This document shows positions 1 through 64,000 of a stretch of 64,000 nucleotides of DNA, piece after piece. Every line of letters begins with the position of its first letter. The first letter of the stretch is position 1. The notes beneath the pieces were generated by a model. That model was not told the origin of the DNA, made no database searches, and saw only the letters and a program-made list of their open reading frames with translations. This stretch comes from Rhodoplanes tepidamans (lineage in GTDB: Bacteria > Pseudomonadota > Alphaproteobacteria > Rhizobiales > Xanthobacteraceae): contig NZ_JAUSUJ010000018.1 in NCBI RefSeq assembly GCF_030813915.1, forward strand, positions 1 through 64,000, given 5' to 3'. The translations under genes were made by a program, and so were the position numbers.

Positions 1-329
1 GTGACTTATGGTTGTTTTTTTTGGTATTTTGGGGTTGGGGCTACACCTCCCACCTGGCCCAACCCTGATCGGCGTGGCCCGCGCGCGGGGCGCCCCCGTG
101 GCCCCCCCCCCCCGGCTCGGTCGAACGGCAGGTACGGGCTTTAGCCATTTTGTATTATGACATGTAATTCTCGAACGAAACCTCTAAGTTTATATTAAGC
201 TACACTCAATTTCCGATACTCCGAAATCCGCAAGACTATCCCATTTCCGCAACATCACCGGAAAAGGTATTATAGACATCCGTTTCTCGTGAGCAGACTA
301 AGTATTCAGCATTCCGCCCCCGGACCGAC
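1..329. other. AT-rich, partly low-complexity left end upstream of the AraC-type gene
   Basis: No gene is supported here. Bases 1-40 are T/G-rich with long T runs, and a run of C's lies near 107-118, unlike the rest of the window; this may be poor sequence at a contig end. Bases 145-260 are distinctly AT-rich and are the likely promoter region for the AraC-type gene at 330, but no convincing -35/-10 pair stands out. Confidence 0.4.
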
Positions 330-1313
330 ATGCTGGACCGCTTCAAGTTCCTGACCACGAGCAGCTTCGACGAGCATCGCGCGCGCGCAAAGGAGATCAT
401 CCCTGAAATCGTGCGCCTCGATCCGGAGCGGGCCGGCCCGTTCCGATGCGACGTCACGGGATTCACGTTCGACACGACGGCCGATTGTACCGGGATCTTC
501 TCGGTCCAGCAGACCTCCGCCATGTCGCTCGTCGCCGATCCCAGCACCGGCGTCCGTCTGGTGATCCCGACCACGTCGTCGTTCGAGATCGTCCACGGCA
601 GGACGGTCCGCAGCCTGGCCGCCGCCGGGATTGCCGGGCTTCTGCCCGTGGACGAGCTGGCGCTCCGGCTCACGGCCGGTCATCACATCTGCGCCTCCGC
701 GAACCGGTCGCGTGTCGATGCGGCGGTAAGGCTCTTCGAATGCGACGCCGAGGCCGATACCATTCTGGGCCGGTTCTTCCTGGAACCCGGCCTGCCCGGT
801 CTCCAGCTTCTGGCCGACCACGTCAGACGGGCGATCGCGACGCTCGACGACTCACCGAAGGCGGTGATCGACCTGCCCGCGTTCCGAGCGGCGTATGATC
901 AGATTCTGGTGCTCCGACTCGCCGAGGTTCTGGCGACCGCGGCCGCCTCCGACACGCGGCGCGCCGTCGGCCGCAACACCGCGGCGCTGCAGCGCGCGGA
1001 GGAGTACATCCGGGCGCATGCGGAGCGGCACGTCGATCTCGCCGCGATGGCCCGCCACGCCGGCCTGTCGCTGCGCTCGCTGCAGATCCTGTTCCGGGCG
1101 AACCACGACTGCACCATCGTGCAGTATGTCCGCCGGCACCGGCTGGCACTCGCCCGCGCCCGGCTCGAGCACGGCGATCCCGAGACGACCATCGCCGAGA
1201 TCGCCCGGCTGTCCGGCTTCTCCCATCTCGGCCATTTCACCGCCGCTTACAAGACTGCGTTCGGCGAGCCGCCCGGCCAGACTCTTCGCCGCGCCCGGCG
1301 CGTCTCGCCCTGA
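330..1313 (+). CDS. AraC/XylS-family transcriptional regulator
   Basis: The 327-residue protein has the usual AraC layout: an N-terminal effector-binding-like region (about 30-190) and a C-terminal DNA-binding domain (about 225-325) with two helix-turn-helix units. The first lies in the segment around LAAMARHAGLSLRSLQ. The second is the family signature around IAEIARLSGFSHLGHFTAAYK. It probably controls genes in response to a small molecule, but neither target nor ligand can be read from the sequence. It stands alone; the following genes run on the opposite strand after about 200 bases. The ATG at 330 lacks a strong ribosome-binding site. The AT-rich upstream DNA differs from the GC-rich gene itself. 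Confidence 0.9.
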   Translation: MLDRFKFLTTSSFDEHRARAKEIIPEIVRLDPERAGPFRCDVTGFTFDTTADCTGIFSVQQTSAMSLVADPSTGVRLVIPTTSSFEIVHGRTVRSLAAAGIAGLLPVDELALRLTAGHHICASANRSRVDAAVRLFECDAEADTILGRFFLEPGLPGLQLLADHVRRAIATLDDSPKAVIDLPAFRAAYDQILVLRLAEVLATAAASDTRRAVGRNTAALQRAEEYIRAHAERHVDLAAMARHAGLSLRSLQILFRANHDCTIVQYVRRHRLALARARLEHGDPETTIAEIARLSGFSHLGHFTAAYKTAFGEPPGQTLRRARRVSP

Positions 1314-1537
1314 CCGGCCGACCGCGCGCATTCGACGAAACTTTTCGCGACATCGACCCCCACGGAACAGCCGATCGCCCTAACCGCCGCGGCAAGTCTC
1401 GCGCGCTACGCTGTCCTCACGGCGGCGAGAGCGCGGGCGCCACGGCGAGGCACAGCGCCGCGGCCCGCGTCTCCCGCCGACCATCCGTCACGATGGCAGC
1501 CGACCGGGCGTGCCCGGTTCTTCGGGGAGTGCGGCCG

Positions 1538-1702
1538 ATGCGCGTGTTCATTGCGTTGCTGGTGATGGTGATGCTGATCCTGTCGTGGGACACGGTCGCG
1601 CAGGGAGGCCGCTGGCAGAGCGGCCTCGTCGCCTCGGCCGCGGGCTACGGCGCCGCGGCCCGGTCCGAGACCCGCGGCATGTTCCGCCGCGCCGGGCTGT
1701 GA
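1538..1702 (+). CDS. Small hypothetical protein with one hydrophobic N-terminal segment
   Basis: A 54-residue ORF starts at an ATG with a good ribosome-binding site (GGGGAG about 8 bases upstream). Its first 16 residues are strongly hydrophobic (FIALLVMVMLIL) and could be a membrane anchor or signal peptide; the rest is short, polar and arginine-containing. No family is recognised. An upstream in-frame ATG at 1493 exists but has a poor initiation context. Coding status rests only on the ribosome-binding site, hydrophobic pattern and intact frame. Confidence 0.45.
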   Translation: MRVFIALLVMVMLILSWDTVAQGGRWQSGLVASAAGYGAAARSETRGMFRRAGL

Positions 1703-1738
1703 GCCCGCCGCGGCGGCGCCGGACGCCGGTATCGTTGC

Positions 1739-2794
1739 TCAGTTCTTCTTCGCGGCGACGGTCTTCTCGATCCAGGCGACCAGCCGGTCGGCGATCTCCA
1801 GGCTGTTGTCGTCCTGCATCAGCATGTGCGAGTTGCCCTTGATGCCGATCTCGGGCAGCACGACGTGATCGATGCGGCCGCCCGCCTTGGTCAAGGCCTC
1901 GGCGAACGCGCGACACGCCTTCAGGCGCGGCGCCCAGCGCGACGAGGTCTCCACGTAGTCGCCCCACAGCACCATGATCGGGATGCCGAGATAGGGCTTC
2001 AGGTCGCCGGTCGCCGACGGGCAGGTGCCGGGCTCGATCGAGACGATCGCGGCGATGCCCCTGGTGTCGAGCGCCGCCGTCTGGAACGGGTAGATGCCGG
2101 ACTGCGAGTGGCTGATCAGCACGGTGCCGTCGAGCTGCTTCGCCAGCTGCGAGAGCGCCGTCACGGTCGGGTTCGGGGTCGGCATGGTGGCGATCCAGTC
2201 GACCACCATCTGCTTGTAGAACTCGTCCTTGGCGGCGAGCGGGAAGCGCATGCCGGGATGCACCTGCGGATACTCGGTGCCGAACCGGAAGATCGCCCAC
2301 GCTGCCTCCTGGCCGGCCGCGAAGATCGGCGGCGTCTTGTCGGGCGGCGTCTTGCCGAGCCGCACGCTGTTGACGAGGCTCGGATCGGCCGACGAGCGGC
2401 CGCGCGACACCTGGTCGATCACGTAGGTCGGGTGGCCGCGACGGACGAAATACTCGTCCCACCCCATGCGGCCGTCCGGCGTGGTCTCCCAGGTCTTGCC
2501 GGTGAGGCAACAGCCGTGGATCAGCGTCACGGGCGGCCGCCGCGCCTCGACCGGCACCTGATAGCGGACATACATCTGCTCGACCGTGATGGTGCCGGAC
2601 GGCGCGTAGGCGGGCAGGGTCGACAGCGTGTCGGATTTGATGGTGCGGCCGCCGACGAAGAAGCTGCCCTGCTTCGCCAGCACCAGCGGACCGGCGAGGC
2701 CGGGCGGCGGCGATGCGGGCGCCGGAGTCTGGGCGGCGGCGGGAAGCACGGCGAAGGCGAGCAGGGTCGCGGCGACGCGCAGTCGTCGGGTCAT
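1739..2794 (-). CDS. Exported alpha/beta hydrolase, esterase-713-like
   Basis: The 351-residue protein begins with a typical secretion signal (MTRRLRVAATLLAFAVLPAAA), so it probably acts in the periplasm or outside the cell. After strand beta-3 it has an HGCCLTG segment near residue 93 that fits the oxyanion-hole region. A nucleophile elbow SHSQSG lies near residue 230. This SHSQSG/GHSQSG elbow is characteristic of the esterase-713-like group of alpha/beta hydrolases. A late GNSHMLMQDDNS segment probably carries the catalytic histidine. The start was chosen because GAGGAAATGCC precedes the ATG and the signal peptide begins there. The substrate is unknown. It follows the lipoyl-protein gene on the same strand but is separated by about 100 bases. 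Confidence 0.85.
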   Translation of the reverse strand: MTRRLRVAATLLAFAVLPAAAQTPAPASPPPGLAGPLVLAKQGSFFVGGRTIKSDTLSTLPAYAPSGTITVEQMYVRYQVPVEARRPPVTLIHGCCLTGKTWETTPDGRMGWDEYFVRRGHPTYVIDQVSRGRSSADPSLVNSVRLGKTPPDKTPPIFAAGQEAAWAIFRFGTEYPQVHPGMRFPLAAKDEFYKQMVVDWIATMPTPNPTVTALSQLAKQLDGTVLISHSQSGIYPFQTAALDTRGIAAIVSIEPGTCPSATGDLKPYLGIPIMVLWGDYVETSSRWAPRLKACRAFAEALTKAGGRIDHVVLPEIGIKGNSHMLMQDDNSLEIADRLVAWIEKTVAAKKN

Positions 2795-2898
2795 GGCATT
2801 TCCTCGTGGCGCCGGCGAGGGCGCGCGTTCTTCGTTGGATGTCTCGGTTGGATGTCGTGTCGGCCCGGAGGGCCGTCTCGGTGGGCAGAACCGGGCGG

Positions 2899-3339
2899 CT
2901 ACCCGGTGCGGTCCTTGTAGGCGCCCGTGAGGAGCCAGGCGTCGAACGCCGCCGTGACGGCCTCGCCGGTGACGAGACCGTCGCGCCAGTCGTCGCGGGC
3001 GGGACGCAGGCGCATCATCCAGCCCTCGCCGAACGCATCTTTCATCATCAGCTCGGGCTCGTCCACCAGTCGCGCGTTGTGACCCAGCACGGTGCCGTCG
3101 AATCCCGCGCGCGCCGCGCCGACCCACTTGCCGCCTTCCACCATGGCGATCCAGCGGTCCTTCTCGAAGTCGAGCCCGGTGCGTTTCGGCGTGAACACCA
3201 GCACGTCCCCCATCAGACCGACCGCCCAGGGCGTGAAGCCGGCCCGCACCGCACCGTCCGGCTCGGCCGCGTACCAGATCTGGTTCTCCATGTCGTAGAA
3301 GAGATCGTCCGGATAGTCGGCGTCCAGCACCTTGGCCAC
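2899..3339 (-). CDS. GcvH-like lipoyl-domain protein (LbpA-like candidate)
   Basis: The 146-residue protein matches the glycine-cleavage H-protein fold: an N-terminal strand region, a GDVLVF segment, the lipoyl hairpin and the H-protein hallmark DEPELMMKDAFGEGW. The lysine expected to carry lipoate is in MVEGGKWVG (about K71), where classical GcvH has ESVKA. The start is the GTG at 3339, preceded by GGAGG. No gcvT or gcvP lies nearby. Instead the next gene upstream encodes a DsrE-like sulfur carrier, and selenocysteine genes follow. In sulfur oxidisers, GcvH-like proteins called LbpA act as lipoate-bound sulfur carriers beside DsrE and TusA proteins. A carrier role here is inference; an ordinary GcvH paralogue is the alternative. 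Confidence 0.8.
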   Translation of the reverse strand: MAKVLDADYPDDLFYDMENQIWYAAEPDGAVRAGFTPWAVGLMGDVLVFTPKRTGLDFEKDRWIAMVEGGKWVGAARAGFDGTVLGHNARLVDEPELMMKDAFGEGWMMRLRPARDDWRDGLVTGEAVTAAFDAWLLTGAYKDRTG

Positions 3340-3362
3340 GAGGAAGCTCCCTCCAAAGCCTC

Positions 3363-3450
3363 CGTCATGGCCGGGCTCGTCCCGGCCATCCACGCCTGTC
3401 CGCGGCCTACGGCCGCATCGTGGATGCCCGGCACAGGGCCGGGCATGACG
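3363..3450. repeat. Intergenic palindromic repeat, family A
   Basis: Starts with cgtcatggccgggctcgtcc and ends with the inverted counterpart gatgcccggcacagggccggg-catgacg, with a variable centre. Related copies occur at 20828-20918, 25360-25443 and 28227-28314, and a half copy near 39371. It lies between the DsrE-like and GcvH-like genes. Confidence 0.8.
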
Positions 3451-3481
3451 ACTCAGAAACAAGCCGGGACTACCGGATATC

Positions 3482-3859
3482 TCAATACGTCAGCACCCGG
3501 CACTCGCCTTCCATCAGGTCGCGGATCATCGCCGCGGCGCCCATCATGCCGCTGCATTCCGGAATCAGATCCGCCTCGGTCATGTCGAACAGATCGAGAT
3601 TGGCCGGGCAGGCCCAGAAGCGGGCGCCCTGGTCGTGCGCCTCCCTGATCCAGTCGTGCACGGTCTTGGGGTGGCCCGACTTGATGTGGATGCCCTCGGC
3701 GACGCCCTTCCGCATCAGCCGGCCGGCCGTCGCCGTGCACACCACGTCGACCGCGTAGTCCATCGCGGCGGCGACGGCGGCGTGATAGAACGGTGCACCG
3801 AGCTCCTCGGGATTGCGCGGGTCGGTGTTGAGCAGCACGATCAGCAGGCGGCGGGTCAT
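3482..3859 (-). CDS. DsrE/DsrF-like family protein
   Basis: This 125-residue cytoplasmic protein has the DsrE-like Rossmann-type pattern: an initial beta strand (RLLIVLLNTD), a helix around the AVAAAMDY segment, and a strand ending in ARFWACPANLDLF. The cysteine in WACPA is at the position where DsrE-type proteins carry their sulfur-binding cysteine; further cysteines lie in VVCTAT, PECSG and GECR. The start was set at MTRR because the preceding open region has repeat-derived composition. It sits directly upstream of the GcvH-like gene (separated by a family A repeat) and downstream of selB-selC. Persulfide or selenopersulfide transfer is a plausible role, not shown. Confidence 0.75.
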   Translation of the reverse strand: MTRRLLIVLLNTDPRNPEELGAPFYHAAVAAAMDYAVDVVCTATAGRLMRKGVAEGIHIKSGHPKTVHDWIREAHDQGARFWACPANLDLFDMTEADLIPECSGMMGAAAMIRDLMEGECRVLTY

Positions 3860-3906
3860 GGGCCGGGCTTCGCGGGGTTTTCGCCGAAGTCGCCCCACCC
3901 GCCGCT

Positions 3907-3979
3907 CAGTCCCGCGAATGCGGGACTCCAGCGGCCGCACGTCGAGACGCCCCCGTGTCCCCGCCTTCGCGGGGACGAG
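3907..3979. repeat. Intergenic palindromic repeat, family C
   Basis: Contains two inverted-repeat units, one around cccgcgaatgcggg and one around ccccgccttcgcgggg, joined by a variable spacer with cacgtcgag. Similar units are at 17048-17120, 23861-23930 and 63239-63294. Confidence 0.65.
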
Positions 3980-4015
3980 CGGAACCGGTGTCCATTCGTC
4001 GATGCCGGACGTCCC

Positions 4016-4477
4016 TCAGAAGTCCACAAGCGGCGTCTCCGGGATGTAGTGCTCGAAGAGAATCCAGAACGGCGCGTGGCGGTTCTCGACGTACCAGTTC
4101 TCGAACTCGGCGAGCGCCGCCGGGGCCGACGGCTCCGGCTCGTCCTCGCTCGTGAGGGAGCGGAACAGCGCCTGCGCGAAGGTCGCGAAACGCTCGATCA
4201 CCTCGCTGCGGGCCTCGCTGTCCTGGCTCCAGCCGAGCTTGCCGCGCAGCATGGCGAAGGCGATGCCCACCGCGCTCTCCTCGGCGTCGGCGCCCGCCAT
4301 CGCCTCGGCGAGCTCGCGCACGAGGTTGAGGCGGCGATACGCGAAGGCGCGCTCCTGCTCGAGCGCGGCGATGCGCTGCGCCGCCTCCCGGCGATACTCG
4401 CGCTCGGCCGTCTCGGCATGGCCGGCGGCCGCTTCGAGGGACTTCACGACCGACAGGGAGGAGACCGGCGTCGTCAT
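4016..4477 (-). CDS. Hypothetical protein directly downstream of selC
   Basis: A 153-residue protein with no family I recognise. Residues about 15-65 are helical and charged with a coiled-coil look (AETAEREYRREAAQRIAALEQERA). The C-terminal part is richer in aromatics (FENWYVENRHAPFWILFEHYIPETP). A GGGAG ribosome-binding site precedes the ATG. The start lies only 17 bases from the 3' end of tRNA-Sec, so it is probably co-transcribed with selB-selC. Its place in a selenium cluster suggests, but does not show, a related function. Confidence 0.65.
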   Translation of the reverse strand: MTTPVSSLSVVKSLEAAAGHAETAEREYRREAAQRIAALEQERAFAYRRLNLVRELAEAMAGADAEESAVGIAFAMLRGKLGWSQDSEARSEVIERFATFAQALFRSLTSEDEPEPSAPAALAEFENWYVENRHAPFWILFEHYIPETPLVDF

Positions 4478-6618
4478 CGCGCGCTCCCGAGAGGTGGCGG
4501 AAGAGAATGGGAGTCGAACCCACCAGAGACCGGCTCGCGGCCCCTCCCGGATTTGAAGTCCGGACGCCCCACCGGGGACGATTCTCTTCCGTTGTAATGT
4601 CTTCCAGCGTCGTCGGCAGGCGGCCCATCGCCTCGTGGATCGTCCGTTCGTGGAACGTCCGCCCGCAGACCGAACAGGTCGAGCCGATGCCTGTTCATGC
4701 GCCTGAGATCGCCGCGACGCAAGGTCACGCCGTGACGATCGAAGAATTCCAGGATCTGGATGGCGACCTTGCGGCCGTTGTCGAGCCGGTCGCGGAACTG
4801 CGCCGCCGTGAACACGCCCGCGTGGCCGGTGGCGAGATCGACCGCGATGGCCGCCATCTCGGCGACGGTGTCGCGCAGGAAGAAATGGTCGTGCGCCACC
4901 TCGTCGATGCGGCCGGTGCGCGCCGTCAGCTTGAGGACGCGCCGCACGACCGCCTCGTCGACCGCGAGCCGGCCGGCGATGTCGCGCACCCGCGGCGGCT
5001 TGAATTTCTCGGTGCCGCCGAGCGTCGGCGCGATCGCCTGCCAGAGCAGCTCCTCGGCCTCGTTCAGCCGCACGGCATGGCCGGGCCGGCGCACCCAGGC
5101 GCCGTCCAGCACCGCGGCCCCCTCGCGTGCGAGGCCCTGCAGCACCGAGCGGAAGGCCGGGGCCGGCAGGCGTGGCTCGATCTGCAGGCGCAGCCGCTCC
5201 AGCCCGACGCCCGGCAGGTCCGGGTTCTCGGCATGGAAGGCGTCGAGCCGGGCGACGATGTCGCGGACGAGCCGTTCCCAGGTCGAGGCGGCGAGCCCGA
5301 TCACCAGATCCCGGTCGGCGATGCAGACGACGCGCAGCGTCTCGACCAGGCGGACGAGCGCGTCGTCGGAGAGCGCGTGGTCGCGGGCGAAGCCGGTGAG
5401 CTCGACGTGAGACGGCGGGCGCCCCAGCAGCGCCGCGAGCGACGCGCCGGGATCGTCGAGCGCCAGCGCGTCGAGCTGGACGAGGCGCTCGGGCGTGCGG
5501 CGCTTGCGGGCCGGGGCGCGCAGGTCGAGGAAGCGGCCGCCGCCGATGGTGCGGCTCGCCGAGACGTCGCGCAGCACGAAGCGGTCGCCCGCCGCGGCGG
5601 CGATCGGCCGCTCCAGCACGAGCTGCACCCGGCCCTCGCGGCCGGGCCCGGGCGGGGTGTCGTCGAGCAGCACGATGCGGGCGCCGACCTCGGCGCTGGC
5701 GTGATGGAGCCGCACCGGCATCCACTGCGTCACCGGCTTCGGCTCGCCCGGCAGCAGGCGCAGCACGACGTCGATGCGGTCGGCCGGCGCGTGCAGGGCC
5801 GGGTCGAGCACCATGTCGCCGCGCCGGATCGCCTCCTTGCTGATCTGCTCGCCGGCGAGAGCGAGGGCGCAGCGGTCGCCGGCGACGCCCTCGCCGGCCG
5901 GACGGTTCTGCGCATGGATCGAACGGACGCGGGCGGCGAGCCCGGACGGGCTCACGGCGACGCGGTCGCCGACGGCGACGCGGCCCGACAGCACCGTGCC
6001 GGTCACCACCGTGCCGGTGCCGGTCAGCGTGAAGGACCGGTCGACGGCGAGCCGGAACCGTCGCCCCGTCCCCTCGCGCCGGCCGAAGCGCCGCGCCGCC
6101 TCGAACAGGCGGGTGCGCAGCGCCGCGATGCCCTCGCCCGTCACCGACGACACCGGAACGATGGCGGCTTCCGCGAGGCCGGTGCCGTCGAGGGCGCTCA
6201 GAATCTCCGCGGTCGCCGCGCCGCGGCGCTCGGCGGAGACGAGGTCGACCTTGGTCAGCGCGACGACGCCGCGGCGGATGCCGAGCAGATCGACGATGGC
6301 GAGATGCTCGCGGGTCTGCGGCATCACCCCGTCGTCGGCGGCGACCACCAGCAGCACCATGTCGATGCCGCTCGCCCCCGCCACCATGGTGTGGACGAAG
6401 CGCTCGTGGCCCGGCACGTCGACGAAGCCGAGCACGCCGCCGTCCGCCCCTGCGTCGCCGCCGGCCGGGTCCGCCGGGACCGGCAGATAGGCGAAGCCGA
6501 GGTCGATCGAGATGCCGCGCGCCTTCTCCTCCTTCAGGCGGTCGGTGTCGACGCCGGTCAGCACCCGCACCAGCGAGGTCTTGCCGTGGTCGATATGGCC
6601 CGCCGTGCCGACGATCAT
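4474..6618 (-). CDS. selB: Selenocysteine-specific elongation factor SelB
   Basis: SelB is the EF-Tu-like GTPase that carries Sec-tRNA to UGA codons marked by a SECIS hairpin. The N-terminus shows a G1 loop (GHIDHGKTS), a switch region ([11 protein letters not shown]), a G3 motif ([16 protein letters not shown]) and a G4 motif (TKVD), followed by beta-barrel domains. The C-terminal half carries the winged-helix repeats that bind SECIS RNA, ending near the [18 protein letters not shown] segment. The family-like part ends at about residue 648 (near 4675). The frame then runs on without a stop right through the tRNA-Sec gene to 4474, giving 714 residues in all. The start overlaps the stop of the Sel1-repeat gene. 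Confidence 0.95.
4495..4590 (-). tRNA. selC: tRNA-Sec (anticodon UCA)
   Basis: Read on the minus strand, the gene begins with GGAAGAGA, which pairs with the 3' TCTCTTCC as an 8-bp acceptor stem, the length typical of bacterial tRNA-Sec. It then has G and an encoded CCA. The anticodon arm is CCGGA - CTTCAAA - TCCGG with anticodon TCA at 4554-4556. A long variable arm and the T-loop segment GGTTCGACTCC follow. The length of 96 bases including CCA fits selC. It lies wholly inside the 3' extension of the selB frame. Confidence 0.96.
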
Positions 6619-7433
6619 GTCGCCTGTCCCGCGGGTGGATCGAGCGGTCCGGGATCCGGCAGCGGCGCGGCGGCGCGGCGGGCCGCCTCCGAGAGGCCGG
6701 CGGAGTCGAGCGGGTTGCGGGCCGCCGGCAGGTACTGCGCGGCGAGCGCGCTGCCGCCCGCCTGGGCGCGCAGCAGCCAGGCCAGCGCCTCGATCGGATC
6801 CGCCTCGACTCCGGCCCCCATGATCATGGCCGCGCCGAGCATCGCCTGGCCGGCGGCGTCGCCGCGTTCGGCGGCGCGCCGCCACCAGCGCACCGCCTCG
6901 GCCGGATCGCGCGGCACGCCCAGCGCGTCGTGATGGAGCATGCCCATGCGGGTCATCGCCGCGGCGACGCCCTGCTTCGCCGCGGCCTCGGCCCATCGAC
7001 GCGCTTCGAGGACGTCGCGCTCGATCACCTCGCCTTCGAGCAGCATCCAGCTCAGCATGTCCTGCGACACCCCGTCGCCCTGCTCGGCGGCGGCGCGGTA
7101 GAGGCGCGCCGCCTCGGCGAAATCGGGGGCCCGGTCCTCGCCCTTGAAATGGAGCGCCGCGAGGTTGCGCTGGCCGACCGGATCGCCGTTGCCGGCGGCG
7201 AGCTCGAGCCAGCGCCGCGCCAGCGCGAGGTCGCGCTCGACGCCGAGCCCTTCGGCGAAGCAGGCGCCGACATTGTTCTGGGCGCGCGGCACGCCCGCAT
7301 GGGCGAGCTCGGCCCACATGTCGAGCGCGGCCGTGTATTCGCCGCGGCCGGCGAGATCGTAGGCCTCGGCCATGCGGGCCTTCACGTCGATCGCCGGCGT
7401 CTCGCGGCCGAGCAGACGGTCAAGCCAGCGCAT
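6615..7433 (-). CDS. Sel1-repeat (TPR-like) protein between selA and selB
   Basis: The 272-residue protein consists mainly of Sel1-like repeats (about residues 20-240), with recurring units of the kind A-x-x-x-L-G/A-x-x-x-x-x-G-x-G-V-x-x-D and A-x-x-W-x-x-x-A-A-x-x-G. Such helical solenoids mediate protein-protein contacts. The name refers to the worm gene sel-1, not selenium. Nevertheless it is embedded in the Sec operon: its start overlaps the selA stop by 14 bases and its stop overlaps the selB start by 4, so translation is probably coupled. No signal peptide is seen, so it is likely cytoplasmic. A scaffold role for SelA/SelB or formate dehydrogenase assembly is speculative. Confidence 0.85.
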
Positions 7434-8859
7434 CGGCGCCTCCGGGCATGGACGCGAGGACCTGGAGGAAGCCCGACTCGTCGTCGAGACAGCGCAGGTC
7501 GAGCACCACGGCGCCGTCGGCGATGCGGCCGATCACCGGCACCGGCTGCTCGCGCAGCGCCTTCGCCAGGCTCTCGACGGCGCGGCCGGCGCCCCGCTCG
7601 TCGCGCGGACGGGCGAAGAGGCCGGCGCTCGCCAGCGTCGCCTGCGGCAGCGCGCCGGAGCCGATCTGGCTGGCGCAGTCGCCGGCCGTCACCTCGAAGC
7701 CGTCGCCGAGCGCCGCCGCGAGCGCTGGCGCGATCCGCCGCGCCTGGGCGAGAATCTCGGCCTGCGGCCGGGCGAGATGGCGCAGCGTCGGCAGCCGGTC
7801 GGCCAGCCGGTCGGGATCGCGATAGAGCCGCAGCGTCGCCTCGACCGCGGCGAGGCGGATCTTGTCGATGCGCAGCGCCCGCTTCATCGGGTTGCGGTTG
7901 ATCCGCTGGATCAGGTCCTTGCGCCCGACGACGAAGCCCGCCTGCGGGCCGCCCAGCAGCTTGTCGCCCGAGAAGGTGACGAGATCGGCCCCCGCCGCCA
8001 CCGCCTCGGCGACGGTCGGCTCGCGGGCGAGGCCGAAGCGGGCGAGATCGACGAGCGTGCCGGAGCCGAGATCGTCGACCACCGGCACGTTCCTCTCACG
8101 CGCGATGGCCACCAGCTCCTTCGCGGAGACGGCCGCGGTGAATCCCTCGATGCGGTAGTTCGAGGTGTGCACCTTGAGCACCAGGCCGGTGCGCTCCGAG
8201 AGCGCCTCGGCATAGTCTCCGGGATGCGTGCGGTTCGTCGTGCCGACCTCGACCAGCACCGTGCCGGCGCGGGCCATGATGTCGGGCATGCGGAAGGCGC
8301 CGCCGATCTCGATCAGCTCGCCGCGCGAGACGATCGCCTCGCGGTCCTTCGCCAGCGTGTTGAGGACCAGCAGCACGGCGGCGGCGTTGTTGTTGACGAG
8401 GGTCGCGTCCTCGGCGCCGGTGAGCTCGCACAGGAGATCGCGCACCAGCCCGTCGCGCTCGCCACGCCTGCCGGTCGAGAGGTCGAACTCGAGCGCCACG
8501 GTCCGCCGCATCGCCGCGACGGCGGCCTCGACCGCCGTCTCGGCCAGCACGGCGCGGCCCAGGTTGGTGTGCAGCACCACGCCGGTGAGATTGAGCACCG
8601 GGCGCACCGCCGGCGTCGCATCGGCGACGAGCCTCGCGAGCGCCGCCTGCGCCAGCGTGTCGGCCGACGGCGCCGTGTCGGCGGCCCCCTGGGCCCGCAG
8701 CGCCGTCCGCGTCTCGTCGAGCGCGGCCCGCACCGCCGCGACCGCCGCCGGCCGGCCGAACCGATCGACCGCGACGGCCGCCGTGCCGGTCTTCAGCACC
8801 TCGTCCACGGACGGAAGCCGGCGGAGCGCCGCGTCTCGGACCATCGCCCGGGAGCTCAT
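7420..8859 (-). CDS. selA: L-seryl-tRNA(Sec) selenium transferase SelA
   Basis: SelA is a PLP enzyme that converts seryl-tRNA(Sec) to selenocysteyl-tRNA(Sec) using selenophosphate. The 479-residue length is close to other bacterial SelA proteins. Visible family features include the N-terminal segment LPSVDEVL, the VLNLTGVVLHTNLGRA block, the VVDDLGSGTLVDL block, and the PLP-binding lysine in TFSGDKLLGGPQAG. The ATG follows the fdhE stop by 8 bases, and the 3' end overlaps the Sel1-repeat gene. The window holds all partners needed for its job: selC, selB, selD and an fdnG client with an in-frame UGA. Confidence 0.96.
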   Translation of the reverse strand: MSSRAMVRDAALRRLPSVDEVLKTGTAAVAVDRFGRPAAVAAVRAALDETRTALRAQGAADTAPSADTLAQAALARLVADATPAVRPVLNLTGVVLHTNLGRAVLAETAVEAAVAAMRRTVALEFDLSTGRRGERDGLVRDLLCELTGAEDATLVNNNAAAVLLVLNTLAKDREAIVSRGELIEIGGAFRMPDIMARAGTVLVEVGTTNRTHPGDYAEALSERTGLVLKVHTSNYRIEGFTAAVSAKELVAIARERNVPVVDDLGSGTLVDLARFGLAREPTVAEAVAAGADLVTFSGDKLLGGPQAGFVVGRKDLIQRINRNPMKRALRIDKIRLAAVEATLRLYRDPDRLADRLPTLRHLARPQAEILAQARRIAPALAAALGDGFEVTAGDCASQIGSGALPQATLASAGLFARPRDERGAGRAVESLAKALREQPVPVIGRIADGAVVLDLRCLDDESGFLQVLASMPGGADALA

Positions 8860-8867
8860 TCCGGGCC

Positions 8868-9785
8868 TCAGACGCCGAGCATGAACGGGTTGACGCTGCC
8901 GCGCTTCATCCCGGTCTCGCGCACCAGAAGATCGAGCCCGAGCGTCGCGACGTCGTCGGCGACCGGATCGAGGCCTGGGTCCTTGTCGCGGTACAGCACC
9001 TTGGCGTAATGGCCGCACTCCGAGCAGGTCTCCGCCTTGATGGTGCCGCCGGCGCCCTCGACCTCCTGATAGGAGATGCCCTTGGTGCTGCCGCAGGAGG
9101 TGCAGCGGATGCGGACATAGTTCCACTGCGTGCTGCACTGGGCGCAGATGCAGTAGCGCGCCGCGTTGGCGCCGCCGATCTCGTCGATCACCGAGACCAC
9201 CGGGCGGCCGCCGCAGGCCGGGCACACGGCGTCGCCCACCTGGACGAGAGCCTTCGGGTCGAGCGTCGCGGCGAGGCGGGCGAAATGGACCTGCAGGGCG
9301 GCGGCGACCAGCACGTGCTCGGCGATCGCCTCGACCGGAATCGCATCGGCCAGCACGGCCCGCATCATCACGGTGCGGCTCGCCGGATCGGCCTCCGCCA
9401 CACGGCGGAGCGCGGTCCGGGCCTGGTCCGGCATGTGGCAGTCGGCGAACAGCACCAGCAGGCGGTCGAGCGTCGCCGTGCAGACGGCGTCGGGCGAAAA
9501 GCCCTGGCGGTCGAGCGGCGGCATGTGGTGGGCGCGGGCGCGCGCCACCGTCTCGGCCTCGGGCGGCGTCACCGGCGGCAGCTCCTGCTGCACCCAGTGC
9601 TGGGCGCTGGCGAGATCGGCCAGGAAGATCAGGTAGGGCTTCAGCGGATGCCCGTCCGCGAGGGCGCGAAACCGGTCGCTGCGGCGCAGGAACAGGGTCT
9701 CGGGATCGGGCCGCACCGCGAAGGGCGGCGCCGTGATGGTGCCGAGCTCGCCGTAGCTGCCCGCACCGGAACCGAAATCAGTCAT
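8868..9785 (-). CDS. fdhE: Formate dehydrogenase accessory protein FdhE
   Basis: FdhE is needed to mature respiratory formate dehydrogenases and is thought to act on the Tat-exported FdnG/FdoG subunit before export. The protein (305 residues from the ATG at 9785) carries the four characteristic CxxC pairs in its C-terminal half: CPACGG, CAQCSTQW, CTSCGS and CSECGH. The start is either this ATG or the GTG three bases upstream; GAGGTGAG lies just before it. The gene lies between the fdn structural operon and selA, with a repeat-containing gap of about 270 bases upstream. Confidence 0.94.
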   Translation of the reverse strand: MTDFGSGAGSYGELGTITAPPFAVRPDPETLFLRRSDRFRALADGHPLKPYLIFLADLASAQHWVQQELPPVTPPEAETVARARAHHMPPLDRQGFSPDAVCTATLDRLLVLFADCHMPDQARTALRRVAEADPASRTVMMRAVLADAIPVEAIAEHVLVAAALQVHFARLAATLDPKALVQVGDAVCPACGGRPVVSVIDEIGGANAARYCICAQCSTQWNYVRIRCTSCGSTKGISYQEVEGAGGTIKAETCSECGHYAKVLYRDKDPGLDPVADDVATLGLDLLVRETGMKRGSVNPFMLGV

Positions 9786-9869
9786 CACTCACCTCACGAA
9801 CCGCACGGGCCACGTGACAGGACCAGGACCGCGGAAGCTAATCAGAAAAACGGGATTGCGCCAAACGTC

Positions 9870-10012
9870 ACCTCTCCCCGCACGCGGGGAAAGGTCGGAT
9901 TTCACGCGCTTGCGCGGGAAATCCGGGTGAGGGGGCGTCTCCGTGTCCACGAGCCTGCGTATCCACGCGAGGCCCCCTCACCCCAACCCTCTCCCCGCAC
10001 GCGGGGAGAGGG
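9870..10012. repeat. Intergenic inverted repeat between fdnI and fdhE, family D
   Basis: Two arms containing ctctccccgcacgcgggga flank the region in the same orientation. The inner part contains ggtgagggggc and its complement gccccctcacc, so the whole can fold into a long hairpin. It fills most of the gap between fdnI and fdhE and may act as a partial terminator or RNA-stabilising element. Confidence 0.7.
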
Positions 10013-10072
10013 AGCGCCGGCGCCGTGCCCGGCGCCCCGAAGATCAACTGGCGGCGCCCGCGACGCGACACC

Positions 10073-10804
10073 TCACTCCGCCGGCGTGCCGGTCGGGGTG
10101 CGCACGTGGTTGGTCTTTTCGCTCCGGGCGAGCTGGCGCAGCCACATGCGGTGGTGCTTGAAGGCCCACCCGCCCGAGACCTTGCCCTTGACCATCGCGG
10201 TCATGGTGCCGCGGGCCCACACGGCGCCGTAGATGTGGACGATCAGGATGCAGACCATCACGATCGCCCCGAGCGAGTGGACCAGCACGGCGACGCGCTT
10301 CTGCTCCACCGTGGTGTAGGCGCCGAAATACTGCTCCCAGATCACCACGCCGGTCCCGATCATGATCAGGATCAGGATGCCCATCCACCAGAACACCGCC
10401 TTCTGGGCGAAGTTGAAGCGCCCCACCTCCGGCATCTTGTCCTCGTCGCCGGCCAGGAACGTGTGGATGTTCTTGAGCCAGCTCCCGTCCGCCGGCGACC
10501 ACAGGTTGACCCGCCAGAAGCGCAGGAACAGCCCGGTGAAGCCGAGGAACAGGAAGACGCCGAACCACGGATGGATCGTCCGGGTCCACTGGCCGCCGCC
10601 GAACAGGCCGGTGAGCCAGTAGAGGCTGGGGTGGAACAGCGCGAACCCCGAGAGGGCGAGGAGCACGAATCCCCCCGCCGTCAGCCAGTGGTTGATCCGG
10701 GCCGCCGTCGAGTAGCGGACGACCACGACCGGCTCGACGACCGGATCGCCCTTCTCGAGAGCGTCGCCCTTGACGACCTCTCGTCTTTCGTTCGTCACGC
10801 TCAT
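10073..10804 (-). CDS. fdnI: Formate dehydrogenase gamma subunit, cytochrome b556 (FdnI/FdoI type)
   Basis: This 243-residue integral membrane subunit passes electrons from the beta subunit to quinone. Four hydrophobic segments are visible: about FVLLALSGFALF, WFGVFLFLGFTGLFL, AVFWWMGILILIMIGTGVV and LVHSLGAIVMVCILIVHIYG. Conserved histidines (INHWL, IHPWF, LVHSL and VHIYG) fit b-type haem ligands. It follows fdnH by 12 bases, with GGGAGAA before the start. The ATG at 10804 is preferred over the GTG just upstream on spacing. It is the last structural gene of fdnGHI. Confidence 0.94.
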   Translation of the reverse strand: MSVTNERREVVKGDALEKGDPVVEPVVVVRYSTAARINHWLTAGGFVLLALSGFALFHPSLYWLTGLFGGGQWTRTIHPWFGVFLFLGFTGLFLRFWRVNLWSPADGSWLKNIHTFLAGDEDKMPEVGRFNFAQKAVFWWMGILILIMIGTGVVIWEQYFGAYTTVEQKRVAVLVHSLGAIVMVCILIVHIYGAVWARGTMTAMVKGKVSGGWAFKHHRMWLRQLARSEKTNHVRTPTGTPAE

Positions 10805-10816
10805 CACGCGTTCTCC

Positions 10817-11770
10817 CTAGGCGTTCTCGCCGGCCGGCGGCTTCTCGGCCATCTCCTTGGCCTTCTCCTCGTCGTGCGGGGAGACGCGGCTCGCCCCCGA
10901 GAAGATTCCGTGGACGACCGTGACGGCCGCCATCGCGCCGATGGCGGCGAAGCCGGCGTACTTGGCGACGCCCTTCCAGATCTCGACCAGCGGGCTGATC
11001 CGCGGGTTGTTCGGCAGGCCGGCGTAGATCTCCGGCTTGTCGGCATGGTGCAGCACGTACATCACATGCGTGCCGCCCACCCCCGGCGGATCGTACAGGC
11101 CGGCGTTCTTGAAGCCGCGGGACTTCAGGTCCTTGATGCGGCCGTCGGCCCACTGCTTCATGTCGTCCTTGGTGCCGAACACGATCGCCTGGGTGGGGCA
11201 CGCCTTGGCACAGGCCGGGCCCTGGCCGACCGCGACGCGGTCGGAGCAGAGCGTGCACTTGTAGGCCTTGTTGTCGACCTTGGAGATGCGCGGGATGTCG
11301 AACGGACATCCCTTCACGCAGTAGCCGCAGCCGATGCAGTTGTCGTGGACGAAGTCCACGATGCCGTTCGAGTACTGCACGATCGCGCCCGGCGCCGGGC
11401 ACGCCTTGAGGCAGCCCGGATCCTCGCAGTGCATGCAGCCGTCCTTGCGGATCAGCCACTCGAGGTTCTTGGTCTCCGGGTTCTCCCATTCGGTGAAGCG
11501 CATCAGCGTGAACGACGCCGGCGTCAGGTCGTGCGGGTTGTCGTAGACGCCGACATTGACGCCGACCTCCTCGACCATGTCGTTCCACTGCAGGCAGGCC
11601 GACTGGCAGGCCTTGCAGCCGATGCACTTCGACACGTCGATGAGCTTGGCCACCTCGGTCTGCCGCTTGGCGGGCGGCGTCACGGTGGACGCCGACCGGC
11701 GGATCAGGTCCTGGTCGCCGAAGCGCGGCGGGGTCGGAGCGGTGGTCGGGTTCGGGAGCGGGGGAAACAT
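10817..11770 (-). CDS. fdnH: Formate dehydrogenase beta subunit, four-cluster ferredoxin protein (FdnH/FdoH type)
   Basis: The 317-residue protein carries the four cysteine groups of the Fdn/Fdo electron-transfer subunit: [35 protein letters not shown] and CTLCSDR...CAKAC. A C-terminal hydrophobic segment (about 265-290, [16 protein letters not shown]) anchors it to the membrane, as in FdnH. It moves electrons from the molybdenum subunit FdnG to the cytochrome FdnI. The start follows the fdnG stop by 15 bases and the stop precedes fdnI by 12, so the three form one operon. Confidence 0.95.
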
Positions 11771-11785
11771 CTCTCGTGTCCTCCC

Positions 11786-14700
11786 TTACGCGACCGGCCC
11801 GGCGACGGGCTCGATGTCGACCAGGAACGCCTTGTATTCCGGCGTCTCGATGTTGGCGTCACCGACGAACGGGGTGAGCGAGTTCGGTCCGAATCCCTTC
11901 CTGGCCGCGCCCGTGAATCCCCAGTGCAGCGGGATGCCGACGATGTGGACGGTCTTGCCGTCGCAGGTCAGCGGCTTGATGCGCTTGGTCACCACCGCCT
12001 TGGCCGTCACGCTGCCGCGCTTCGACCACACCCGGACGGTGCCGCCCTTCTCGATGCCCTTCTCCTTGGCGAGCTCCTCGCTGATCTCGACGAAGAACTC
12101 GGGCTGGAGGACGGCGTTCGCGTGGGCGTGCTTGGTCCAGAAGTGGAAGTGCTCGGTGAGCCGGTAGGAGGTCGCGGCGTAGGGGAACTCCTTGGCGTCG
12201 CCGAACTGCTCGAAGTCGTTGCGGAACACCCGGGCCACCGGATTGCCGCGCACCTTCGGCGCGACGACGTTGACGACCGGCGACTCGAACGGCTCGTAGT
12301 GCGACGGGAACGGCCCGTCGCGCATCATGGCGCGAGTGAACAGCCGCGAGGTGCCCTCCGGGTTCATGATGAACGGCATCACGGTGTCGGGTTTGGCGGT
12401 GGGCGCGATGTCCGGCACGTCGTAGCCGGTCCACTTGGCGCCGTCCCACCACAGGAGCTTGCGGCTCTCGTCCCACGGCTTGCCCTGCAGGTCCGAGGAG
12501 GCCCGGTTGTACAGGATGCGCCGGTTCACCGGCCACGACCACGACCACTTGAGATAGGCGCCGGTGTCGTCCGGGTCCGAGGTGTCGCGGCGGGCCATGT
12601 TGTTGCCCGCCTCGTTGAAGCAGCCGGAATAGATCCAGCAGCCGCACGCGGTCGAGCCGTCGTCGCGCAGGGCCGCGAACGACACCACCTGCTTGCCCTT
12701 GGTGAGCAGCGTCTTGGTGGGATCGCTCGGATCCGGCACGTCGGAGACGACGTAGCCGTTGAGCTCCTTGGCGAGCTCCTCGGCGGTCGGCTCGTGCGGG
12801 TCCTTGTAGCGCCAGTCGAGATTGACGATCGGCTCCGGGACCTTGCCGCCCTCCTTGCGGTACAGCTCCTTCAGCCGCAGATGGATCTGCGCCATGATCC
12901 AGGCGTCGGTCTTCGCCTCGCCGGGCGGCGAGCCGCCGGGCCAGTGCCACTGCAGCCAGCGGCCCGAGTTGGTCAGCGACCCCTCGTCCTCGGCGAAGCA
13001 GGTGGTCGGCAGCTCGATCACCTCGGTCTGGATCTTCGACGGGTCGACGTCGTTGTTCGCCCCGTGGTTCTCCCAGAACCGCGCCGTCTCGGTCTGCAGC
13101 GGGTCCATCACCACCAGGAACTTCAGCTTCGAGAGCGCGGAGGTGATCTTCTTGCGGTTCGGGAACGACAGCAGGGGGTTGAAGCCCTGGCAGAAGTACC
13201 CGTTCATCTTGCCCTGGTGCATCAGCTCGAAGGCGCGCAGCACGTCGTAGGCCGGCACGTCGAGCTTGGGCAGCCAGTCGTAGGCGAAGCTGTTCTCCGG
13301 AGTCGCGGCGTCGCCCCACATGGCCTTCTGGAAGCTCACGAAGAACTTCCGGTAGTTCTGCCAGTAGCTCATCTGGTTGGGCCGCAGGGGCTTGAAGCCG
13401 CGCGTCGACATGTAGGCGTCGAAGCTCGGCTCGCGCTCCGTCGGGATCGTCAGATAGCCCGGGATCAGGTTCGACATGAGCCCGATGTCGGTCAGCCCCT
13501 GGATGTTGGAGTGACCGCGCAGCGCGTTCATGCCGCCGCCGCGCACCCCGATATTGCCCAGGATGAGCTGCAGCATCGCCATCGACCGGATGTTCTGCGA
13601 CCCCTTCGAGTGTTGGGTCCAGCCGAGGGCGTACATCGACGTCATCGTCTTCACGGGAGACGAGCACTCGGAGATCATCCTGGCGATCGTCAGGAACTTG
13701 TCCTTCGGAGTGCCGCAGATGCGCTCGACCAGCTCGGGCGTGTAGAGCGAGACGTGGCTCTTCAGCAGGTTCCAGACGCAGCGCGGATTCTGCAGCGTCT
13801 CGTCGACGACCGCGAAGCCGTCCGGCCCGATCTCGTAGTCCCAGGTCGAGCGGTTGTAGTCACGCTTCTGCTCGTCGTAGCCGGTGAACAGGCCGTCCTG
13901 CCAGCCGAACCCCTCCTTCACGACGAAGGCCGCGTTGGTGAAGTTCTTGACGTACTCCCACTGCACCTTGTCGTTCCGGATGCAGTAGTTGATCACGCCG
14001 AGCAGGAACGCGATGTCGGTCCCCTGCCGGATCGGCGCGTAGTAGTCCGCCACCGACGCCGTGCGGGTGAAGCGCGGGTCGACGACGATCAGCTTGGCGC
14101 CACGGTTGGCCTTGGCCTCGGTGACCCACTTGAATCCGCAAGGATGCGCCTCGGCGGCATTCCCGCCCATGACGACGACGAGGTCCGTGTTCTTGATGTC
14201 GGTCCACGAATTCGTCATCGCACCACGGCCGAACGTCGGGGCCAGACTGGCCACCGTCGGGCCGTGTCAAACACGGGCCTGGTTGTCGAACGCCACCATT
14301 CCGGTGCTGCGGACGACCTTGTAGGTCGCCCACGCGGTCTCGTTGGTCGTCGCCGACGCGGCCAGGAAGCCGGTGGTCGTCCACCGGTTCACGGTCACGC
14401 CGTCGTTGTTCTTCAGAACGATGTTCTGGTCGCGATCGTCCTTCATCAGGCGGGCGATGCGGTCGAGCGCCTGATCCCAGGAGACGCGCTCGAACTTGTC
14501 GGAGCCCGCCTTGCGGATCTGCGGATGGAGGGTGCGGGTCTTGGCGTGGACGACATCGCGCAGCGCCGCGCCCTTCGGGCACAGGGTGCCGCGATTGGTC
14601 GGATGGTCGGCGTCGCCTTCGATGTTGACGATCTCGGCCTTCTCGCCCTTCTTCAGATCACCCTTCGAGTAGATGATGATGCCGCAGGCGACCGAGCAGT

Positions 14701-14866
14701 AGGTGCAGGTGTTGCGGGCCTCGGCGGTGTTCGCGAGCTTGAACGGCCGGATCGCCGCCGCATGCGCGGCCTCGACGTCGCCGAAGCCGAACGCACCGAG
14801 CGTGGTGCCCGCGAGACCCGCGCCTGCGCCGGCCAAGAAGCCGCGCCGCGAGAGCTCCATGTTCAT
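11786..14866 (-). CDS. fdnG: Selenocysteine-containing formate dehydrogenase alpha subunit (FdnG/FdoG type)
   Basis: This is the catalytic molybdenum/tungsten-bis-MGD subunit that oxidises formate. The gene looks broken at 14267-14269 (TGA), but the residues on both sides (NQARV, then HGPTVASLAPTFGRG) match the family exactly around its selenocysteine, so the UGA encodes Sec at residue 200. Read through, the protein has 1026 residues, close to the E. coli FdnG length. It starts with a Tat signal (SRRGFLAGAGAG), so it is folded before export to the periplasm. Then comes a 4Fe-4S motif (CTYCSVACG). The start has AGGAGG upstream. The C-terminal part is the molybdopterin dinucleotide-binding domain. 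Standard annotation would split it in two. Confidence 0.96.
14224..14269 (-). promoter_or_regulatory. Selenocysteine UGA codon plus bacterial SECIS hairpin in fdnG
   Basis: Directly after the UGA (14267-14269), CACGGCC (14260-14266) can pair perfectly with GGCCGTG (14224-14230). Inside, GG-U-GGCC / GGCC-CC forms an apical stem with a bulged U and an AGUCU loop (14244-14248). A bulged U and a GU in the apical loop are the features SelB recognises in E. coli formate dehydrogenase SECIS elements. The loop begins 19 bases after the UGA, in the usual range. Confidence 0.93.
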
Positions 14867-14969
14867 GGATGCTTCCCTCCTGGTTACGTTGGCCCCCGCG
14901 GGGGACGGTGAGGGAGCTGCGCGGGGGACGCAGCTCCGATCGGGTCATCGAGTCAGGTGGTCGGGCAAA

Positions 14970-14998
14970 ACGCTATTTTGGAACGCTGCCAAAGTCAA
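14970..14998 (-). promoter_or_regulatory. Candidate sigma-70-type promoter for fdnGHI
   Basis: On the minus strand TTGACT (14993-14998) is followed after 17 bases by TAGCGT (14970-14975), about 100 bases upstream of the fdnG start. The -35 fits well and the -10 is weak. It lies in the divergent region shared with the plus-strand genes. No FNR box or sigma-54 site was seen here. Confidence 0.35.
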
Positions 14999-15155
14999 AA
15001 CGATTCCGAACGTTGACCCGCGGAGGTCGCGCAACCGCGCGGCCGAATCCCGCCGTTGCGACGCGGCCGTCACGCTGCATCGCACAAAGCCGCCGTCCTG
15101 CTGTCGTGCGTCCTTGACGAACTGATCACGTCGCGCGCCGCTCGCGCGAAAGCCG

Positions 15156-15908
15156 TTGACGCGGGGGACGCCGCTCTCGCAGAGTGCGGCCGTGATCGCG
15201 AGCACGGCTCCCGGGTGCCGGGGCCCCCTCACCTTGTCGCAAGCCTTATCGCAGCACCGGCGCCGCACCGGGCCGGTATTCCGTTGCGCCGCGGAGGTCG
15301 CGCCCGCCGCGCGCGGTCGCGGCGCGTCGCGGTTGCAGCGCCGCGATCTGCTGCGCCTTTTTGCTGCAGGCCTCCTCGTCGAGCTCCTGCCCGGCGGATT
15401 CGGGCCCGTCGCACCGGCGGCCGCGTCCGAGACGCGGCTGCGGCCGTGGAGCGGTACGAGTCCGACCGGCGTGGCGCTCGACGCGACGACGGGCGCCCGC
15501 GTCGCCCTGGACGATGCCCGCGGCCGGACGGTGATTCTCCATTTCTTCGCGACCTGGTGCGGGCCCTGCCGGGCCGAGCTGGTCCTGCTGCAGGAATTCG
15601 CCGACCGCCGGGACGACCTGATCACGCTCGCCGTCGACGTCGGCGAGGTCGACGCGCGGGTGAAGCGCTTCGCCGGCGAGATCGGCTGGAGGCGACCCGT
15701 GCTGCTCGACCGCGACCGCGCGGTGGCGCGCGCCTTCGGCGTTTCGGCGCTGCCGACCACCATCGTGCTCGACGCCACCCTGACGCCGCGGCTGATCGCC
15801 GAGGGCGACCTCGACTGGCGGACCACCGCCGTGACCGATCCGATCGTGACGCTCGCCACGCCAACCCCCGACGGGAGGAGACAAGCATGCATCGACGCGA
15901 CGTGTTGA
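15156..15908 (+). CDS. TlpA-like thioredoxin-fold protein, probably exported
   Basis: The C-terminal half is a TlpA/ResA-like thioredoxin domain with the active site FFATWCGPCRAEL and a cis-proline segment (SALPTTIVL). Before it is a twin-arginine-like signal (LQRRDLLRLFAAG...) near residue 61. The true N-terminus is therefore probably internal: the first 55 or so residues look unstructured, but no good in-frame ATG or GTG lies nearer the signal, so the 15156 ATG is kept. Its stop overlaps the start of the transglutaminase-like gene by 22 bases. It probably reduces or isomerises disulfides in the periplasm; partners are unknown. Confidence 0.75.
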   Translation: MTRGTPLSQSAAVIASTAPGCRGPLTLSQALSQHRRRTGPVFRCAAEVAPAARGRGASRLQRRDLLRLFAAGLLVELLPGGFGPVAPAAASETRLRPWSGTSPTGVALDATTGARVALDDARGRTVILHFFATWCGPCRAELVLLQEFADRRDDLITLAVDVGEVDARVKRFAGEIGWRRPVLLDRDRAVARAFGVSALPTTIVLDATLTPRLIAEGDLDWRTTAVTDPIVTLATPTPDGRRQACIDATC

Positions 15909-17008
15909 AGGCCGGTGCCGCCCTGGCGGCGACCGCCACCCTGCCCGGGCTCGCGCCGGCGCAAGGCGCCGCGTCGTCGGCGGCGGCTGCCGGCTTCGCG
16001 CCGAAGCCCGGCGCGTGGCGCAGCTTCGAGGTGACGACCCGGCTGGAGATCGCGAGGCCCGAGGGCCGCACCCAGGCCTGGGTGCCGGTGCCGAGCGTCG
16101 ACGAGGAGGCCTGGTTCCGCTCGCTCGACAGCACCTTCACGTCGAACGGCGAGGCCGCGCTGGTGCGCGAGCCGAAATACGGCGCCGGCATGATCCACGT
16201 CGAATGGGCGGCCGGCGAGGCGGCGCCGTTCGTCGAGGTGCGCAGCCGCGTCGCGACCCGCGACCGGGCGACCGACTTCTCGACGCCGGTCCGTCCCGCC
16301 CCGCTGTCGGCGGCCGAGCGCGCGCTCTACACCGAGGGCACCGATCTCATCCCGGTCGACGGCATCGTCAAGGCGACGGCGGAGAAGATCACGGCCGGCG
16401 CGCGCGACGACGTCGCCAAGGCGAAGGCGATCTACGAGTGGATCGTCGACAACACGTTCCGCGACGCCAAGGTGCGCGGCTGCGGCATCGGCGACATCGC
16501 GGCGATGCTGAAGACCGGCCATCTCGGCGGCAAGTGCGCCGACCTCAACGCGCTCTATGTCGGCCTCGCCCGCGCCGCCGGCCTGCCGGCCCGCGACGTC
16601 TACGGCATCCGCCTGGCGCCCTCCGCCTTCGGCTACAAGAGCCTCGGCGCCGGCTCCGAGGTGATCACCAAGGCGCAGCACTGCCGCGCCGAGGTGTGGC
16701 TCGCGGCGTTCGGCTGGGTGCCGGTCGATCCGGCCGACGTGCGCAAGGTGGTCCTGGAGGAGCCGCCGGCCAACCTCGCGCTGAGCGATCCGAAGGTGAC
16801 GGCCGCCCGCGCGGCCCTGTTCGGCGCCTGGGAGACCAACTGGCTCGCCTACAATGTCGCGCACGACCTCGCGCTGCCGGGCGCGCAGGGGCCGAAGATC
16901 GGCTTCCTGATGTATCCGCAGGCCGAGACCGCCAGCCAGCGCCTCGACTGCCTCGATCCGGACTCGTTCCGCTACGTGATCAGGGCCAAGGAGACGACGG
17001 CGGCGTGA
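15887..17008 (+). CDS. Tat-exported transglutaminase-like (papain-fold) protein
   Basis: The 373-residue protein has a clear Tat signal (MHRRDVLKAGAALAATATLPGLA), then a beta-rich region (about 40-150). A transglutaminase-like core follows with the Cys-His-Asp triad visible as GGKCADLNALYVGLARAAG, then QHCRAEVWL, then VPVDPAD. Proteins of this type are proteases or amide-modifying enzymes. GGGAGGAG precedes the ATG. It is coupled to the upstream thioredoxin-like gene, which suggests the latter keeps its active-site cysteine reduced in the periplasm. The selenium-supply genes follow after a repeat, so common transcription is possible but unproven. Confidence 0.85.
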   Translation: MHRRDVLKAGAALAATATLPGLAPAQGAASSAAAAGFAPKPGAWRSFEVTTRLEIARPEGRTQAWVPVPSVDEEAWFRSLDSTFTSNGEAALVREPKYGAGMIHVEWAAGEAAPFVEVRSRVATRDRATDFSTPVRPAPLSAAERALYTEGTDLIPVDGIVKATAEKITAGARDDVAKAKAIYEWIVDNTFRDAKVRGCGIGDIAAMLKTGHLGGKCADLNALYVGLARAAGLPARDVYGIRLAPSAFGYKSLGAGSEVITKAQHCRAEVWLAAFGWVPVDPADVRKVVLEEPPANLALSDPKVTAARAALFGAWETNWLAYNVAHDLALPGAQGPKIGFLMYPQAETASQRLDCLDPDSFRYVIRAKETTAA

Positions 17009-17047
17009 ACGATCGTCGCGAGCGACGAGGCATCCCGGTTCTCCGCT

Positions 17048-17120
17048 CATTCCCGCGCAAGCGGGAATCCAGGGCCACACGTCGTGAGGCCCCTGGGTCC
17101 CGGCCTTCGCGGGGACGAGC
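17048..17120. repeat. Intergenic palindromic repeat, family C
   Basis: Begins cattcccgcgcaagcgggaa and ends tcccggccttcgcggggacg, with gggccacacgtcgtgaggccc between. It separates the transglutaminase-like gene from the TusA-family gene. Confidence 0.75.
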
Positions 17121-17141
17121 GGAGAGTGAAGAGCGAGGACG

Positions 17142-17384
17142 ATGACAGACGCGAACACCACCGAAACCGTCCTCGATCTCCGCGGGCTCTACTGCCCGCT
17201 GCCGGTGCTGAAGGCCAAGACGGCGCTGCGGCACGTGCCGGTCGGCGGCACGCTGGTGCTCGAATGCACGGACCCGCTGACCGTGATCGACGTGCCGCAT
17301 TTCGTCGCGCAGACCGGTCACCGGCTCGGCGGCCAGGAGAGGACCGGCGACCTCTACGTCTTCCGCATCGTGAAGCAGCATTGA
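17142..17384 (+). CDS. TusA/YedF-family sulfur (or selenium) carrier protein
   Basis: The 80-residue protein carries the family signature [16 protein letters not shown], whose cysteine (CPxP) holds the transferred sulfur as a persulfide, plus the later DIP-like segment ([13 protein letters not shown]). TusA-family proteins take sulfur from cysteine desulfurases and pass it on; YedF-type members are often found in genomes that use selenium. Here it sits 30 bases before a cysteine desulfurase gene, which overlaps selD. A role as intermediate carrier of selenium for SelD is an attractive inference. General sulfur transfer, for example to tRNA or formate dehydrogenase, is the alternative. Confidence 0.9.
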
Positions 17385-17414
17385 ACGGCCGCACGGCCGC
17401 CTGGACGAACCGTC

Positions 17415-18584
17415 ATGATCCCCGTCTATCTCGACCACAACGCGACGACGCCGATCGACGAGGACGTCCTCGCCGTCATGCTGCCCTATCTGCGCGAGCG
17501 GTTCGGCAACCCGTCCTCGTCGCATCCGCCGGGCCGCCGCGCCCGCGAGGCGGTGGAGACCGCGCGGGCCGAGGTGGCGGGCCTGATCGGCGCCGCCCCC
17601 GACGAGATCGTGTTCACCAGCGGCGGCACCGAGGCGAGCAACACGGCGATCCGCGGCGCCGCGGCGGCCCGGGAGGGACGGCGCGGCATCGTCACGACGG
17701 TGCTGGAGCATCCGGCGACGGACGAATGCTGCCGCCTGCTGGAGCGTGCCGGCCATCCGGTGCGCCGCGTCGCGGCGCGAGCGGACGGCCGCGTCGCCGC
17801 CGACGACGTGATCGCGGCGCTCGACGACACCGTCGCGCTCGTCACCCTCATCCACGCCCAGAACGAGATCGGCACGCTGCAGCCGGTGGACGAGATCGCG
17901 CGCGCCGCCCGGGCGCGCGGCGTCTGGGTGCACGCCGACGCGGCGCAGTCGCTCGGCAAGGTGCCGGTCGACGTCGACGCGCTCGGCGTCGACCTGCTCA
18001 CCATCGCGGGCCACAAGCTCTACGCCCCCAAGGGCATCGGCGCCCTCTATGTCCGCGGCGGCATCGCGCTGCCGCCGCTGCTCGCCGGCGCCGGCCAGGA
18101 GCACGGCATGCGGCCCGGCACCGAGAACGTCGCCTTCATCGTCGCGCTCGGCGCCGCCTGCCGCATCGCCGCCCGGAAGCTCGACCGCGACGCGGTGCGG
18201 ATCGGGGCCCTCGCCGGCCAGCTGCTGGTGCGGCTGCAGCGCGCCGTGCCGGGGCTGGCGCTCACCGGCCATCCCGACCAGCGGCTGCCCAACACGCTGA
18301 ACCTGCTGTTCTCCGGCGTCTCGGGCCGCGCCCTGCTCGAGGCCTGCCCGCACGTGCTCGCCTCCACGGGCTCGGCCTGCCATGCCGGCAGCGAGGAGCC
18401 CTCCGCCGTGCTGCTGGCGCTCGGCATCGACCGGGCCGCGGCGCTCGGCGCCGTGCGCCTGTCGCTCGGGCGCGCCACCACGGCGACCGACGTCGAGGCC
18501 GCCGCCGACCATCTCGCCGCCGCCTGGCGGCGCCTGCGCGCCGCGGCCGAGGCCGCCCCGCGCCTCTCCGGAGCCCCCACATGA
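17415..18584 (+). CDS. Cysteine desulfurase, NifS/IscS-like class V aminotransferase
   Basis: The 389-residue PLP enzyme begins with the family hallmark [11 protein letters not shown]. It has the GGTEASN segment, a [10 protein letters not shown] segment, the PLP lysine in [12 protein letters not shown], and the active-site loop [11 protein letters not shown] with the persulfide-forming cysteine. It should release sulfur (or selenium from selenocysteine) as an enzyme-bound persulfide. The stop overlaps the selD start (ATGA), and a TusA-family gene lies just upstream. No iscU, iscA or nif genes are nearby, which favours a role in selenium supply over Fe-S cluster assembly. Precise specificity cannot be told from sequence. 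Confidence 0.92.
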
Positions 18585-19630
18585 CCATCCACGACGTCCG
18601 CCTCACCAGCCTCGCCCATGGCGGCGGCTGCGGCTGCAAGCTCGCCCCCGCGGTGCTGCAGCAGCTCCTCGCCGCGCAGCCGGCGGCCGGCCCCTTCAAG
18701 CAGCTCCTGGTCGGCACCGAGACCGGCGACGACGCCGCCGTCTGGCAGATCGACGAGACCACCTGCGTGATCGCCACCACCGACTTCTTCATGCCGATGG
18801 TGGACGACCCGTTCGACTTCGGCCGGATCGCCGCCACCAACGCGATCTCCGACGTCTACGCGATGGGCGGCAGGCCGATCATGGCGCTCGCCATCCTCGG
18901 CATGCCGATCGACAAGATGCCGCCCGAGACGATCCGCAGCATCCTGAAGGGCGGCGCCAGCATCTGTGCCGAGGCCGGCATCCCGGTCGCCGGCGGGCAC
19001 TCGATCGACTCGCCGGAGCCGATCTACGGGCTCGCCGTGATCGGCACCTGCCGGCCCGACCAGGTCCGCCGCAACGCCGACGCGCGGCCCGGCGACGACC
19101 TGATCCTCACCAAGGCGCTCGGCGTCGGCATCTACGCGTCGGCGATCAAGAAGTGCGTGCTGCCCGAGGGCGCCTACGACGAGATGATCGCCTCGACGAC
19201 GCTGCTCAACCGCATCGGCGCCGATCTCGCCCGCGACCCGGCCGTGCACGCCGTCACCGACGTCACCGGCTTCGGCCTGCTCGGCCACGGGCTGGAGATG
19301 GCGCGGGGCGCCGGCGTGACGCTGACCACCTCGCTGCAGGCCGTGCCGCTGCTGTCGCGGGCGGCCGAGCTCGCCGAGGCCGGCTGCGTCACCGGCGCCT
19401 CGCACCGCAACTGGGCGAGCTACGGGAGCGCCGTAGAGCTCCCCGAAAGCCTGCCGGAGTGGCGGCGCCACGTCCTCACCGACCCGCAGACCTCGGGCGG
19501 CCTGCTGATCGCCTGCGCTCCGCAGCGCACCGACGCGCTCCTGCGCACCATCGTCGAGGCCGGCTACCCGGCGGCGAGCCGCATCGGCCACGTCGAAGAC
19601 GGCCCGGCGGCGATCCGCGTGGTGGGATGA
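18581..19630 (+). CDS. selD: Selenide, water dikinase SelD (selenophosphate synthetase)
   Basis: SelD makes monoselenophosphate from selenide and ATP, the selenium donor for SelA. The 349-residue length is that of the family. The glycine-rich catalytic loop HGGGCGCK has cysteine where some SelD proteins carry selenocysteine, so it does not depend on its own pathway. Other family blocks are [37 protein letters not shown] and [12 protein letters not shown]. The start overlaps the stop of the cysteine desulfurase gene, implying translational coupling between the presumed selenium-releasing enzyme and SelD. Confidence 0.97.
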
Positions 19631-19638
19631 CGATCGTC

Positions 19639-19688
19639 TTGCACATGAAACATTGATGGCCTATCCTTTCCCAGGAAAGGATAGGCCA
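19639..19688 (+). promoter_or_regulatory. Promoter with 32-bp palindromic operator for the Xre/RES toxin-antitoxin operon
   Basis: TTGCAC (19639-19644) and TATCCT (19662-19667) are 17 bases apart. A perfect inverted repeat, TGGCCTATCCTTTCC (19657-19671) with its complement at 19674-19688 and a 2-base centre, covers the -10 box and the AAGGA ribosome-binding site. It ends on the A of the antitoxin ATG. An operator here would block transcription; in RNA the same hairpin would hide the ribosome-binding site. Confidence 0.75.
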
Positions 19689-20068
19689 TGCAGAGCGAGC
19701 CTGCCCTCTCGGCTGTGCCCGACGAGGCCGTGGTGATCACCAGGGCGACGCTGCGGGCGGCGACCCGCCTCGGCCTGTCCAGCCGGGCGCTGTCGGGCGT
19801 GATCGGCGTGTCCGAGGCGACGGTCTCGCGGATGCGGGCCGGCACGCACCTCCTTCATCGCGGCCAGAAGCCGTTCGAGCTCGCCGTGCTGTTCGTTCGG
19901 CTCTACCGGTCGCTCGACGCCGTCATGGGCGGCGACGATGCGGCGGCCGCGGCCTGGATGAAGGCGCGCAACGCGGCGCTCGACGCGGAGCCGATCGCCC
20001 TCGTCCAGACCGTGCCCGGGCTCGTCAATGTCATCCAGTACCTGGACGCCCGCCGCGCTGTCGTCTGA
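19688..20068 (+). CDS. Xre/MbcA/ParS-type antitoxin of a RES toxin system
   Basis: The 126-residue protein has an Xre-like helix-turn-helix (about residues 20-50, LGLSSRALSGVIGVSEATVSRM). The C-terminal toxin-binding domain of the MbcA/ParS/Xre family follows, with LFVRLYRSLDAVMGGDDAAAAAWM and a VPGLVNVIQYLDARR end. It should bind and silence the RES-domain toxin and repress its own operon through the palindrome that ends on its start codon. The toxin gene frame overlaps the last 41 bases. Antitoxin-first order is the rule for this family. Confidence 0.92.
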   Translation: MQSEPALSAVPDEAVVITRATLRAATRLGLSSRALSGVIGVSEATVSRMRAGTHLLHRGQKPFELAVLFVRLYRSLDAVMGGDDAAAAAWMKARNAALDAEPIALVQTVPGLVNVIQYLDARRAVV

Positions 20069-20795
20069 GGCCACGCCGCTCGCCGGGACGGCATGGCGGC
20101 TGGTCGAGGCGCAGCACCACGTCTCGACCCTGAAGCTGGTCGACTCGGTCGCCGAGCAGGAGCTGCTGGAGCGCCTCGTGGAGGAGACCAAGCCGGCGAT
20201 CCCGCCGGAATGCCGCGGGCTCCATCATCTGCTCTACACCCCGTTCCGCTACGGCCCGTATCCGAAGGGGTCGCGCTTTCGCCGCGCCGGGGCGACGCCC
20301 GGCGTCTTCTACGCGGCCGAGGCACCCGCCACCGCCGTCGCCGAGACCTCCTTCCATCGCCTGCTCTTCTTCGCCGAGTCGCCGGCGACACCCTGGCCGT
20401 CGAATCCGGCCGAGTTCACGGCCTTCGCCGTGGATCATGCGACGGGGCGCGCCCTGGATCTCGACGCCGGAGCCCTCGCATCGATCCGAGCGGCCGTGAC
20501 GCATCCGACCGACTACACGATCGGCCAGTCCATCGCCGACGCGGCCCGCGAGGCCGGCATCGACGTGATCCGCTATCCTTCGGTGCGCGATCCCGGCGGC
20601 GGCGCGAACCTCGCCCTGCTGTCCTGCCGGGCCTTCGCCAGCCCTGCCCCGACCGGGCAGCAGACCTGGCGGCTGCGGATCAGCGACACCGGCGTCCACG
20701 CGATCTGCGCGGCGCCGGCCGCGCGCATCACCTTCGACCGCGCCTGCTTCGCCGCTGATCCGCGCATCGCCGCGATGATCTGGGATCGGTCCTGA
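20028..20795 (+). CDS. RES-domain toxin (probable NAD+-degrading)
   Basis: The RES domain begins near AWRLVEAQHHVSTLKLVDS. It shows the family's conserved residues: arginine in KGSRFRRAG, tyrosine in GVFYAAE, glutamate in AVAETSFHR and serine in LALLSCRAF. Characterised members (for example MbcT and other RES toxins) break down NAD+. The 255-residue length uses the ATG at 20028, which lies inside the antitoxin gene; a later start near the RES domain is possible. No frameshift is seen, so the toxin looks intact. Confidence 0.92.
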   Translation: MSSSTWTPAALSSEATPLAGTAWRLVEAQHHVSTLKLVDSVAEQELLERLVEETKPAIPPECRGLHHLLYTPFRYGPYPKGSRFRRAGATPGVFYAAEAPATAVAETSFHRLLFFAESPATPWPSNPAEFTAFAVDHATGRALDLDAGALASIRAAVTHPTDYTIGQSIADAAREAGIDVIRYPSVRDPGGGANLALLSCRAFASPAPTGQQTWRLRISDTGVHAICAAPAARITFDRACFAADPRIAAMIWDRS

Positions 20796-20827
20796 TATCA
20801 GCCTTCGTCCGCTCGGCCCTCCTCCGC

Positions 20828-20918
20828 CGTCATGGCCGGGCTCGTCCCGGCCATCCACGATCTCTGGTCTTGCGAAACGTCCGGGCCGTGGATGCCCGCG
20901 ACGAGCGCGGGCATGACG
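20828..20918. repeat. Intergenic palindromic repeat, family A
   Basis: Cgtcatggccgggctcgtcc at the left and gcccgcgacgagcgcgggcatgacg (in parts) at the right flank a variable centre. It lies between the convergent RES toxin and XRE-regulator genes, where it may act as a terminator. Confidence 0.8.
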
Positions 20919-20951
20919 AGTCCGGGGATCCGATGGCCGGGCCGGCGCGCC

Positions 20952-21839
20952 TCACCCTGCGGTGCGCGCCAGCACGGTGCGCAGCATGCGGGCGCCGGCC
21001 TCGCCCTTCTGGGCGCGCCCCCACTGCTCGGTGATGATGGTCTTGAACAGGCGTACCGCCTCGGGCGTCGCCGTCGCCATGGCGATGCCGGAGGTGATGT
21101 TCGGGTGGTCGCCGAGCCGGTAGGGGCTGAGCGTCACGGCGGCCGAGTCGGCCGCCTCGAACACCTGGAAGGTCTGGAACGGCGCCTGGTCGTCGATGAC
21201 GCCGATCTGCACACCGATCGGCGGATGCTCCAGCAGGCCGGCGACGCGCTCGACCTCGCGGGCGGCGAGCGCCCGGCGCTGGCGCACCACGGCGGCCGGC
21301 AGATCCCAGCGGCCGACCAGGCCGGAGTGGAGGAACCGCTCGATGTCCGGCGCCGAGACGATGCTGAGCACCGGGATGCGCCGCATCGCGGCGCCGCGCC
21401 GGCGCGCGTGCAGGATCGCCAGCAGGGCGTCGATCTCGGCCCGCGCCGCGGCCGGCTCGCGGTGGCTCTCCGGGATGCCTTCGAGCAGCATCACGCGGAG
21501 ATGCTCCATGTACTCGTCGGACTGCAGCAGGAACGAGAACGGCGAGAAGTTGCCGAGCACGTGGACGGCGGTCTCCTCGAGCTGGCGCATGCGCTCGAAG
21601 AACGACACGGCGTTGGCGTAGTACTCGACCCCGACCCCCATCAGGGACGGAAGCGACGTCTCCAGCAGCTCGGAGATCTTCTCGAGCGTCTCGATCTTGA
21701 CGAGCTCGCCGCGCTCCAGCCGGTACACCGCCGCCCGCGACACGCCGATCGACTCGGCGATCTTGCTCACCGTCAGGTTCTTGCCGAGCCGATAGGCGCG
21801 CAGCCGTCGGCCGATCTCGGCCAGATGGTCGGACATCAT
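20952..21839 (-). CDS. XRE-family transcriptional regulator with C-terminal sensing domain
   Basis: Residues about 8-65 form an XRE-type helix-turn-helix (LTVSKIAESIGVSRAAVYRLERGELVKIETLEKISELL). The remaining 230 residues form an unassigned region that may bind an effector. The gene is downstream of, and on the same strand as, the TRAP transporter genes (85 bases after dctM), so it probably regulates them. A candidate operator lies upstream of dctP (25021-25057). Two consecutive ATG codons are possible starts (21839 or 21836), with GGGGAGA just before. Confidence 0.85.
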   Translation of the reverse strand: MMSDHLAEIGRRLRAYRLGKNLTVSKIAESIGVSRAAVYRLERGELVKIETLEKISELLETSLPSLMGVGVEYYANAVSFFERMRQLEETAVHVLGNFSPFSFLLQSDEYMEHLRVMLLEGIPESHREPAAARAEIDALLAILHARRRGAAMRRIPVLSIVSAPDIERFLHSGLVGRWDLPAAVVRQRRALAAREVERVAGLLEHPPIGVQIGVIDDQAPFQTFQVFEAADSAAVTLSPYRLGDHPNITSGIAMATATPEAVRLFKTIITEQWGRAQKGEAGARMLRTVLARTAG

Positions 21840-21924
21840 TCTCCCCGTGATCCACCTCGATGCGGCGGCGGACGGTGTCCGGGATCGTGTCGTCTCGTGT
21901 CTCTATGGATCGCGGCGGCGAGCA

Positions 21925-23205
21925 TCAGCGCATGATCGATAGAATTCCCGTGGAAATCTGCGGGACGTAGGTGATGAGCAAGAGCACCAGAACGTTGACG
22001 GCGATGAACGGCCAGATGCCGCGAATGATCAGCTCGACCGGCCGGCGCAGCGTGGACGACGCGACGAACAGGTCGAGCCCGAACGGCGGGGTTATCATTC
22101 CGATGCAGATGTTGAGGCAGACGACGAGGCCGAAATGGACCGGGTCGATCCCCAGCGACGTCGCGACCGGATAGAACGTCGGGATGAGGACCAGCAGAAT
22201 GGAGTTGGGATCGATGAACATCCCGGCGACGAGCAGAACGACGTTCACGATCAGGAGGAAAACGATCCAGTCGACGTTCCAGGCCGCGAACAGCTGCGTG
22301 AAGAAGGCGGGCACCTGCGCCAGGGTGATGAGGAAGGACAGCATCGACCCGGTGGCCAGCAGGATGAAGATGACGGCCACGGTGATCGCCGAGCCCTCGG
22401 CGATCTCCAGCAGGACTTTGAAGCCGATCGACCGGTAGACGACCATCTCGATCAGGAGCGCATAGGCGACGGCGACAGCCGCGGCCTCGGTGGCCGTGAA
22501 GATCCCGCCATAGATGCCGCCGAGGATGATGAAGGGCATGCCCAGCGCGACGAGCCCGTCGCGCAGGGCGAGCATGCGCTCGCCCCGCGTCGCGCGCGGG
22601 AACAGGCCGGCGCCGGTGCGCCACGTGACGATCTGCACGTAGATCATGAACGCGACGCCGAGCGCGACGCCGACCGCGAAGCCGCCAGCGAACAGGTCTG
22701 CGATCGACGTGCCGGTCAGCCAGCCGTAGATGATGAGCGTGATGCTCGGCGGAATCAGCAGCGCGCATTCCGCGCTCGAGGCAATCAGGGCGAGCGAGAA
22801 CGTCTCGGAATAGCGCGCCTTCAGCAGTTCGGGATGCAACAGCCGGCCGAGCGCCGCGACGGTCGCCGGCGCCGATCCGCAGATGGCACCGAAGCCCATG
22901 CAGGAGACGACCGTCGTATGACCGATTCCACCGCGGACGTGACCGATATTGGTCTTGACCAGGTCGGTGAGGCGCTTCGCGATGGTTCCGCGCGCCATGA
23001 TGTCGGCGGCGAAGATGAAGAAGGGGATCGCGAGCAGGGTGGAGACGTTCACGCCGCCGAGGAGCTTCTGCGCCAGGGCGACCGGCGGGATCGACGAGAA
23101 CAGGAAATGCCACGCCAGCAGGGTCGGGATCCCCATGACGAGGAACATCTCGAAGCCCAGCACGAGAAGGATCACCGCAATGACGCAGAGAAGGATGACG
23201 GTCAT
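21925..23205 (-). CDS. TRAP transporter large permease subunit (DctM family)
   Basis: The 426-residue protein is strongly hydrophobic, with a dozen membrane segments and the DctM-type features: an FFIFAADIMARG segment, CGSAPATVAALG, the LIPPSITLIIYG stretch, MFIDPNSILLVLIPTFYP and MITPPFGLDLFV. It forms the ion-coupled transport channel of a tripartite TRAP importer together with the small subunit (12 bases upstream) and the periplasmic binding protein. Naming after dctM refers to family only; the substrate is unknown. Confidence 0.94.
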   Translation of the reverse strand: MTVILLCVIAVILLVLGFEMFLVMGIPTLLAWHFLFSSIPPVALAQKLLGGVNVSTLLAIPFFIFAADIMARGTIAKRLTDLVKTNIGHVRGGIGHTTVVSCMGFGAICGSAPATVAALGRLLHPELLKARYSETFSLALIASSAECALLIPPSITLIIYGWLTGTSIADLFAGGFAVGVALGVAFMIYVQIVTWRTGAGLFPRATRGERMLALRDGLVALGMPFIILGGIYGGIFTATEAAAVAVAYALLIEMVVYRSIGFKVLLEIAEGSAITVAVIFILLATGSMLSFLITLAQVPAFFTQLFAAWNVDWIVFLLIVNVVLLVAGMFIDPNSILLVLIPTFYPVATSLGIDPVHFGLVVCLNICIGMITPPFGLDLFVASSTLRRPVELIIRGIWPFIAVNVLVLLLITYVPQISTGILSIMR

Positions 23206-23217
23206 CGCGCGCTTACC

Positions 23218-23745
23218 TCAGTGATCCTGTAGCACATCGCGAATCGTGAACCGGTTCTGGACGCCGGTGAGCTCAAGCAGGTAACGCAGCGACAGAAGCG
23301 CGAATCCGACCGGCAGCGGGGCATAGAGCCACAGCATCGTGGTGCCGAGCGTCGGACTGATCTGCCCGCTCTGGAGGATGAACAGCGCGAGATCGAAGCT
23401 GAACTTGGTGAAGATCAGGCAGAAGACCAGGCCCGCCAGATTGATCGCGATCTGCACCAGGCGGGCGACTCGGCCCTGCATCTGGTCGATCAGCACGGTC
23501 ATGGCGATGTGCCTGCGCCGCTCCAGCGCCAGCCCCAGACCGACGAAGACCAGCCACGCGAGCCCGAACAGCGTCGCCTCGTCGATCCACGCCAGCTCGG
23601 TGGCGAGTTCCGCGCTGAAGTACCGGATCACGACGTTGACGAAATACATGAACGACATCGCGATCAGCACGACCGCGATGAACGTTCTCTCGACGATGCG
23701 GACGATGTCCAGTGCGCGAGCCAACATGCTTGTCTTCTTTACCAT
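23218..23745 (-). CDS. TRAP transporter small permease subunit (DctQ family)
   Basis: The 175-residue protein has four membrane segments (AVVLIAMSFMYFVNVVIRYF, TLFGLAWLVFVGLGLALE, LVQIAINLAGLVFCLIF and LWLYAPLPVGFALLSL). The characteristic ERRRHIAMTVL motif (RxHxxM/V) follows the second. It helps assemble the importer with DctM. It lies between dctP and dctM; a family C repeat occupies the 226-base gap after dctP. Confidence 0.9.
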   Translation of the reverse strand: MVKKTSMLARALDIVRIVERTFIAVVLIAMSFMYFVNVVIRYFSAELATELAWIDEATLFGLAWLVFVGLGLALERRRHIAMTVLIDQMQGRVARLVQIAINLAGLVFCLIFTKFSFDLALFILQSGQISPTLGTTMLWLYAPLPVGFALLSLRYLLELTGVQNRFTIRDVLQDH

Positions 23746-23860
23746 CTCTGCCGGGTAGACATGTCGGCTCGCTGTCGGAACGGTCGTGACGCGCCCGCCT
23801 CCGGGCCGGGCGCGTCACCGGAACGGCTTTCGGTCGCGACGAAGCGGACCCGATCGCGGC

Positions 23861-23930
23861 TCGTCCCCGCGAAGGCGGGGACCCGGGGCCACAGGTCGTG
23901 GCACCCCGGGTCCCGTTCCCGCGGGAACGG
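23861..23930. repeat. Intergenic palindromic repeat, family C
   Basis: Tcgtccccgcgaaggcgggg, then cccggggccacaggtcgtggcaccccggg, then cccgttcccgcgggaacgg. It lies inside the TRAP operon between dctP and dctQ and may tune expression of the permease genes relative to the binding protein. Confidence 0.75.
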
Positions 23931-23971
23931 GCGGAGTGTGGGCCGACCTCGGTGCAGACCGCTCTCGTCCG

Positions 23972-25000
23972 TCAACCGCCGAGCTTCTTCATCTCCGCCT
24001 TGTAGAGGTCGATCGCCTTCTGGCCTTCCGCGCCGGCGCGCGCGATGAAGGCGGCTTCCGACTTCGGCACCATCGCCGACTGCCAGGCCTTGCGGTCGGC
24101 CTCGCTCAGGTCGCCGATCTCGGTCTTGCCCGCGTTCTTGATGATGTCCAGTGCGGCGATCTTCGCATCGGCCTTCATCTTCTCGACCTCGGGGCGGACC
24201 TCGACGAAGGTGTCGGTGATGATCTTGCGGTGTCCCTCCGGCAGCGACTTCCACCACGTCGGATTGAACAGCACGAAGTCTTCCATCGCGCCGTGATCCG
24301 ACACCACGAGATACTTCTGAACCTCGTGGAACTTCATGGTGGAGATCGTGTCGAGCGGGTTCTCCTCGCCGTCCACGACGCCGGTCTGCAGGGCCGTGTA
24401 GAGCTCGCCGAACGGGATCGCGATGGCGCTCGCGCCGACCGCGCCGAACTGCTCGATCAGGATGCGCGAGTCCATCACCCGGAACTTCTGCCCCTTGAAA
24501 GCCGGCAGGGAGTTGATCGGCTTGTTCGAGGTCAGGCTCTTGCGGCCGTTCGGCCAGAGCGCGATGGCGACGAACCCGCGGCTGGAGAAGGTGTCGAGCA
24601 CATACCGGCCGAACGGGCCGGTGCGCAGCGCATTCGCCTTGGCGACATCGTTGGGCAGCAGGAACGGAATGTCGAACACCGACACCACCGGATTGAACCC
24701 GCCCAGGAAGGCGGCCGGCATGACCGTGCATTCGATCGAGCCGAACTGCGTTCCTTCGACCATCTGGCGCGCATTGCCCAGTTGGGAGGCCGGGAACAGC
24801 TTGAACTCGACCTCGCCGTTGGTGCGCACCTTGACGAGCTCGGCCACCTTCTCCAGCCCGCGATGGCGCGGCTGGGTCGGGGCTTCGAGATGCGCGATCT
24901 TGGCCGTGTACTTGGCCGACTGGGCAGACGCCTTGGAGGCGGACGCAGCGACGACGAGCGCGCCGCTCGTGATTTTCAGAAACTCGCGCCGTGAAGCCAT
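23972..25000 (-). CDS. TRAP transporter periplasmic substrate-binding protein (DctP family)
   Basis: The 342-residue protein has a Tat-type signal (SRREFLKITSGALVVAASASKASA), so it is exported folded. The mature part shows the DctP pattern: NGEVEFKLFPASQLGNARQMVEG near the N-terminus, FGELYTALQTGVVDGEENPLDTI in the middle and an FNPTWWKSLPEGHRKII segment. The arginine in the middle block (KFRVMD) probably binds a carboxylate group, as in known family members. It is the first gene of dctP-dctQ-dctM-xre. The nearby pyrimidine and M20 genes could hint at a substrate, but nothing proves this. Confidence 0.94.
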   Translation of the reverse strand: MASRREFLKITSGALVVAASASKASAQSAKYTAKIAHLEAPTQPRHRGLEKVAELVKVRTNGEVEFKLFPASQLGNARQMVEGTQFGSIECTVMPAAFLGGFNPVVSVFDIPFLLPNDVAKANALRTGPFGRYVLDTFSSRGFVAIALWPNGRKSLTSNKPINSLPAFKGQKFRVMDSRILIEQFGAVGASAIAIPFGELYTALQTGVVDGEENPLDTISTMKFHEVQKYLVVSDHGAMEDFVLFNPTWWKSLPEGHRKIITDTFVEVRPEVEKMKADAKIAALDIIKNAGKTEIGDLSEADRKAWQSAMVPKSEAAFIARAGAEGQKAIDLYKAEMKKLGG

Positions 25001-25020
25001 GGGGCTCTCTCTTTTATGGG

Positions 25021-25058
25021 TGATACGGGCTGTTACAGGTGAGACGGGGCTGTATCAA
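25021..25058 (-). promoter_or_regulatory. Candidate dctP promoter with overlapping palindromic operator
   Basis: On the minus strand TTGATA (25053-25058) is followed after 17 bases by TAACAG, a plausible promoter 30-60 bases upstream of dctP. TGATAC (25021-25026) and GTATCA (25052-25057) form outer inverted repeats around it. In the plus orientation, two GGGCTGT copies lie 21-22 bases apart, about two helical turns. This suggests a repressor site, perhaps for the XRE regulator. Confidence 0.4.
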
Positions 25059-25493
25059 AATTTAGACTATGGCCGAAATGCTGTCAAACCGGGTCGATCT
25101 TCGTCAGGTCGCGGATCTGAACTGCACAGAACGGACCTGAACCTCTGGTGGCGGCCGTCGATCGTCCTGCCCCCGTGCGGGAGGGGTCGTGGTCGGCGCA
25201 CCGGCCGCGCAGCACGCGTTCGCGGTGGCGATCGCGGCCCGTCGGTGCTCGACGTGGCCGACATCGTCGCGACCGCGCTGGCGATCCGCCGAACGCGAGG
25301 TCGCTCCGCTGACGTGAGGGCGGCCCAGGCTCTCCGGCTCGTCAGGCCCGCCGACTCGCCATGCCCGCCCTCGTGCCGCGCATCCACGACCCGGCTCCGC
25401 GGCGCGCAAGACGTGGACGGCCGGCGACGAGCCCGGCCATGACCTCGGAACCGGCCGGGGCGGCAAGTCCCGAACCACGAGCCCAAACCAAAA
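25059..25493. other. Intergenic region with a family A repeat copy
   Basis: No gene is supported; the open frames here are low-complexity and arginine-rich and pass through repeat sequence. A degenerate family A repeat occupies 25360-25443 (catgcccgccctcgtgccgc at the left, gacgagcccggccatgac at the right). The rest shows nothing recognisable. Confidence 0.6.
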
Positions 25494-25515
25494 AGTGCCC
25501 GCGAGGGCACTCTTT
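25494..25515 (-). terminator. Intrinsic terminator downstream of the 101-residue gene
   Basis: AGTGCCC (25494-25500) and GGGCACT (25505-25511) form a perfect 7-bp stem with a GCGA loop. A T-run follows on both strands (five T on the minus strand, CTTTT on the plus). It ends transcription of the minus-strand gene at 25582-25887 and may work in both directions. Confidence 0.88.
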
Positions 25516-25581
25516 TCTGTTGAACTCGGGGAGGTCGCGGGTCGGGCGCGGCCGGCCGCAGCCGGCGCGCCACCGAACCGG

Positions 25582-25887
25582 TCAGCCGAGATCGGCCGCT
25601 GCGATCGCGTTGAGCGTGGCGAGCTGGTCGGCCGGCGCCGCGCCCAGCGAGGCGGTCGCCTTCTCGGTGATCTCGATCAGGTGGTCGAACGCCTGGTCGG
25701 CGACGTCGCCGGTCAGCGGGTGCTCCTCGTAAGAGTCGATGAAGCGGCCGACCAGCAGCGCGAGGATCTGATAGAGCGCCACGTGCTCGCGGTCGGAGCC
25801 GGCGAGGTTGAGCACCCTCTGCTGGAAATCCTTGTAGGTCCGAAGGCCGTTGTGCTGGGCCTTCAGCCAGGTGAGCAGTTCGTCCAA
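25582..25887 (-). CDS. Conserved-looking hypothetical protein, 101 residues
   Basis: An all-helical, soluble-looking protein that I do not recognise (segments LLTWLKAQHNGLRTYKDFQ, LYQILALLVGRFIDSYEEH and QAFDHLIEITEKATASLG). The start is TTG at 25887, favoured because GGGAGG lies 8 bases upstream and no ATG is available. A textbook terminator follows about 70 bases after the stop, so it is a single-gene transcript. AT-rich DNA precedes it. No functional neighbour is evident. Confidence 0.75.
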   Translation of the reverse strand: MDELLTWLKAQHNGLRTYKDFQQRVLNLAGSDREHVALYQILALLVGRFIDSYEEHPLTGDVADQAFDHLIEITEKATASLGAAPADQLATLNAIAAADLG

Positions 25888-26245
25888 GAGCGTTCCCTCC
25901 CTCGAATGCAGCGATCAGGCGCCGGCGGCGCCCACGGAGAAGAAACTACCGTTGATACCACAACAAGAGGAGAAAAAAAGAGATTTGATCGCGCCGAGCG
26001 GCGGGCCCGGGGACCGCCTGGAGCAGGAACCATGTCATCGGCGATTCATGACAGCGTTGTTTTACCGTCGTAAATTCATGCCTCTCCAGCCGGCGGATTG
26101 ACAAACGGTCGCGCGCCTGCGACAGTCTCAGAAATTAGACGGTCGGCCAGCCCTCGGCGACGGTGAGCTCCACCGGCCAGCGGCGGCCGAAACGATTCGA
26201 ATGGCTCCGGCCGGTGCCGGAGGCCGGCCGATCAGAAAGGGCGCC
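25888..26245. other. Divergent intergenic region with candidate pyrK promoter
   Basis: About 25940-26090 is relatively AT-rich for this genome. TTGACA at 26098-26103 with GACAGT 17 bases later (26121-26126) is a candidate promoter for pyrK-pyrD, giving a leader of about 115 bases. No gene or known riboswitch was recognised in the rest. Confidence 0.4.
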
Positions 26246-27190
26246 ATGGGCCAGACGATCAGCTTCCAGCCGGTCCGCCACGGCGCCGCCGCGCAAGCGG
26301 GCGGCGCGCCCGCAGCCGGCCCGCAGGGGCCCGGCCCGGGCCCGGCCCAGCAGTCCGCCGCCATGCCGCACGCCCCCTCCCTGCCGGCGGCCCCGCATGT
26401 CGCCGACGTGCTCGGCGTCGTCGTCTCGCATGTCTGGCTGAACGACGAGTACCGCCACCTGGTGCTGGAGGCACCGGAGCCCGCGCCGCTGGCGCAGGCC
26501 GGCCAGTTCTTCAATCTCGAATGCCCGCACACCGCCGAGGACAAGCCGTTCCTGCGCCGGCCCATGAGCCTCTACCGGGCGGACCCCGCCTATGGCCGCG
26601 TCGAGTTCCTCTACAAGGTGACGGGCGTCGGGACCCGCGCGCTCGCGTCGATCAAGGTCGGCCGCACCATGCGACTGCTCGGTCCGCTCGGCGTCGGCTT
26701 CTCGATTCCGGAGACCGCGAAGGACATCGTGGTGCTGGGCCGCGGCGTCGGGCTGGCGACGCTGGCCCCGCTCGCCGAGATGGCGGCGGCGCGCGGCATC
26801 GGCGTCACCGCCATCCTGTCGGCGCGCAGCGCCGCGATGGTGATGTCGGTCGAGCGCTTCGCCGCGATCGGTGCCCGCATCCGCGTGGTGCTCGACACCG
26901 ACGGATCGAGCGATCCGGTGAACGTCGAGATGCTGCTGCGCGACGCGGCGGCCGGCGGCCGTGCCGACGCCTTCTACACCTGCGGCTCCAACCGGCTCAT
27001 GCTGCTGATGCAGCGCATCGGCCGCGAGCTCGCCATCCCGGGCGAGGTGGCGCTCGAGCAGCAGATGGCCTGCGGACTCGGCATGTGCTTCTGCTGCGTG
27101 CGCAACTTCTCGGTCGACGGCGCCGTCGAGGCGCGCCGCGTGTGCACCGAGGGGCCGGTCTTCCCGCTCGACGAGGCGATGCCATGGTAG
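26246..27190 (+). CDS. pyrK: Dihydroorotate dehydrogenase electron-transfer subunit, PyrK-like
   Basis: PyrK carries FAD and a 2Fe-2S cluster and passes electrons from PyrD (type 1B) to NAD+. The protein has a ferredoxin-reductase-like FAD part (LRRPMSLYR), an NAD-binding part (VLGRGVGLATLAPLAEMAAARG) and the C-terminal 2Fe-2S cysteines in MACGLGMCFCCVRNF and RVCTEGP. The first 50 residues are Gly/Ala/Pro-rich and unlike the family. The ATG at 26246 has AGAAAGGG upstream; a later start at 26363 would remove that extension. The stop overlaps the pyrD start, so the two subunits are coupled. Confidence 0.88.
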   Translation: MGQTISFQPVRHGAAAQAGGAPAAGPQGPGPGPAQQSAAMPHAPSLPAAPHVADVLGVVVSHVWLNDEYRHLVLEAPEPAPLAQAGQFFNLECPHTAEDKPFLRRPMSLYRADPAYGRVEFLYKVTGVGTRALASIKVGRTMRLLGPLGVGFSIPETAKDIVVLGRGVGLATLAPLAEMAAARGIGVTAILSARSAAMVMSVERFAAIGARIRVVLDTDGSSDPVNVEMLLRDAAAGGRADAFYTCGSNRLMLLMQRIGRELAIPGEVALEQQMACGLGMCFCCVRNFSVDGAVEARRVCTEGPVFPLDEAMPW

Positions 27191-28170
27191 ACGCCGCCAC
27201 GCTGCACGGTGCGGGCCCGGGCCCCGCTCTCACGATCGACCAGACCGTGCGCATCGGCCGCCTGACGCTGAGGAACGCCGTGATGCCGGCGTCCGGCACC
27301 TTCGCCGAGACCCTCGCCGGGATCGTGCCGTTCGAGCAGCTCGGCGCGCTGGTCACCAAGACGGTGACGCCGCAGCTGCGCGGCGGCAACCCGACGCCGC
27401 GCGTCTGCGAGGTCGGCCAGGGCATGCTCAACGCGATCGGCATCCCGAGCAAGGGCCTCGACCATTTCGTCGCCGAGACGCTGCCGCTCTATCGCGGCGT
27501 TCCGACCCCGCTGGTGGCGAGCGTGTCGGCGCTGTCGGCCGACGCCTTCGCCGACGCGGTGAGACGGCTCGACGTGCCCGGCGTCGCCGCCATCGAGGCG
27601 AACATCTCGTGCCCGAACATCGAGGAGGACGGCAAGGCCTTCGCGATGGACCCGCGCCCGACCGCGCTGGTCGTCGAGAAGATGCGGCGCGCCACCAGCC
27701 TGCCGCTGTGGGTGAAGCTGTCCCCCAACACCGGCGACGTGGCGAGCGTCGCGCGCGCCGCCGAGGCGGCGGGCGCCGACGCGCTGGTGGTCGCCAACAC
27801 GATCCTGGCGATGTCGATCGACATCGAGACGTTCCGGCCGCGGCTCGGCAACGTGATGGGCGGGCTGTCCGGCCCCGCCGTCAAGCCGATCGTGGTGCGG
27901 ATGGTCTACCAGTGCGCCCGCGCCGTCGACATCCCGGTGATCGGCTGCGGCGGCATCGCCACGGCGGCCGACGCGGTCGAGTACATGCTGGCCGGCGCCG
28001 CCGCCGTGCAGGTCGGCACCGCCACCTTCGTGCGCCCGACCGCCATGCTCACGGTGATCGACGGACTCGTCGACTACTGCCGCCGGAAGGGCTTCGCCCG
28101 CGTCGCCGATCTCACCGGTGCGATCCACGACGCGGATCTCACGGTCGACACCCACGAGGCCGCCTCGTGA
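27184..28170 (+). CDS. pyrD: Dihydroorotate dehydrogenase, class 1B catalytic subunit
   Basis: This FMN enzyme oxidises dihydroorotate to orotate in pyrimidine synthesis. The 328-residue TIM-barrel protein has NAVMPASGTF near the start, the active-site base cysteine in ANISCPN (class 1 enzymes use Cys, class 2 Ser), LPLWVKLSPNTGD, and the FMN phosphate-binding IPVIGCGGIATAADAVEYMLAGA. The overlapping pyrK gene upstream supports the NAD-linked 1B type. Since pyrE also lies in this cluster, an orotate-to-OMP path is encoded nearby. A role in pyrimidine breakdown cannot be excluded given the adjacent M20 amidohydrolase. Confidence 0.93.
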   Translation: MVDAATLHGAGPGPALTIDQTVRIGRLTLRNAVMPASGTFAETLAGIVPFEQLGALVTKTVTPQLRGGNPTPRVCEVGQGMLNAIGIPSKGLDHFVAETLPLYRGVPTPLVASVSALSADAFADAVRRLDVPGVAAIEANISCPNIEEDGKAFAMDPRPTALVVEKMRRATSLPLWVKLSPNTGDVASVARAAEAAGADALVVANTILAMSIDIETFRPRLGNVMGGLSGPAVKPIVVRMVYQCARAVDIPVIGCGGIATAADAVEYMLAGAAAVQVGTATFVRPTAMLTVIDGLVDYCRRKGFARVADLTGAIHDADLTVDTHEAAS

Positions 28171-28226
28171 TCACGACCGCCCCGACACACGTCGCGACAG
28201 CGGTGGTCGCGCTCCATCCTCTCCGC

Positions 28227-28314
28227 CGTCATGGCCGGGCTCGTCCCGGCCATCCGCGCCTTTTCGCGACCTCCGGTCGCGCCGTGGATGCCCGCGACGA
28301 GCGCGGGCATGACG
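28227..28314. repeat. Intergenic palindromic repeat, family A
   Basis: Cgtcatggccgggctcgtcc at the left, ggatgcccgcgacgagcgcg followed by ggcatgacg at the right. It is nearly identical to the copy at 20828-20918 in its outer arms, and lies between pyrD and the M20 gene. Confidence 0.82.
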
Positions 28315-28366
28315 AGTCTGAGAATGCCGCGACTACACGCCTGACGCCATTGCACGAGACCGTCCC

Positions 28367-29650
28367 ATGAGTGACGCCGCCGTGGTCCGCCTTCCCGAAC
28401 CGCTCCGCCTGCGCGAGATCGCGCAAGACCTCTTCGACGCCCTTCGCGAGAAGACGTTCGACGGCACCGGCATCACGCGCGAGTGCTACGGCGAGGGCGA
28501 GAACGCCGCGATGGAGATCTATCGCGAGACCGCCGAACGCCACGGCCTCAAGGTCCGATTCGACGCCGCCCAGAACATGATCGTGTCGCTGCCCGGCGAC
28601 GACGGGACGAAGCCGGCGCTCCTGCTCGCCTCGCATGCCGACTCGGTGCCGCAGGGCGGCAATTTCGACGGCGGCGCCGGCGTGGTCGCGGCGCTGCTCA
28701 CGCTGATCCGCATCGCCGCCGAGGGCGAGCGGCCGCCCTGCCCGGTGCGCGCCATGGTGCTGCGCGGCGAGGAGAGCGCCTTCTACGGCCGCGCCAATAT
28801 CGGCTCGCGGCTCCTGTTCGGCACGCTCGATCCGAAGGACATGGAGGCGAAGCGCCGCGGCACCGGCCATACGCTGCGCGAGACCCTGAAGGCCGCGGGC
28901 ATCGACGTCGAGGCCGCCGCGGCCGGCCGCCGCATGATCGACGCCGCGACCGTGAAGGCCTATCTCGAGCTGCACATCGAGCAGGGCCCGGTGATGATCG
29001 CGCGCAAGTTCCCGACCGCGGTCGTCACCGGCATCCGCGGCAATCTGCGCCACCGCTCGATCATGTGCCGCGGCGAGGCCGGCCATTCCGGCACGGTGCC
29101 GCGCTGGCTGCGCCGCGACGCGGTGTTCGCCGTCGCCGATCTTCTGATGCGACTGGACGAGCACTGGATGCGGCTCCTGGAGCGCGGCCTCGATCTCGTC
29201 GTCACGGCCGGCGTCATCGGCACCGATCCGAACGAGCACGCGATCAGCCGCATCCCGGGCGAGGTCGCCTTCTCGTTCGAGGTGCGCAGCCAGAGCTTCG
29301 AGACGCTGGAGGCCTTCTACGAGCTGTTCCGCTCGGAGTGCCGCGCCGTCTCCGACCTGCGGCACGTGAAGTTCGAGTTCGACGACCGGGTCTACGCCGA
29401 GCCGGCCCGCATGGACGAGGGCCTGGTGCGCAAGCTCCTCGCCGCCTCCGAGCGCCTCGGCCTGCCGACCGAGACGCTCGCCTCGGGCGCCGGCCACGAC
29501 GCCGCGGTGTTCTCGAACGCCGGCATCCCGTCGGCCATGATCTTCGTGCGCAACGCCAACGGCTCGCACAACCCGGCCGAGGCGATGGACATCGACGACT
29601 TCATGCAGGGCGTCGCGCTGATGCACGCCTTCGCGGTCGAGGGGCCGTGA
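28367..29650 (+). CDS. M20-family Zn-dependent amidohydrolase (HyuC / allantoate amidohydrolase-like)
   Basis: The 427-residue protein belongs to the carbamoyl-amino-acid hydrolase group of M20 peptidases. Probable metal-binding and catalytic segments are LASHADSVPQGGNFDGGAGV, LRGEESAFYGRANIGSR and LELHIEQGPVM, with the dimerisation domain between. Relatives cleave N-carbamoyl amino acids, beta-ureidopropionate or allantoate. Between pyrD and pyrE, beta-ureidopropionase-like chemistry in pyrimidine metabolism is a reasonable guess, but substrate cannot be assigned. No signal peptide is present. A family A repeat separates it from pyrD. Confidence 0.88.
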   Translation: MSDAAVVRLPEPLRLREIAQDLFDALREKTFDGTGITRECYGEGENAAMEIYRETAERHGLKVRFDAAQNMIVSLPGDDGTKPALLLASHADSVPQGGNFDGGAGVVAALLTLIRIAAEGERPPCPVRAMVLRGEESAFYGRANIGSRLLFGTLDPKDMEAKRRGTGHTLRETLKAAGIDVEAAAAGRRMIDAATVKAYLELHIEQGPVMIARKFPTAVVTGIRGNLRHRSIMCRGEAGHSGTVPRWLRRDAVFAVADLLMRLDEHWMRLLERGLDLVVTAGVIGTDPNEHAISRIPGEVAFSFEVRSQSFETLEAFYELFRSECRAVSDLRHVKFEFDDRVYAEPARMDEGLVRKLLAASERLGLPTETLASGAGHDAAVFSNAGIPSAMIFVRNANGSHNPAEAMDIDDFMQGVALMHAFAVEGP

Positions 29651-29903
29651 GCCGGCGGCGCCGACCGATGGTTGCACCGACCGCCGCGGAGCCGCTCCGC
29701 GGGCCGCGGCGGTCGGCGGTATCGATTGGAGAATCTGGGGAAACCGAAATTCCCCCGAGGGCCGAGTCGCTTGACCGGCCGGACGCATGAGGCGATAAGA
29801 GCCGAGTCGCGCTCATGCTCGAGACGGAACTCGACGCCGGCAGCTTCGGCTGCCCGGCGGTTTTCGCGCGCGGCTCATGACGGTGCCAGAGACGGAGGAC
29901 CCC

Positions 29904-30662
29904 GTGAGCACGTTTTCCCCCCCGACCGAGAAACGCGTGATCGCCCACCAGACGGCCAAGATGCTGCTGGAGATCAAGGCGATCCAGTTCAATGCGGCGC
30001 AGCCCTTCGTGTTCACGTCGGGGTGGGCGAGCCCGGTCTATGTCGACTGCCGCAAGATCATCTCGTATCCGCGGCTGCGCTCGGCCCTGATGGATTTCGC
30101 CGCGTCGACGATCCTCACCGAGGTCGGCTACGAGTCGATCGACAACATCGCGGGCGGCGAGACCGCCGGCATCCCGTTCGCCGCCTGGATCGCCGACAAG
30201 CTGATGCTGCCGATGCAGTACATCCGCAAGAAGGCGAAGGGCTTCGGCCGCAACGCCCAGATCGAGGGCGAGGTGGTGCCGGGCTCCCGCACCCTGCTGG
30301 TCGAGGATCTCGCCACCGACGGGCGCAGCAAGGTCAACTTCTGCAACGCGCTGCGCAAGGCCGGCGCGACGGTCGACCACTGCTTCGTGCTCTTCTACTA
30401 CGACATCTTCCCGATGGTGTCGGGCAACATGCGCGACCTCGGGGTCGAGCTGCACCACCTCGCCACCTGGCGCGACGTGCTCGAGGTGGCGACCGCCAGC
30501 GGCCATTTCGACGCCGGCGTGCTGCGCGAGGTGAAGGCCTTCCTGGAGTCGCCGTCCGAGTGGTCGGCGGCGCACGGCGGCATCTCCAACTTCGACAGCG
30601 ACCCGGAGAACGTTGGCACCGGCGCCGGCGGGCCGAAGTCCGGCGCCAGCGCAGCCGCCTGA
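29904..30662 (+). CDS. pyrE: Orotate phosphoribosyltransferase
   Basis: PyrE joins orotate and PRPP to give OMP. The protein shows the [15 protein letters not shown] segment near the N-terminus, the [16 protein letters not shown] block and the PRPP-binding motif [14 protein letters not shown]. The GTG at 29904 is chosen because GGAGG lies 5 bases upstream; the in-frame ATG at 29877 would add nine residues but lacks a ribosome-binding site. About 252 residues is somewhat longer than many PyrE proteins because of a C-terminal tail (about 30 residues, Gly/Ala/Ser-rich). The HAD phosphatase gene follows closely. Confidence 0.93.
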
Positions 30663-30704
30663 TCCGATGCCCCGGACCGTCGTGAGCAACGCAGGCGGGC
30701 GCGC

Positions 30705-31397
30705 GTGACCGCCTCCCCCCGTGGTACCGTGCTGATGGACCTCGACGGGACCATCAGCGATCCGGCCGGCGGCGTCTACGCCTCGTTCCGCCACGCGCTC
30801 GCGCAGGTCGGCCGGCCGTGGCCCGACGACCAGCCGCTCGCCTGGATCATCGGCCCGCCGCTGCGCGAAAGCTTCATGCTGCTGCTCGACGATCCCGAGA
30901 AGACGGCGCAGGCGCTGCAGCACTACCGCACCCACTACGCGGCCGGCGCCCTCTACGACAACCGGCTCTATCCCGGCATGGCGGAGACGATCGCGGCGCT
31001 CGCCGACGACGGCTTCCGCCTGTTCGTGGCGACCTCCAAGCTGGTGAGCTTCGCCGAGAAGATCGTCGCCCGGTTCGGCCTCGCGCCGCGCTTCGAGCGG
31101 GTCTACGGCTCGTCGCTCGACGGCCGCATCGACCAGAAGGGCGACATCATCGCCATGTGTCTCGGCACCGAGGACATCGATCCCGAGACCTGCATCATGG
31201 TCGGCGACCGCGAGCACGACGTGAACGGCGCCCGCGTCAACGGGCTCGACTGCATCGGGGTCACCTGGGGATTCGGCGGCACCGAGGAGCTGAGGGCGGC
31301 GCGGGCGCTCACCCTCTGCGAGCGCCCCACCGACCTGCCGGCGCTGATCCGCGCGGTCGTCGACGCCCGCACCCCGGCGGTGTCCTCCGAGGCGTGA
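30705..31397 (+). CDS. HAD-superfamily hydrolase, phosphoglycolate-phosphatase-like
   Basis: All HAD motifs are visible in the 230-residue protein: motif I LMDLDGTISDP (nucleophile Asp), motif II VATSK, a lysine in DQKGDI, and motif IV MVGDREHDVNGA. The helical cap is of the Gph/PgmB kind. The likely start is GTG at 30705; there is no ATG near it. It probably dephosphorylates a small metabolite, and its place after pyrE leaves a nucleotide or sugar-phosphate substrate open. It converges with the next gene, 14 bases away. Confidence 0.88.
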   Translation: MTASPRGTVLMDLDGTISDPAGGVYASFRHALAQVGRPWPDDQPLAWIIGPPLRESFMLLLDDPEKTAQALQHYRTHYAAGALYDNRLYPGMAETIAALADDGFRLFVATSKLVSFAEKIVARFGLAPRFERVYGSSLDGRIDQKGDIIAMCLGTEDIDPETCIMVGDREHDVNGARVNGLDCIGVTWGFGGTEELRAARALTLCERPTDLPALIRAVVDARTPAVSSEA

Positions 31398-31411
31398 GCC
31401 GCGGCGCCGGC

Positions 31412-32113
31412 TCAGCCCGGCGTCTGGTCGGGGAGCAGGTCGCGGCCGGCCGGCGACGCCGCGGCAAGCGGTGTCGCGACCGTGGCAGGCTTCAGCAGCG
31501 CCTCGAACCGCTCCGGCGGCAAGCCGCCGGCCAGCATCAGCCGCCGGTCGAGCGCCCGCATCACCAGCACGTCGAGCGGCATCGCCGGGCGTTTCGCGTC
31601 GCTGCCCGCCGCCAGCACCAGGGTCGCCACCCGGTCGGCGAAGCGCTCGCGCTCCTTCATGAAGGTCAGCATGTAGCTCCGGTAGCTCATGTCGGCGAGC
31701 TTGCGGCCGAGGATCTGGATGCCGCGGCGGCTGTGCTGGGTCGCCGGGGCGTAGACGGCCGGCTCGCAGGAGCAGGCGAACCGGGTCAGCAGCGCCATCA
31801 GGGACGCGGTGGTGACACCTTCGCGCACCGCCTTGAAGTTCACCTCGTCGAGCAACGCGAACGCCTCCGGCGACGACTCCAGCACGCCGCAGAAGGCCGG
31901 CCGCGCCGTGGTCTCCAGGAAGTCGAGGAACTGCTGGCGCTGGCCGCGGCGCAGCCGGTCGTCGAGGTCCCAGAAGGCGAGCCAGCGGTCGAGCGTCCGC
32001 ACGGTGAGCACCGTGGCGGACTTCATCTCCGCCGAGAACGCCGCCTCCCCGCTCCGCCACGCGGCCATCGCCGCCCGTACCGAGAGGTCGTCGAAATACT
32101 GCTGATCCCGCAT
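31412..32113 (-). CDS. Hypothetical protein, about 233 residues
   Basis: A soluble, mostly helical protein that I do not recognise. It has a cysteine-containing middle (LTRFACSCEPAVYAP) and a long N-terminal helical region (VRAAMAAWRSGEAAFSAEMKSATVLTVRTLD in parts). The C-terminal 30 residues look disordered. The ATG at 32113 is preceded by an in-frame GTG and a weak AGGTG. It converges with the HAD gene. No neighbour suggests a role. Confidence 0.65.
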   Translation of the reverse strand: MRDQQYFDDLSVRAAMAAWRSGEAAFSAEMKSATVLTVRTLDRWLAFWDLDDRLRRGQRQQFLDFLETTARPAFCGVLESSPEAFALLDEVNFKAVREGVTTASLMALLTRFACSCEPAVYAPATQHSRRGIQILGRKLADMSYRSYMLTFMKERERFADRVATLVLAAGSDAKRPAMPLDVLVMRALDRRLMLAGGLPPERFEALLKPATVATPLAAASPAGRDLLPDQTPG

Positions 32114-32466
32114 CACCGCACCTGTTTGTCACGCGGCCGTGCCGTCGGGCGTTCCCGTGCTTCCGATCCGGCGACCGGACATCGCGTCGAGGTCTTGGCT
32201 TGATGGACGAGCGCCGGCGAGACGCGTTGACTTCCGCGCTCTTCGACAACGCACGAAACGCATTCCGGGTCCGTGCCGATGGACATATCTGGTACGCCTG
32301 CGCACCGGGTCCGGTGCACGAGCCGTGGGCGCCGCCCGCTACCGCCGTCCGCCGCGCGCCACGAACTCACCCGTGCCGCGGGGCCGATCGACCTGCCGTG
32401 ATTGACCCAGGTCAACGTCGCACGAGCCCACAGCGCGACACTTACAGAGTACGCAGGAGGTGTGTC
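32114..32466. other. Divergent intergenic region upstream of the Spy-like gene
   Basis: No gene is supported. The feature of note is the FNR/FixK-type box at 32402-32415. A TTGACT near 32228 could be a -35 element but has no clear -10. Confidence 0.4.
32402..32415. promoter_or_regulatory. FNR/FixK-type binding site
   Basis: TTGACCCAGGTCAA is a perfect inverted repeat of the TTGAC-N4-GTCAA kind, very close to the TTGAT-N4-ATCAA consensus of CRP/FNR-family oxygen regulators. It ends 51 bases before the ATG of the Spy-like gene, which fits an activator site near -41 if transcription starts about 10-20 bases before the start codon. Confidence 0.65.
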
Positions 32467-32982
32467 ATGACGACGAAGCTTTTCGTCGCAGCGGCCGTGA
32501 GCCTCGGCCTGCTCGGCCTGTCGGCGGCGCCGGCCCCGGCGCAGACGCCGGCCGGTCCGGAGCCGATCCGCGGCGCGCGCGGAATGGTTCTCTTGCCCGG
32601 CGTGATGACGGGACCGGGAACACTCGGCACCGGCGGCATGCGCCGCCTGTGCGATCCGCGCTCGGTCGGCCTCACCCAGTGGCGCGTGACCTGGATCGAG
32701 CGGGTGATCAAGCCGACGGAGGCGCAGCGCAAGCCCCTCGACGACCTCAAGGCGGCGTCGGCCAAGGCGGCGGAGCTGTTCGCCACCGCCTGCCCCAGGC
32801 GCGCCCCGCGCCTGCAGGCGGCGCCCGACCAGCTCGCCATGATGGAGAAACGGCTCGACATCGCCATTCAGGCGGTACGTCTGCTGCGACCGGCCTTCGA
32901 CGCCTTCTACGGCGCGCTCGACACCGGCCAGAGAGCCAGGATCGACGAGCTCGGACCGAAGCGCAGCGGCTGGCTCTGGTGA
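32467..32982 (+). CDS. Spy/CpxP-like periplasmic LTxxQ-motif protein
   Basis: The 171-residue protein begins with a secretion signal (TTKLFVAAAVSLGLLGLSAAPAPAQ). The mature part has two LTxxQ-like motifs (LTQWRVTW, and LDTGQRARIDELG near the end), with a long helical stretch between. This is the pattern of Spy/CpxP-type periplasmic chaperone or stress proteins. GCAGGAGG lies 6 bases before the ATG. The FNR/FixK-type box upstream suggests induction at low oxygen. Cysteines in RRLCDPR and ATACPRR could form a disulfide. Confidence 0.8.
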   Translation: MTTKLFVAAAVSLGLLGLSAAPAPAQTPAGPEPIRGARGMVLLPGVMTGPGTLGTGGMRRLCDPRSVGLTQWRVTWIERVIKPTEAQRKPLDDLKAASAKAAELFATACPRRAPRLQAAPDQLAMMEKRLDIAIQAVRLLRPAFDAFYGALDTGQRARIDELGPKRSGWLW

Positions 32983-33037
32983 GGCGGCGACGGCCGGCGC
33001 GGCTGCCCAGCCGCCCGGCCGTGGCGACCGCCACGGC

Positions 33038-33322
33038 TCACTCGAACATCCGGTCGCCCTGGAGGTCGACGATCTGGCGCGCCTTGGAGAGCGAGAAGCT
33101 CGTCGCGTCGTCGAGCGAGGCGTGACTGTCGGCGCGGATGAAGCGGTGCTCCTTGCGGACCCCGTCCACCTCCTTCTCGATCACGCCGGCGGTCTGATAC
33201 TGGCCGTTGTTCTGGAACGGCTCCGCGCGGATCACGTAGCCCTTGTACGCGACAGGCTCGCCGCGCGGCGGCGGCGCGGGCGCGGCCGTTCGGCCGCCGA
33301 ACAGGGATTTCAGGAACGACAT
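33038..33322 (-). CDS. HlyU-family protein
   Basis: The 94-residue protein matches the HlyU family pattern: MSFLKSLFGG at the start, YKGYVIRAEPFQNNGQYQTAG in the middle and RKEHRFIRADSHASLDDA followed by SKARQIVDLQGDRMF. HlyU of Vibrio is a winged-helix regulator, but this alphaproteobacterial group (PF10115) is largely uncharacterised, so regulatory function is uncertain. The start at 33322 gives the family-like N-terminus; an upstream GTG at 33343 is possible. The next gene upstream is a small membrane protein. Confidence 0.82.
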   Translation of the reverse strand: MSFLKSLFGGRTAAPAPPPRGEPVAYKGYVIRAEPFQNNGQYQTAGVIEKEVDGVRKEHRFIRADSHASLDDATSFSLSKARQIVDLQGDRMFE

Positions 33323-33415
33323 CGAGCTCACCGGGAACGACACACCGGTGCCGAGCTTAGCCCCGAACGGCGCCGCGGCAAACCGGGTGCCGCCGGTCCC
33401 GCTCGGCCGCCGCGC

Positions 33416-33661
33416 TCAGTGGGCGCGGCGGCTCGCCGCCTCGATGGCGATCTGCTCGGCCCGCCCGGTCGGGTTGCGCAGCGAGCCGTCCATGACCAGG
33501 ATGACGGCGAGCCAGGCGGTGGCGAAGTTCGTGAAGAACAGCGCCAGGAAGGTGATCAGGCTGGCCGTGACCGAGACGTACATCTCGATGTAGTAGCTGA
33601 TGCCGGCGGCGATGGTGGCGCCGACCAGGACGAACACGACGTACAGGATGAGCGCCTTCAT
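33416..33661 (-). CDS. Small two-pass membrane protein, 81 residues
   Basis: Two long hydrophobic segments (ALILYVVFVLVGATIAAGIS and VTASLITFLALFFTNFATAWLAVILV) are followed by a polar C-terminal tail. No family is recognised. A promoter-like pair on the same strand lies about 95-120 bases upstream. It may be transcribed together with the HlyU-like gene, which starts about 95 bases further on. Confidence 0.75.
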   Translation of the reverse strand: MKALILYVVFVLVGATIAAGISYYIEMYVSVTASLITFLALFFTNFATAWLAVILVMDGSLRNPTGRAEQIAIEAASRRAH

Positions 33662-33754
33662 GGACGGCCTCCGCGGACGGTCGAGGACGAGCGTTCCGTG
33701 ACACGGAACGGCGACGCCGGGATCCGCCGAACGGCGGCGGCGTCTGAGAGCCCG

Positions 33755-33783
33755 AACTTACACGGACCTTACACTGGTCTCAA
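33755..33783 (-). promoter_or_regulatory. Candidate promoter for the small membrane protein gene
   Basis: On the minus strand TTGAGA (33778-33783) and TAAGTT (33755-33760) are separated by 17 bases. Two GTGTAAG copies lie in the spacer and -10 region. The start codon is about 95 bases downstream. Confidence 0.4.
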
Positions 33784-33854
33784 CGGCAATCGGCAGCGCC
33801 GCACCGCTGCGGCGCACGCACGCGTGCCGCACTGCAGCACGCGCGCCGAACGGC

Positions 33855-34901
33855 TCACACCTCGAACTCGAGGCTGACGCAGCACCCGGAGCGCGGCCCG
33901 GCCGGAGCCGGATAGGCGACCTCGGAGCCGAGCCCGCGGGCCATCGCCGCGACGATGCGGCTGCCCATGCCGGTACCCTTCGTCGGCCCCTCGCCACGCC
34001 AGCCGATGCCGTCGTCCTCGACCCGCAGCGCCACCCGGCCGTCGCCGGACCGCTCGAACCGCACCCGGATCTCGCCGCCCCGGTCCGCCGGATAGGCGTA
34101 TTTGAACGCGTTGGTGACGAGCTCGGTGACGACGACACCGATCGACACCGCCTTGTCGGTCGGCACCCGCACCGGCGCCGCCGACAGCGAGAGGGTCGCG
34201 GCGTGGCCGGAGGCCTTCATGGTGGCCTCGAGATCGCCGAGCAGGGCGCCGAGATACTCCGAGATCTCGACCGAGCGGACGTCGCCGGAGTCGTAGAGGC
34301 GGCGGTGCACGCCGGCGATCGCCATGATGCGGGCCTGCACCTCGCGCAGCGCCGTCTGTGCCGCCGGGTCGGCGATCTCCTTGGCCTGCATGTGGACGAG
34401 CGCCGCGACCAGCGCGAGGCTGTTGGCGACCCGGTGGTTGACCTCGTGGAGCAGCACCTCGGCGTGCTCCTTGGCCTCGCGCATCTCGCGCTCGGCGCGA
34501 TCGCGCGCGGCGGCGAGCCGCGCCTTCTCCAGCGCCTGGTCGATGGCGCTCTCCAGCAGCGTCAGGAACTCCTCGCCGACGCTCTTCGACACGTAGTCGG
34601 CGGCGCCGGCCTTGAGGGCCGCGACCGCGACGGCCGCCTCGCCCGAGGCCGTGACGTAGACGACCGGCGGCGGCGCCGGGGTGTCCTTCAGGGCGGCGAG
34701 CACGTCGAGCCCGGTGCCGGTCGGCAGGAAGTGGTCGAGCACGATCACGTCGATGCCGCCGCGCGCGAGGCGGGCGAAGCCCTCCTCGGCCGTCGTCACC
34801 CGCTCGACCACGTAGCCGCGCCGGCCGAGCGCCTTCTGGACGAGCCGCGCCAGTCCGGAATCGTCGTCGACATGCAGGACCGTGACGGACGAGTTCGGCA
34901 T
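33855..34901 (-). CDS. Receiver-domain / HisKA_2-type histidine kinase hybrid
   Basis: The 348-residue protein has an N-terminal receiver domain (residues 1-125) with the acidic pocket DDD at 12-14 and phosphorylatable D56 (VLDHFLPTGTG). A helical linker and a HisKA_2-type dimerisation region follow, with the histidine in LLHEVNHRVANSLALV, then an ATPase domain (ELVTNAFKYAYP, EDDGIGW, GTGMGSRIV). HisKA_2/HWE kinases with fused receivers often feed general stress or light signalling in Alphaproteobacteria. It is the last gene of a tightly packed three-gene module and starts 2 bases after the receiver gene. Confidence 0.9.
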   Translation of the reverse strand: MPNSSVTVLHVDDDSGLARLVQKALGRRGYVVERVTTAEEGFARLARGGIDVIVLDHFLPTGTGLDVLAALKDTPAPPPVVYVTASGEAAVAVAALKAGAADYVSKSVGEEFLTLLESAIDQALEKARLAAARDRAEREMREAKEHAEVLLHEVNHRVANSLALVAALVHMQAKEIADPAAQTALREVQARIMAIAGVHRRLYDSGDVRSVEISEYLGALLGDLEATMKASGHAATLSLSAAPVRVPTDKAVSIGVVVTELVTNAFKYAYPADRGGEIRVRFERSGDGRVALRVEDDGIGWRGEGPTKGTGMGSRIVAAMARGLGSEVAYPAPAGPRSGCCVSLEFEV

Positions 34902-34903
34902 GG

Positions 34904-35350
34904 TCAGTCGGTTTCCGGAACCTGCATCACGGCGAAGAACAGGCCGAGCTGCCGGATCGCGTTGGCGAAGCCTTCGTAGTTGACCGGCTTGGTGATGTAG
35001 ACATTGGCGCCGAGGTCGTAGCAGCGCTGGATCTCGCGGGCGTCGTCCGTGGTGGTGAGGACGACGACGGGCGAGCGCCGGGTGTGCTGGTTCGACTTCA
35101 GCTTCTCCAGGATGTCGATGCCGGTCATGTCCGGCAGGTTGAGGTCGAGCAGGATGAGGAGCTGCCGCCGTGCGCTCACCTCGCCGGAGCCGTCCTCGCC
35201 GAGCAGATAGGCGAGCGCCTCGGTGCCGTTGGTGAACGGCAGGATCTCGTTGTTCACGCCGGCGCGGCGGATGTTCTTCTCGATCAGGCGGGCGTGCCCC
35301 TCGTCGTCCTCGATCATCACGATCCGGACCGGCCTCGCATTCTGGTTCAC
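34904..35350 (-). CDS. Stand-alone response regulator (Rcp1-like single receiver)
   Basis: The 148-residue protein is a single CheY-like receiver with the acidic pair at EDDEGH, phosphorylatable Asp about 69 (LLDLNLPDMTG), the TTTDD switch threonine and the conserved lysine in YITKPVNYEGF. The insertion before the phospho-Asp and the long C-terminal helix resemble Rcp1-type receivers paired with sensor kinases. No output domain is present, so it probably relays phosphate between the CHASE3 kinase (whose stop overlaps its start) and the hybrid kinase downstream. Confidence 0.92.
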   Translation of the reverse strand: MNQNARPVRIVMIEDDEGHARLIEKNIRRAGVNNEILPFTNGTEALAYLLGEDGSGEVSARRQLLILLDLNLPDMTGIDILEKLKSNQHTRRSPVVVLTTTDDAREIQRCYDLGANVYITKPVNYEGFANAIRQLGLFFAVMQVPETD

Positions 35351-36852
35351 GTCGGTTCACTCCCGGCGGTGCGGGCGACCTGGCGCAGGTCGCGCGGCAG
35401 ATTGAGTCTCATGGTGGTGCCGCGTCCGACCTCGGACGCGAGCGTGACGTCGCCGCCCAGGTTGCGCACCATGGCGCGGACGTGAGCGAGGCCGATGCCC
35501 TCGCCCGGCTGGTCCTGGGCCCCGGAGCGGCGGAACAGGTCGAACACGCGCTCGTGGTCCTGCGGGGCGATGCCGCGGCCGTTGTCCTCGACCTCGACCA
35601 GGATGCGCTGGCCCGGCTCCGGCCTGGCCCGGATCGCGATGCGGATCGGGCGGTCGGGGCTGCGGTACTTCACGGCGTTGTCGAGGAGATTTCCGAACAC
35701 CTGCTCGAGCGCCAGCCGGTCCGACACGACGGACGGCAGGTCGGGGGCGAGCGTCACCTCGCCGCCCGCCTCCACGACCTGATGCTGGATGCTCTCGGCC
35801 GCCGCCGACAGCAGCGCGCCGAGCTCGACGCGCTCCGGCCGCAGGGTGCGCCGCCCTTCGCGCGAGAGCTTGAGGATGGCGTTGATCAGGCCGTCCATCT
35901 TGCGGGTGGAGGAGCGGATGAAGCCGATCGCCTCCGGCGCGTCCTCGACGGCGGCGAGCCGGGCCTCCCCGGCGAGCGGATCGTCGGCCGGCACGCCGGC
36001 CTTCTCGAACCAGGCCCGGATCGCGCCGAGGCTCGCCTCCAGCTCGCTGGTGAACCCCATGATGTTGACGAGCGGCGCCCGCAGGTCGTGGGTGACGATG
36101 TAGGCGAAGCGCTGGATCTCGTCGTTGGCGCGGCCGAGGTCCGCCGTGCGCTCGGCGACGCGCTGCTCCAGGCCGGCGTTGAGGGCCCGCACCTCCTCCT
36201 GGGCGGCGACGAGCTGGCGGGTGTAGACGGTCGCCATCCAGGCGGCGGCGGCGACCACGCCGACGATGACCAGGGCACCGAGAAGCGTCACCCAGATGAG
36301 CCACGAGATGGTGCCGTACTGGTGCCTCACCGCGTCGCCGATGCGGTCCTCGGCGCCGCGGATCAGCCGGTCGAAGATGCCGCGCGCCTCCTCCATCAGG
36401 GCGCGGCCGCGATCGCTGCGCACGATCGCCACCGCGTCGTCGCGGCGTCCGGCCCGCACGAGGTCGATGGTGTCCTGCATCTCGGCGATCTTGGCGTCGA
36501 TGATCTCGGCGATGCGGGCGACCGGAGCGGCCAGCGACGGATCGCCGGAAAGACGTTCCCGCACGAGCTCGAGCTGGGCGGCGAGCTGGCGCCGCGCCTG
36601 CTCGTAGGGCGCCAGATAGGCGTCCTCTGCGGTCAGCAGGAACCCGCGCTGTCCCGTCTCGGTATCCTGGAGCAGGCTCCTCAGGTCGACCAGCGCGGCG
36701 CGCTGCAGTCGGACCGCGACCGACAGATCCGAATAGGTGCGCGCCTCGCTCACCAGCCACAACGTCGTGCCGACGATCGCGAGCAGCGCCGCGAGCCCGA
36801 CCAGGAAGGCTGCGACGGTCGAGCGGATGAGGGCGAATTTCGATATCGGCAT
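35347..36852 (-). CDS. CHASE3-domain sensor histidine kinase
   Basis: The 501-residue membrane kinase has a first membrane segment (about 10-33), a periplasmic four-helix CHASE3 domain (about 36-175, with the DTETGQRGFLLTAEDAYL hallmark), and a second membrane segment (about 185-208). A coiled-coil linker, HisKA (ivTHDLRAPLVNIMGF) and an ATPase domain (GNLLDNAVKY, VEDNGRGI, GEGIGLAHV) follow. It overlaps the following receiver gene by four bases. It is probably the input of a phosphorelay; the stimulus cannot be told. Confidence 0.92.
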   Translation of the reverse strand: MPISKFALIRSTVAAFLVGLAALLAIVGTTLWLVSEARTYSDLSVAVRLQRAALVDLRSLLQDTETGQRGFLLTAEDAYLAPYEQARRQLAAQLELVRERLSGDPSLAAPVARIAEIIDAKIAEMQDTIDLVRAGRRDDAVAIVRSDRGRALMEEARGIFDRLIRGAEDRIGDAVRHQYGTISWLIWVTLLGALVIVGVVAAAAWMATVYTRQLVAAQEEVRALNAGLEQRVAERTADLGRANDEIQRFAYIVTHDLRAPLVNIMGFTSELEASLGAIRAWFEKAGVPADDPLAGEARLAAVEDAPEAIGFIRSSTRKMDGLINAILKLSREGRRTLRPERVELGALLSAAAESIQHQVVEAGGEVTLAPDLPSVVSDRLALEQVFGNLLDNAVKYRSPDRPIRIAIRARPEPGQRILVEVEDNGRGIAPQDHERVFDLFRRSGAQDQPGEGIGLAHVRAMVRNLGGDVTLASEVGRGTTMRLNLPRDLRQVARTAGSEPT

Positions 36853-37183
36853 TCAGGACTTCGGCAGCGACTTGGGGCGACGACCTCGTCGCGGCGATCG
36901 GCTTTCATATAGGCGCTCGCATCCGCGGCGCGAAGAGCTGAGCGCGCCCTGATCGAGCCGGGCGAGCCGAATCGCCGCGAGGTCCGGACCTCGCACTATC
37001 GTCGTACCGCCATCAGGAGAGCGGACGTTCGGCGGGCCGGCGATCGAGGCCCGGGCGACGCCGGATCGCAGCGGCACGAGGCGCGTGTCCGACCACCCGG
37101 ACGGCGGCGAGCGGCGCCCCGGCCGACGGTCCGCGAAGCCGCCGGCCCGGCGGAGGACGGGCGACGTCGCCCTGTCGGCGGCC
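36853..37183. other. Intergenic region between the CHASE3 kinase and the transglycosylase
   Basis: GC-rich, with no supported gene. It should hold the promoter of the minus-strand kinase operon, but no clear -35/-10 pair, operator or terminator was recognised. Confidence 0.4.
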
Positions 37184-38014
37184 TCACTCGGTCAGCCGCT
37201 CGGCGAACAGCACCATGGTCTTGCGGTAGATGACCGACCGGTTCCACTCGCGCATCACCTCGAAGTTCCGGGTGCCCTCGCCGAACGGGGCGCCGGGCTG
37301 CCAGCCGTTGACCTTGAGGAGATTGGCCGTGGAGGCCAGCACGTCCGGGATGCTGTGGCGCAGGTCGACATGGCCGTTGCCGTCGTAGTCGACGCCGTAC
37401 TTGATGTAGGAGGACGGCAGGAACTGGGTCTGGCCGAGCTCGCCCGCATAGGCGCCGATCAGGTCGCGCAGCGGCAGGTCGCCGCGCTGGAGGATCATCA
37501 GGGCGGCGATCAGCTCGCCCTGGAACAGCTCGGTGCGGCGGCAGTCGTGCGCCAGCGTCGCGATGGTGCGGATCACCGGGAGCTTGCCCATGTCGCCGGT
37601 GCCATTGTCGCTCTCCAGCGTCCAGATCGCCATCAGGAGCTCCTTCGGCACGCCGAACTGGCGCTCGACCCGGCCGAGCAGCGCCGCGTGCTTCTGCAGC
37701 AGCGTGCGGGCACGCTTGATGCGGGCCGGCACGATGCGGGTCGCGGCGTACTCCTCGAAGCTCTTCTTGAACGTGTAGCGCTGGCGCCGGTCGAAGTTCA
37801 GCACGGCGGGATCGGAGGTCACGCCGGCGAAGGCCTGGTCGACCACGGCGCGCGACACGCCGGCGGCCTGCGCCTCGCGCCCGATGGCGGCCAGGAACGT
37901 GCCGAAGTCGCCGCCGCACTGGGCCGCGGAGGCCGGCGCCGCGGCGAACGGCGCCGCGAGAGCGAGCAGGCAGGCGAGCGCCACGCGGCGCGCCGAACAG
38001 GTTCCAAGAGCCAT
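37184..38014 (-). CDS. Lytic murein transglycosylase, MltB-like (SLT_2)
   Basis: The 276-residue protein starts with a signal peptide (ARRVALACLLALAAPFAAAPASA). It has the MltB-type core with the catalytic glutamate in LMAIWTLESDNGTGDMG, then AYAGELGQTQFLPSSYIKYGVDYDG in parts and an IPDVLASTANLLKVNGW segment. These enzymes cleave peptidoglycan glycan strands in the periplasm. No C-terminal peptidoglycan-binding domain is present. The start at 38014 is preferred over 38041 because the signal begins there and GGGGATCGGA precedes it. Confidence 0.92.
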   Translation of the reverse strand: MALGTCSARRVALACLLALAAPFAAAPASAAQCGGDFGTFLAAIGREAQAAGVSRAVVDQAFAGVTSDPAVLNFDRRQRYTFKKSFEEYAATRIVPARIKRARTLLQKHAALLGRVERQFGVPKELLMAIWTLESDNGTGDMGKLPVIRTIATLAHDCRRTELFQGELIAALMILQRGDLPLRDLIGAYAGELGQTQFLPSSYIKYGVDYDGNGHVDLRHSIPDVLASTANLLKVNGWQPGAPFGEGTRNFEVMREWNRSVIYRKTMVLFAERLTE

Positions 38015-38132
38015 TCCGATCCCCGAGTCGCGACCATCCATCGGGCGGAGTCATGGCACGCGGGTAAGGCGGGGAAAAGGCGGCGGAATCGTGCCGAAAC
38101 ACCGCTGTCGGACCGGCGCCCCCGCCGGCCGG

Positions 38133-38732
38133 TCAGCGAAGCTCGAGCTCCGAGAGCACCACGGCAAGCGCATCCGCGACCAGCGGGGCGACGCGACGAT
38201 CGGGGCCGAGCGCCGCGACGGTGGCGTAGCCGTCGGGCGACGGCTCCCGGTGGACATGCGTCACCAGCCGCACCGCGTCGATCACCCACAGCTCGGCGAT
38301 GCCGAACCCCGCATAGAGCGCCGCCTTGCGCCCGAGATCGTAGCCGAGGCTGGAATCGGCGATCTCGACGACCAGCTTCGCCGTGCCGGCCCCGAGCCCC
38401 CTGATGCCGCTCGCCCTGGGATAGAAGACGAAATCCGGCTCCAGATAGGTGTCGACGGTCAGCCGGAAGGTCGTCTCGGTCACCATCATCAGGTCGTCCG
38501 GCAGCCGCCGCGCCCAGTGCACGGTCAGCGCCGCCTTCAGCATCTCGTGCTGGTTGCCCTTGGCGGACATCGGCACGATCTCCCCGCCGATCAGCTCGAT
38601 GCGCTCGTCCTCGGCGATGATGCCCTTGGCCGTCATCTCCTCGATCTCGGCGACGGTGAATCGCCGCCGTGGCAGACCCTCGGCGGCGTTGGTGACGGGC
38701 GACAGACCGGGCGGACGAAAGGCCTCGTTCAT
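38133..38732 (-). CDS. Uma2-family putative endonuclease (DUF820)
   Basis: The 199-residue protein has the Uma2 layout: RRFTVAEIEEMTAKGII near the start, RIELIGGEIVPMSAKGNQHE, YLEPDFVFYPR, then LVVEIADSSLGYDLGRKAALYAGFGIAELWVID in parts. The PD and E-V/I-S pattern with the following lysine is a PD-(D/E)XK nuclease-like core. Biological role is generally unknown; such genes are abundant and often accessory. It is transcribed away from the DUF1330 gene. Confidence 0.88.
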   Translation of the reverse strand: MNEAFRPPGLSPVTNAAEGLPRRRFTVAEIEEMTAKGIIAEDERIELIGGEIVPMSAKGNQHEMLKAALTVHWARRLPDDLMMVTETTFRLTVDTYLEPDFVFYPRASGIRGLGAGTAKLVVEIADSSLGYDLGRKAALYAGFGIAELWVIDAVRLVTHVHREPSPDGYATVAALGPDRRVAPLVADALAVVLSELELR

Positions 38733-38939
38733 GCGCGGCAGGATAGCACGGGCGGAACGGCGCACGAAGCCGGCGGCCGGCTCGCCGACTCCGGCGGGAC
38801 CGGGGCCGCGGGGTGGCATCGCCGCCCTTGCATCCGGGTCGCGCCAGCCCCGCGCGGTACCCCGCTGCCCCGCGCCCCGCGCATGCTCTAGGGTGCCGGC
38901 CCCGGCGACGCCGCGTCGCCATTCCCGGACGGAGCCACC

Positions 38940-39233
38940 ATGCCGAAGGGCTACTGGGTCACCACCTATCGCACCATCAACGATCCGGCCAAGGTCGCCG
39001 CCTATGCGGCGCTGGCCGGACCGGTGATGGCGGAGTTCGGCTGCCGCTATCTCTGCCGCGGCCCCGCCGCCGTCGCCCACGAGGCCGGCGTGAAGGAGCG
39101 CGTCGTGGTCGGCGAGTTCCCGAGCCTCGAAGCCGCCATCGCCTGCCACGACAGCCCCGGCTACCAGAAGGCCCTCGACGTCCTCGCCGACGGCGCCGTG
39201 CGCGACATGCGCTTCGTCGAAGGGGTGGAGTGA
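38940..39233 (+). CDS. DUF1330 family protein
   Basis: A 97-residue ferredoxin-like (dimeric alpha/beta barrel) protein with the typical start PKGYWVTTYRTINDPAKVAAY and the end VVGEFPSLEAAIACHDSPGYQKAL in parts. Molecular function of the family is unknown; the fold is shared with small monooxygenases and dehalogenase-like enzymes. It stands alone, divergent from the Uma2 gene. Confidence 0.9.
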   Translation: MPKGYWVTTYRTINDPAKVAAYAALAGPVMAEFGCRYLCRGPAAVAHEAGVKERVVVGEFPSLEAAIACHDSPGYQKALDVLADGAVRDMRFVEGVE

Positions 39234-39370
39234 GGGGGCCGCTCGAACGGCCCCCGGCACGCGGGCCGAGGCAGAGCGGCTTCGCTCCGCGTCTCTCCTC
39301 GTGGTGAGGAGCGATCCGCAGGATCGCGTCTCGAACCATGCGGCCGAGGCGCACTGGTCCGCCACGTCCC

Positions 39371-39410
39371 CGTCATGGCCGCGCCCGGCGCGGCCATCCA
39401 CGTCGTTCAC
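39371..39410. repeat. Half copy of a family A palindromic repeat
   Basis: Cgtcatggccgcgcccggcg followed by cggccatccacgtcgttcacg matches the left arm of family A. The inverted right arm is missing, so the copy looks truncated. Confidence 0.6.
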
Positions 39411-39413
39411 GCC

Positions 39414-40820
39414 TCACGTCTTCGGCGTGTGGCTTCGGGGCGGGGAACGCGAACTGCGTAAGGCAGACAGCCCGTCCGATCCAGATCCGTGCCGCGACAG
39501 GACGGCGGTCCCCCCGCAGGCCGCCGCGAGTCCGACCCAGTACGCGGCGATATCCCGCCAGTCGAAGGTCCGGCCGAGAAGAAGGGCGCCGACCGTGCCG
39601 GCACGAAACCGGTCGAGCCAGTCGACGTGGAGGAGCTGACTGAACTCCACACCGGCGGCGAGAACGGCAGAGGCAACCGCGATGGTCCTCAGGCGCGCCA
39701 ACGGCAGGATCGCCGCGACGACGAAGAACACCATCGAGCCCCACAGAATCGATCCACCATACTTGGCTACGACCGGCGGCAATCCGAGTTCGGGACTGCG
39801 CCATGTCAGACCGGCGAGGATGACGACGACAGCGGCCGTGGCGTAGGCCACCCGCAGCCGCCACGGCTCCGGTACCGAGCCCCGGCGGTCGTCGGCCGGC
39901 GGCGGCGCCACACGCCTCCCAGGCCGACGTTCAGCCCGGTCCTTCGGTGTCTTGATCACGGCGACGAGCGTGTAGCTGATGATCAGCAGCAGGAACCACG
40001 ATCCGAACTTCCCGGCGCTCACCATGGACCAGCCGTCGCGCTGGTTCGGATACATCCAGGTCTTCGTGAAGGTGCCGATGTTCTCGGCGAGCCAGATGAA
40101 GGCGGTGACGAGCAGGAGCCCCAGAAGCAGCGGCATGGAGCGGCGCGACCGCCAGTTGACGAAGTAGACCCGGGTGCGCGCGAACAGTACGGCGGCGGCG
40201 GCAAACAGCAGCCAGCGCGCATCGACGACATAGTGATGCAGGAAGAAGTTGGCGTAGATCGCGACGCTCAAGGCGGCGAGCCAGGCCAGCCGCGGGTGGG
40301 CGTCGAACTCGAAATGGAAAAGCGTCCAGGCACGGCACAGATAGCTGCCGATGCAGGAATACATGAACCCCGAGAACAGCGGTACGCCGGCGATGCGGAA
40401 AAACGCCGCCTCGGGATATATCCACGAGCCGACCGACGTCTTGAAGATCTCCATCACGGTGCCGACCACGTGATAGGCGAAGACGACCTTCGCCTCCTCG
40501 ACGGTCTCCAACCGGAGCACGAGCAGAAGCACCTGGATCGTGAGCGCCGCCAGGAACAGGAAGTCATAGCGGGACAAGGGCGCGCTGGCTGGATACGCGT
40601 AATGCGTGGCCAGCAGGAGAAAGACCATCAGTCCGCCGAACAGGCAGGCCCAGGCCTGCTTCATACCAAAGCGGACGAGCTCGTAGAGGACGGCCGTCGC
40701 CGGCCGCTTCGCCATCCTGTACGCGATCGCTCGTTCCGCACCGACGAAGCGGTGGAGCGCCGGCCAAGCCGCCGCGCCGCTCCTGCGCGTGGCCAGCTCC
40801 CGCGTACGATCGTCGTTCAC
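39414..40820 (-). CDS. Polytopic membrane protein: DUF817-like domain fused to a DUF2809-like domain
   Basis: The protein (468 residues from the GTG at 40820) has about a dozen membrane segments. Residues about 45-310 look like DUF817 (FGMKQAWACLFGGLMVFLL; HVVGTVMEIFKTSVGSWIYPE in parts; WMYPNQRDGWSMVS). After a charged linker (about 312-340), residues about 345-440 resemble DUF2809 (LGLPPVVAKYGGSILWGSMV; GVEFSQLLHVDWLDRFR). Both families are uncharacterised and I know them as separate proteins, so the fusion is of interest. The start is uncertain: the GTG has GGTGGGA upstream, and a longer frame begins at 40859. The family names come from memory. Confidence 0.75.
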   Translation of the reverse strand: MNDDRTRELATRRSGAAAWPALHRFVGAERAIAYRMAKRPATAVLYELVRFGMKQAWACLFGGLMVFLLLATHYAYPASAPLSRYDFLFLAALTIQVLLLVLRLETVEEAKVVFAYHVVGTVMEIFKTSVGSWIYPEAAFFRIAGVPLFSGFMYSCIGSYLCRAWTLFHFEFDAHPRLAWLAALSVAIYANFFLHHYVVDARWLLFAAAAVLFARTRVYFVNWRSRRSMPLLLGLLLVTAFIWLAENIGTFTKTWMYPNQRDGWSMVSAGKFGSWFLLLIISYTLVAVIKTPKDRAERRPGRRVAPPPADDRRGSVPEPWRLRVAYATAAVVVILAGLTWRSPELGLPPVVAKYGGSILWGSMVFFVVAAILPLARLRTIAVASAVLAAGVEFSQLLHVDWLDRFRAGTVGALLLGRTFDWRDIAAYWVGLAAACGGTAVLSRHGSGSDGLSALRSSRSPPRSHTPKT

Positions 40821-40863
40821 GTTCCCACCACAAAGACCGCCGGACGCTTCCTGCAGCACGAGA

Positions 40864-41016
40864 TCAGGCGTCGAGCGGCACTGCTACGGTTTCCGCCATC
40901 GGCGCGTCGAGCGTCGGCGCGTCGGCCGCCGCCGGGATCTCGTCGCCATGGCCGCTCCACACCGCGGCCTCGGCATGCCACACGGCCGCGATGGTGACGA
41001 TCACGGGCTTCGACAT
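40864..41016 (-). pseudogene. Possible remnant of a DUF1902 (HicB-like) protein
   Basis: A 50-residue frame (AGGGGA before the ATG) reads [19 protein letters not shown], then GDEIPAAADAPTLDAPMAETV. This resembles the DUF1902 strand pattern (V-x-W-x-x-E-A-x-V-W ... D-I-P-G-L-x-x-E-A-x-T-L). The Gly-Leu after the proline is missing and the usual C-terminal part is absent. It may be a decayed antitoxin-like gene or a small real gene. Confidence 0.35.
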
Positions 41017-41072
41017 GTTCGAATCCCCTCGCGTGGCTTGCCGATCGCCCTCGCGTCCGTCGCTCTCTCGCA

Positions 41073-41151
41073 GGGTGGGCAAGGCGAAGCGTGCCCACCG
41101 CATCAATGCTCCCGACCGCGTGGGCACGGCGCTGCGCGCCTTTGCCCACCC
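41073..41151. repeat. Inverted repeat downstream of rpoD, family E
   Basis: Gggtgggcaaggcgaagcgt with gcccacc at the left is mirrored by cgtgggcacggcgctgcgcg with cctttgcccaccc at the right. It follows the rpoD stop by 16 bases and could serve as an rpoD terminator or RNA-stabilising hairpin. Confidence 0.7.
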
Positions 41152-41167
41152 AACCTGAGCGACCCGC

Positions 41168-43297
<2,130 letters not shown>

Positions 43298-43650
43298 GAG
43301 TTCTCCTGAAGCCGCGCTCTCGCCCAGACCGCCTCGTGTACCCGCCGTCACGTCACCGACGGCCACATCGACGCCTGGCGACCGCTCGTCGCCGCCGTGC
43401 CCGGGGCCGTCCGCCCCGGTGCGGCGTCACCGCACCTCACCTGCTCGATCCGATCGAACCTTCGCACCGAAACCTTGCAAGAACAGAAACCTTGCAAGAC
43501 GAGAAACTTGCAGGATCCCAAGCCTTACACGTCCCGCGCCCGGCCTGCCGGCCGCACCGGTTCGCAAAAACGTTCTCTCCGCGTCGCCCCGCCTGCCGCG
43601 TCGCCCCGCCTGCCACGGACCGGCGGGCGTGCCCGCGGCCGCAATCCCCT
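43298..43650. other. dnaG-rpoD intergenic region with tandem TTGCAA repeats
   Basis: No gene is supported. At 43468-43513 three near-identical units, each centred on the self-complementary TTGCAA (43475-43480, 43492-43497 and TTGCAG at 43508-43513), are spaced 17 and 16 bases apart with a shared GAAACCTTGCAAGA context. Direct gccgcgtcgccccgcct repeats follow near 43580-43610. The rpoD promoter should lie in this region. Confidence 0.6.
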
Positions 43651-45654
43651 CTAGAGCCCCCGCGTCGGCCGGCCGGACAGGGCCCCGAAGCCCTCGATCG
43701 AGGCCTCGGTCCCCTCGATCGCGGCGAGGCGGCCCTGAACATCCCGCAACCACGCATAATTGCGCTCGCTGGGCTCGTCACCCAGCGCGCGCTCGGCCTC
43801 TTTGAGTTCCTTATTTAGCGTCCGGTTCTTATGATGCAAGGTGAGAACGTGACGCCACCAGGGCCGGACGTCCTCCGGGGCGGCGCCGAGCCGGGCCGGC
43901 CAGTCCGACACATGGGTGAGAGCGGCCTCGATGCGCTCCACCAGCCCGCCGAGGTCGCGGGCGAGCACCGCGGCGCGCACCGCCGCCGCCTCGCTCGCCT
44001 CCTCGCCCGCGGCATGGACGTCGGCATGGACCTCCTCGCGGGCCGCCATCACGTCGAGGATCGCCCGGCGCAGCCGGTCGGCGTCGGGATGGACGAGGTC
44101 GAGGGCGGCGAACTCCTCCGCATGGCCGTCCAGCAACCAGGGATGGTTGAGCACCGAGAGCACGATCAGGGCCTCGCGCGGCGGCAGCACGGCGCGGGCG
44201 CCGCGCACCAGCGGGCTGGTCGACATGCGCGGACTCAGCACCATCGGGGCGGGCTCCGGCCCGCCCGGCCGGCGGCCGGCTCCGCCGCGGGAGAAGCCCC
44301 GGCCGCGGCCGCCCCCCTTGAAGTCCGCCCTGAAGCCGCCGCCCGAGGCCCGGGCCGGGTAGCGGCCCGCCCCGCCGGCCGTCTCCGGCGACAGCAGCCC
44401 GCGCAGCCGGGCGCCGAGATCGGCCCGGTAGTATTTCCGCACCGACTCGTTGGCGATCCCGCCCAGCATGGCGTCCAGCCGCGCCTCCAGGCCGGCCCGC
44501 CGCTCCGGCGTGTCGAACCGGCCGGCCTCGGTCTCGCGCATCCACAGGATGTCGGCGAGCGGCCGGGCGGCGGCCAGCACGTCGGCCATCGCGCCCTTGC
44601 CGCTCGCCCGGATCAGGTCGTCGGGGTCGTGCCCCTGCGGCAGGGTGGCGAAATACAGGCTCTTGCCCGGCTGCAGCAGCGGCAGGGCGAGATCGACGGC
44701 CCGGTAGGCGGCGCGGCGGCCGGCGGAGTCGCCGTCGAAGCACAGCACCGGCTCGTCGGCGATCTTCCACATCAGGGCGAGCTGGTCGGCGGTGAGCGAG
44801 GTGCCGAGCGGCGCCACCGTGCCGGGAAAGCCGGCCGTCACCATGGCGATGACGTCGACATAGCCCTCGACCGCGATCAGCGGCGCGCCGGCGTGGGCGG
44901 CGGCCCGCGCGGTCGCCCCGTTGTACAGGAGCCCGCCCTTGTGGAAGAGCGAGGTCTCGGGCGAGTTCAGGTATTTTGCGGAGACGTCCTTGTCGAGCGC
45001 CCGGCCCCCGAAGGCGACCACCCGGCCGCGCAGGTCGCCGATCGGGAACATCACCCGGTCGCGGAAGCGGTCGTACGGTACCGGGATGTCGTCGCCGGCG
45101 ACCAGCAGCCCGGCCTCGACCATGTCCTCCACCGACACGCCCTCGCGGCCCAGGTGCTCCTTGAGGGCGAAGCGGTCGGGCGGGGCGTAGCCGATGCGGA
45201 ACTTCTGCTGGGTCCCCGGATCGAGGCCGCGGTCGGCCAGGTAGCCGCGGGCGCGGGCGCCGGCCCGGCTCTGCAGCGCCGCCTCGAAATACTTCGCCGC
45301 CATCTCGACCACGTCGAGCAGGGTGCGGCTGTGGCGCGCCTGCTGGGCCGCCTCCGGCGTCGAGCGCGGCAGCGTCAGGCCGGCCGCCCCGGCGAGCCGC
45401 TCGACCGCCTCGGGGAACGAGAGCCCCTCGGTGGCCATCACGAAGTCGAAGATGTTGCCGTTCTTGCCGGACGAGAAGTCGAACCACATCCCCTTCGAAT
45501 CGTTGACGAAAAACGAGGGGGTCCGCTCCTTGTTGAAGGGCGAGAGGCCCTTCCATTCGCGCCCCGCCTTCTTCAGCTTGACGCGCCGCGACACCACCTC
45601 CGAGACCGGAAGGCGGGCGCGCAGATCGTCGAGGAACTCGGGCGGAAACCGCAT
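43651..45654 (-). CDS. dnaG: DNA primase DnaG (zinc-ligand-poor variant)
   Basis: The 667-residue primase lays down RNA primers at the replication fork. It has the N-terminal CHC2-like domain, the catalytic core and TOPRIM domain (PLIAVEGYVDVIAM, LCFDGDSAGRRAAYR), and a C-terminal helicase-interaction region. The zinc ribbon is altered: GLSPFNKERTPSF stands where most DnaG have a CPFH segment, and WFDFSSGKNGNIFDF where most have a CFGCG segment, so three of the usual ligands are gone. The overall length is normal and the frame intact, so it should be functional. Residues about 425-475 are Gly/Arg-rich. Confidence 0.96.
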   Translation of the reverse strand: MRFPPEFLDDLRARLPVSEVVSRRVKLKKAGREWKGLSPFNKERTPSFFVNDSKGMWFDFSSGKNGNIFDFVMATEGLSFPEAVERLAGAAGLTLPRSTPEAAQQARHSRTLLDVVEMAAKYFEAALQSRAGARARGYLADRGLDPGTQQKFRIGYAPPDRFALKEHLGREGVSVEDMVEAGLLVAGDDIPVPYDRFRDRVMFPIGDLRGRVVAFGGRALDKDVSAKYLNSPETSLFHKGGLLYNGATARAAAHAGAPLIAVEGYVDVIAMVTAGFPGTVAPLGTSLTADQLALMWKIADEPVLCFDGDSAGRRAAYRAVDLALPLLQPGKSLYFATLPQGHDPDDLIRASGKGAMADVLAAARPLADILWMRETEAGRFDTPERRAGLEARLDAMLGGIANESVRKYYRADLGARLRGLLSPETAGGAGRYPARASGGGFRADFKGGGRGRGFSRGGAGRRPGGPEPAPMVLSPRMSTSPLVRGARAVLPPREALIVLSVLNHPWLLDGHAEEFAALDLVHPDADRLRRAILDVMAAREEVHADVHAAGEEASEAAAVRAAVLARDLGGLVERIEAALTHVSDWPARLGAAPEDVRPWWRHVLTLHHKNRTLNKELKEAERALGDEPSERNYAWLRDVQGRLAAIEGTEASIEGFGALSGRPTRGL

Positions 45655-45808
45655 GGTGATTCGGGACCCTAGGCCGGCCGTGCCGCCAATATAAGGCGCC
45701 GCGCCGGGCGGCGACTCGGCCAGGGTTGCGAAGCCGGGTTGTCCCGGGTTTCCACAGGGGCGCGACCCGCGACGGGCGATGTGGCGAACGGCGCGTACCG
45801 CCCGCGCC

Positions 45809-45836
45809 TTGATGTTTCGTCATACGTCCGTATATA
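45809..45836 (+). promoter_or_regulatory. Candidate promoter and operator of the brnT-brnA operon
   Basis: TTGATG (45809-45814) is followed after 16 bases by TATATA (45831-45836). The palindrome ATACG-TC-CGTAT (45822-45833) overlaps the spacer and -10. BrnA-type antitoxins repress their own promoter, so this is the likely binding site. Confidence 0.5.
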
Positions 45837-45932
45837 CACGACAGAGGTCACGCTCACGGCCGGAATCTCGGCACAACCTGCATGGCGGATCCACACGGCA
45901 CGGTCGCATCGTCGTCCCGGAGATGGATCGCC

Positions 45933-46278
45933 ATGACGGACGACGACCTGCAGCATCTTTTCACGGGGATTCAGCTTCACGGGGATTCAGCGTTTCGGCT
46001 GGGACCCGAACAAGCGCGAGACCAACCTGCGGACCCACAGGATCGACTTCGAGGACGCGCGCGCCGTCTTCGACGGAGAGGTCTTCATACGGCGATCGGA
46101 CCGTCATGGCGAAACCAGATACCAGGTCTTCGGATGGATCGACGGCAGGGAGGTCGCGGTCGCCTGCACGCTCCGCGGCGACCTCTGCTGGATCATCTCG
46201 GCCCGACGCGCCCGCCGGGACGAGCGACGACGGTTCCACGATCGTGTCCTGGGACGCTCCGCGAACCGGGAAGACTGA
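45933..46278 (+). pseudogene. brnT: BrnT-family ribonuclease toxin, frameshifted by a 16-bp duplication
   Basis: From the ATG at 45933 (GGAG upstream) the frame reads MTDDDLQHLFTGIQ. A second frame from about 45990 reads RFGWDPNKRETNLRTHRIDF, then EDARAVFDGEVF and CWIISARRARRDERRRFHDR up to a stop at 46276-46278. These are the hallmarks of BrnT (WDxxKxxxNxxxHxxxFE and ISARRAxxxER). The two parts are out of frame because of a perfect 16-bp tandem duplication (45960-45991). Removing one copy gives a continuous 109-residue BrnT. The second frame has no start codon of its own. As read, the toxin is inactive, but the defect is revertible. Confidence 0.82.
45960..45991 (+). repeat. Perfect 16-bp tandem duplication inside brnT
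   Basis: The unit ttcacggggattcagc occurs twice back to back (45960-45975 and 45976-45991). Since 16 is not a multiple of three, it shifts the brnT frame. Such duplications can be lost or gained by replication slippage. Confidence 0.92.
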
Positions 46279-46540
46279 CTGGACGGCGGTCGATGCCCTC
46301 ACCGACGAGGAGATCACCGAGGCGGTCCGGGCCGATCCCGACGCGGTGCCGGTGGACGTCGACTGGTCGCAGGCCGTGCTGGTCGTGCCGCCGAAGAAGA
46401 CCGCGATCTCGATCCGCCTCGACGACGACGTGCTCGCCTTCTTCAAGGCCGAGGGGCCCGGCTATCAGCGCCGGATCAACGCGGTGCTGCGGTCCTACAT
46501 GGCGCAGGCACGGAAGAAGCGAACAGCGAATGGCGAGTAG
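46244..46540 (+). CDS. brnA: BrnA-family antitoxin
   Basis: The 98-residue protein starts at a GTG inside the 3' end of brnT (35-base overlap). It has the BrnA start TDWTAVDALTDEEITEAV, a DWSQAVLVVPPKKTAISIRLD stretch in parts, and the C-terminal ribbon-helix-helix-like DDDVLAFFKAEGPGYQRRINAVLRSYM in parts. It should neutralise BrnT and repress the operon. Unlike the toxin, it is intact. The overlap implies translational coupling, which the upstream frameshift may disturb. Confidence 0.85.
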   Translation: MSWDAPRTGKTDWTAVDALTDEEITEAVRADPDAVPVDVDWSQAVLVVPPKKTAISIRLDDDVLAFFKAEGPGYQRRINAVLRSYMAQARKKRTANGE

Positions 46541-46652
46541 GACCCCTTCGTAGCCCGGATGGTGCGCCAGCGACATCCGGGCTCGGCGCAGCCGCAAGCT
46601 CGACGCTCGACGTCCCGGCTGTCGCTTCCGCTCCAGCCGGGCTACCCGAGGA

Positions 46653-46970
46653 TCATCCCCGCGGCAGCGGCACCAGGCGCTCGCGGCCGCTGTCGTCGTA
46701 GTAGGCCTCCGGCGAGGCCGGGCTGCAGTCCTCGAGATCGTACTCGTCGAAGACGTGCTCCGGCACCGCGTAGGGCGGGCCTTCGTACCAGGTCGGGTCG
46801 TGGTCGAGGTCGAGCCGGATCGCGACGATGGTGCGGGTGCCCACGTCGGTGCAGCGCCAGCGCCCGCTGGCGGTGAGGAACTCGCAGCCGATCGTGAACT
46901 GCGACAGCGTCATGCCGATCCGGACGCTGTCGCTGCGCACCGGATCGATCGTGTCTGCCGAACCCATCAT
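46653..46970 (-). CDS. Hypothetical protein coupled to hemG, 105 residues
   Basis: A small soluble protein, not recognised. It has a beta-rich start (IGMTLSQFTIGCEFLTASGRWRCTDV in parts), then TIVAIRLDLDHDPTWYEGPPY, and an acidic tail (FDEYDLEDCSP). Its ATG overlaps the hemG stop (ATGA), with AAGGGGGACG before it, so the two proteins are made together. A function linked to haem synthesis is possible, but nothing in the sequence shows it. Confidence 0.75.
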   Translation of the reverse strand: MMGSADTIDPVRSDSVRIGMTLSQFTIGCEFLTASGRWRCTDVGTRTIVAIRLDLDHDPTWYEGPPYAVPEHVFDEYDLEDCSPASPEAYYDDSGRERLVPLPRG

Positions 46971-47524
46971 CGTCCCCCTTGCTCGTTCCGGCCGGCGTCG
47001 ACCAGCGCGGCGATGTCGTTGGCGAAGGCGTCGACCCGGTCCCAGGGGGTGTATTCGACCACGGTCGTCGGGTCGGTCGGACCGCCCGTGATCAGCATGA
47101 TGAAGCGGATGATGTGGCGGTCGAAGAAGCCGTAGCGCGGATAGTCGAGCCGTCCGGCGAAGGCGGCGGCGAGCGCCGGCTTCAGGCCGTTCTTGGCGAT
47201 CAGCTTGCGCAGATAGGCGTTGCCTTCGGCCGTGTCCTTGCCGGGCTTCCGCGCCGTGAGGTTGACCGAGGCGAGGACCAGCGGCGGCGGCGCCGCCAGC
47301 CCCTTGAAGGTCTCGACGAAGCGCAGCCCCTCGGCGAGGTGCTTGCCGTAGCGGATCGACATGATGGCGACCACCAGCGGCGCCCGCGCGAGATCGGCCG
47401 CCGACGGCTGGGCGGTGGCGAGATCGATCGGGGTCGCCGTGATGCCGCGGGCGGCGAGGCGACCCGCCACATGGGTCGCGATCTTGCGGGACTGGCCGTC
47501 GCGGGACGCGTAAAAAATCTGCAT
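46967..47524 (-). CDS. hemG: Flavodoxin-like protoporphyrinogen oxidase HemG (quinone-dependent)
   Basis: HemG oxidises protoporphyrinogen IX to protoporphyrin IX using FMN and passes electrons to quinone. The 185-residue length and pattern match E. coli HemG: FYASRDGQSRKIATHVAGRL (FMN phosphate loop), MSIRYGKH, SVNLTARKPGKDTAEGNAY, the characteristic long-chain insert LDYPRYGFFDRHIIRFIMLITGG in parts, and VEYTPWDRVDAFA. HemG is mainly a gammaproteobacterial enzyme and most Alphaproteobacteria are thought to use HemJ, so its presence here is unusual. The start ATG at 47524 lacks a strong ribosome-binding site. Confidence 0.9.
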   Translation of the reverse strand: MQIFYASRDGQSRKIATHVAGRLAARGITATPIDLATAQPSAADLARAPLVVAIMSIRYGKHLAEGLRFVETFKGLAAPPPLVLASVNLTARKPGKDTAEGNAYLRKLIAKNGLKPALAAAFAGRLDYPRYGFFDRHIIRFIMLITGGPTDPTTVVEYTPWDRVDAFANDIAALVDAGRNEQGGR

Positions 47525-47750
47525 GGAACAGCTCGAACAATCGTCGGCCGCCGCCGCGGCGGAACAGCCGCGGCCCCGGAACACCCTCCGCCTCGCCTCC
47601 GGCCGAGCGCGGCGGGGCGGATCATCCTCGTGCCGAGGCGGGTGACTTAGCCCGCGCCGGCCGGCTTGTGGAGCACGACCTTGTGCGTACCCCCGACCGG
47701 GCGGTCCGCGATCGTGCGTCCGGAGCGCGCCCTCGGGGGGCGGACGCGCC

Positions 47751-48203
47751 CTACTTCAGAAGTCCCTTCACGAGGCCGCTCGCCTTGCCCATGTCGAGCT
47801 GGCCGGCATGGCGCTCGCGCAGCACCGCGATCACCTTGCCCATGTCCTTCATGCCGGACGCGCCGGTCTCGGCGATCACCGCCTTGACGGCCGCCTCGGT
47901 CTCCTCCGGGGAGAGCTGCTTCGGCAGATAGGCGGAGATGACCTCGATCTCCTCGCGCTCCTGCGCGGCGAGCTCGGGCCGCCCGCCCTTCTCGTAGAGG
48001 TCGACCGACTCCTGGCGCTGCTTCACCATCTTCTGCAGGAGCGCCAGCACGTCCTCGTCGGTCAGGGCCGCCTTGCCCTGGCCCCGCGCCTCGATGTCGG
48101 CGTTCTTGAGCGCCGCGTTGACCAGCCGCAGCGTCGAGACCCGGCGCGAGTCGTGCGCCTTCATGGCCTCCTTCAACGCAGCGTTGATGTCGTCACGCAG
48201 CAT
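47751..48203 (-). CDS. GatB/YqeY-domain protein
   Basis: The 150-residue protein matches the YqeY family along its whole length: LRDDINAALKEAMKAHDSRR, STLRLVNAALKNADIEARG, a VKQRQESVDLYEKGGRPEL segment, EIEVISAYLPKQLSPEE and MGKVIAVLRERHAGQLDMGKASGLVK in parts. The domain resembles the tRNA-binding tail of GatB, but the role of the free protein is uncertain. It is divergent from carA, an order common in Hyphomicrobiales and close to dnaG-rpoD. Confidence 0.95.
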   Translation of the reverse strand: MLRDDINAALKEAMKAHDSRRVSTLRLVNAALKNADIEARGQGKAALTDEDVLALLQKMVKQRQESVDLYEKGGRPELAAQEREEIEVISAYLPKQLSPEETEAAVKAVIAETGASGMKDMGKVIAVLRERHAGQLDMGKASGLVKGLLK

Positions 48204-48240
48204 CGTGCACCCTTTCCTGCGCCCCCGAACCTTGCTTCGG

Positions 48241-48264
48241 CGCCTTTTATACGCAAATAAGGCG
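48241..48264. promoter_or_regulatory. Imperfect palindrome in the yqeY-carA divergent promoter region
   Basis: Cgccttttat (48241-48250) and aaataaggcg (48255-48264) are near-perfect inverted repeats in a locally AT-rich patch between divergent genes. It may hold the yqeY -10 region or a regulator site; no named motif is matched. Confidence 0.3.
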
Positions 48265-48370
48265 GGACGGCCAGAGCGCGGCCCGCCCGTCGCCCGGAGA
48301 ATTCGGGCTCGGTTACCGCAATCCCCCGCCGCCCCCCGATCCCGATCGAGACGCCTTGGACCGAGACGCC

Positions 48371-49555
48371 ATGTCGAACGACACCTCCGCCTGGGCGGAC
48401 CCCAAGCCCACCGCCCTGCTCGTCCTCGCGGACGGCACCGTGATCGAGGGGTTCGGCCTCGGTGCCGCCGGGCACGCGGTCGGCGAGGTGTGCTTCAACA
48501 CGGCGATGACCGGCTACGAGGAGATCCTCACCGACCCCTCCTATGCGGGCCAGATCATCACCTTCACGTTCCCCCACATCGGCAATGTCGGGACCAACGA
48601 GGAGGACATCGAGACCGTCAACATGGCCGCCACCCCGGGCGCCTGCGGCGTGATCCTCCACTCGGCCGTGACCCGGCCGTCGAACTACCGGGCGACCCGC
48701 CACCTCGACGCCTGGCTGAAGGCCCGCGGCATCGTCGGCCTCGGCGGCATCGACACGCGGGCGCTGACCAGCCTGATCCGCACCAGGGGCATGCCGAACG
48801 CCGTGATCGCCCACGCGCCGGACGGCCGCTTCGACCTCGACGCCCTGAAGACGGAGGCGGCGGAGTGGCCCGGCCTCGTCGGCATGGACCTGGTGCCGCG
48901 GGTGACATCCGGCCAGCGATTCTCCTGGGACGAGACCGAGTGGGTGTGGGGCCGGGGCTACGGCCGCATGGAGACCCCGGACCTGCACGTCGTCGCCATC
49001 GACTACGGCATCAAGCGCAACATCCTGCGGCTGCTGGCCGGTATCGGGGCCAAGGTGACGGTGGTGCCGGCCACCACCTCGGCCGAGGACATCCTCGAGC
49101 TGAAGCCGGACGGCGTCTTCCTCTCCAACGGCCCGGGCGACCCGGCCGCCACCGGCGCCTATGCCGTGCCGGTGATCCGGTCCGTGGTCGAGACCGGCGT
49201 GCCGACCTTCGGCATCTGCCTCGGTCACCAGATGCTCGGCATCGCGCTCGGCGGCACCACCCGGAAGATGCACCAGGGCCACCACGGGGCGAACCACCCG
49301 GTGAAGGACCTCGACACCGGCAAGGTCGAGATCACCTCGATGAACCACGGCTTCGCGGTCGACCGCGACAGCCTGCCCGGCAACGTCAAGGAGACCCACG
49401 TCTCCCTGTTCGACGGCTCGAACTGCGGCCTCGCCCTCACCGACCGGCCGGTGTTCTCGGTCCAGTACCACCCCGAGGCCTCGCCCGGCCCGCGCGACAG
49501 CCACTACCTGTTCCAGCGCTTCGCCGGCCTGATGCGCGATCGCAAGCAGGCCTGA
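48371..49555 (+). CDS. carA: Carbamoyl-phosphate synthase small subunit
   Basis: CarA is the glutamine amidotransferase subunit that feeds ammonia to CarB for carbamoyl phosphate, needed for pyrimidines and arginine. The 394-residue protein has the N-terminal CarA domain (GEVCFNTAMTGYEEILTDPSYAGQ in parts) and a class I amidotransferase domain with nucleophile cysteine in FGICLGHQMLGIALG and the His-Glu pair in QYHPEASPGP. carB does not follow in the next 14 kb of the window, so it must be encoded elsewhere. The start is placed at the ATG at 48371. Confidence 0.97.
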   Translation: MSNDTSAWADPKPTALLVLADGTVIEGFGLGAAGHAVGEVCFNTAMTGYEEILTDPSYAGQIITFTFPHIGNVGTNEEDIETVNMAATPGACGVILHSAVTRPSNYRATRHLDAWLKARGIVGLGGIDTRALTSLIRTRGMPNAVIAHAPDGRFDLDALKTEAAEWPGLVGMDLVPRVTSGQRFSWDETEWVWGRGYGRMETPDLHVVAIDYGIKRNILRLLAGIGAKVTVVPATTSAEDILELKPDGVFLSNGPGDPAATGAYAVPVIRSVVETGVPTFGICLGHQMLGIALGGTTRKMHQGHHGANHPVKDLDTGKVEITSMNHGFAVDRDSLPGNVKETHVSLFDGSNCGLALTDRPVFSVQYHPEASPGPRDSHYLFQRFAGLMRDRKQA

Positions 49556-49666
49556 CACGGGGGTCGGAGGACCAAGACCCCGGTTCGCCGCAGGGCCATC
49601 CTCAGACCGTCCGCCCCGAGCCTCTCCTCCGTCGAGCTCCGCGAAGGCGAGGGCTTTGCAGAATTC

Positions 49667-49769
49667 GTCATTCCGGGGCGCACCAAAGGCGCGAACCCGG
49701 AATCCAGCGACGAACTCGGCATTCTGAGCTGGATTCCGGGTCCGGCGCTACGCGCCGTCCCGGAATGAC
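49667..49769. repeat. Intergenic palindromic repeat, family B
   Basis: Gtcattccggggcgcacc and gcgaacccggaatccag at the left are mirrored by ctggattccgggt and cgccgtcccggaatgac at the right, so it can fold into a long hairpin. A second, diverged copy is at 55818-55940. Confidence 0.82.
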
Positions 49770-50202
49770 CGACTACGCAAAGCCCTCGCGAAGGCGGAGC
49801 ACCCAGTACGCCGCAGCCTCCCGACTGAAGCAACGGAGTCCGGTGGATCCTGGGGCGTCCGCCTGCGCCTGCGCGGACGACGACGATCGACAGGCTGTGC
49901 CGCCGGTTCCATCTTGGCGCCCACGCGGCCTGCCCCCCGGCACCAGGCGGACCCGGGCTGCCGTCCCATTGGTCGCGCCCGCTGGGCGTCCCGGCTGCTC
50001 TGCTTCGTTCATCCGGTGGCGAGCGACGAAGCCGGCCGGACCGCCGGGGCTTTCCTCCGCATCCGGTCCTTTTGAGCGAGTTTTCCCGCCTTCGACGCCT
50101 TCCGCATTGAAGGCCCGCTGTTTTCGGACGCCTGCGCGAATCCGGCTATGGCGGGCCTAGGACGGACGATTCGCATCTCCGTTTTGCAGGCACCCGACGC
50201 TT

Positions 50203-50238
50203 CCGAATTGAAAGCTCCCGGTTAAGCACCGCTTAAAG
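50203..50238 (+). promoter_or_regulatory. Shared upstream element, copy 1, before the first cupin gene
   Basis: CCGAATTG (50203-50210), then 11 bases, then TTAA (50222-50225), 7 bases and TTAA (50233-50236). TTAAGC-ACC-GCTTAA is an inverted repeat. The same elements with identical spacing precede the second cupin gene. TTGAAA-N17-GCTTAA could also be read as a promoter. Confidence 0.65.
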
Positions 50239-50302
50239 CGCCGCCACCAGACAGGGGGCCACGCCGACCGCACCCCCGCACGGCGATCTGGTGGAGGCAC
50301 GA

Positions 50303-51115
50303 ATGTTCAAGAAGAATCAAAATGTTCGGAATACGTGCCCGGTCCCCGAGCGGTTCCGGTTCGCGGACGACGGCCTCGTCCCCAACAACCCGGTCCTGTC
50401 CTGCGTGGTGGTCCGCCAGGGCATCGACCTCGCCGGCTCGGCCCGCCATGCCGACCGGATCATGGCGACGTTCGAGCGCAACGGCTGGATCGGGATGTGG
50501 CGCAACGAGATGTACCCCTATCCGCACTACCATGCCGGGGTCCACGAGGCGATGGCGATCGCCGCCGGCCACACCCGCGTGCGGCTCGGCGGCCGCTCCG
50601 GCGTCGAGGTCGATCTCGCGGTCGGCGACGTGCTGGTGCTGCCGGCCGGCACGGCGCACCAGCGCGTGATGGCGAGCGCCGACCTCCTGATGATCGGCGC
50701 CTATCCGCCCAACGGCCAGTACGACCTCTGGCGCCCCAACATGTTCGACTGCCTGAAGGCGCGGGAGCTGGTCCGTCGGGTGCCGCTGCCGCCGTCCGAT
50801 CCGCTGAACGGCGAGACCAGCCCGCTCCTGACCCTGTGGACGGCCGAGGCCGCCGCGGCGGCCGAGCACCCGGACCGGCGCGACCACGCCCCGGGATCCC
50901 GCCTGCCGCCCGACCTGCGCCGGCCGCGCGAGCGCAGCGACGCCGAGCTCGATCTCGCCCCGCTGCCGCGCACCGCCGCGGTCCGCCAGCTCGCCGAGCG
51001 CACGCTCGCCGCCAAGCAGGCCACCGACGGCTCCCGGAGCGTCTCCTGGGGTCCGGCCACCGGCCTACGGTCGCGACGCAGCCGAATTGGAACATCCGGC
51101 TTAAGTACGCCTTAA
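50303..51115 (+). CDS. Cupin-domain protein, first of a tandem pair
   Basis: The 270-residue protein has a single cupin barrel in residues about 10-150: FRFADDGLVPNNP, WIGMWRNEMYPYPHYHAGVHE in parts (metal-ligand histidines and Glu), RVRLGGRSGVEVDLAVGDVLVLPAGTAHQ in parts. It matches its neighbour closely up to residue about 185. The last 90 residues are a unique charged, proline- and arginine-rich tail. GGAGG precedes the ATG. The catalytic or binding role is unknown; the histidine cluster suggests a metal site. It is similar to YjlB-type cupins. Confidence 0.85.
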   Translation: MFKKNQNVRNTCPVPERFRFADDGLVPNNPVLSCVVVRQGIDLAGSARHADRIMATFERNGWIGMWRNEMYPYPHYHAGVHEAMAIAAGHTRVRLGGRSGVEVDLAVGDVLVLPAGTAHQRVMASADLLMIGAYPPNGQYDLWRPNMFDCLKARELVRRVPLPPSDPLNGETSPLLTLWTAEAAAAAEHPDRRDHAPGSRLPPDLRRPRERSDAELDLAPLPRTAAVRQLAERTLAAKQATDGSRSVSWGPATGLRSRRSRIGTSGLSTP

Positions 51116-51120
51116 GCCGG
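51082..51120 (+). promoter_or_regulatory. Shared upstream element, copy 2, with a perfect 10-bp-arm palindrome
   Basis: CCGAATTG (51082-51089), 11 bases, TTAA (51101-51104), 7 bases, TTAA (51112-51115), the same spacing as copy 1. CCGGCTTAAG (51096-51105) and CTTAAGCCGG (51111-51120) form a perfect inverted repeat with a 5-base centre. It overlaps the end of the first cupin gene. Confidence 0.7.
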
Positions 51121-51174
51121 GGGCAGCAGACTGCGCCCGCGACGCCGCACGTGCGCGGTGGCCAGGATGGACGA

Positions 51175-51750
51175 ATGCACGCAAAGCTTCCACGGCATGC
51201 CCCGGAGACGTTCCGGTTCACCGACGACGGGATCGTTCCGAACAACCCGACCCTGTCCTTCGTGGTGTTCCGCGACGCGATCGACATGAAGGGATCGCCG
51301 CATCCCGAAGACCTGATCGAGAAGACGTTCCAGCGTCACGGCTGGGTCGGGGTGTGGCGCAACGGAATCTACCCGTACGCGCATTACCACTCCCGCATCC
51401 ACGAGGTGATGGGCATCGCCCGCGGTCGCGCCCGCGTGCGCTTCGGCGGCGAGACCGGCGCCGAGGTCGACCTCAAGGTCGGCGACGTCGTCGTGCTGCC
51501 GGCCGGCACCGGCCACCAGCGCGTTCATGCCACCGCCGATCTCGTGGTGATCGGCGCCTATCCGCCGAGCGGCACCTACGATCTCTGCCGCGGCAGCAAG
51601 GCCGAGCACGCCAAGGCGACGGCCGCCATTCCCCAGGTGCCGCTGCCGGCGAGCGATCCGGTGCACGGCAAGGCCGGCCCGCTGGTCAAGCTGTGGGCCG
51701 CCGAGACCAAGGCGGCCGCCGAGCGCCGCAAGGCCGAGCACGCCGCCTGA
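51175..51750 (+). CDS. Cupin-domain protein, second of a tandem pair
   Basis: The 191-residue protein is a paralogue of the gene just upstream: both share FRF-DDG-VPNNP, WxGxWRNxxYPYxHYHxxxHE, a VGDVxVLPAGTxHQRV core and IGAYPPxGxYDL. It lacks the long tail of the first copy. AGGATGGACGA precedes the ATG. The conserved histidines and glutamate should bind one metal ion. Gene and upstream element were apparently duplicated together. Function is unknown. Confidence 0.88.
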   Translation: MHAKLPRHAPETFRFTDDGIVPNNPTLSFVVFRDAIDMKGSPHPEDLIEKTFQRHGWVGVWRNGIYPYAHYHSRIHEVMGIARGRARVRFGGETGAEVDLKVGDVVVLPAGTGHQRVHATADLVVIGAYPPSGTYDLCRGSKAEHAKATAAIPQVPLPASDPVHGKAGPLVKLWAAETKAAAERRKAEHAA

Positions 51751-51891
51751 CCCGCCACGATCGCGCCGCTGCGCCAGGCGGCCGTCGGCGGCGCGGCCGC
51801 CATGCCGGGGCGCGGCTGGACGGCGGGGCGTCCCGGGCCTATGCCGCCGGCTCGGCCGCTCCGCGCGGCATCTCCGGTCCGGCGATCCCCC

Positions 51892-53133
51892 GTGCTCGAC
51901 AAGTCCTCCCTCGCCTTCACGGTCCTGCTCAGCTCGCTGGTCGCCCTGCCGCCGCTGTCCATCGACCTCGGTCTGCCGGCCTTCGCCGCGACCGCCGCCG
52001 ATCTCGGCACCGGCGAGCCCGCCGTCGCGCTGACGCTGAGCTGGTTCATGCTCGGCTTCGCGGCCGGCCCGCTGGTCTACGGGCCGGTGTCGGACCGCTT
52101 CGGCCGCAAGCCCGTGATGCTCGCCGGGCTCTCGCTCTACGCCCTGACCAGCGTGCTGTGCGCGGCGGCGCCGACCATCGGGGTGCTGCTCGCCGCCCGG
52201 CTGTTCCAGGGGCTCGCCGCGGCGGCCGGCACGGTGCTGGTCATCGCCGCCATCCGCGACCTGTTCGACGGCATCGCGGCGCGCAAGAAGATCTCCTGGG
52301 TGATGGCGATCAACGCGATCATGCCGCTGACCGCGCCGACCATCGGGGTCTACACGCTGGCGTTCGGCGGCTGGCGGGCCGGCTACGCGCTGATGGCGGT
52401 GTTCGGCGCCGCGCTGCTCGCCGCCGTGACACTCGGATTCCGCGAATCGATCGTGCAGCGGAACCGGGACGCGCTGGCGCCGCGCCAGCTCGTCGCCGGC
52501 TATCGCGAGGTGCTGACCCATCCGGTGAGCCTCAAGGCGTCGCTGCTCAACGCCGCGTGCTTCGGCGTGCTGTTCGCCTACATTTCCGGCTCGTCGATCG
52601 TGTTCATCGGCTTCATGGGGCTGTCGGCCGCCGCCTACGGCTACGTGTTCGCCGTGCCGGTGACGGGCGCGATCGGCGGCACGCTGCTCAACGGCGCCCT
52701 GCTCGGCCGCGGCGTCGCACCGGTGACGCTGGTGCGCGCCGGGCTCGCCCTGATGACGGGTGCGGCGACGCTGCTGGTGGTGGCGCTGGCCGGACCGCTC
52801 GCCGGGCGGCTGGTGCCGATCGTCGCCCTCCTGTTCGTCTCGGCGTTCAGCGTGGGCCTGGTCGGGCCCAACGTGTCCTATGCGGCGATGCGGGACCTGC
52901 CGCACCGGGCCGGCGTCGCCTCCGCGGTGCTGACCAGCGCCCAGATGGTGGTCGGCGCCCTGTCCTCCGCGATCGTGGCGGCCCTGTTCGACACCCTCGG
53001 GGCGAGCGCCATGGCGGCCGTCATGGTCGGCTTCGCGGCGGTGGCGGTCGGGCTGCACCTCGCCACCCCGGCACCGCCGCCGCCGGCCCCTCCGGCCGGC
53101 CCGGCCCCGGCGGAGCGCCCCGGCGAGGCTTGA
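51892..53133 (+). CDS. MFS drug-efflux transporter, Bcr/CflA-like
   Basis: The protein has twelve membrane segments and the DHA1 signatures: a first helix with LVALPPLSIDLGLPAF (motif D1-like), WFMLGFAAGPLVYGPVSDRFGRKPVM in parts (motif A), and ARLFQGLAAAAGTVLVIAAIRDLF in parts (motif B region). It should export small molecules, possibly drugs, in exchange for protons. The start is unsure: GTG at 51892 puts the first helix close to the N-terminus as usual, but in-frame ATGs at 51802 and 51841 would add an Arg/Pro-rich tail, and none has a good ribosome-binding site. Confidence 0.9.
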   Translation: MLDKSSLAFTVLLSSLVALPPLSIDLGLPAFAATAADLGTGEPAVALTLSWFMLGFAAGPLVYGPVSDRFGRKPVMLAGLSLYALTSVLCAAAPTIGVLLAARLFQGLAAAAGTVLVIAAIRDLFDGIAARKKISWVMAINAIMPLTAPTIGVYTLAFGGWRAGYALMAVFGAALLAAVTLGFRESIVQRNRDALAPRQLVAGYREVLTHPVSLKASLLNAACFGVLFAYISGSSIVFIGFMGLSAAAYGYVFAVPVTGAIGGTLLNGALLGRGVAPVTLVRAGLALMTGAATLLVVALAGPLAGRLVPIVALLFVSAFSVGLVGPNVSYAAMRDLPHRAGVASAVLTSAQMVVGALSSAIVAALFDTLGASAMAAVMVGFAAVAVGLHLATPAPPPPAPPAGPAPAERPGEA

Positions 53134-53221
53134 TTCTTCCCCCCGTCTGTGCCCTGACACGCCCGGCCGGCCCCGCCGGCCGGGCCGGCAAGGCCCGCGA
53201 CAACGAGACCGGGAGAGCTTC

Positions 53222-54259
53222 GTGGCGGTCGGATCGGATCGGCGGACGACGGACCAGGGGCCGCTCCTCTCGGTCGTGCTGCCCGCCTACAACGAGGCCG
53301 GCAATGTCGGGCCGATGGCGGCCCGCCTGGCCGAGATCCTGAGCGCCGACCGGTCGGACGCGTTCGCCCGCTTCGAGATCGTCTTCGTCGACGACTGCTC
53401 CAAGGACGGCACGCTGGCCGAGCTGCGCCGTCTGGCGGCCGCCGACCCGCGCGTCCGCTACGTCTCCTTCACCCGCAACTTCGGCCACCAGTCGGCGCTG
53501 CGGGCCGGCCTGCGGCACGCCAGGGGCGACGCCGTGGTGCTGATGGACTGCGACTTCGAGCACCCGCCCGAGCTGATCCCCGAGCTTCTCGCCCGGTGGC
53601 GCGAGGGCGCCAAGATCGTCGCGGCCCAGCGCGAGACCGCGGCCGGGGACGTCTCGGCCTTCAAGCGGCTCACGTCGCGGCTCTACTACCGGCTGCTCGA
53701 TTCCATCGGCGACGTCCGCATCGAGCCCGGCAGTGCCGACTTCCTGCTGCTCGACCGCGTCGTCGTCGACACCATCAATGGTTTCGACGACCACGACCTG
53801 TTCCTGCGCGGCCTCGTGCGCTGGCTCGGCTATCCGCTGGTCAAGGTGCCGTACCGCCAGGGCGTGCGCAGCGAGGGCGAGTCGTCCTACACGCTGCGCC
53901 GGATGATCGACCTCGCCGTCACCGGCATCATCGCCCACAGCGTGAAGCCGCTGCGCATCGCCATCCACCTCGCGCTCGTCTTCGCGCTGATCGGCGTGCT
54001 GCTGCTCGTCTACTCGATCGTCAGCTTCCTCGCCATCGGCCACACCGTGGCGGGCTGGACCTCCACCATGTCGGCGATCGCCATCCTGGGCGCCGGCCAG
54101 TTCCTGGTGCTCGGCATCATCGGCGAGTATATCGGCCGGGTGCTGCGCGAGACCCGCAACTGGCCGCCCTTCCTGGTCGCCGAGACCGAGACGTCGGCGG
54201 CGCCGCCCGCCGCCGCCGGCCGCGAGACCGCACCGCGCCGGGCCTCCGTCGGCTCATGA
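53222..54259 (+). CDS. Family 2 glycosyltransferase, dolichol/undecaprenyl-phosphate sugar transferase type
   Basis: The 345-residue protein has a GT2 domain (about 15-240) with SVVLPAYNEAGNVG, VFVDDCSKDGT and VLMDCDFEHPPELIPEL (Asp motif), followed by two membrane helices (about 245-315) ending EYIGRVLRETRNWPPFLV. This layout is that of ArnC/GtrB-like enzymes that load sugars on undecaprenyl phosphate at the inner face of the membrane. The start is GTG with GGGAGAG upstream. Its stop overlaps the GT39 start, and that enzyme probably uses the lipid-linked sugar outside. Confidence 0.93.
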   Translation: MAVGSDRRTTDQGPLLSVVLPAYNEAGNVGPMAARLAEILSADRSDAFARFEIVFVDDCSKDGTLAELRRLAAADPRVRYVSFTRNFGHQSALRAGLRHARGDAVVLMDCDFEHPPELIPELLARWREGAKIVAAQRETAAGDVSAFKRLTSRLYYRLLDSIGDVRIEPGSADFLLLDRVVVDTINGFDDHDLFLRGLVRWLGYPLVKVPYRQGVRSEGESSYTLRRMIDLAVTGIIAHSVKPLRIAIHLALVFALIGVLLLVYSIVSFLAIGHTVAGWTSTMSAIAILGAGQFLVLGIIGEYIGRVLRETRNWPPFLVAETETSAAPPAAAGRETAPRRASVGS

Positions 54260-55968
54260 GCACGGCCGCGACTCCCGTCCGCCCCGCCCTGCCGAACCGC
54301 GTGATCGGCGCCTGGCTCGACCGCGCCGACAGCGGCACCGCGACCGCCATCCTGCTCGCCCTGTTCGTGGCGGCCTGGACGGCGTTCCAGGTGATCTCCT
54401 ACGCGTCGCTGGACCTCCATCCCGACCTCGTCGAGATCTACGCCTGGAGCCGGCATCCGAGTCCCGGCTACTACAAGCACCCGCCGCTCGGCGGCCTGAT
54501 GGCGGCCGGGTGGTTCGCGGTGTTCCCGGTCGCCGACTGGTCGTTCCACCTGCTGGCGATGACCAACGCGGCCGCCGCCCTGTTCGTCGTCGACCGCATC
54601 GCCCGCCGCTGGGTGTCGGGCGACAAGCGCGTGCTGGTGCTGCTGTTCCTGCTGCTGACGCCGTTCTATCAGTTCCACGGCCAGCGCTTCGCCTCCAACC
54701 AGACGCTGCTGCTCGCCTGGCCGCTCGCGGTGCTGTGCTTCCTGCGCGCCTTCGAGACGCGGACGATCCTGTGGTCCGCCGCCGCCGGCGCCGCCTGCGC
54801 GCTGGCGATGCTGGGCAAGTACTACTCGATCTATCTGATCGCCGCCCTGCCGCTCGCCGCGCTGCTGCATCCGGCCCGCTGGAGCTATCTGAAGTCGCCG
54901 TCGCCCTGGGTGTCGATGCTGGCCGGCTTCGCGGTGCTGTCGCCGCATCTGTGGTGGCTCGCCACGACCGGATTCCAGCCGTTCGGCTACGCCTATGCGG
55001 TGCACGGCGGCGCCACTCTCGGCGCGATCCTGTGGAAGGCCTTTCTGTATCTGATCGGCGCCGTCGCCTATGTGGCGGTGCCGGTCCTGGTGTGGCTCGC
55101 GATCGTGCGGCCGGGCCGCGCGCTCGTCGCCGCGACGCTGTGGCCGGCCGATCCCGACCGGCGGATGCTGGTGCATCTGCTCGTCCTGCCGCTGCTGATC
55201 CCGGCCGTGTCGGCGCCCTTCGTCGGCGTCGAGCTGACCTCGCTGTGGACCATGCAGGCCTGGTTCCTGCTGCCGGTCGTGCTGCTCGCCCCGCCCGAGG
55301 CGACGATCTCGCGCCCCGCCGCCACCGCCGTGGCGGGCGCCGTGGCGATCGTCACGCTGGTGGTGCTGGCCGCCGCGCCGGGGCTGGCGTTGCTGCGCCA
55401 CTGGGAGGGCAACAAGGAGGGCCGCGCCTACTACGCGCCGCTCGCCGAGGCGGTCGGACGCGAATGGGTGGCGACCACCGGCACGCGGCTGCCGATCGTG
55501 ATCGGCGACGCCGATCTCGGCGCCGCGATCGCGTTCTATCATCCCGACCATCCGGACTCGGTGCCGGGCTTCACGCTCGCCCCGACGCCCTGGATCTCGC
55601 CGGACCGGCTGCTGCGCGACGGCTATGTCGCGGTCTGCCGCGCCGACGACCGGCCGTGCCTCCAGGCGCTCGCGGCGCGCGCCCGCACCGAGCCCGAGGC
55701 CCGCACCGTCGACCTCGTCGTCACCCGCACCTTCTTCGGCGACACCAACCGGCCGGCCCCCTACCGCCTGCTGATCGTGCCGCCGCAGAGCGGGCCGCGG
55801 AGCGCATGGCATTCTCCGTCATTCCGGGGCGCGGACCGCAGGTCCGCGAACCCGGAATCCATACGCCCGGTCTCGATGGCTCACGACACACAGGGACTAT
55901 GGGTTCCGGGCTCGGCGCTGACGCGCCGCCCCGGAACGACCGGCAATTCAGGGCGGGCACTGACATGA
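54256..55968 (+). CDS. Family 39 glycosyltransferase, ArnT/PMT-like membrane protein
   Basis: The 570-residue protein has about ten membrane segments and the GT39 N-terminal pattern: acidic residues in LHPDLVEIYAWSRHPSPGYYKHPPLGG (in parts, first periplasmic loop), FHGQRFASNQTLLLAWPLAV, and ALAMLGKYYSIYLI. It should move a sugar from a polyprenyl-phosphate donor to an acceptor in the periplasm. It overlaps the GT2 gene before it and the methyltransferase after it. The last 55 residues or so are encoded by a family B palindromic repeat (55818-55940), so the C-terminus is not family-like. Confidence 0.9.
   Translation: MSTAATPVRPALPNRVIGAWLDRADSGTATAILLALFVAAWTAFQVISYASLDLHPDLVEIYAWSRHPSPGYYKHPPLGGLMAAGWFAVFPVADWSFHLLAMTNAAAALFVVDRIARRWVSGDKRVLVLLFLLLTPFYQFHGQRFASNQTLLLAWPLAVLCFLRAFETRTILWSAAAGAACALAMLGKYYSIYLIAALPLAALLHPARWSYLKSPSPWVSMLAGFAVLSPHLWWLATTGFQPFGYAYAVHGGATLGAILWKAFLYLIGAVAYVAVPVLVWLAIVRPGRALVAATLWPADPDRRMLVHLLVLPLLIPAVSAPFVGVELTSLWTMQAWFLLPVVLLAPPEATISRPAATAVAGAVAIVTLVVLAAAPGLALLRHWEGNKEGRAYYAPLAEAVGREWVATTGTRLPIVIGDADLGAAIAFYHPDHPDSVPGFTLAPTPWISPDRLLRDGYVAVCRADDRPCLQALAARARTEPEARTVDLVVTRTFFGDTNRPAPYRLLIVPPQSGPRSAWHSPSFRGADRRSANPESIRPVSMAHDTQGLWVPGSALTRRPGTTGNSGRALT
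55818..55940. repeat. Palindromic repeat, family B, inside the 3' end of the GT39 gene
   Basis: Gtcattccggggcgcggac and gcgaacccggaatccat at the left, tgggttccgggctcggcgc and cgccgccccggaacgac at the right. Homologous to 49667-49769. Here it is in frame and adds a tail to the glycosyltransferase. Confidence 0.8.
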
Positions 55969-56669
55969 CCACCATCCGCGACTGGGTCGGCTTCTGGGAC
56001 AATCCGCATTCGATCTACGTGAATGCGCGGCACATCGACGTCCACTACCGCGACATCGCGAACGCCATCGCCGGCTTCGTGCCGGGGCCGCAGGCGCGGG
56101 TGCTCGACTTCGGCTGCGGCGAGGCGCTGCACGCCGACACCGTGGCGAAGGTGGCGGGCCGCGTGGTGCTGTCCGACGCGGCGCCGAGCGTGCGCCGGAA
56201 CCTCGCCGAGCGCTTCCGGCAGGTGCCGAACATCGCCGTCGCGAGCCCGGAGGAGCTGCAGGCGATGCCGGCCGGCTCCTTCGAGCTGATCGTCGCCAAC
56301 TCGGTGGTCCAGTATCTCTCGCGGGCCGACCTCGACGGCCTGCTGGCCGAATGGCGGCGCCTGCTGACGCCGGACGGCGTGCTGATCGTCGCCGACGTGA
56401 TTCCGCCCGACGTCGGCGCCGTCAGCGACCTCGTCGCGCTGCTCCGCTACGCCTGGACGAACGGGTTCCTGATCGCCGCCCTGTTCGGGGTCGCGCGGAC
56501 CGCCCTCTCCTCCTACAGCAAGCTCCGCCAGAAGCTCGGCATCGCCAAGTACACCGAGGCCGAGTTCCGCGAGATCCTGACGCGCGCCGGCTTCGCGGCC
56601 GAGCGCCTGCCCGGCAACATGGAGCACAATCCGGCCCGCATCAGCTTCCGGGCCCGCCCGCGGCCGTGA
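55965..56669 (+). CDS. Class I SAM-dependent methyltransferase
   Basis: The 234-residue protein has the Rossmann methyltransferase motifs: VLDFGCGEALHADTVA (motif I, SAM binding), VVLSDAAPSVRRNL (motif II acidic residue), FELIVANSVVQYLSRADLDGLL in parts (motif IV) and LLTPDGVLIVADVIPP. Its ATG overlaps the stop of the GT39 gene (ATGA), so the GT2, GT39 and methyltransferase form an operon that may build and methylate a glycolipid or lipid-A-type modification. The exact acceptor is unknown. Confidence 0.9.
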   Translation: MTTIRDWVGFWDNPHSIYVNARHIDVHYRDIANAIAGFVPGPQARVLDFGCGEALHADTVAKVAGRVVLSDAAPSVRRNLAERFRQVPNIAVASPEELQAMPAGSFELIVANSVVQYLSRADLDGLLAEWRRLLTPDGVLIVADVIPPDVGAVSDLVALLRYAWTNGFLIAALFGVARTALSSYSKLRQKLGIAKYTEAEFREILTRAGFAAERLPGNMEHNPARISFRARPRP

Positions 56670-56851
56670 CGTCGCCCGCCGGCGGCTTCGCTCCGTCACC
56701 CCGAGGTGGCCGCGCAGCGGCCCTCGAACGGACGACGGCCCGCTCGCTGCCGCCGCCGCAACACCGCGCAACATCGTGATTTTCGGCACCGCCCCGGAAC
56801 CACCATAGTTCCGGTGTTCCCCGGAGTTCGGGACCACAGCGGCGGTGACGA

Positions 56852-59020
56852 ATGCCCCACGGCCTGTTCACGATCCTACTCGGTGCGGCGGTCTATTTCG
56901 GCCTGACGGCGATCGCCCCCTCGGCCGACGCCGAGGACCCGGCCGACCGCGCGGTGCGGCCGCCGGTCGCCCGCAAGAGCACCACGGTGCTGCGCGAGCA
57001 CGGCCGCGAGCGTCCCGACCCCTACGACTGGCTGGCGAACCGCGACGACCCCGACGTCACGGCCTATCTGAACGCCGAGAACGCCTATGCGGAGCGCCGG
57101 CTGGAGCCGATCCGCCCGCTGATCGACGAGATCGCCGCCGAGCTGCGCGACCGCCGCGCCACCCGCGACGCCAGCGTCCCCTATCGGGACGGCGGCTATC
57201 TCTACGAGCGGCGCTTCGCCGAGGGCGCGCAGTATCCGGTGATCGTCCGCCGGCGCGACGCACCGGACGCGCCCGAGGAGATCGTGCTCGACGTGCCGGC
57301 GCTCGCCGCCGGCCACGCCATGTACCGGCTCGGGCGCTGGCGACCGAGCCCGGACGGGCGGCGCGTCGCCTTCATGGTCGACTTCACGGGCGACCGGCAG
57401 AACCGCCTGTTCGTGCGCGACATCGCCACCGGCGCCGTGACCGAGCAGGGCATCACGGACGGCGCCGAGAGCTTCGCCTTCGCGGCGGATTCCGAGACGC
57501 TGTTCTACGTGCGACGCGAGCCCGTGACGCTGCGCGGCCACCAGGTCTGGCGCCACCAAATCGGCACGCCGGCCGACGGCGACGTGATGGTCTACGAGGA
57601 GCGCGACCCGACCTTCAGCGTCGCCGTGCACCGGAGCAAGTCGGGCCGCTACATCCTGCTGGAGAGCGACCAGGAGCGGACCAGCGAGGTGCACTGGCTG
57701 CCGGCCGACCGGCCGGAGGACGCGTTCCAGGTGGTCGAGCCGCGCCGCGCCGGCCTGCGCTACGAGGTCGACCATGTCGGCGACACGGTGTTCGTGCGCA
57801 CCGATCTCGACGCGCCGGACTTCCGCATCATGACGGCGCCGGAGGCGACGCCGGGCGCCGCCCACTGGCGCGAGCTGGTGCCGCAGCAGCCCGGCCAGGT
57901 GATCCGCCGGATGGAGCCGTTCCGGGACTTCCTCGCCTGGGACGTCGAGGACCAGAACGGCCTGCACGTGAAGGTGATGCGGCTGTCCGACCGCGACGCG
58001 GTGACGGTGCCGCAGCCGGCGGCGATCGGCGTTGCCACCACCAACTTCTTCTTCGGCGGCTTCGGCGGCAACCGCGAGCCGGACGCCACCGTGCTGCGCT
58101 TCCGCTTCTCGGCCCCGCTGACGCCGGAGCGCACCTACGACTTCGACATGGTCTCCCGCACCCTGGCGCTGCGCCGGGAGGAGCCGGCCGCCTGGCTGCG
58201 GCCGGACGACTACGCGGTCGAGCGCATCGAGGCGACGGCGCCGGACGGCGAGCGCGTGCCCGTCACCATCACCTACCGCAGGAGCCTGAAGGCGGTCAGC
58301 GGCAATCCGACCCTCGTGGTCGGCTACGGGGCCTACGGGTTCAGCCAGCGGCCGGTGTTCAACGAGACCGTCTTCAGCCTGCTCGACCGCGGCTTCGTGC
58401 ACGCCATGGCGCATGTCCGCGGCGGCCACGAGAAGGGCGAGCGCTGGCACCGCGAGGGCCGCGGCATGGCCAAGCGCAACAGCTTCACCGACCTGATCGC
58501 GGTCGGCGAGGCGCTGGCGGCGCAGCGCTGGGCCACGCCGCGCGCCCTGTTCGCCCGCGGCGGCAGCGCCGGCGGACTGCTGGTCGCCGCCGCCGCCAAC
58601 CTGCGGCCGGATCTGTTCACCGGGATCGTCGCCGAGGTGCCGTTCGTCGACGTGGTGACGACCACGTCGGATCCTTCGATCCCGCTCACCACGCTGGAAT
58701 GGGTCGAGTGGGGCAACCCGAAGAACCCGGCCGAATACGACAACATCCGCGCGTGGTCGCCCTACGACAACATCGAGGCCAAGGCCTATCCGGCCATGTT
58801 CGTCACCGCCGGCTGGTACGACAGCCAGGTGCGCTACGCCGAGCCGGCCAAGTGGGTGGCGCGGCTGCGCGCCACCCGGACCGACCGCCGCGAGATCCTG
58901 TTCAAGACCGACATGGGCGCCGGCCACTCCGGCCGCTCCGGCCGCCTCGGCACCGTCCAGGAGAGCGCCGAGATCATGGCCTGGCTGGTCTCCCAGGCGG
59001 GCCGGGCGACGGGGCGGTAG
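56852..59020 (+). CDS. Prolyl oligopeptidase family protein, oligopeptidase B-like (S9A)
   Basis: The 722-residue serine peptidase has an N-terminal hydrophobic signal (LFTILLGAAVYFGLTAIAPSADA), the family start VLREHGRERPDPYDWL, a seven-bladed propeller region (about 75-410), and an alpha/beta hydrolase domain. That domain has LVVGYGAYGFS, the nucleophile in RGGSAGGLLVAAAANLRPDLF in parts, a PLTTLEWVEWGNP loop and the His in MGAGHSGRSGR. Oligopeptidase B cleaves after basic residues in small peptides and is usually cytoplasmic, so the apparent signal peptide is unusual. It stands alone with about 180 bases upstream. Confidence 0.92.
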   Translation: MPHGLFTILLGAAVYFGLTAIAPSADAEDPADRAVRPPVARKSTTVLREHGRERPDPYDWLANRDDPDVTAYLNAENAYAERRLEPIRPLIDEIAAELRDRRATRDASVPYRDGGYLYERRFAEGAQYPVIVRRRDAPDAPEEIVLDVPALAAGHAMYRLGRWRPSPDGRRVAFMVDFTGDRQNRLFVRDIATGAVTEQGITDGAESFAFAADSETLFYVRREPVTLRGHQVWRHQIGTPADGDVMVYEERDPTFSVAVHRSKSGRYILLESDQERTSEVHWLPADRPEDAFQVVEPRRAGLRYEVDHVGDTVFVRTDLDAPDFRIMTAPEATPGAAHWRELVPQQPGQVIRRMEPFRDFLAWDVEDQNGLHVKVMRLSDRDAVTVPQPAAIGVATTNFFFGGFGGNREPDATVLRFRFSAPLTPERTYDFDMVSRTLALRREEPAAWLRPDDYAVERIEATAPDGERVPVTITYRRSLKAVSGNPTLVVGYGAYGFSQRPVFNETVFSLLDRGFVHAMAHVRGGHEKGERWHREGRGMAKRNSFTDLIAVGEALAAQRWATPRALFARGGSAGGLLVAAAANLRPDLFTGIVAEVPFVDVVTTTSDPSIPLTTLEWVEWGNPKNPAEYDNIRAWSPYDNIEAKAYPAMFVTAGWYDSQVRYAEPAKWVARLRATRTDRREILFKTDMGAGHSGRSGRLGTVQESAEIMAWLVSQAGRATGR

Positions 59021-59154
59021 GGGAGGAGTGACGCCGCTGCGCCGACGGTGGATAGCGACCCGTCAGCCCCGTACGCACCACCGAACAAACCGCGAATGCG
59101 CTAGGATCGGCCCACGAATCGGCGCGCCGCGCCGAGGCTCGGGCAGGTCGTTCC

Positions 59155-60273
59155 ATGCGTTTCGTCCACACCGCCGACTGGCAGATCGGCAAGCCGTTCG
59201 TCCGCTTCGGCGACAAGGCGGAGGCGTTCCGGGCCGCGCGGCTCGACGCCGTCGAGGCGATCGGCCGCCTCGCGGTCGCCGAGGGCGCCGCCCACGTCCT
59301 GGTCGCCGGCGACGTGTTCGACAGCGACAGCCCGGCCAACGTGACGCTGCGGGCGCCGGTCGAGCGCATGCGCGGCTTCTCCGCGGTCATCTGGCACCTC
59401 CTGCCCGGCAACCACGACGCCCACCGGCCCGGCGGGCCGTGGGAGCGCCTCTGTGCCCTCGGCCTGCCCGCCAATGTCGTGGTTCACCTCTCGGCCGAGC
59501 CGGTGGCGCTCGGCGGCCACGCCGTGCTGCTGCCGGCGCCGCTGACCAGCCGGCACGAGACCCGCGACCTCACCGCCCGCATGGACGAGGCGGCGACCCC
59601 GCCCGGCACCATCCGCATCGGGCTGGCCCACGGCGCCGTCACCCGCTTCGGCACGCCCGGCGACGACGGCGAGGCCGCGAACCAGATCGACCCGGGCCGC
59701 GCCGAGAAGGCCGGCCTCGACTACCTGGCGCTCGGCGACTGGCACCGCACCCGGGAGATCGGCCCGCGCACCTGGTACGCCGGCACGCCCGAGCCGGACC
59801 GCCACGACAGCCAGACGGTCGGCACCGCGCTCCTCGTCACGGTCCCGCAGGCCGGCGCCCCGCCGACCGTCGAGCCGCGCCACGTGGGCACCTATCGCTG
59901 GGCCGCCGAGACCCTCGATCTCGCCGACGCCGACACGCTCGCCGCCCGCGAGGCGCTGCTGCGCACCGCCCACGACCCGGTGTCGAAGCTGGTGCTGAAG
60001 CTGAAGATCGGCGGCGCCCTGTCGATCGCGGCGCGCCGCGCCCTCGACGAGTGGCTGGAGCGGTTGCAGGCCTCGGTGTTCCACCTCGACGCGGCGCTCG
60101 CCCTCGCCATCCGGCCCGACGCCGCCGACCTCGAGCGCATCGACTTCGACGGCGTCCTGCGCCGCGTGGCCGAGACCCTGAAGGCGCGCGCCGCCGACCC
60201 GGCCCTGACCGCGGCCGAGCGGCAGACCGCCGAGGACGCGCTCCTCGCCCTCTATCTCGAAGCGACGGCGTGA
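59155..60273 (+). CDS. Metallophosphatase DNA-repair exonuclease, SbcD/Mre11-like (YhaO type)
   Basis: The 372-residue protein has the Mre11/SbcD phosphoesterase motifs: FVHTADWQIGKPF, VLVAGDVFDSDSP, LLPGNHDAHRPGG, LAHGAV and LALGDWHRTREI. These bind two metal ions (Mn-type) and give single- and double-strand nuclease activity. The C-terminal third should contact the partner ATPase, whose gene begins 7 bases after the stop. The pair resembles YhaO/YhaN more than E. coli SbcD/SbcC in length. Confidence 0.9.
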   Translation: MRFVHTADWQIGKPFVRFGDKAEAFRAARLDAVEAIGRLAVAEGAAHVLVAGDVFDSDSPANVTLRAPVERMRGFSAVIWHLLPGNHDAHRPGGPWERLCALGLPANVVVHLSAEPVALGGHAVLLPAPLTSRHETRDLTARMDEAATPPGTIRIGLAHGAVTRFGTPGDDGEAANQIDPGRAEKAGLDYLALGDWHRTREIGPRTWYAGTPEPDRHDSQTVGTALLVTVPQAGAPPTVEPRHVGTYRWAAETLDLADADTLAAREALLRTAHDPVSKLVLKLKIGGALSIAARRALDEWLERLQASVFHLDAALALAIRPDAADLERIDFDGVLRRVAETLKARAADPALTAAERQTAEDALLALYLEATA

Positions 60274-60280
60274 GGCCGAC

Positions 60281-62965
60281 ATGATCATCACGCATCTCGC
60301 CGTCGAAGGCGTCGGCCGCTTCCGCAGCCGCCATGTTCTGCGCGGCCTCGATACCGGGCTGAACCTGCTGTGCGCCCCCAACGAGGCCGGCAAGTCCACG
60401 CTGTTCCGCGCCCTGCATCTCGCGCTGTTCGCCCGTCACGGCAGCAAGACCGAGGAGATGCGCCGGCTCGGCAGCCTCGGCGCCGAGTTGCCCGCCTGCG
60501 TCGAGGTCGGCTTCAAGCGTGGCGGCGCCGACTACCTCGTCAAGAAGTCGTTCCTGCGCTCGACCGGCGCCAAGCTCTACAAGAACGGCACCCTGGTCGC
60601 CGACGGCCGCGCCGCCGACGAGGCCGTGTGGACGGCGCTCGACCTCACGCCCGGCACTTCGGCGGCCGAGGAGGCCGCCTTCGGGCTCCTGTGGGTGCGG
60701 CAGGGCCAGTCGTTCAGGCCGGCCGAGCCGGACGAGGGCACGCGGGCGCTGCTCTCCCGCGTCATCGAGGCCGAGGTCGGCGAGGTGCTGGGCGGCGAGC
60801 GCGGCGAGCGGGTGCTCCGGCGCGTCGCCGACCGGCTGGCCGAGGACGAGACGGCGCGCGGCCAGCCCAAGGCCGGCGGCCCCTGGAAGGCGGCGCTCGA
60901 CCGTCGCGCCGAGGCGGAGAGGACGCTCGCCGAGCTGCGCCGCACGCTCGACGCGCTGGAGGCGGACCGCACCGCGCTGACCGACAAGCTGCGCGAGCGC
61001 GCGCTGCTCGCCGACCCGGCCGAGACCGCCCGCCAGAAGGCCGACCGCGACGCCGCCCTCGCCGAACGCGACGCCGGCGCCCGGGCCGAGCAGGCGGCCC
61101 AGCAGGCCGGGACCGAGGAGGCGCAGCGCGAGCTCGCCGCCGACCGCGCCCGCAAGCGCCACGAGGAGCTGGTCGGGCTCGACCAGCGCATCGCCAGGAC
61201 GCGCGAGAAGATCGCGGCGCTGACGCGGCGCGCCGCCGAGCAGAGCGCGGCGAAGGACGCCCAGGCGGCGCGCCTCGCCGCGCAGGAGCAGGCGTTCGGG
61301 GCGCTGGCGACGCGGCTCGCCGAGGCGGAGCGGGCGGTCGACCGGGCGCGGCGACGCGAGACCGCGGCGCGCGACGCCGAGCGGGTGGCCGAGATCTCGG
61401 CCCGGCTCGTCCGCGCCCGCGAGCTGCGCGAGCATATCGCGCGGATCCGCCAGCTGATCACGACGCTCGCCGTGCCGGCCGACGCCGTCAAGGCGATCGA
61501 GACGGCCATGCAGGCGCTCGACGCGGCGCGCGCCCGCGCCGAGGCGAAGGCGCCGCGGGTGCGCGTGACGATCGGGCCGGCCGGCGCCGGCCGCGTCACC
61601 TGCGCGGGCGAGGCGGTCGACGGCACCCGCGACATCGCGGCGGTGGCGCCCGTCACCGTCGCGGTCGGCGACCTCGCCACGGTCGAGATCGTGCCGGCCG
61701 CCTCGGACGACGCCGCCGCGATCGAAGGCGCGCGCGAGCAGCTCGCCCGCGCGCTGCGCGAGGCCGGCGTCGCCTCGCTCGCCGAGGCGCACGAACGGCG
61801 CGCCAGGGCGGCCGACCTGCAGACCGAGGGACGCGGCCTCGCCGCCGAGCTGGCCGCCACGGCGCCGGTGCCGGGACCCGGGCCGGCGAAGGGCGGCAAG
61901 GAGGACGGCATCGCCCTGCTGGAGAAGGCGCTCGCCGAAGCCCAGGCAGGCCTGGAGACGGGGTCCGACTCCGGCGCTCCCCTGCCCGACCGCGACACGC
62001 TGGCGCGCGAGCGGGCCGCCGCCGAGGCGGCGCGCGACCGGCTGCGCCGCGAGCACGCCGACGCGCAGTCCGCCGTGCTGGCGGCCCGCAGCGAGGCGGA
62101 GGCCGAAACGCTGCGCCTGCAGGCACTGCAGCTCGATCTCGCCGACATGCAGACCAGACTCGGCGAGGATCTGGCCGTCTGCCCCGACGACAGGCGGGCC
62201 GAGCGGCTGGTGTCGCTGGCGGCCGAGGCCGCGCAGGCGCGCGCCGCCTTCGACGCGGCGACCCGCCGGGCGGCGGAGCTGCGCGCCGCGGTGCCGACCG
62301 CCGACCAGCGCACCGCGCTCGACGCCCGGGTGAGGCGGCTGACCCAGGCGATCGACGGCCGCGAAAGACGGCTCGCCGAGGTCGAGCGCGACATCGCCAA
62401 CCTGCAGGGCCGCATCGCCACCCGGGGCGGCGAAGGGCTGGGCGAGCGCGAGGCCGAGACGGCCGACGCGCTGGCGCTGGCCGAGACCGAGGTCGCCGCC
62501 ATCGAGCGCCGGCTCGCCGCGCTCAGGCTCCTGCGCGACGCCGTGACGGAGAGCCGCCGCGCCGCGCGCGACAGCTATCTGGCCCCGGTGAAGACCGCCA
62601 TGCGGCCCTATCTGCACGCCCTGTTCCCGGGCGCCGACGCGGCGCTCGACGCCTCCTTCGCGATCGACGGGCTGACCCGGGCCGGGGCCGACGAGCCCTT
62701 CGTGTCGCTCTCCGACGGCACCCGCGAGCAGGTCGCCATCATCGTCCGCCTCGCGCTCGGACGCCTGCTCGCCGAACGCGGCCAGGCCGTGCCCGTGCTG
62801 CTCGACGACTCGCTCGTCTTCTCCGACGACGACCGCATCGAGCGGATGTTCGACGTGCTCACCCAGGCGGCCGAGAAGCAGCAGGTGATCGTCCTCACCT
62901 GCCGCAGCCGCGCCTTCCTCAGCTGCGGCGGCCGCGCGCTGACGATCGAGCGCGACGACGCGTAG
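60281..62965 (+). CDS. SbcC/Rad50-like ATPase (YhaN type), partner of the exonuclease
   Basis: The 894-residue protein has an N-terminal half ATPase with Walker A APNEAGKST (about residues 30-40) and a Q-loop-like WVRQGQSF. A very long coiled-coil-rich middle (about 190-780, Ala/Glu/Arg-rich) follows, then the C-terminal half with the signature LSDGTREQVAIIVRLALGRLL in parts and Walker B VPVLLDDSLVFSDDDR. The two halves meet to form the ATPase head, and the arms bridge DNA ends. A classical CXXC zinc hook was not seen in the middle of the coil. It follows the SbcD-like gene by 7 bases. Confidence 0.9.
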   Translation: MIITHLAVEGVGRFRSRHVLRGLDTGLNLLCAPNEAGKSTLFRALHLALFARHGSKTEEMRRLGSLGAELPACVEVGFKRGGADYLVKKSFLRSTGAKLYKNGTLVADGRAADEAVWTALDLTPGTSAAEEAAFGLLWVRQGQSFRPAEPDEGTRALLSRVIEAEVGEVLGGERGERVLRRVADRLAEDETARGQPKAGGPWKAALDRRAEAERTLAELRRTLDALEADRTALTDKLRERALLADPAETARQKADRDAALAERDAGARAEQAAQQAGTEEAQRELAADRARKRHEELVGLDQRIARTREKIAALTRRAAEQSAAKDAQAARLAAQEQAFGALATRLAEAERAVDRARRRETAARDAERVAEISARLVRARELREHIARIRQLITTLAVPADAVKAIETAMQALDAARARAEAKAPRVRVTIGPAGAGRVTCAGEAVDGTRDIAAVAPVTVAVGDLATVEIVPAASDDAAAIEGAREQLARALREAGVASLAEAHERRARAADLQTEGRGLAAELAATAPVPGPGPAKGGKEDGIALLEKALAEAQAGLETGSDSGAPLPDRDTLARERAAAEAARDRLRREHADAQSAVLAARSEAEAETLRLQALQLDLADMQTRLGEDLAVCPDDRRAERLVSLAAEAAQARAAFDAATRRAAELRAAVPTADQRTALDARVRRLTQAIDGRERRLAEVERDIANLQGRIATRGGEGLGEREAETADALALAETEVAAIERRLAALRLLRDAVTESRRAARDSYLAPVKTAMRPYLHALFPGADAALDASFAIDGLTRAGADEPFVSLSDGTREQVAIIVRLALGRLLAERGQAVPVLLDDSLVFSDDDRIERMFDVLTQAAEKQQVIVLTCRSRAFLSCGGRALTIERDDA

Positions 62966-63596
62966 GGCGGTTTCCGGTCGCGATGAACCGGCCCCGCTTC
63001 CGTTCGTCCCCGCGCAGGCGCTGCGGCATGCACACATCGTGCGCTGCGCATGCCAATCATCATGCGGCGGGCTCGCCCCGCGCATCCGTCACTCTTCGCA
63101 GACAGCCATGCTTCGCAAGCCGTCATGTTTTTCGAAGCGGATGGTCGGCCGGGGCGAGCCCGGCGATGACGCCGACGAAATGCGATGCATTGAATTCGCT
63201 GACGCTTTCGGGACCTGCGCATCCCATGGCGCGCCAGCGGGGACCCAGGGCGGCAGGACGTGTGGCCCCTGGATTCCCGCTTGCGCGGGAATGAGCCGAG
63301 AATGGGTCGAGCTCAGCGAACCGGCCGGCGGTGAGGCGTAGCGCGGGTGCGGCACACCGCGCCGGCTTACGCCGTCGGACCTCGCGAGCGGCCCCTCGGG
63401 GGCGCACCTGCAGACGGCACGGGCCTCTCCGTGTCCGCCCTGCGGCCCGCGGCGACCTCCCGTCCACGTTGTCACCTCTCCGTCACGCGCCCCTCATCGC
63501 CGCGCAACAGGAATCGCCGAACACTGTCCGAATGATCGGAGACGCCGGGTCGCCGCGCCGGGCGGTGGCCGCGCTCCGACCCGACCCCGTTCGACG
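62966..63596. other. Intergenic region with repeat sequences
   Basis: No gene is supported. It contains a degenerate family A-like palindrome around 63045-63165 (catgcggcgggctcgccccg, then ggccggggcgagcccggcgatgac in parts) and a family C unit at 63239-63294. The rest shows no recognisable promoter or RNA. Confidence 0.5.
63239..63294. repeat. Intergenic palindromic repeat, family C
   Basis: Ggggacccagggcggcaggacg, in parts, then gtggcccctggattcccgct and tgcgcgggaatga. It is the reverse orientation of the unit at 17048-17120. Confidence 0.7.
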
Positions 63597-64000
63597 ATGT
63601 CGCTGTACGCCGATCCGCCCGACTGGGAGCTCGTGACGCTGGGCGAGCTGCTGCGCTGGCCGCTGCCTTATCAGGAGGGCGCCGTGAACCGCGGCCTGCT
63701 GCGCGCCGTGGCGCTGGCGGCGCGCGGCCGCGTGCTGGCGGTGAGCGGGCTGCAGAACGTCCGGGCCGGCTACGACCCGTTCATCCTCGCCCTCAACCAC
63801 TCGACCCGCACCGAGGCGCTGCTGGTGCCCGCCGTGCTGACCCTGCATCGCGGCGGCCGGCTGATCCACTTCATGGCCGACTGGAATTTCCGGCTGATCC
63901 CCGGAATCGGCCTGCTCTATCGCCGGGCAGAGACCCTCACCGTCACGACGAAGCCGGCGCGGCCGCGGGTGCTCGACGCGTTGCGCCCGCTCTACCGCGC
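63597..64000 (+). CDS. Probable acyltransferase (PlsC-like), cut by the window end
   Basis: An open frame from the ATG at 63597 runs to the last base with no stop (134 residues visible). It reads SLYADPPDWELVTLGELLRW, then a strand GRVLAVSGLQNV and FILALNHSTRTEALLVPAVL, an H-x4-E acyltransferase-like motif I. LIHFMADWNFRLIPGIGLLYRR follows (in parts), a motif II-like arrangement. This fits a 1-acyl-glycerol-3-phosphate acyltransferase-type protein, with Glu rather than the usual Asp in motif I. The start lacks a clear ribosome-binding site. Confidence 0.65.
   Translation, partial: MSLYADPPDWELVTLGELLRWPLPYQEGAVNRGLLRAVALAARGRVLAVSGLQNVRAGYDPFILALNHSTRTEALLVPAVLTLHRGGRLIHFMADWNFRLIPGIGLLYRRAETLTVTTKPARPRVLDALRPLYR

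Follow-up and report, generated by a model that had tools for sequence, protein, structure and literature searches.

Is the formate dehydrogenase gene on the minus strand of the window (the whole 64,000-nucleotide stretch of Rhodoplanes tepidamans DNA analysed here) broken by its in-frame TGA, or is that codon read as selenocysteine (Sec)? Judged from the locus and its relatives, fdnG almost certainly encodes a Sec-containing, membrane-linked formate dehydrogenase catalytic subunit of the FdnGHI type, whose UGA would be read as Sec via SelB. The gene and its recoded codon lie as follows:

11786–14866, minus strand: fdnG, formate dehydrogenase-N alpha subunit, 1026 residues with Sec predicted at residue 200 (translation; TIGR01553; 1kqf_A)
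14267–14269, minus strand: in-frame TGA, predicted Sec at residue 200 in the motif U-H-G-P (translation; TGA in 80 of 80 relatives and the window)

The in-frame TGA of fdnG

Under the standard code fdnG falls into two open reading frames of 199 and 822 residues (ORF listing), and the TGA at 14269–14267 is the sole stop inside the minus-strand frame 14866–11786. Translated through this codon, the product comprises 199 residues upstream of the TGA, Sec as residue 200 and 826 residues downstream. An earlier note on this DNA had described this split, a 1026-residue read-through product and Sec at residue 200, and translation bears out both position and frame. Its statement that the family match continues on either side of the TGA likewise holds, as the product matches TIGR01553 over residues 5–1019 (1427.7 bits, cut-off 814.2; profile search) and aligns with 1kqf_A over residues 3–1020 (1413.6 bits), both alignments covering both flanks. 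In the latter, the comparison with FdnG that the note had proposed, a non-standard residue (X), which we take to be Sec, lies directly opposite the TGA. The N-terminus of the product is presumably twin-arginine-like. Locally, the sequence NQARV-U-HGP places an in-frame UGA at residue 200 within the U-H-x-P motif that is given for Sec formate dehydrogenase in Table 1 of PMC13188914, in the available text of that paper.

Relatives were collected by a protein scan of genome contigs, using search patterns that exclude the Sec site, and the best 80 of 588 confirmed matches were kept (closest named relative among these 80: Rhodoplanes elegans, 93% amino-acid identity). TGA occupies the Sec site in all 80 of them as well as in the window. 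A residue other than Sec or Cys at this column, named in the earlier note as evidence against its reading, did not appear in these alignments: the homologues have TGA and 1kqf has X.

The SECIS hairpin and its conservation

14214–14272, minus strand: SECIS element, Rfam SECIS_3, hairpin proper 14266–14224 (Rfam search, folding, pair conservation)

The SECIS hairpin that had been noticed after the TGA was recovered: the Rfam model SECIS_3 (RF01989) matches 14272–14214 at 87.2 bits (cut-off 63; E = 2e-19 for the whole window), aligning over model positions 1–59 of 59, and the 46 bases originally noted (14269–14224) have a folding energy of −27 kcal/mol (z = −3.6, equalled by 0 of 200 shuffles). 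The 59-base stretch folds less strikingly (z = −2.15, 5 of 200 shuffles as good), and the 23-base apical part reaches −10.7 kcal/mol (z = −1.82, 12 of 200 shuffles as good). From its base, the predicted hairpin rises through an outer stem of 7 bp and two successive 2-bp steps to a bulged U, above which 5 bp lead to a GUC triloop closed by A-U (AGUCU if the closing pair is left open); the bulged U and short GU-containing loop claimed for the apical stem are thus both present in the folding and in the SECIS_3 alignment. According to the bSECIS rules in the available text of PMC13188914, the apical loop has 3–9 nt with a G within the first two positions, the upper stem has 4–16 bp, 16–37 nt separate UGA and loop, and the energy is at most −7.5 kcal/mol. 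The window has a GUC triloop, an upper stem of 5 bp, bulged U and 2 bp, 19 nt from UGA to triloop, and an energy within the stated limit.

The perfect outer arms of the earlier note, CACGGCC (14266–14260) and GGCCGTG (14230–14224), are indeed exact complements over 7 bp in the window, but the outer helix is incompletely kept in relatives. Pairs were compared across 81 aligned elements (43 distinct sequences). Among the distinct sequences no readable cell of the apical helix is unpaired (one base is unread); four of this helix's seven pairs are invariant, and the other three have changed on both sides. In the outer helix 87.3% of cells are paired, the unpaired columns being 5/45 (18 of 43 sequences), 12/39 (27 of 43) and 9/41 (4 of 43), and two of its nine pairs are often broken in relatives. 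The covariation score was 0.184, compared with a shuffle mean of 0.078 (reached by 0 of 500 shuffles) and 0.021–0.072 for slid partners; two of five pair measures fail to beat shuffles over the 43 distinct sequences; pairs changed on both sides number 4, a value equalled by 294 of 500 shuffles, and further pair types number 8, equalled by 393 of 500, and in all these shuffle comparisons the relatedness of the sequences can inflate the values.

Constraint was also visible at the level of codons. In the 15 codons that follow the TGA, codon entropy is 0.62 of the expectation from codon usage versus 0.85 at 69 other conserved columns, statistics that ignore ancestry; in 15-codon windows clear of the post-TGA codons the ratio is never below 0.70, and 5 of the 15 post-TGA codons lie at or above the expected entropy. 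The loop serine is encoded by AGT in 81 of 81 rows. In fdnG across the 80 loci (L084, ended by a contig edge, apparently left out), AGT makes up 135 of the 3934 serine codons counted, and 79 of these 135 are at the loop site. Furthermore, the sixth and ninth codons downstream of the TGA (14251–14249 and 14242–14240, minus strand) encode either Ala and Ala or Ser and Gly, changing together; this joint swap occurs because the two codons pair in the hairpin, the Ala+Ala and Ser+Gly codons keeping a G-C or U-G pair at the cost of an altered protein. VASLAP and VSSLGP after the TGA show no mixed case in the 81 rows (L033 has an unread base). An absolute coupling was considered and rejected, being broken by L101 (VASLGP), and L102 differs altogether; both lie outside the 81 rows, among the 14 loci (L089–L102) found by the SECIS model. 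Taken together, the apical pairing, the three compensatory pairs and the AGT loop codon indicate that the SECIS hairpin is under selection as RNA.

Selenocysteine machinery in the window and in related genomes

The gene cluster around fdnG consists of the following features:

10817–11770, minus strand: fdnH/fdxH, iron-sulphur beta subunit (TIGR01582, 481.3 bits, cut-off 334.7)
10073–10807, minus strand: fdnI, cytochrome b gamma subunit (TIGR01583, 165.9 bits, cut-off 115.85)
8868–9788, minus strand: fdhE, formate dehydrogenase accessory protein (TIGR01562, 284.4 bits, cut-off 187.65)
7420–8826, minus strand: selA, L-seryl-tRNA(Sec) selenium transferase (TIGR00474, 587.4 bits, cut-off 267.9; coordinates run from the start of the profile match to the ORF end, the true start lying slightly upstream)
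6615–7433, minus strand: Sel1-repeat protein between selA and selB (PF08238, 129.8 bits)
4474–6618, minus strand: selB, Sec-specific elongation factor (TIGR00475, 412.7 bits, profile match 4696–6618)
4495–4590, minus strand: tRNA-Sec (selC), anticodon TCA (RF01852, 81.8 bits at 4499–4590; ARAGORN)
4016–4477, minus strand: ORF of 153 residues, its ATG overlapping the selB stop (ATGA)
17415–18584, plus strand: cysteine desulfurase of the NifS/IscS kind beside selD (TIGR03402, 422.6 bits, below the cut-off of 530.75)
18599–19528, plus strand: selD, selenophosphate synthetase, profile match (TIGR00476, 431.1 bits; no internal stop)

On the minus strand the order is fdnG-fdnH-fdnI-fdhE-selA-Sel1 repeat-selB-tRNA-Sec, and the plus strand carries the cysteine desulfurase and selD. 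With selA, selB, selC and selD all found, the Sec-decoding trait is complete in the window. The cysteine desulfurase beside selD is a possible selenium donor. The 153-residue ORF at 4016–4477 has no Pfam match at E 0.001. As separate observations, a Sel1-repeat gene is annotated at the same place, between selA and selB, in S. meliloti; a divergent plus-strand set at 15156–19630 comprises a thioredoxin-like protein, a Tat-signal transglutaminase-like protein, the cysteine desulfurase and selD; and selD and a transglutaminase-like gene likewise adjoin fdnG in Phyllobacterium.

The tRNA-Sec of the window lies wholly within the selB frame, which has no stop before the tRNA, is open across all 96 of its bases and ends with a TGA at 4476–4474; the last base of this stop lies at +117 relative to the 5′ end of the tRNA, and the stop overlaps the start of the ORF at 4016–4477 (ATGA). 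Across 81 stretches (80 loci and the window), 13 were without a tRNA-Sec; in the other 68, selB runs through the tRNA in 51, stops inside it in 3 and stops before it in 14. Where selB enters the tRNA (54 cases), it does so 51 times in the fully open frame and 3 times in the other two frames, a count that ignores shared ancestry. The available text of PMC8124441 (Mukai 2021) describes a tRNA-Sec nested in selB, with the stop overlapping the next ATG, in Rhizobiales, and proposes that tRNA processing represses full-length SelB; the passage of selB through the tRNA-Sec, considered here as a possible new feature, had already been published there. A further reading, less likely than not, builds on this published hypothesis: because the tRNA-Sec would be cut from the selB message, its maturation and the synthesis of full-length SelB would be mutually exclusive, and the cluster would thereby contain a built-in brake on how often the UGA of fdnG is decoded as Sec.

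We surveyed 60 genomes related at the level of genus, family or order, the window's own counted. FdnG was found at E 1e-150 or better in 15 of them, every match above the cut-off and each with one TGA, and no Cys version of fdnG was seen among these 15 matches. SelB occurs in 17 of the 60 genomes, including all 15 with FdnG, and the same 17 have a high-scoring tRNA-Sec (at least 69.7 bits), called tRNA-SeC by ARAGORN in 17 of 17; in the other 43 genomes the best tRNA-Sec matches reach at most 54.2 bits, and three that were typed are Ser or Leu tRNAs. SECIS_3 is above its cut-off in 14 of the 60 genomes. Genome G009 gave 39.2 bits, also with a TGA, and G033 a 24-bit SECIS_3 match (L103) without one; in sister genomes, the weak SECIS_3 matches L104 and L105 fall on TGC codons of other genes, FDH-like by eye. 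The drafts G021 and G025 (L123, L130, L146, L147) have SelB and tRNA-Sec without FdnG at E 1e-150, so Sec machinery and such an FdnG are not strictly tied. Neither draft had a SECIS_3 match above the cut-off or an internal stop in its other formate dehydrogenase matches or in SelD, a pattern that could arise from a gap in the assembly or from a different selenoprotein. In one of the 15 genomes with FdnG, G027 (L144, G027:C1:205000-209000), fdnG has, besides its Sec TGA, an in-frame TAG 58 codons before it, which may reflect a nonsense mutation, an error in sequencing or something more unusual.

In the window's own genome there are seven further weak SECIS_3 matches (E 0.137–8.78). The three hit-strand frames of each of the best four, inspected by eye, held no recognised selenoprotein; the SECIS_3 model fits one SECIS type, and the genome may encode other selenoproteins. 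No internal stop was found in the other formate-dehydrogenase-like matches listed for this genome.

Probable recoding, its rivals and known systems

In E. coli it is established that SelB recognises the apical hairpin while carrying Sec-tRNA(Sec), and that Sec is inserted at the UGA. Here, a ribosome reaching the UGA at 14269–14267 would likewise meet SelB with Sec-tRNA(Sec) bound to the hairpin downstream; Sec delivery would compete with release factor 2, and where it prevailed translation would run on to yield the 1026-residue enzyme with an active-site Sec at 200. SelB binding, Sec insertion, molybdenum ligation, Tat export and formate oxidation are all carried over from E. coli and would be expected by analogy. 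The Sec reading of residue 200 given in the earlier note is supported, on sequence grounds, by the family match, the TGA of relatives, the SECIS_3 match and the Sec machinery.

Three other accounts of the TGA were weighed. If a Cys codon had been misread or misassembled as TGA, fdnG would encode an ordinary Cys formate dehydrogenase, for which there are precedents: Cys homologues exist in the wider family (PMC1794560, available text), and the L104 and L105 matches mentioned above are TGC codons in FDH-like genes. The identical TGA in the best 80 of 588 relatives, the complete SECIS after it and the Sec machinery in the same cluster argue against an error, which we consider exceedingly improbable and refuted for practical purposes; the relatives and the hairpin leave practically no room for the specific possibility raised in the earlier note, a misread TGC. 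The two ORFs that the standard code yields would also be expected of a decaying pseudogene in which a true nonsense mutation had left a 199-residue fragment. A decaying gene, however, fits poorly with a TGA shared by all 80 of these relatives, an intact downstream half, a read-through product that fits the family profile nearly end to end and a codon constraint that is strongest just after the TGA, and the chance that fdnG is such a pseudogene appears vanishingly small.

The remaining account accepts read-through and differs in the residue, the UGA being decoded as something other than Sec, such as Cys inserted by an unusual tRNA. The window's tRNA-Sec has the anticodon TCA and is accompanied by SelA and SelD, and residue 200 lies opposite the X of 1kqf, taken to be Sec; these points make another residue very improbable, even with such recoding on record in other bacteria (a title cited in the available text of PMC8124441). 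Insertion of Sec at residue 200 is the reading we retain.

The correct annotation would accordingly be a single 1026-residue selenoenzyme, with the organism counted as a Sec user. The earlier note had expected automatic pipelines to call two fragments or a pseudogene, which is not generally so: fdnG is whole in all three annotated records opened (E. coli RefSeq, Sinorhizobium meliloti GenBank and Phyllobacterium RefSeq), each giving one CDS across the TGA, and all 10 E. coli rows listed name fdnG. For PLSDB plasmids, 25 rows were listed of 148 records, with fdnG named in 8, no gene in 14 (an incomplete table) and 3 unannotated; because of these 14 and 3 rows, annotation of fdnG may vary between records. 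Recognising every bacterial selenoprotein gene is still described as a challenge in the available text of PMC12013277 (deep-Sep).

With respect to known systems, the product belongs to the family of E. coli FdnG/FdoG (1kqf; TIGR01553) over nearly its full length, with a non-standard residue at the same column. E. coli fdnG shares the TGA (codon 196 there, 200 here), the UHGP context and the AGUCU loop letters, and differs in the letters of the SECIS stem. The sel genes form one cluster with fdnGHI here, whereas none lies in the 3-kb flanks of fdnG in the E. coli record; we take it that in E. coli the sel genes do not adjoin fdnGHI.

The nested tRNA-Sec agrees with Mukai 2021 (PMC8124441), the window's selB likewise being open through the tRNA with its stop overlapping the ATG of the next ORF; the difference is that Rhodoplanes is not named in that paper's main text. 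According to the available text of PMC1794560 (Zhang et al. 2006), the Sec-decoding Alphaproteobacteria found all have a selA-selB-selC operon with fdhA as neighbour, and fdhA is their only selenoprotein gene; in that of PMC13188914, FdhA is the most widely distributed selenoprotein family of bacteria. The Sel1-repeat gene and the cysteine desulfurase on the selD side go unmentioned in the available text of PMC1794560; nothing of substance differs, and the window has the fdhA-selA-selB-selC arrangement. Because PMC13188914 and PMC1794560, in their available text, already describe it, neither the kind of finding nor its setting is new. It raises no further question, and the adjoining nested tRNA-Sec offers the more testable biology, itself described before. 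The Sec recoding predicted for fdnG in the window is ordinary, a textbook case of the best-known bacterial selenoprotein.
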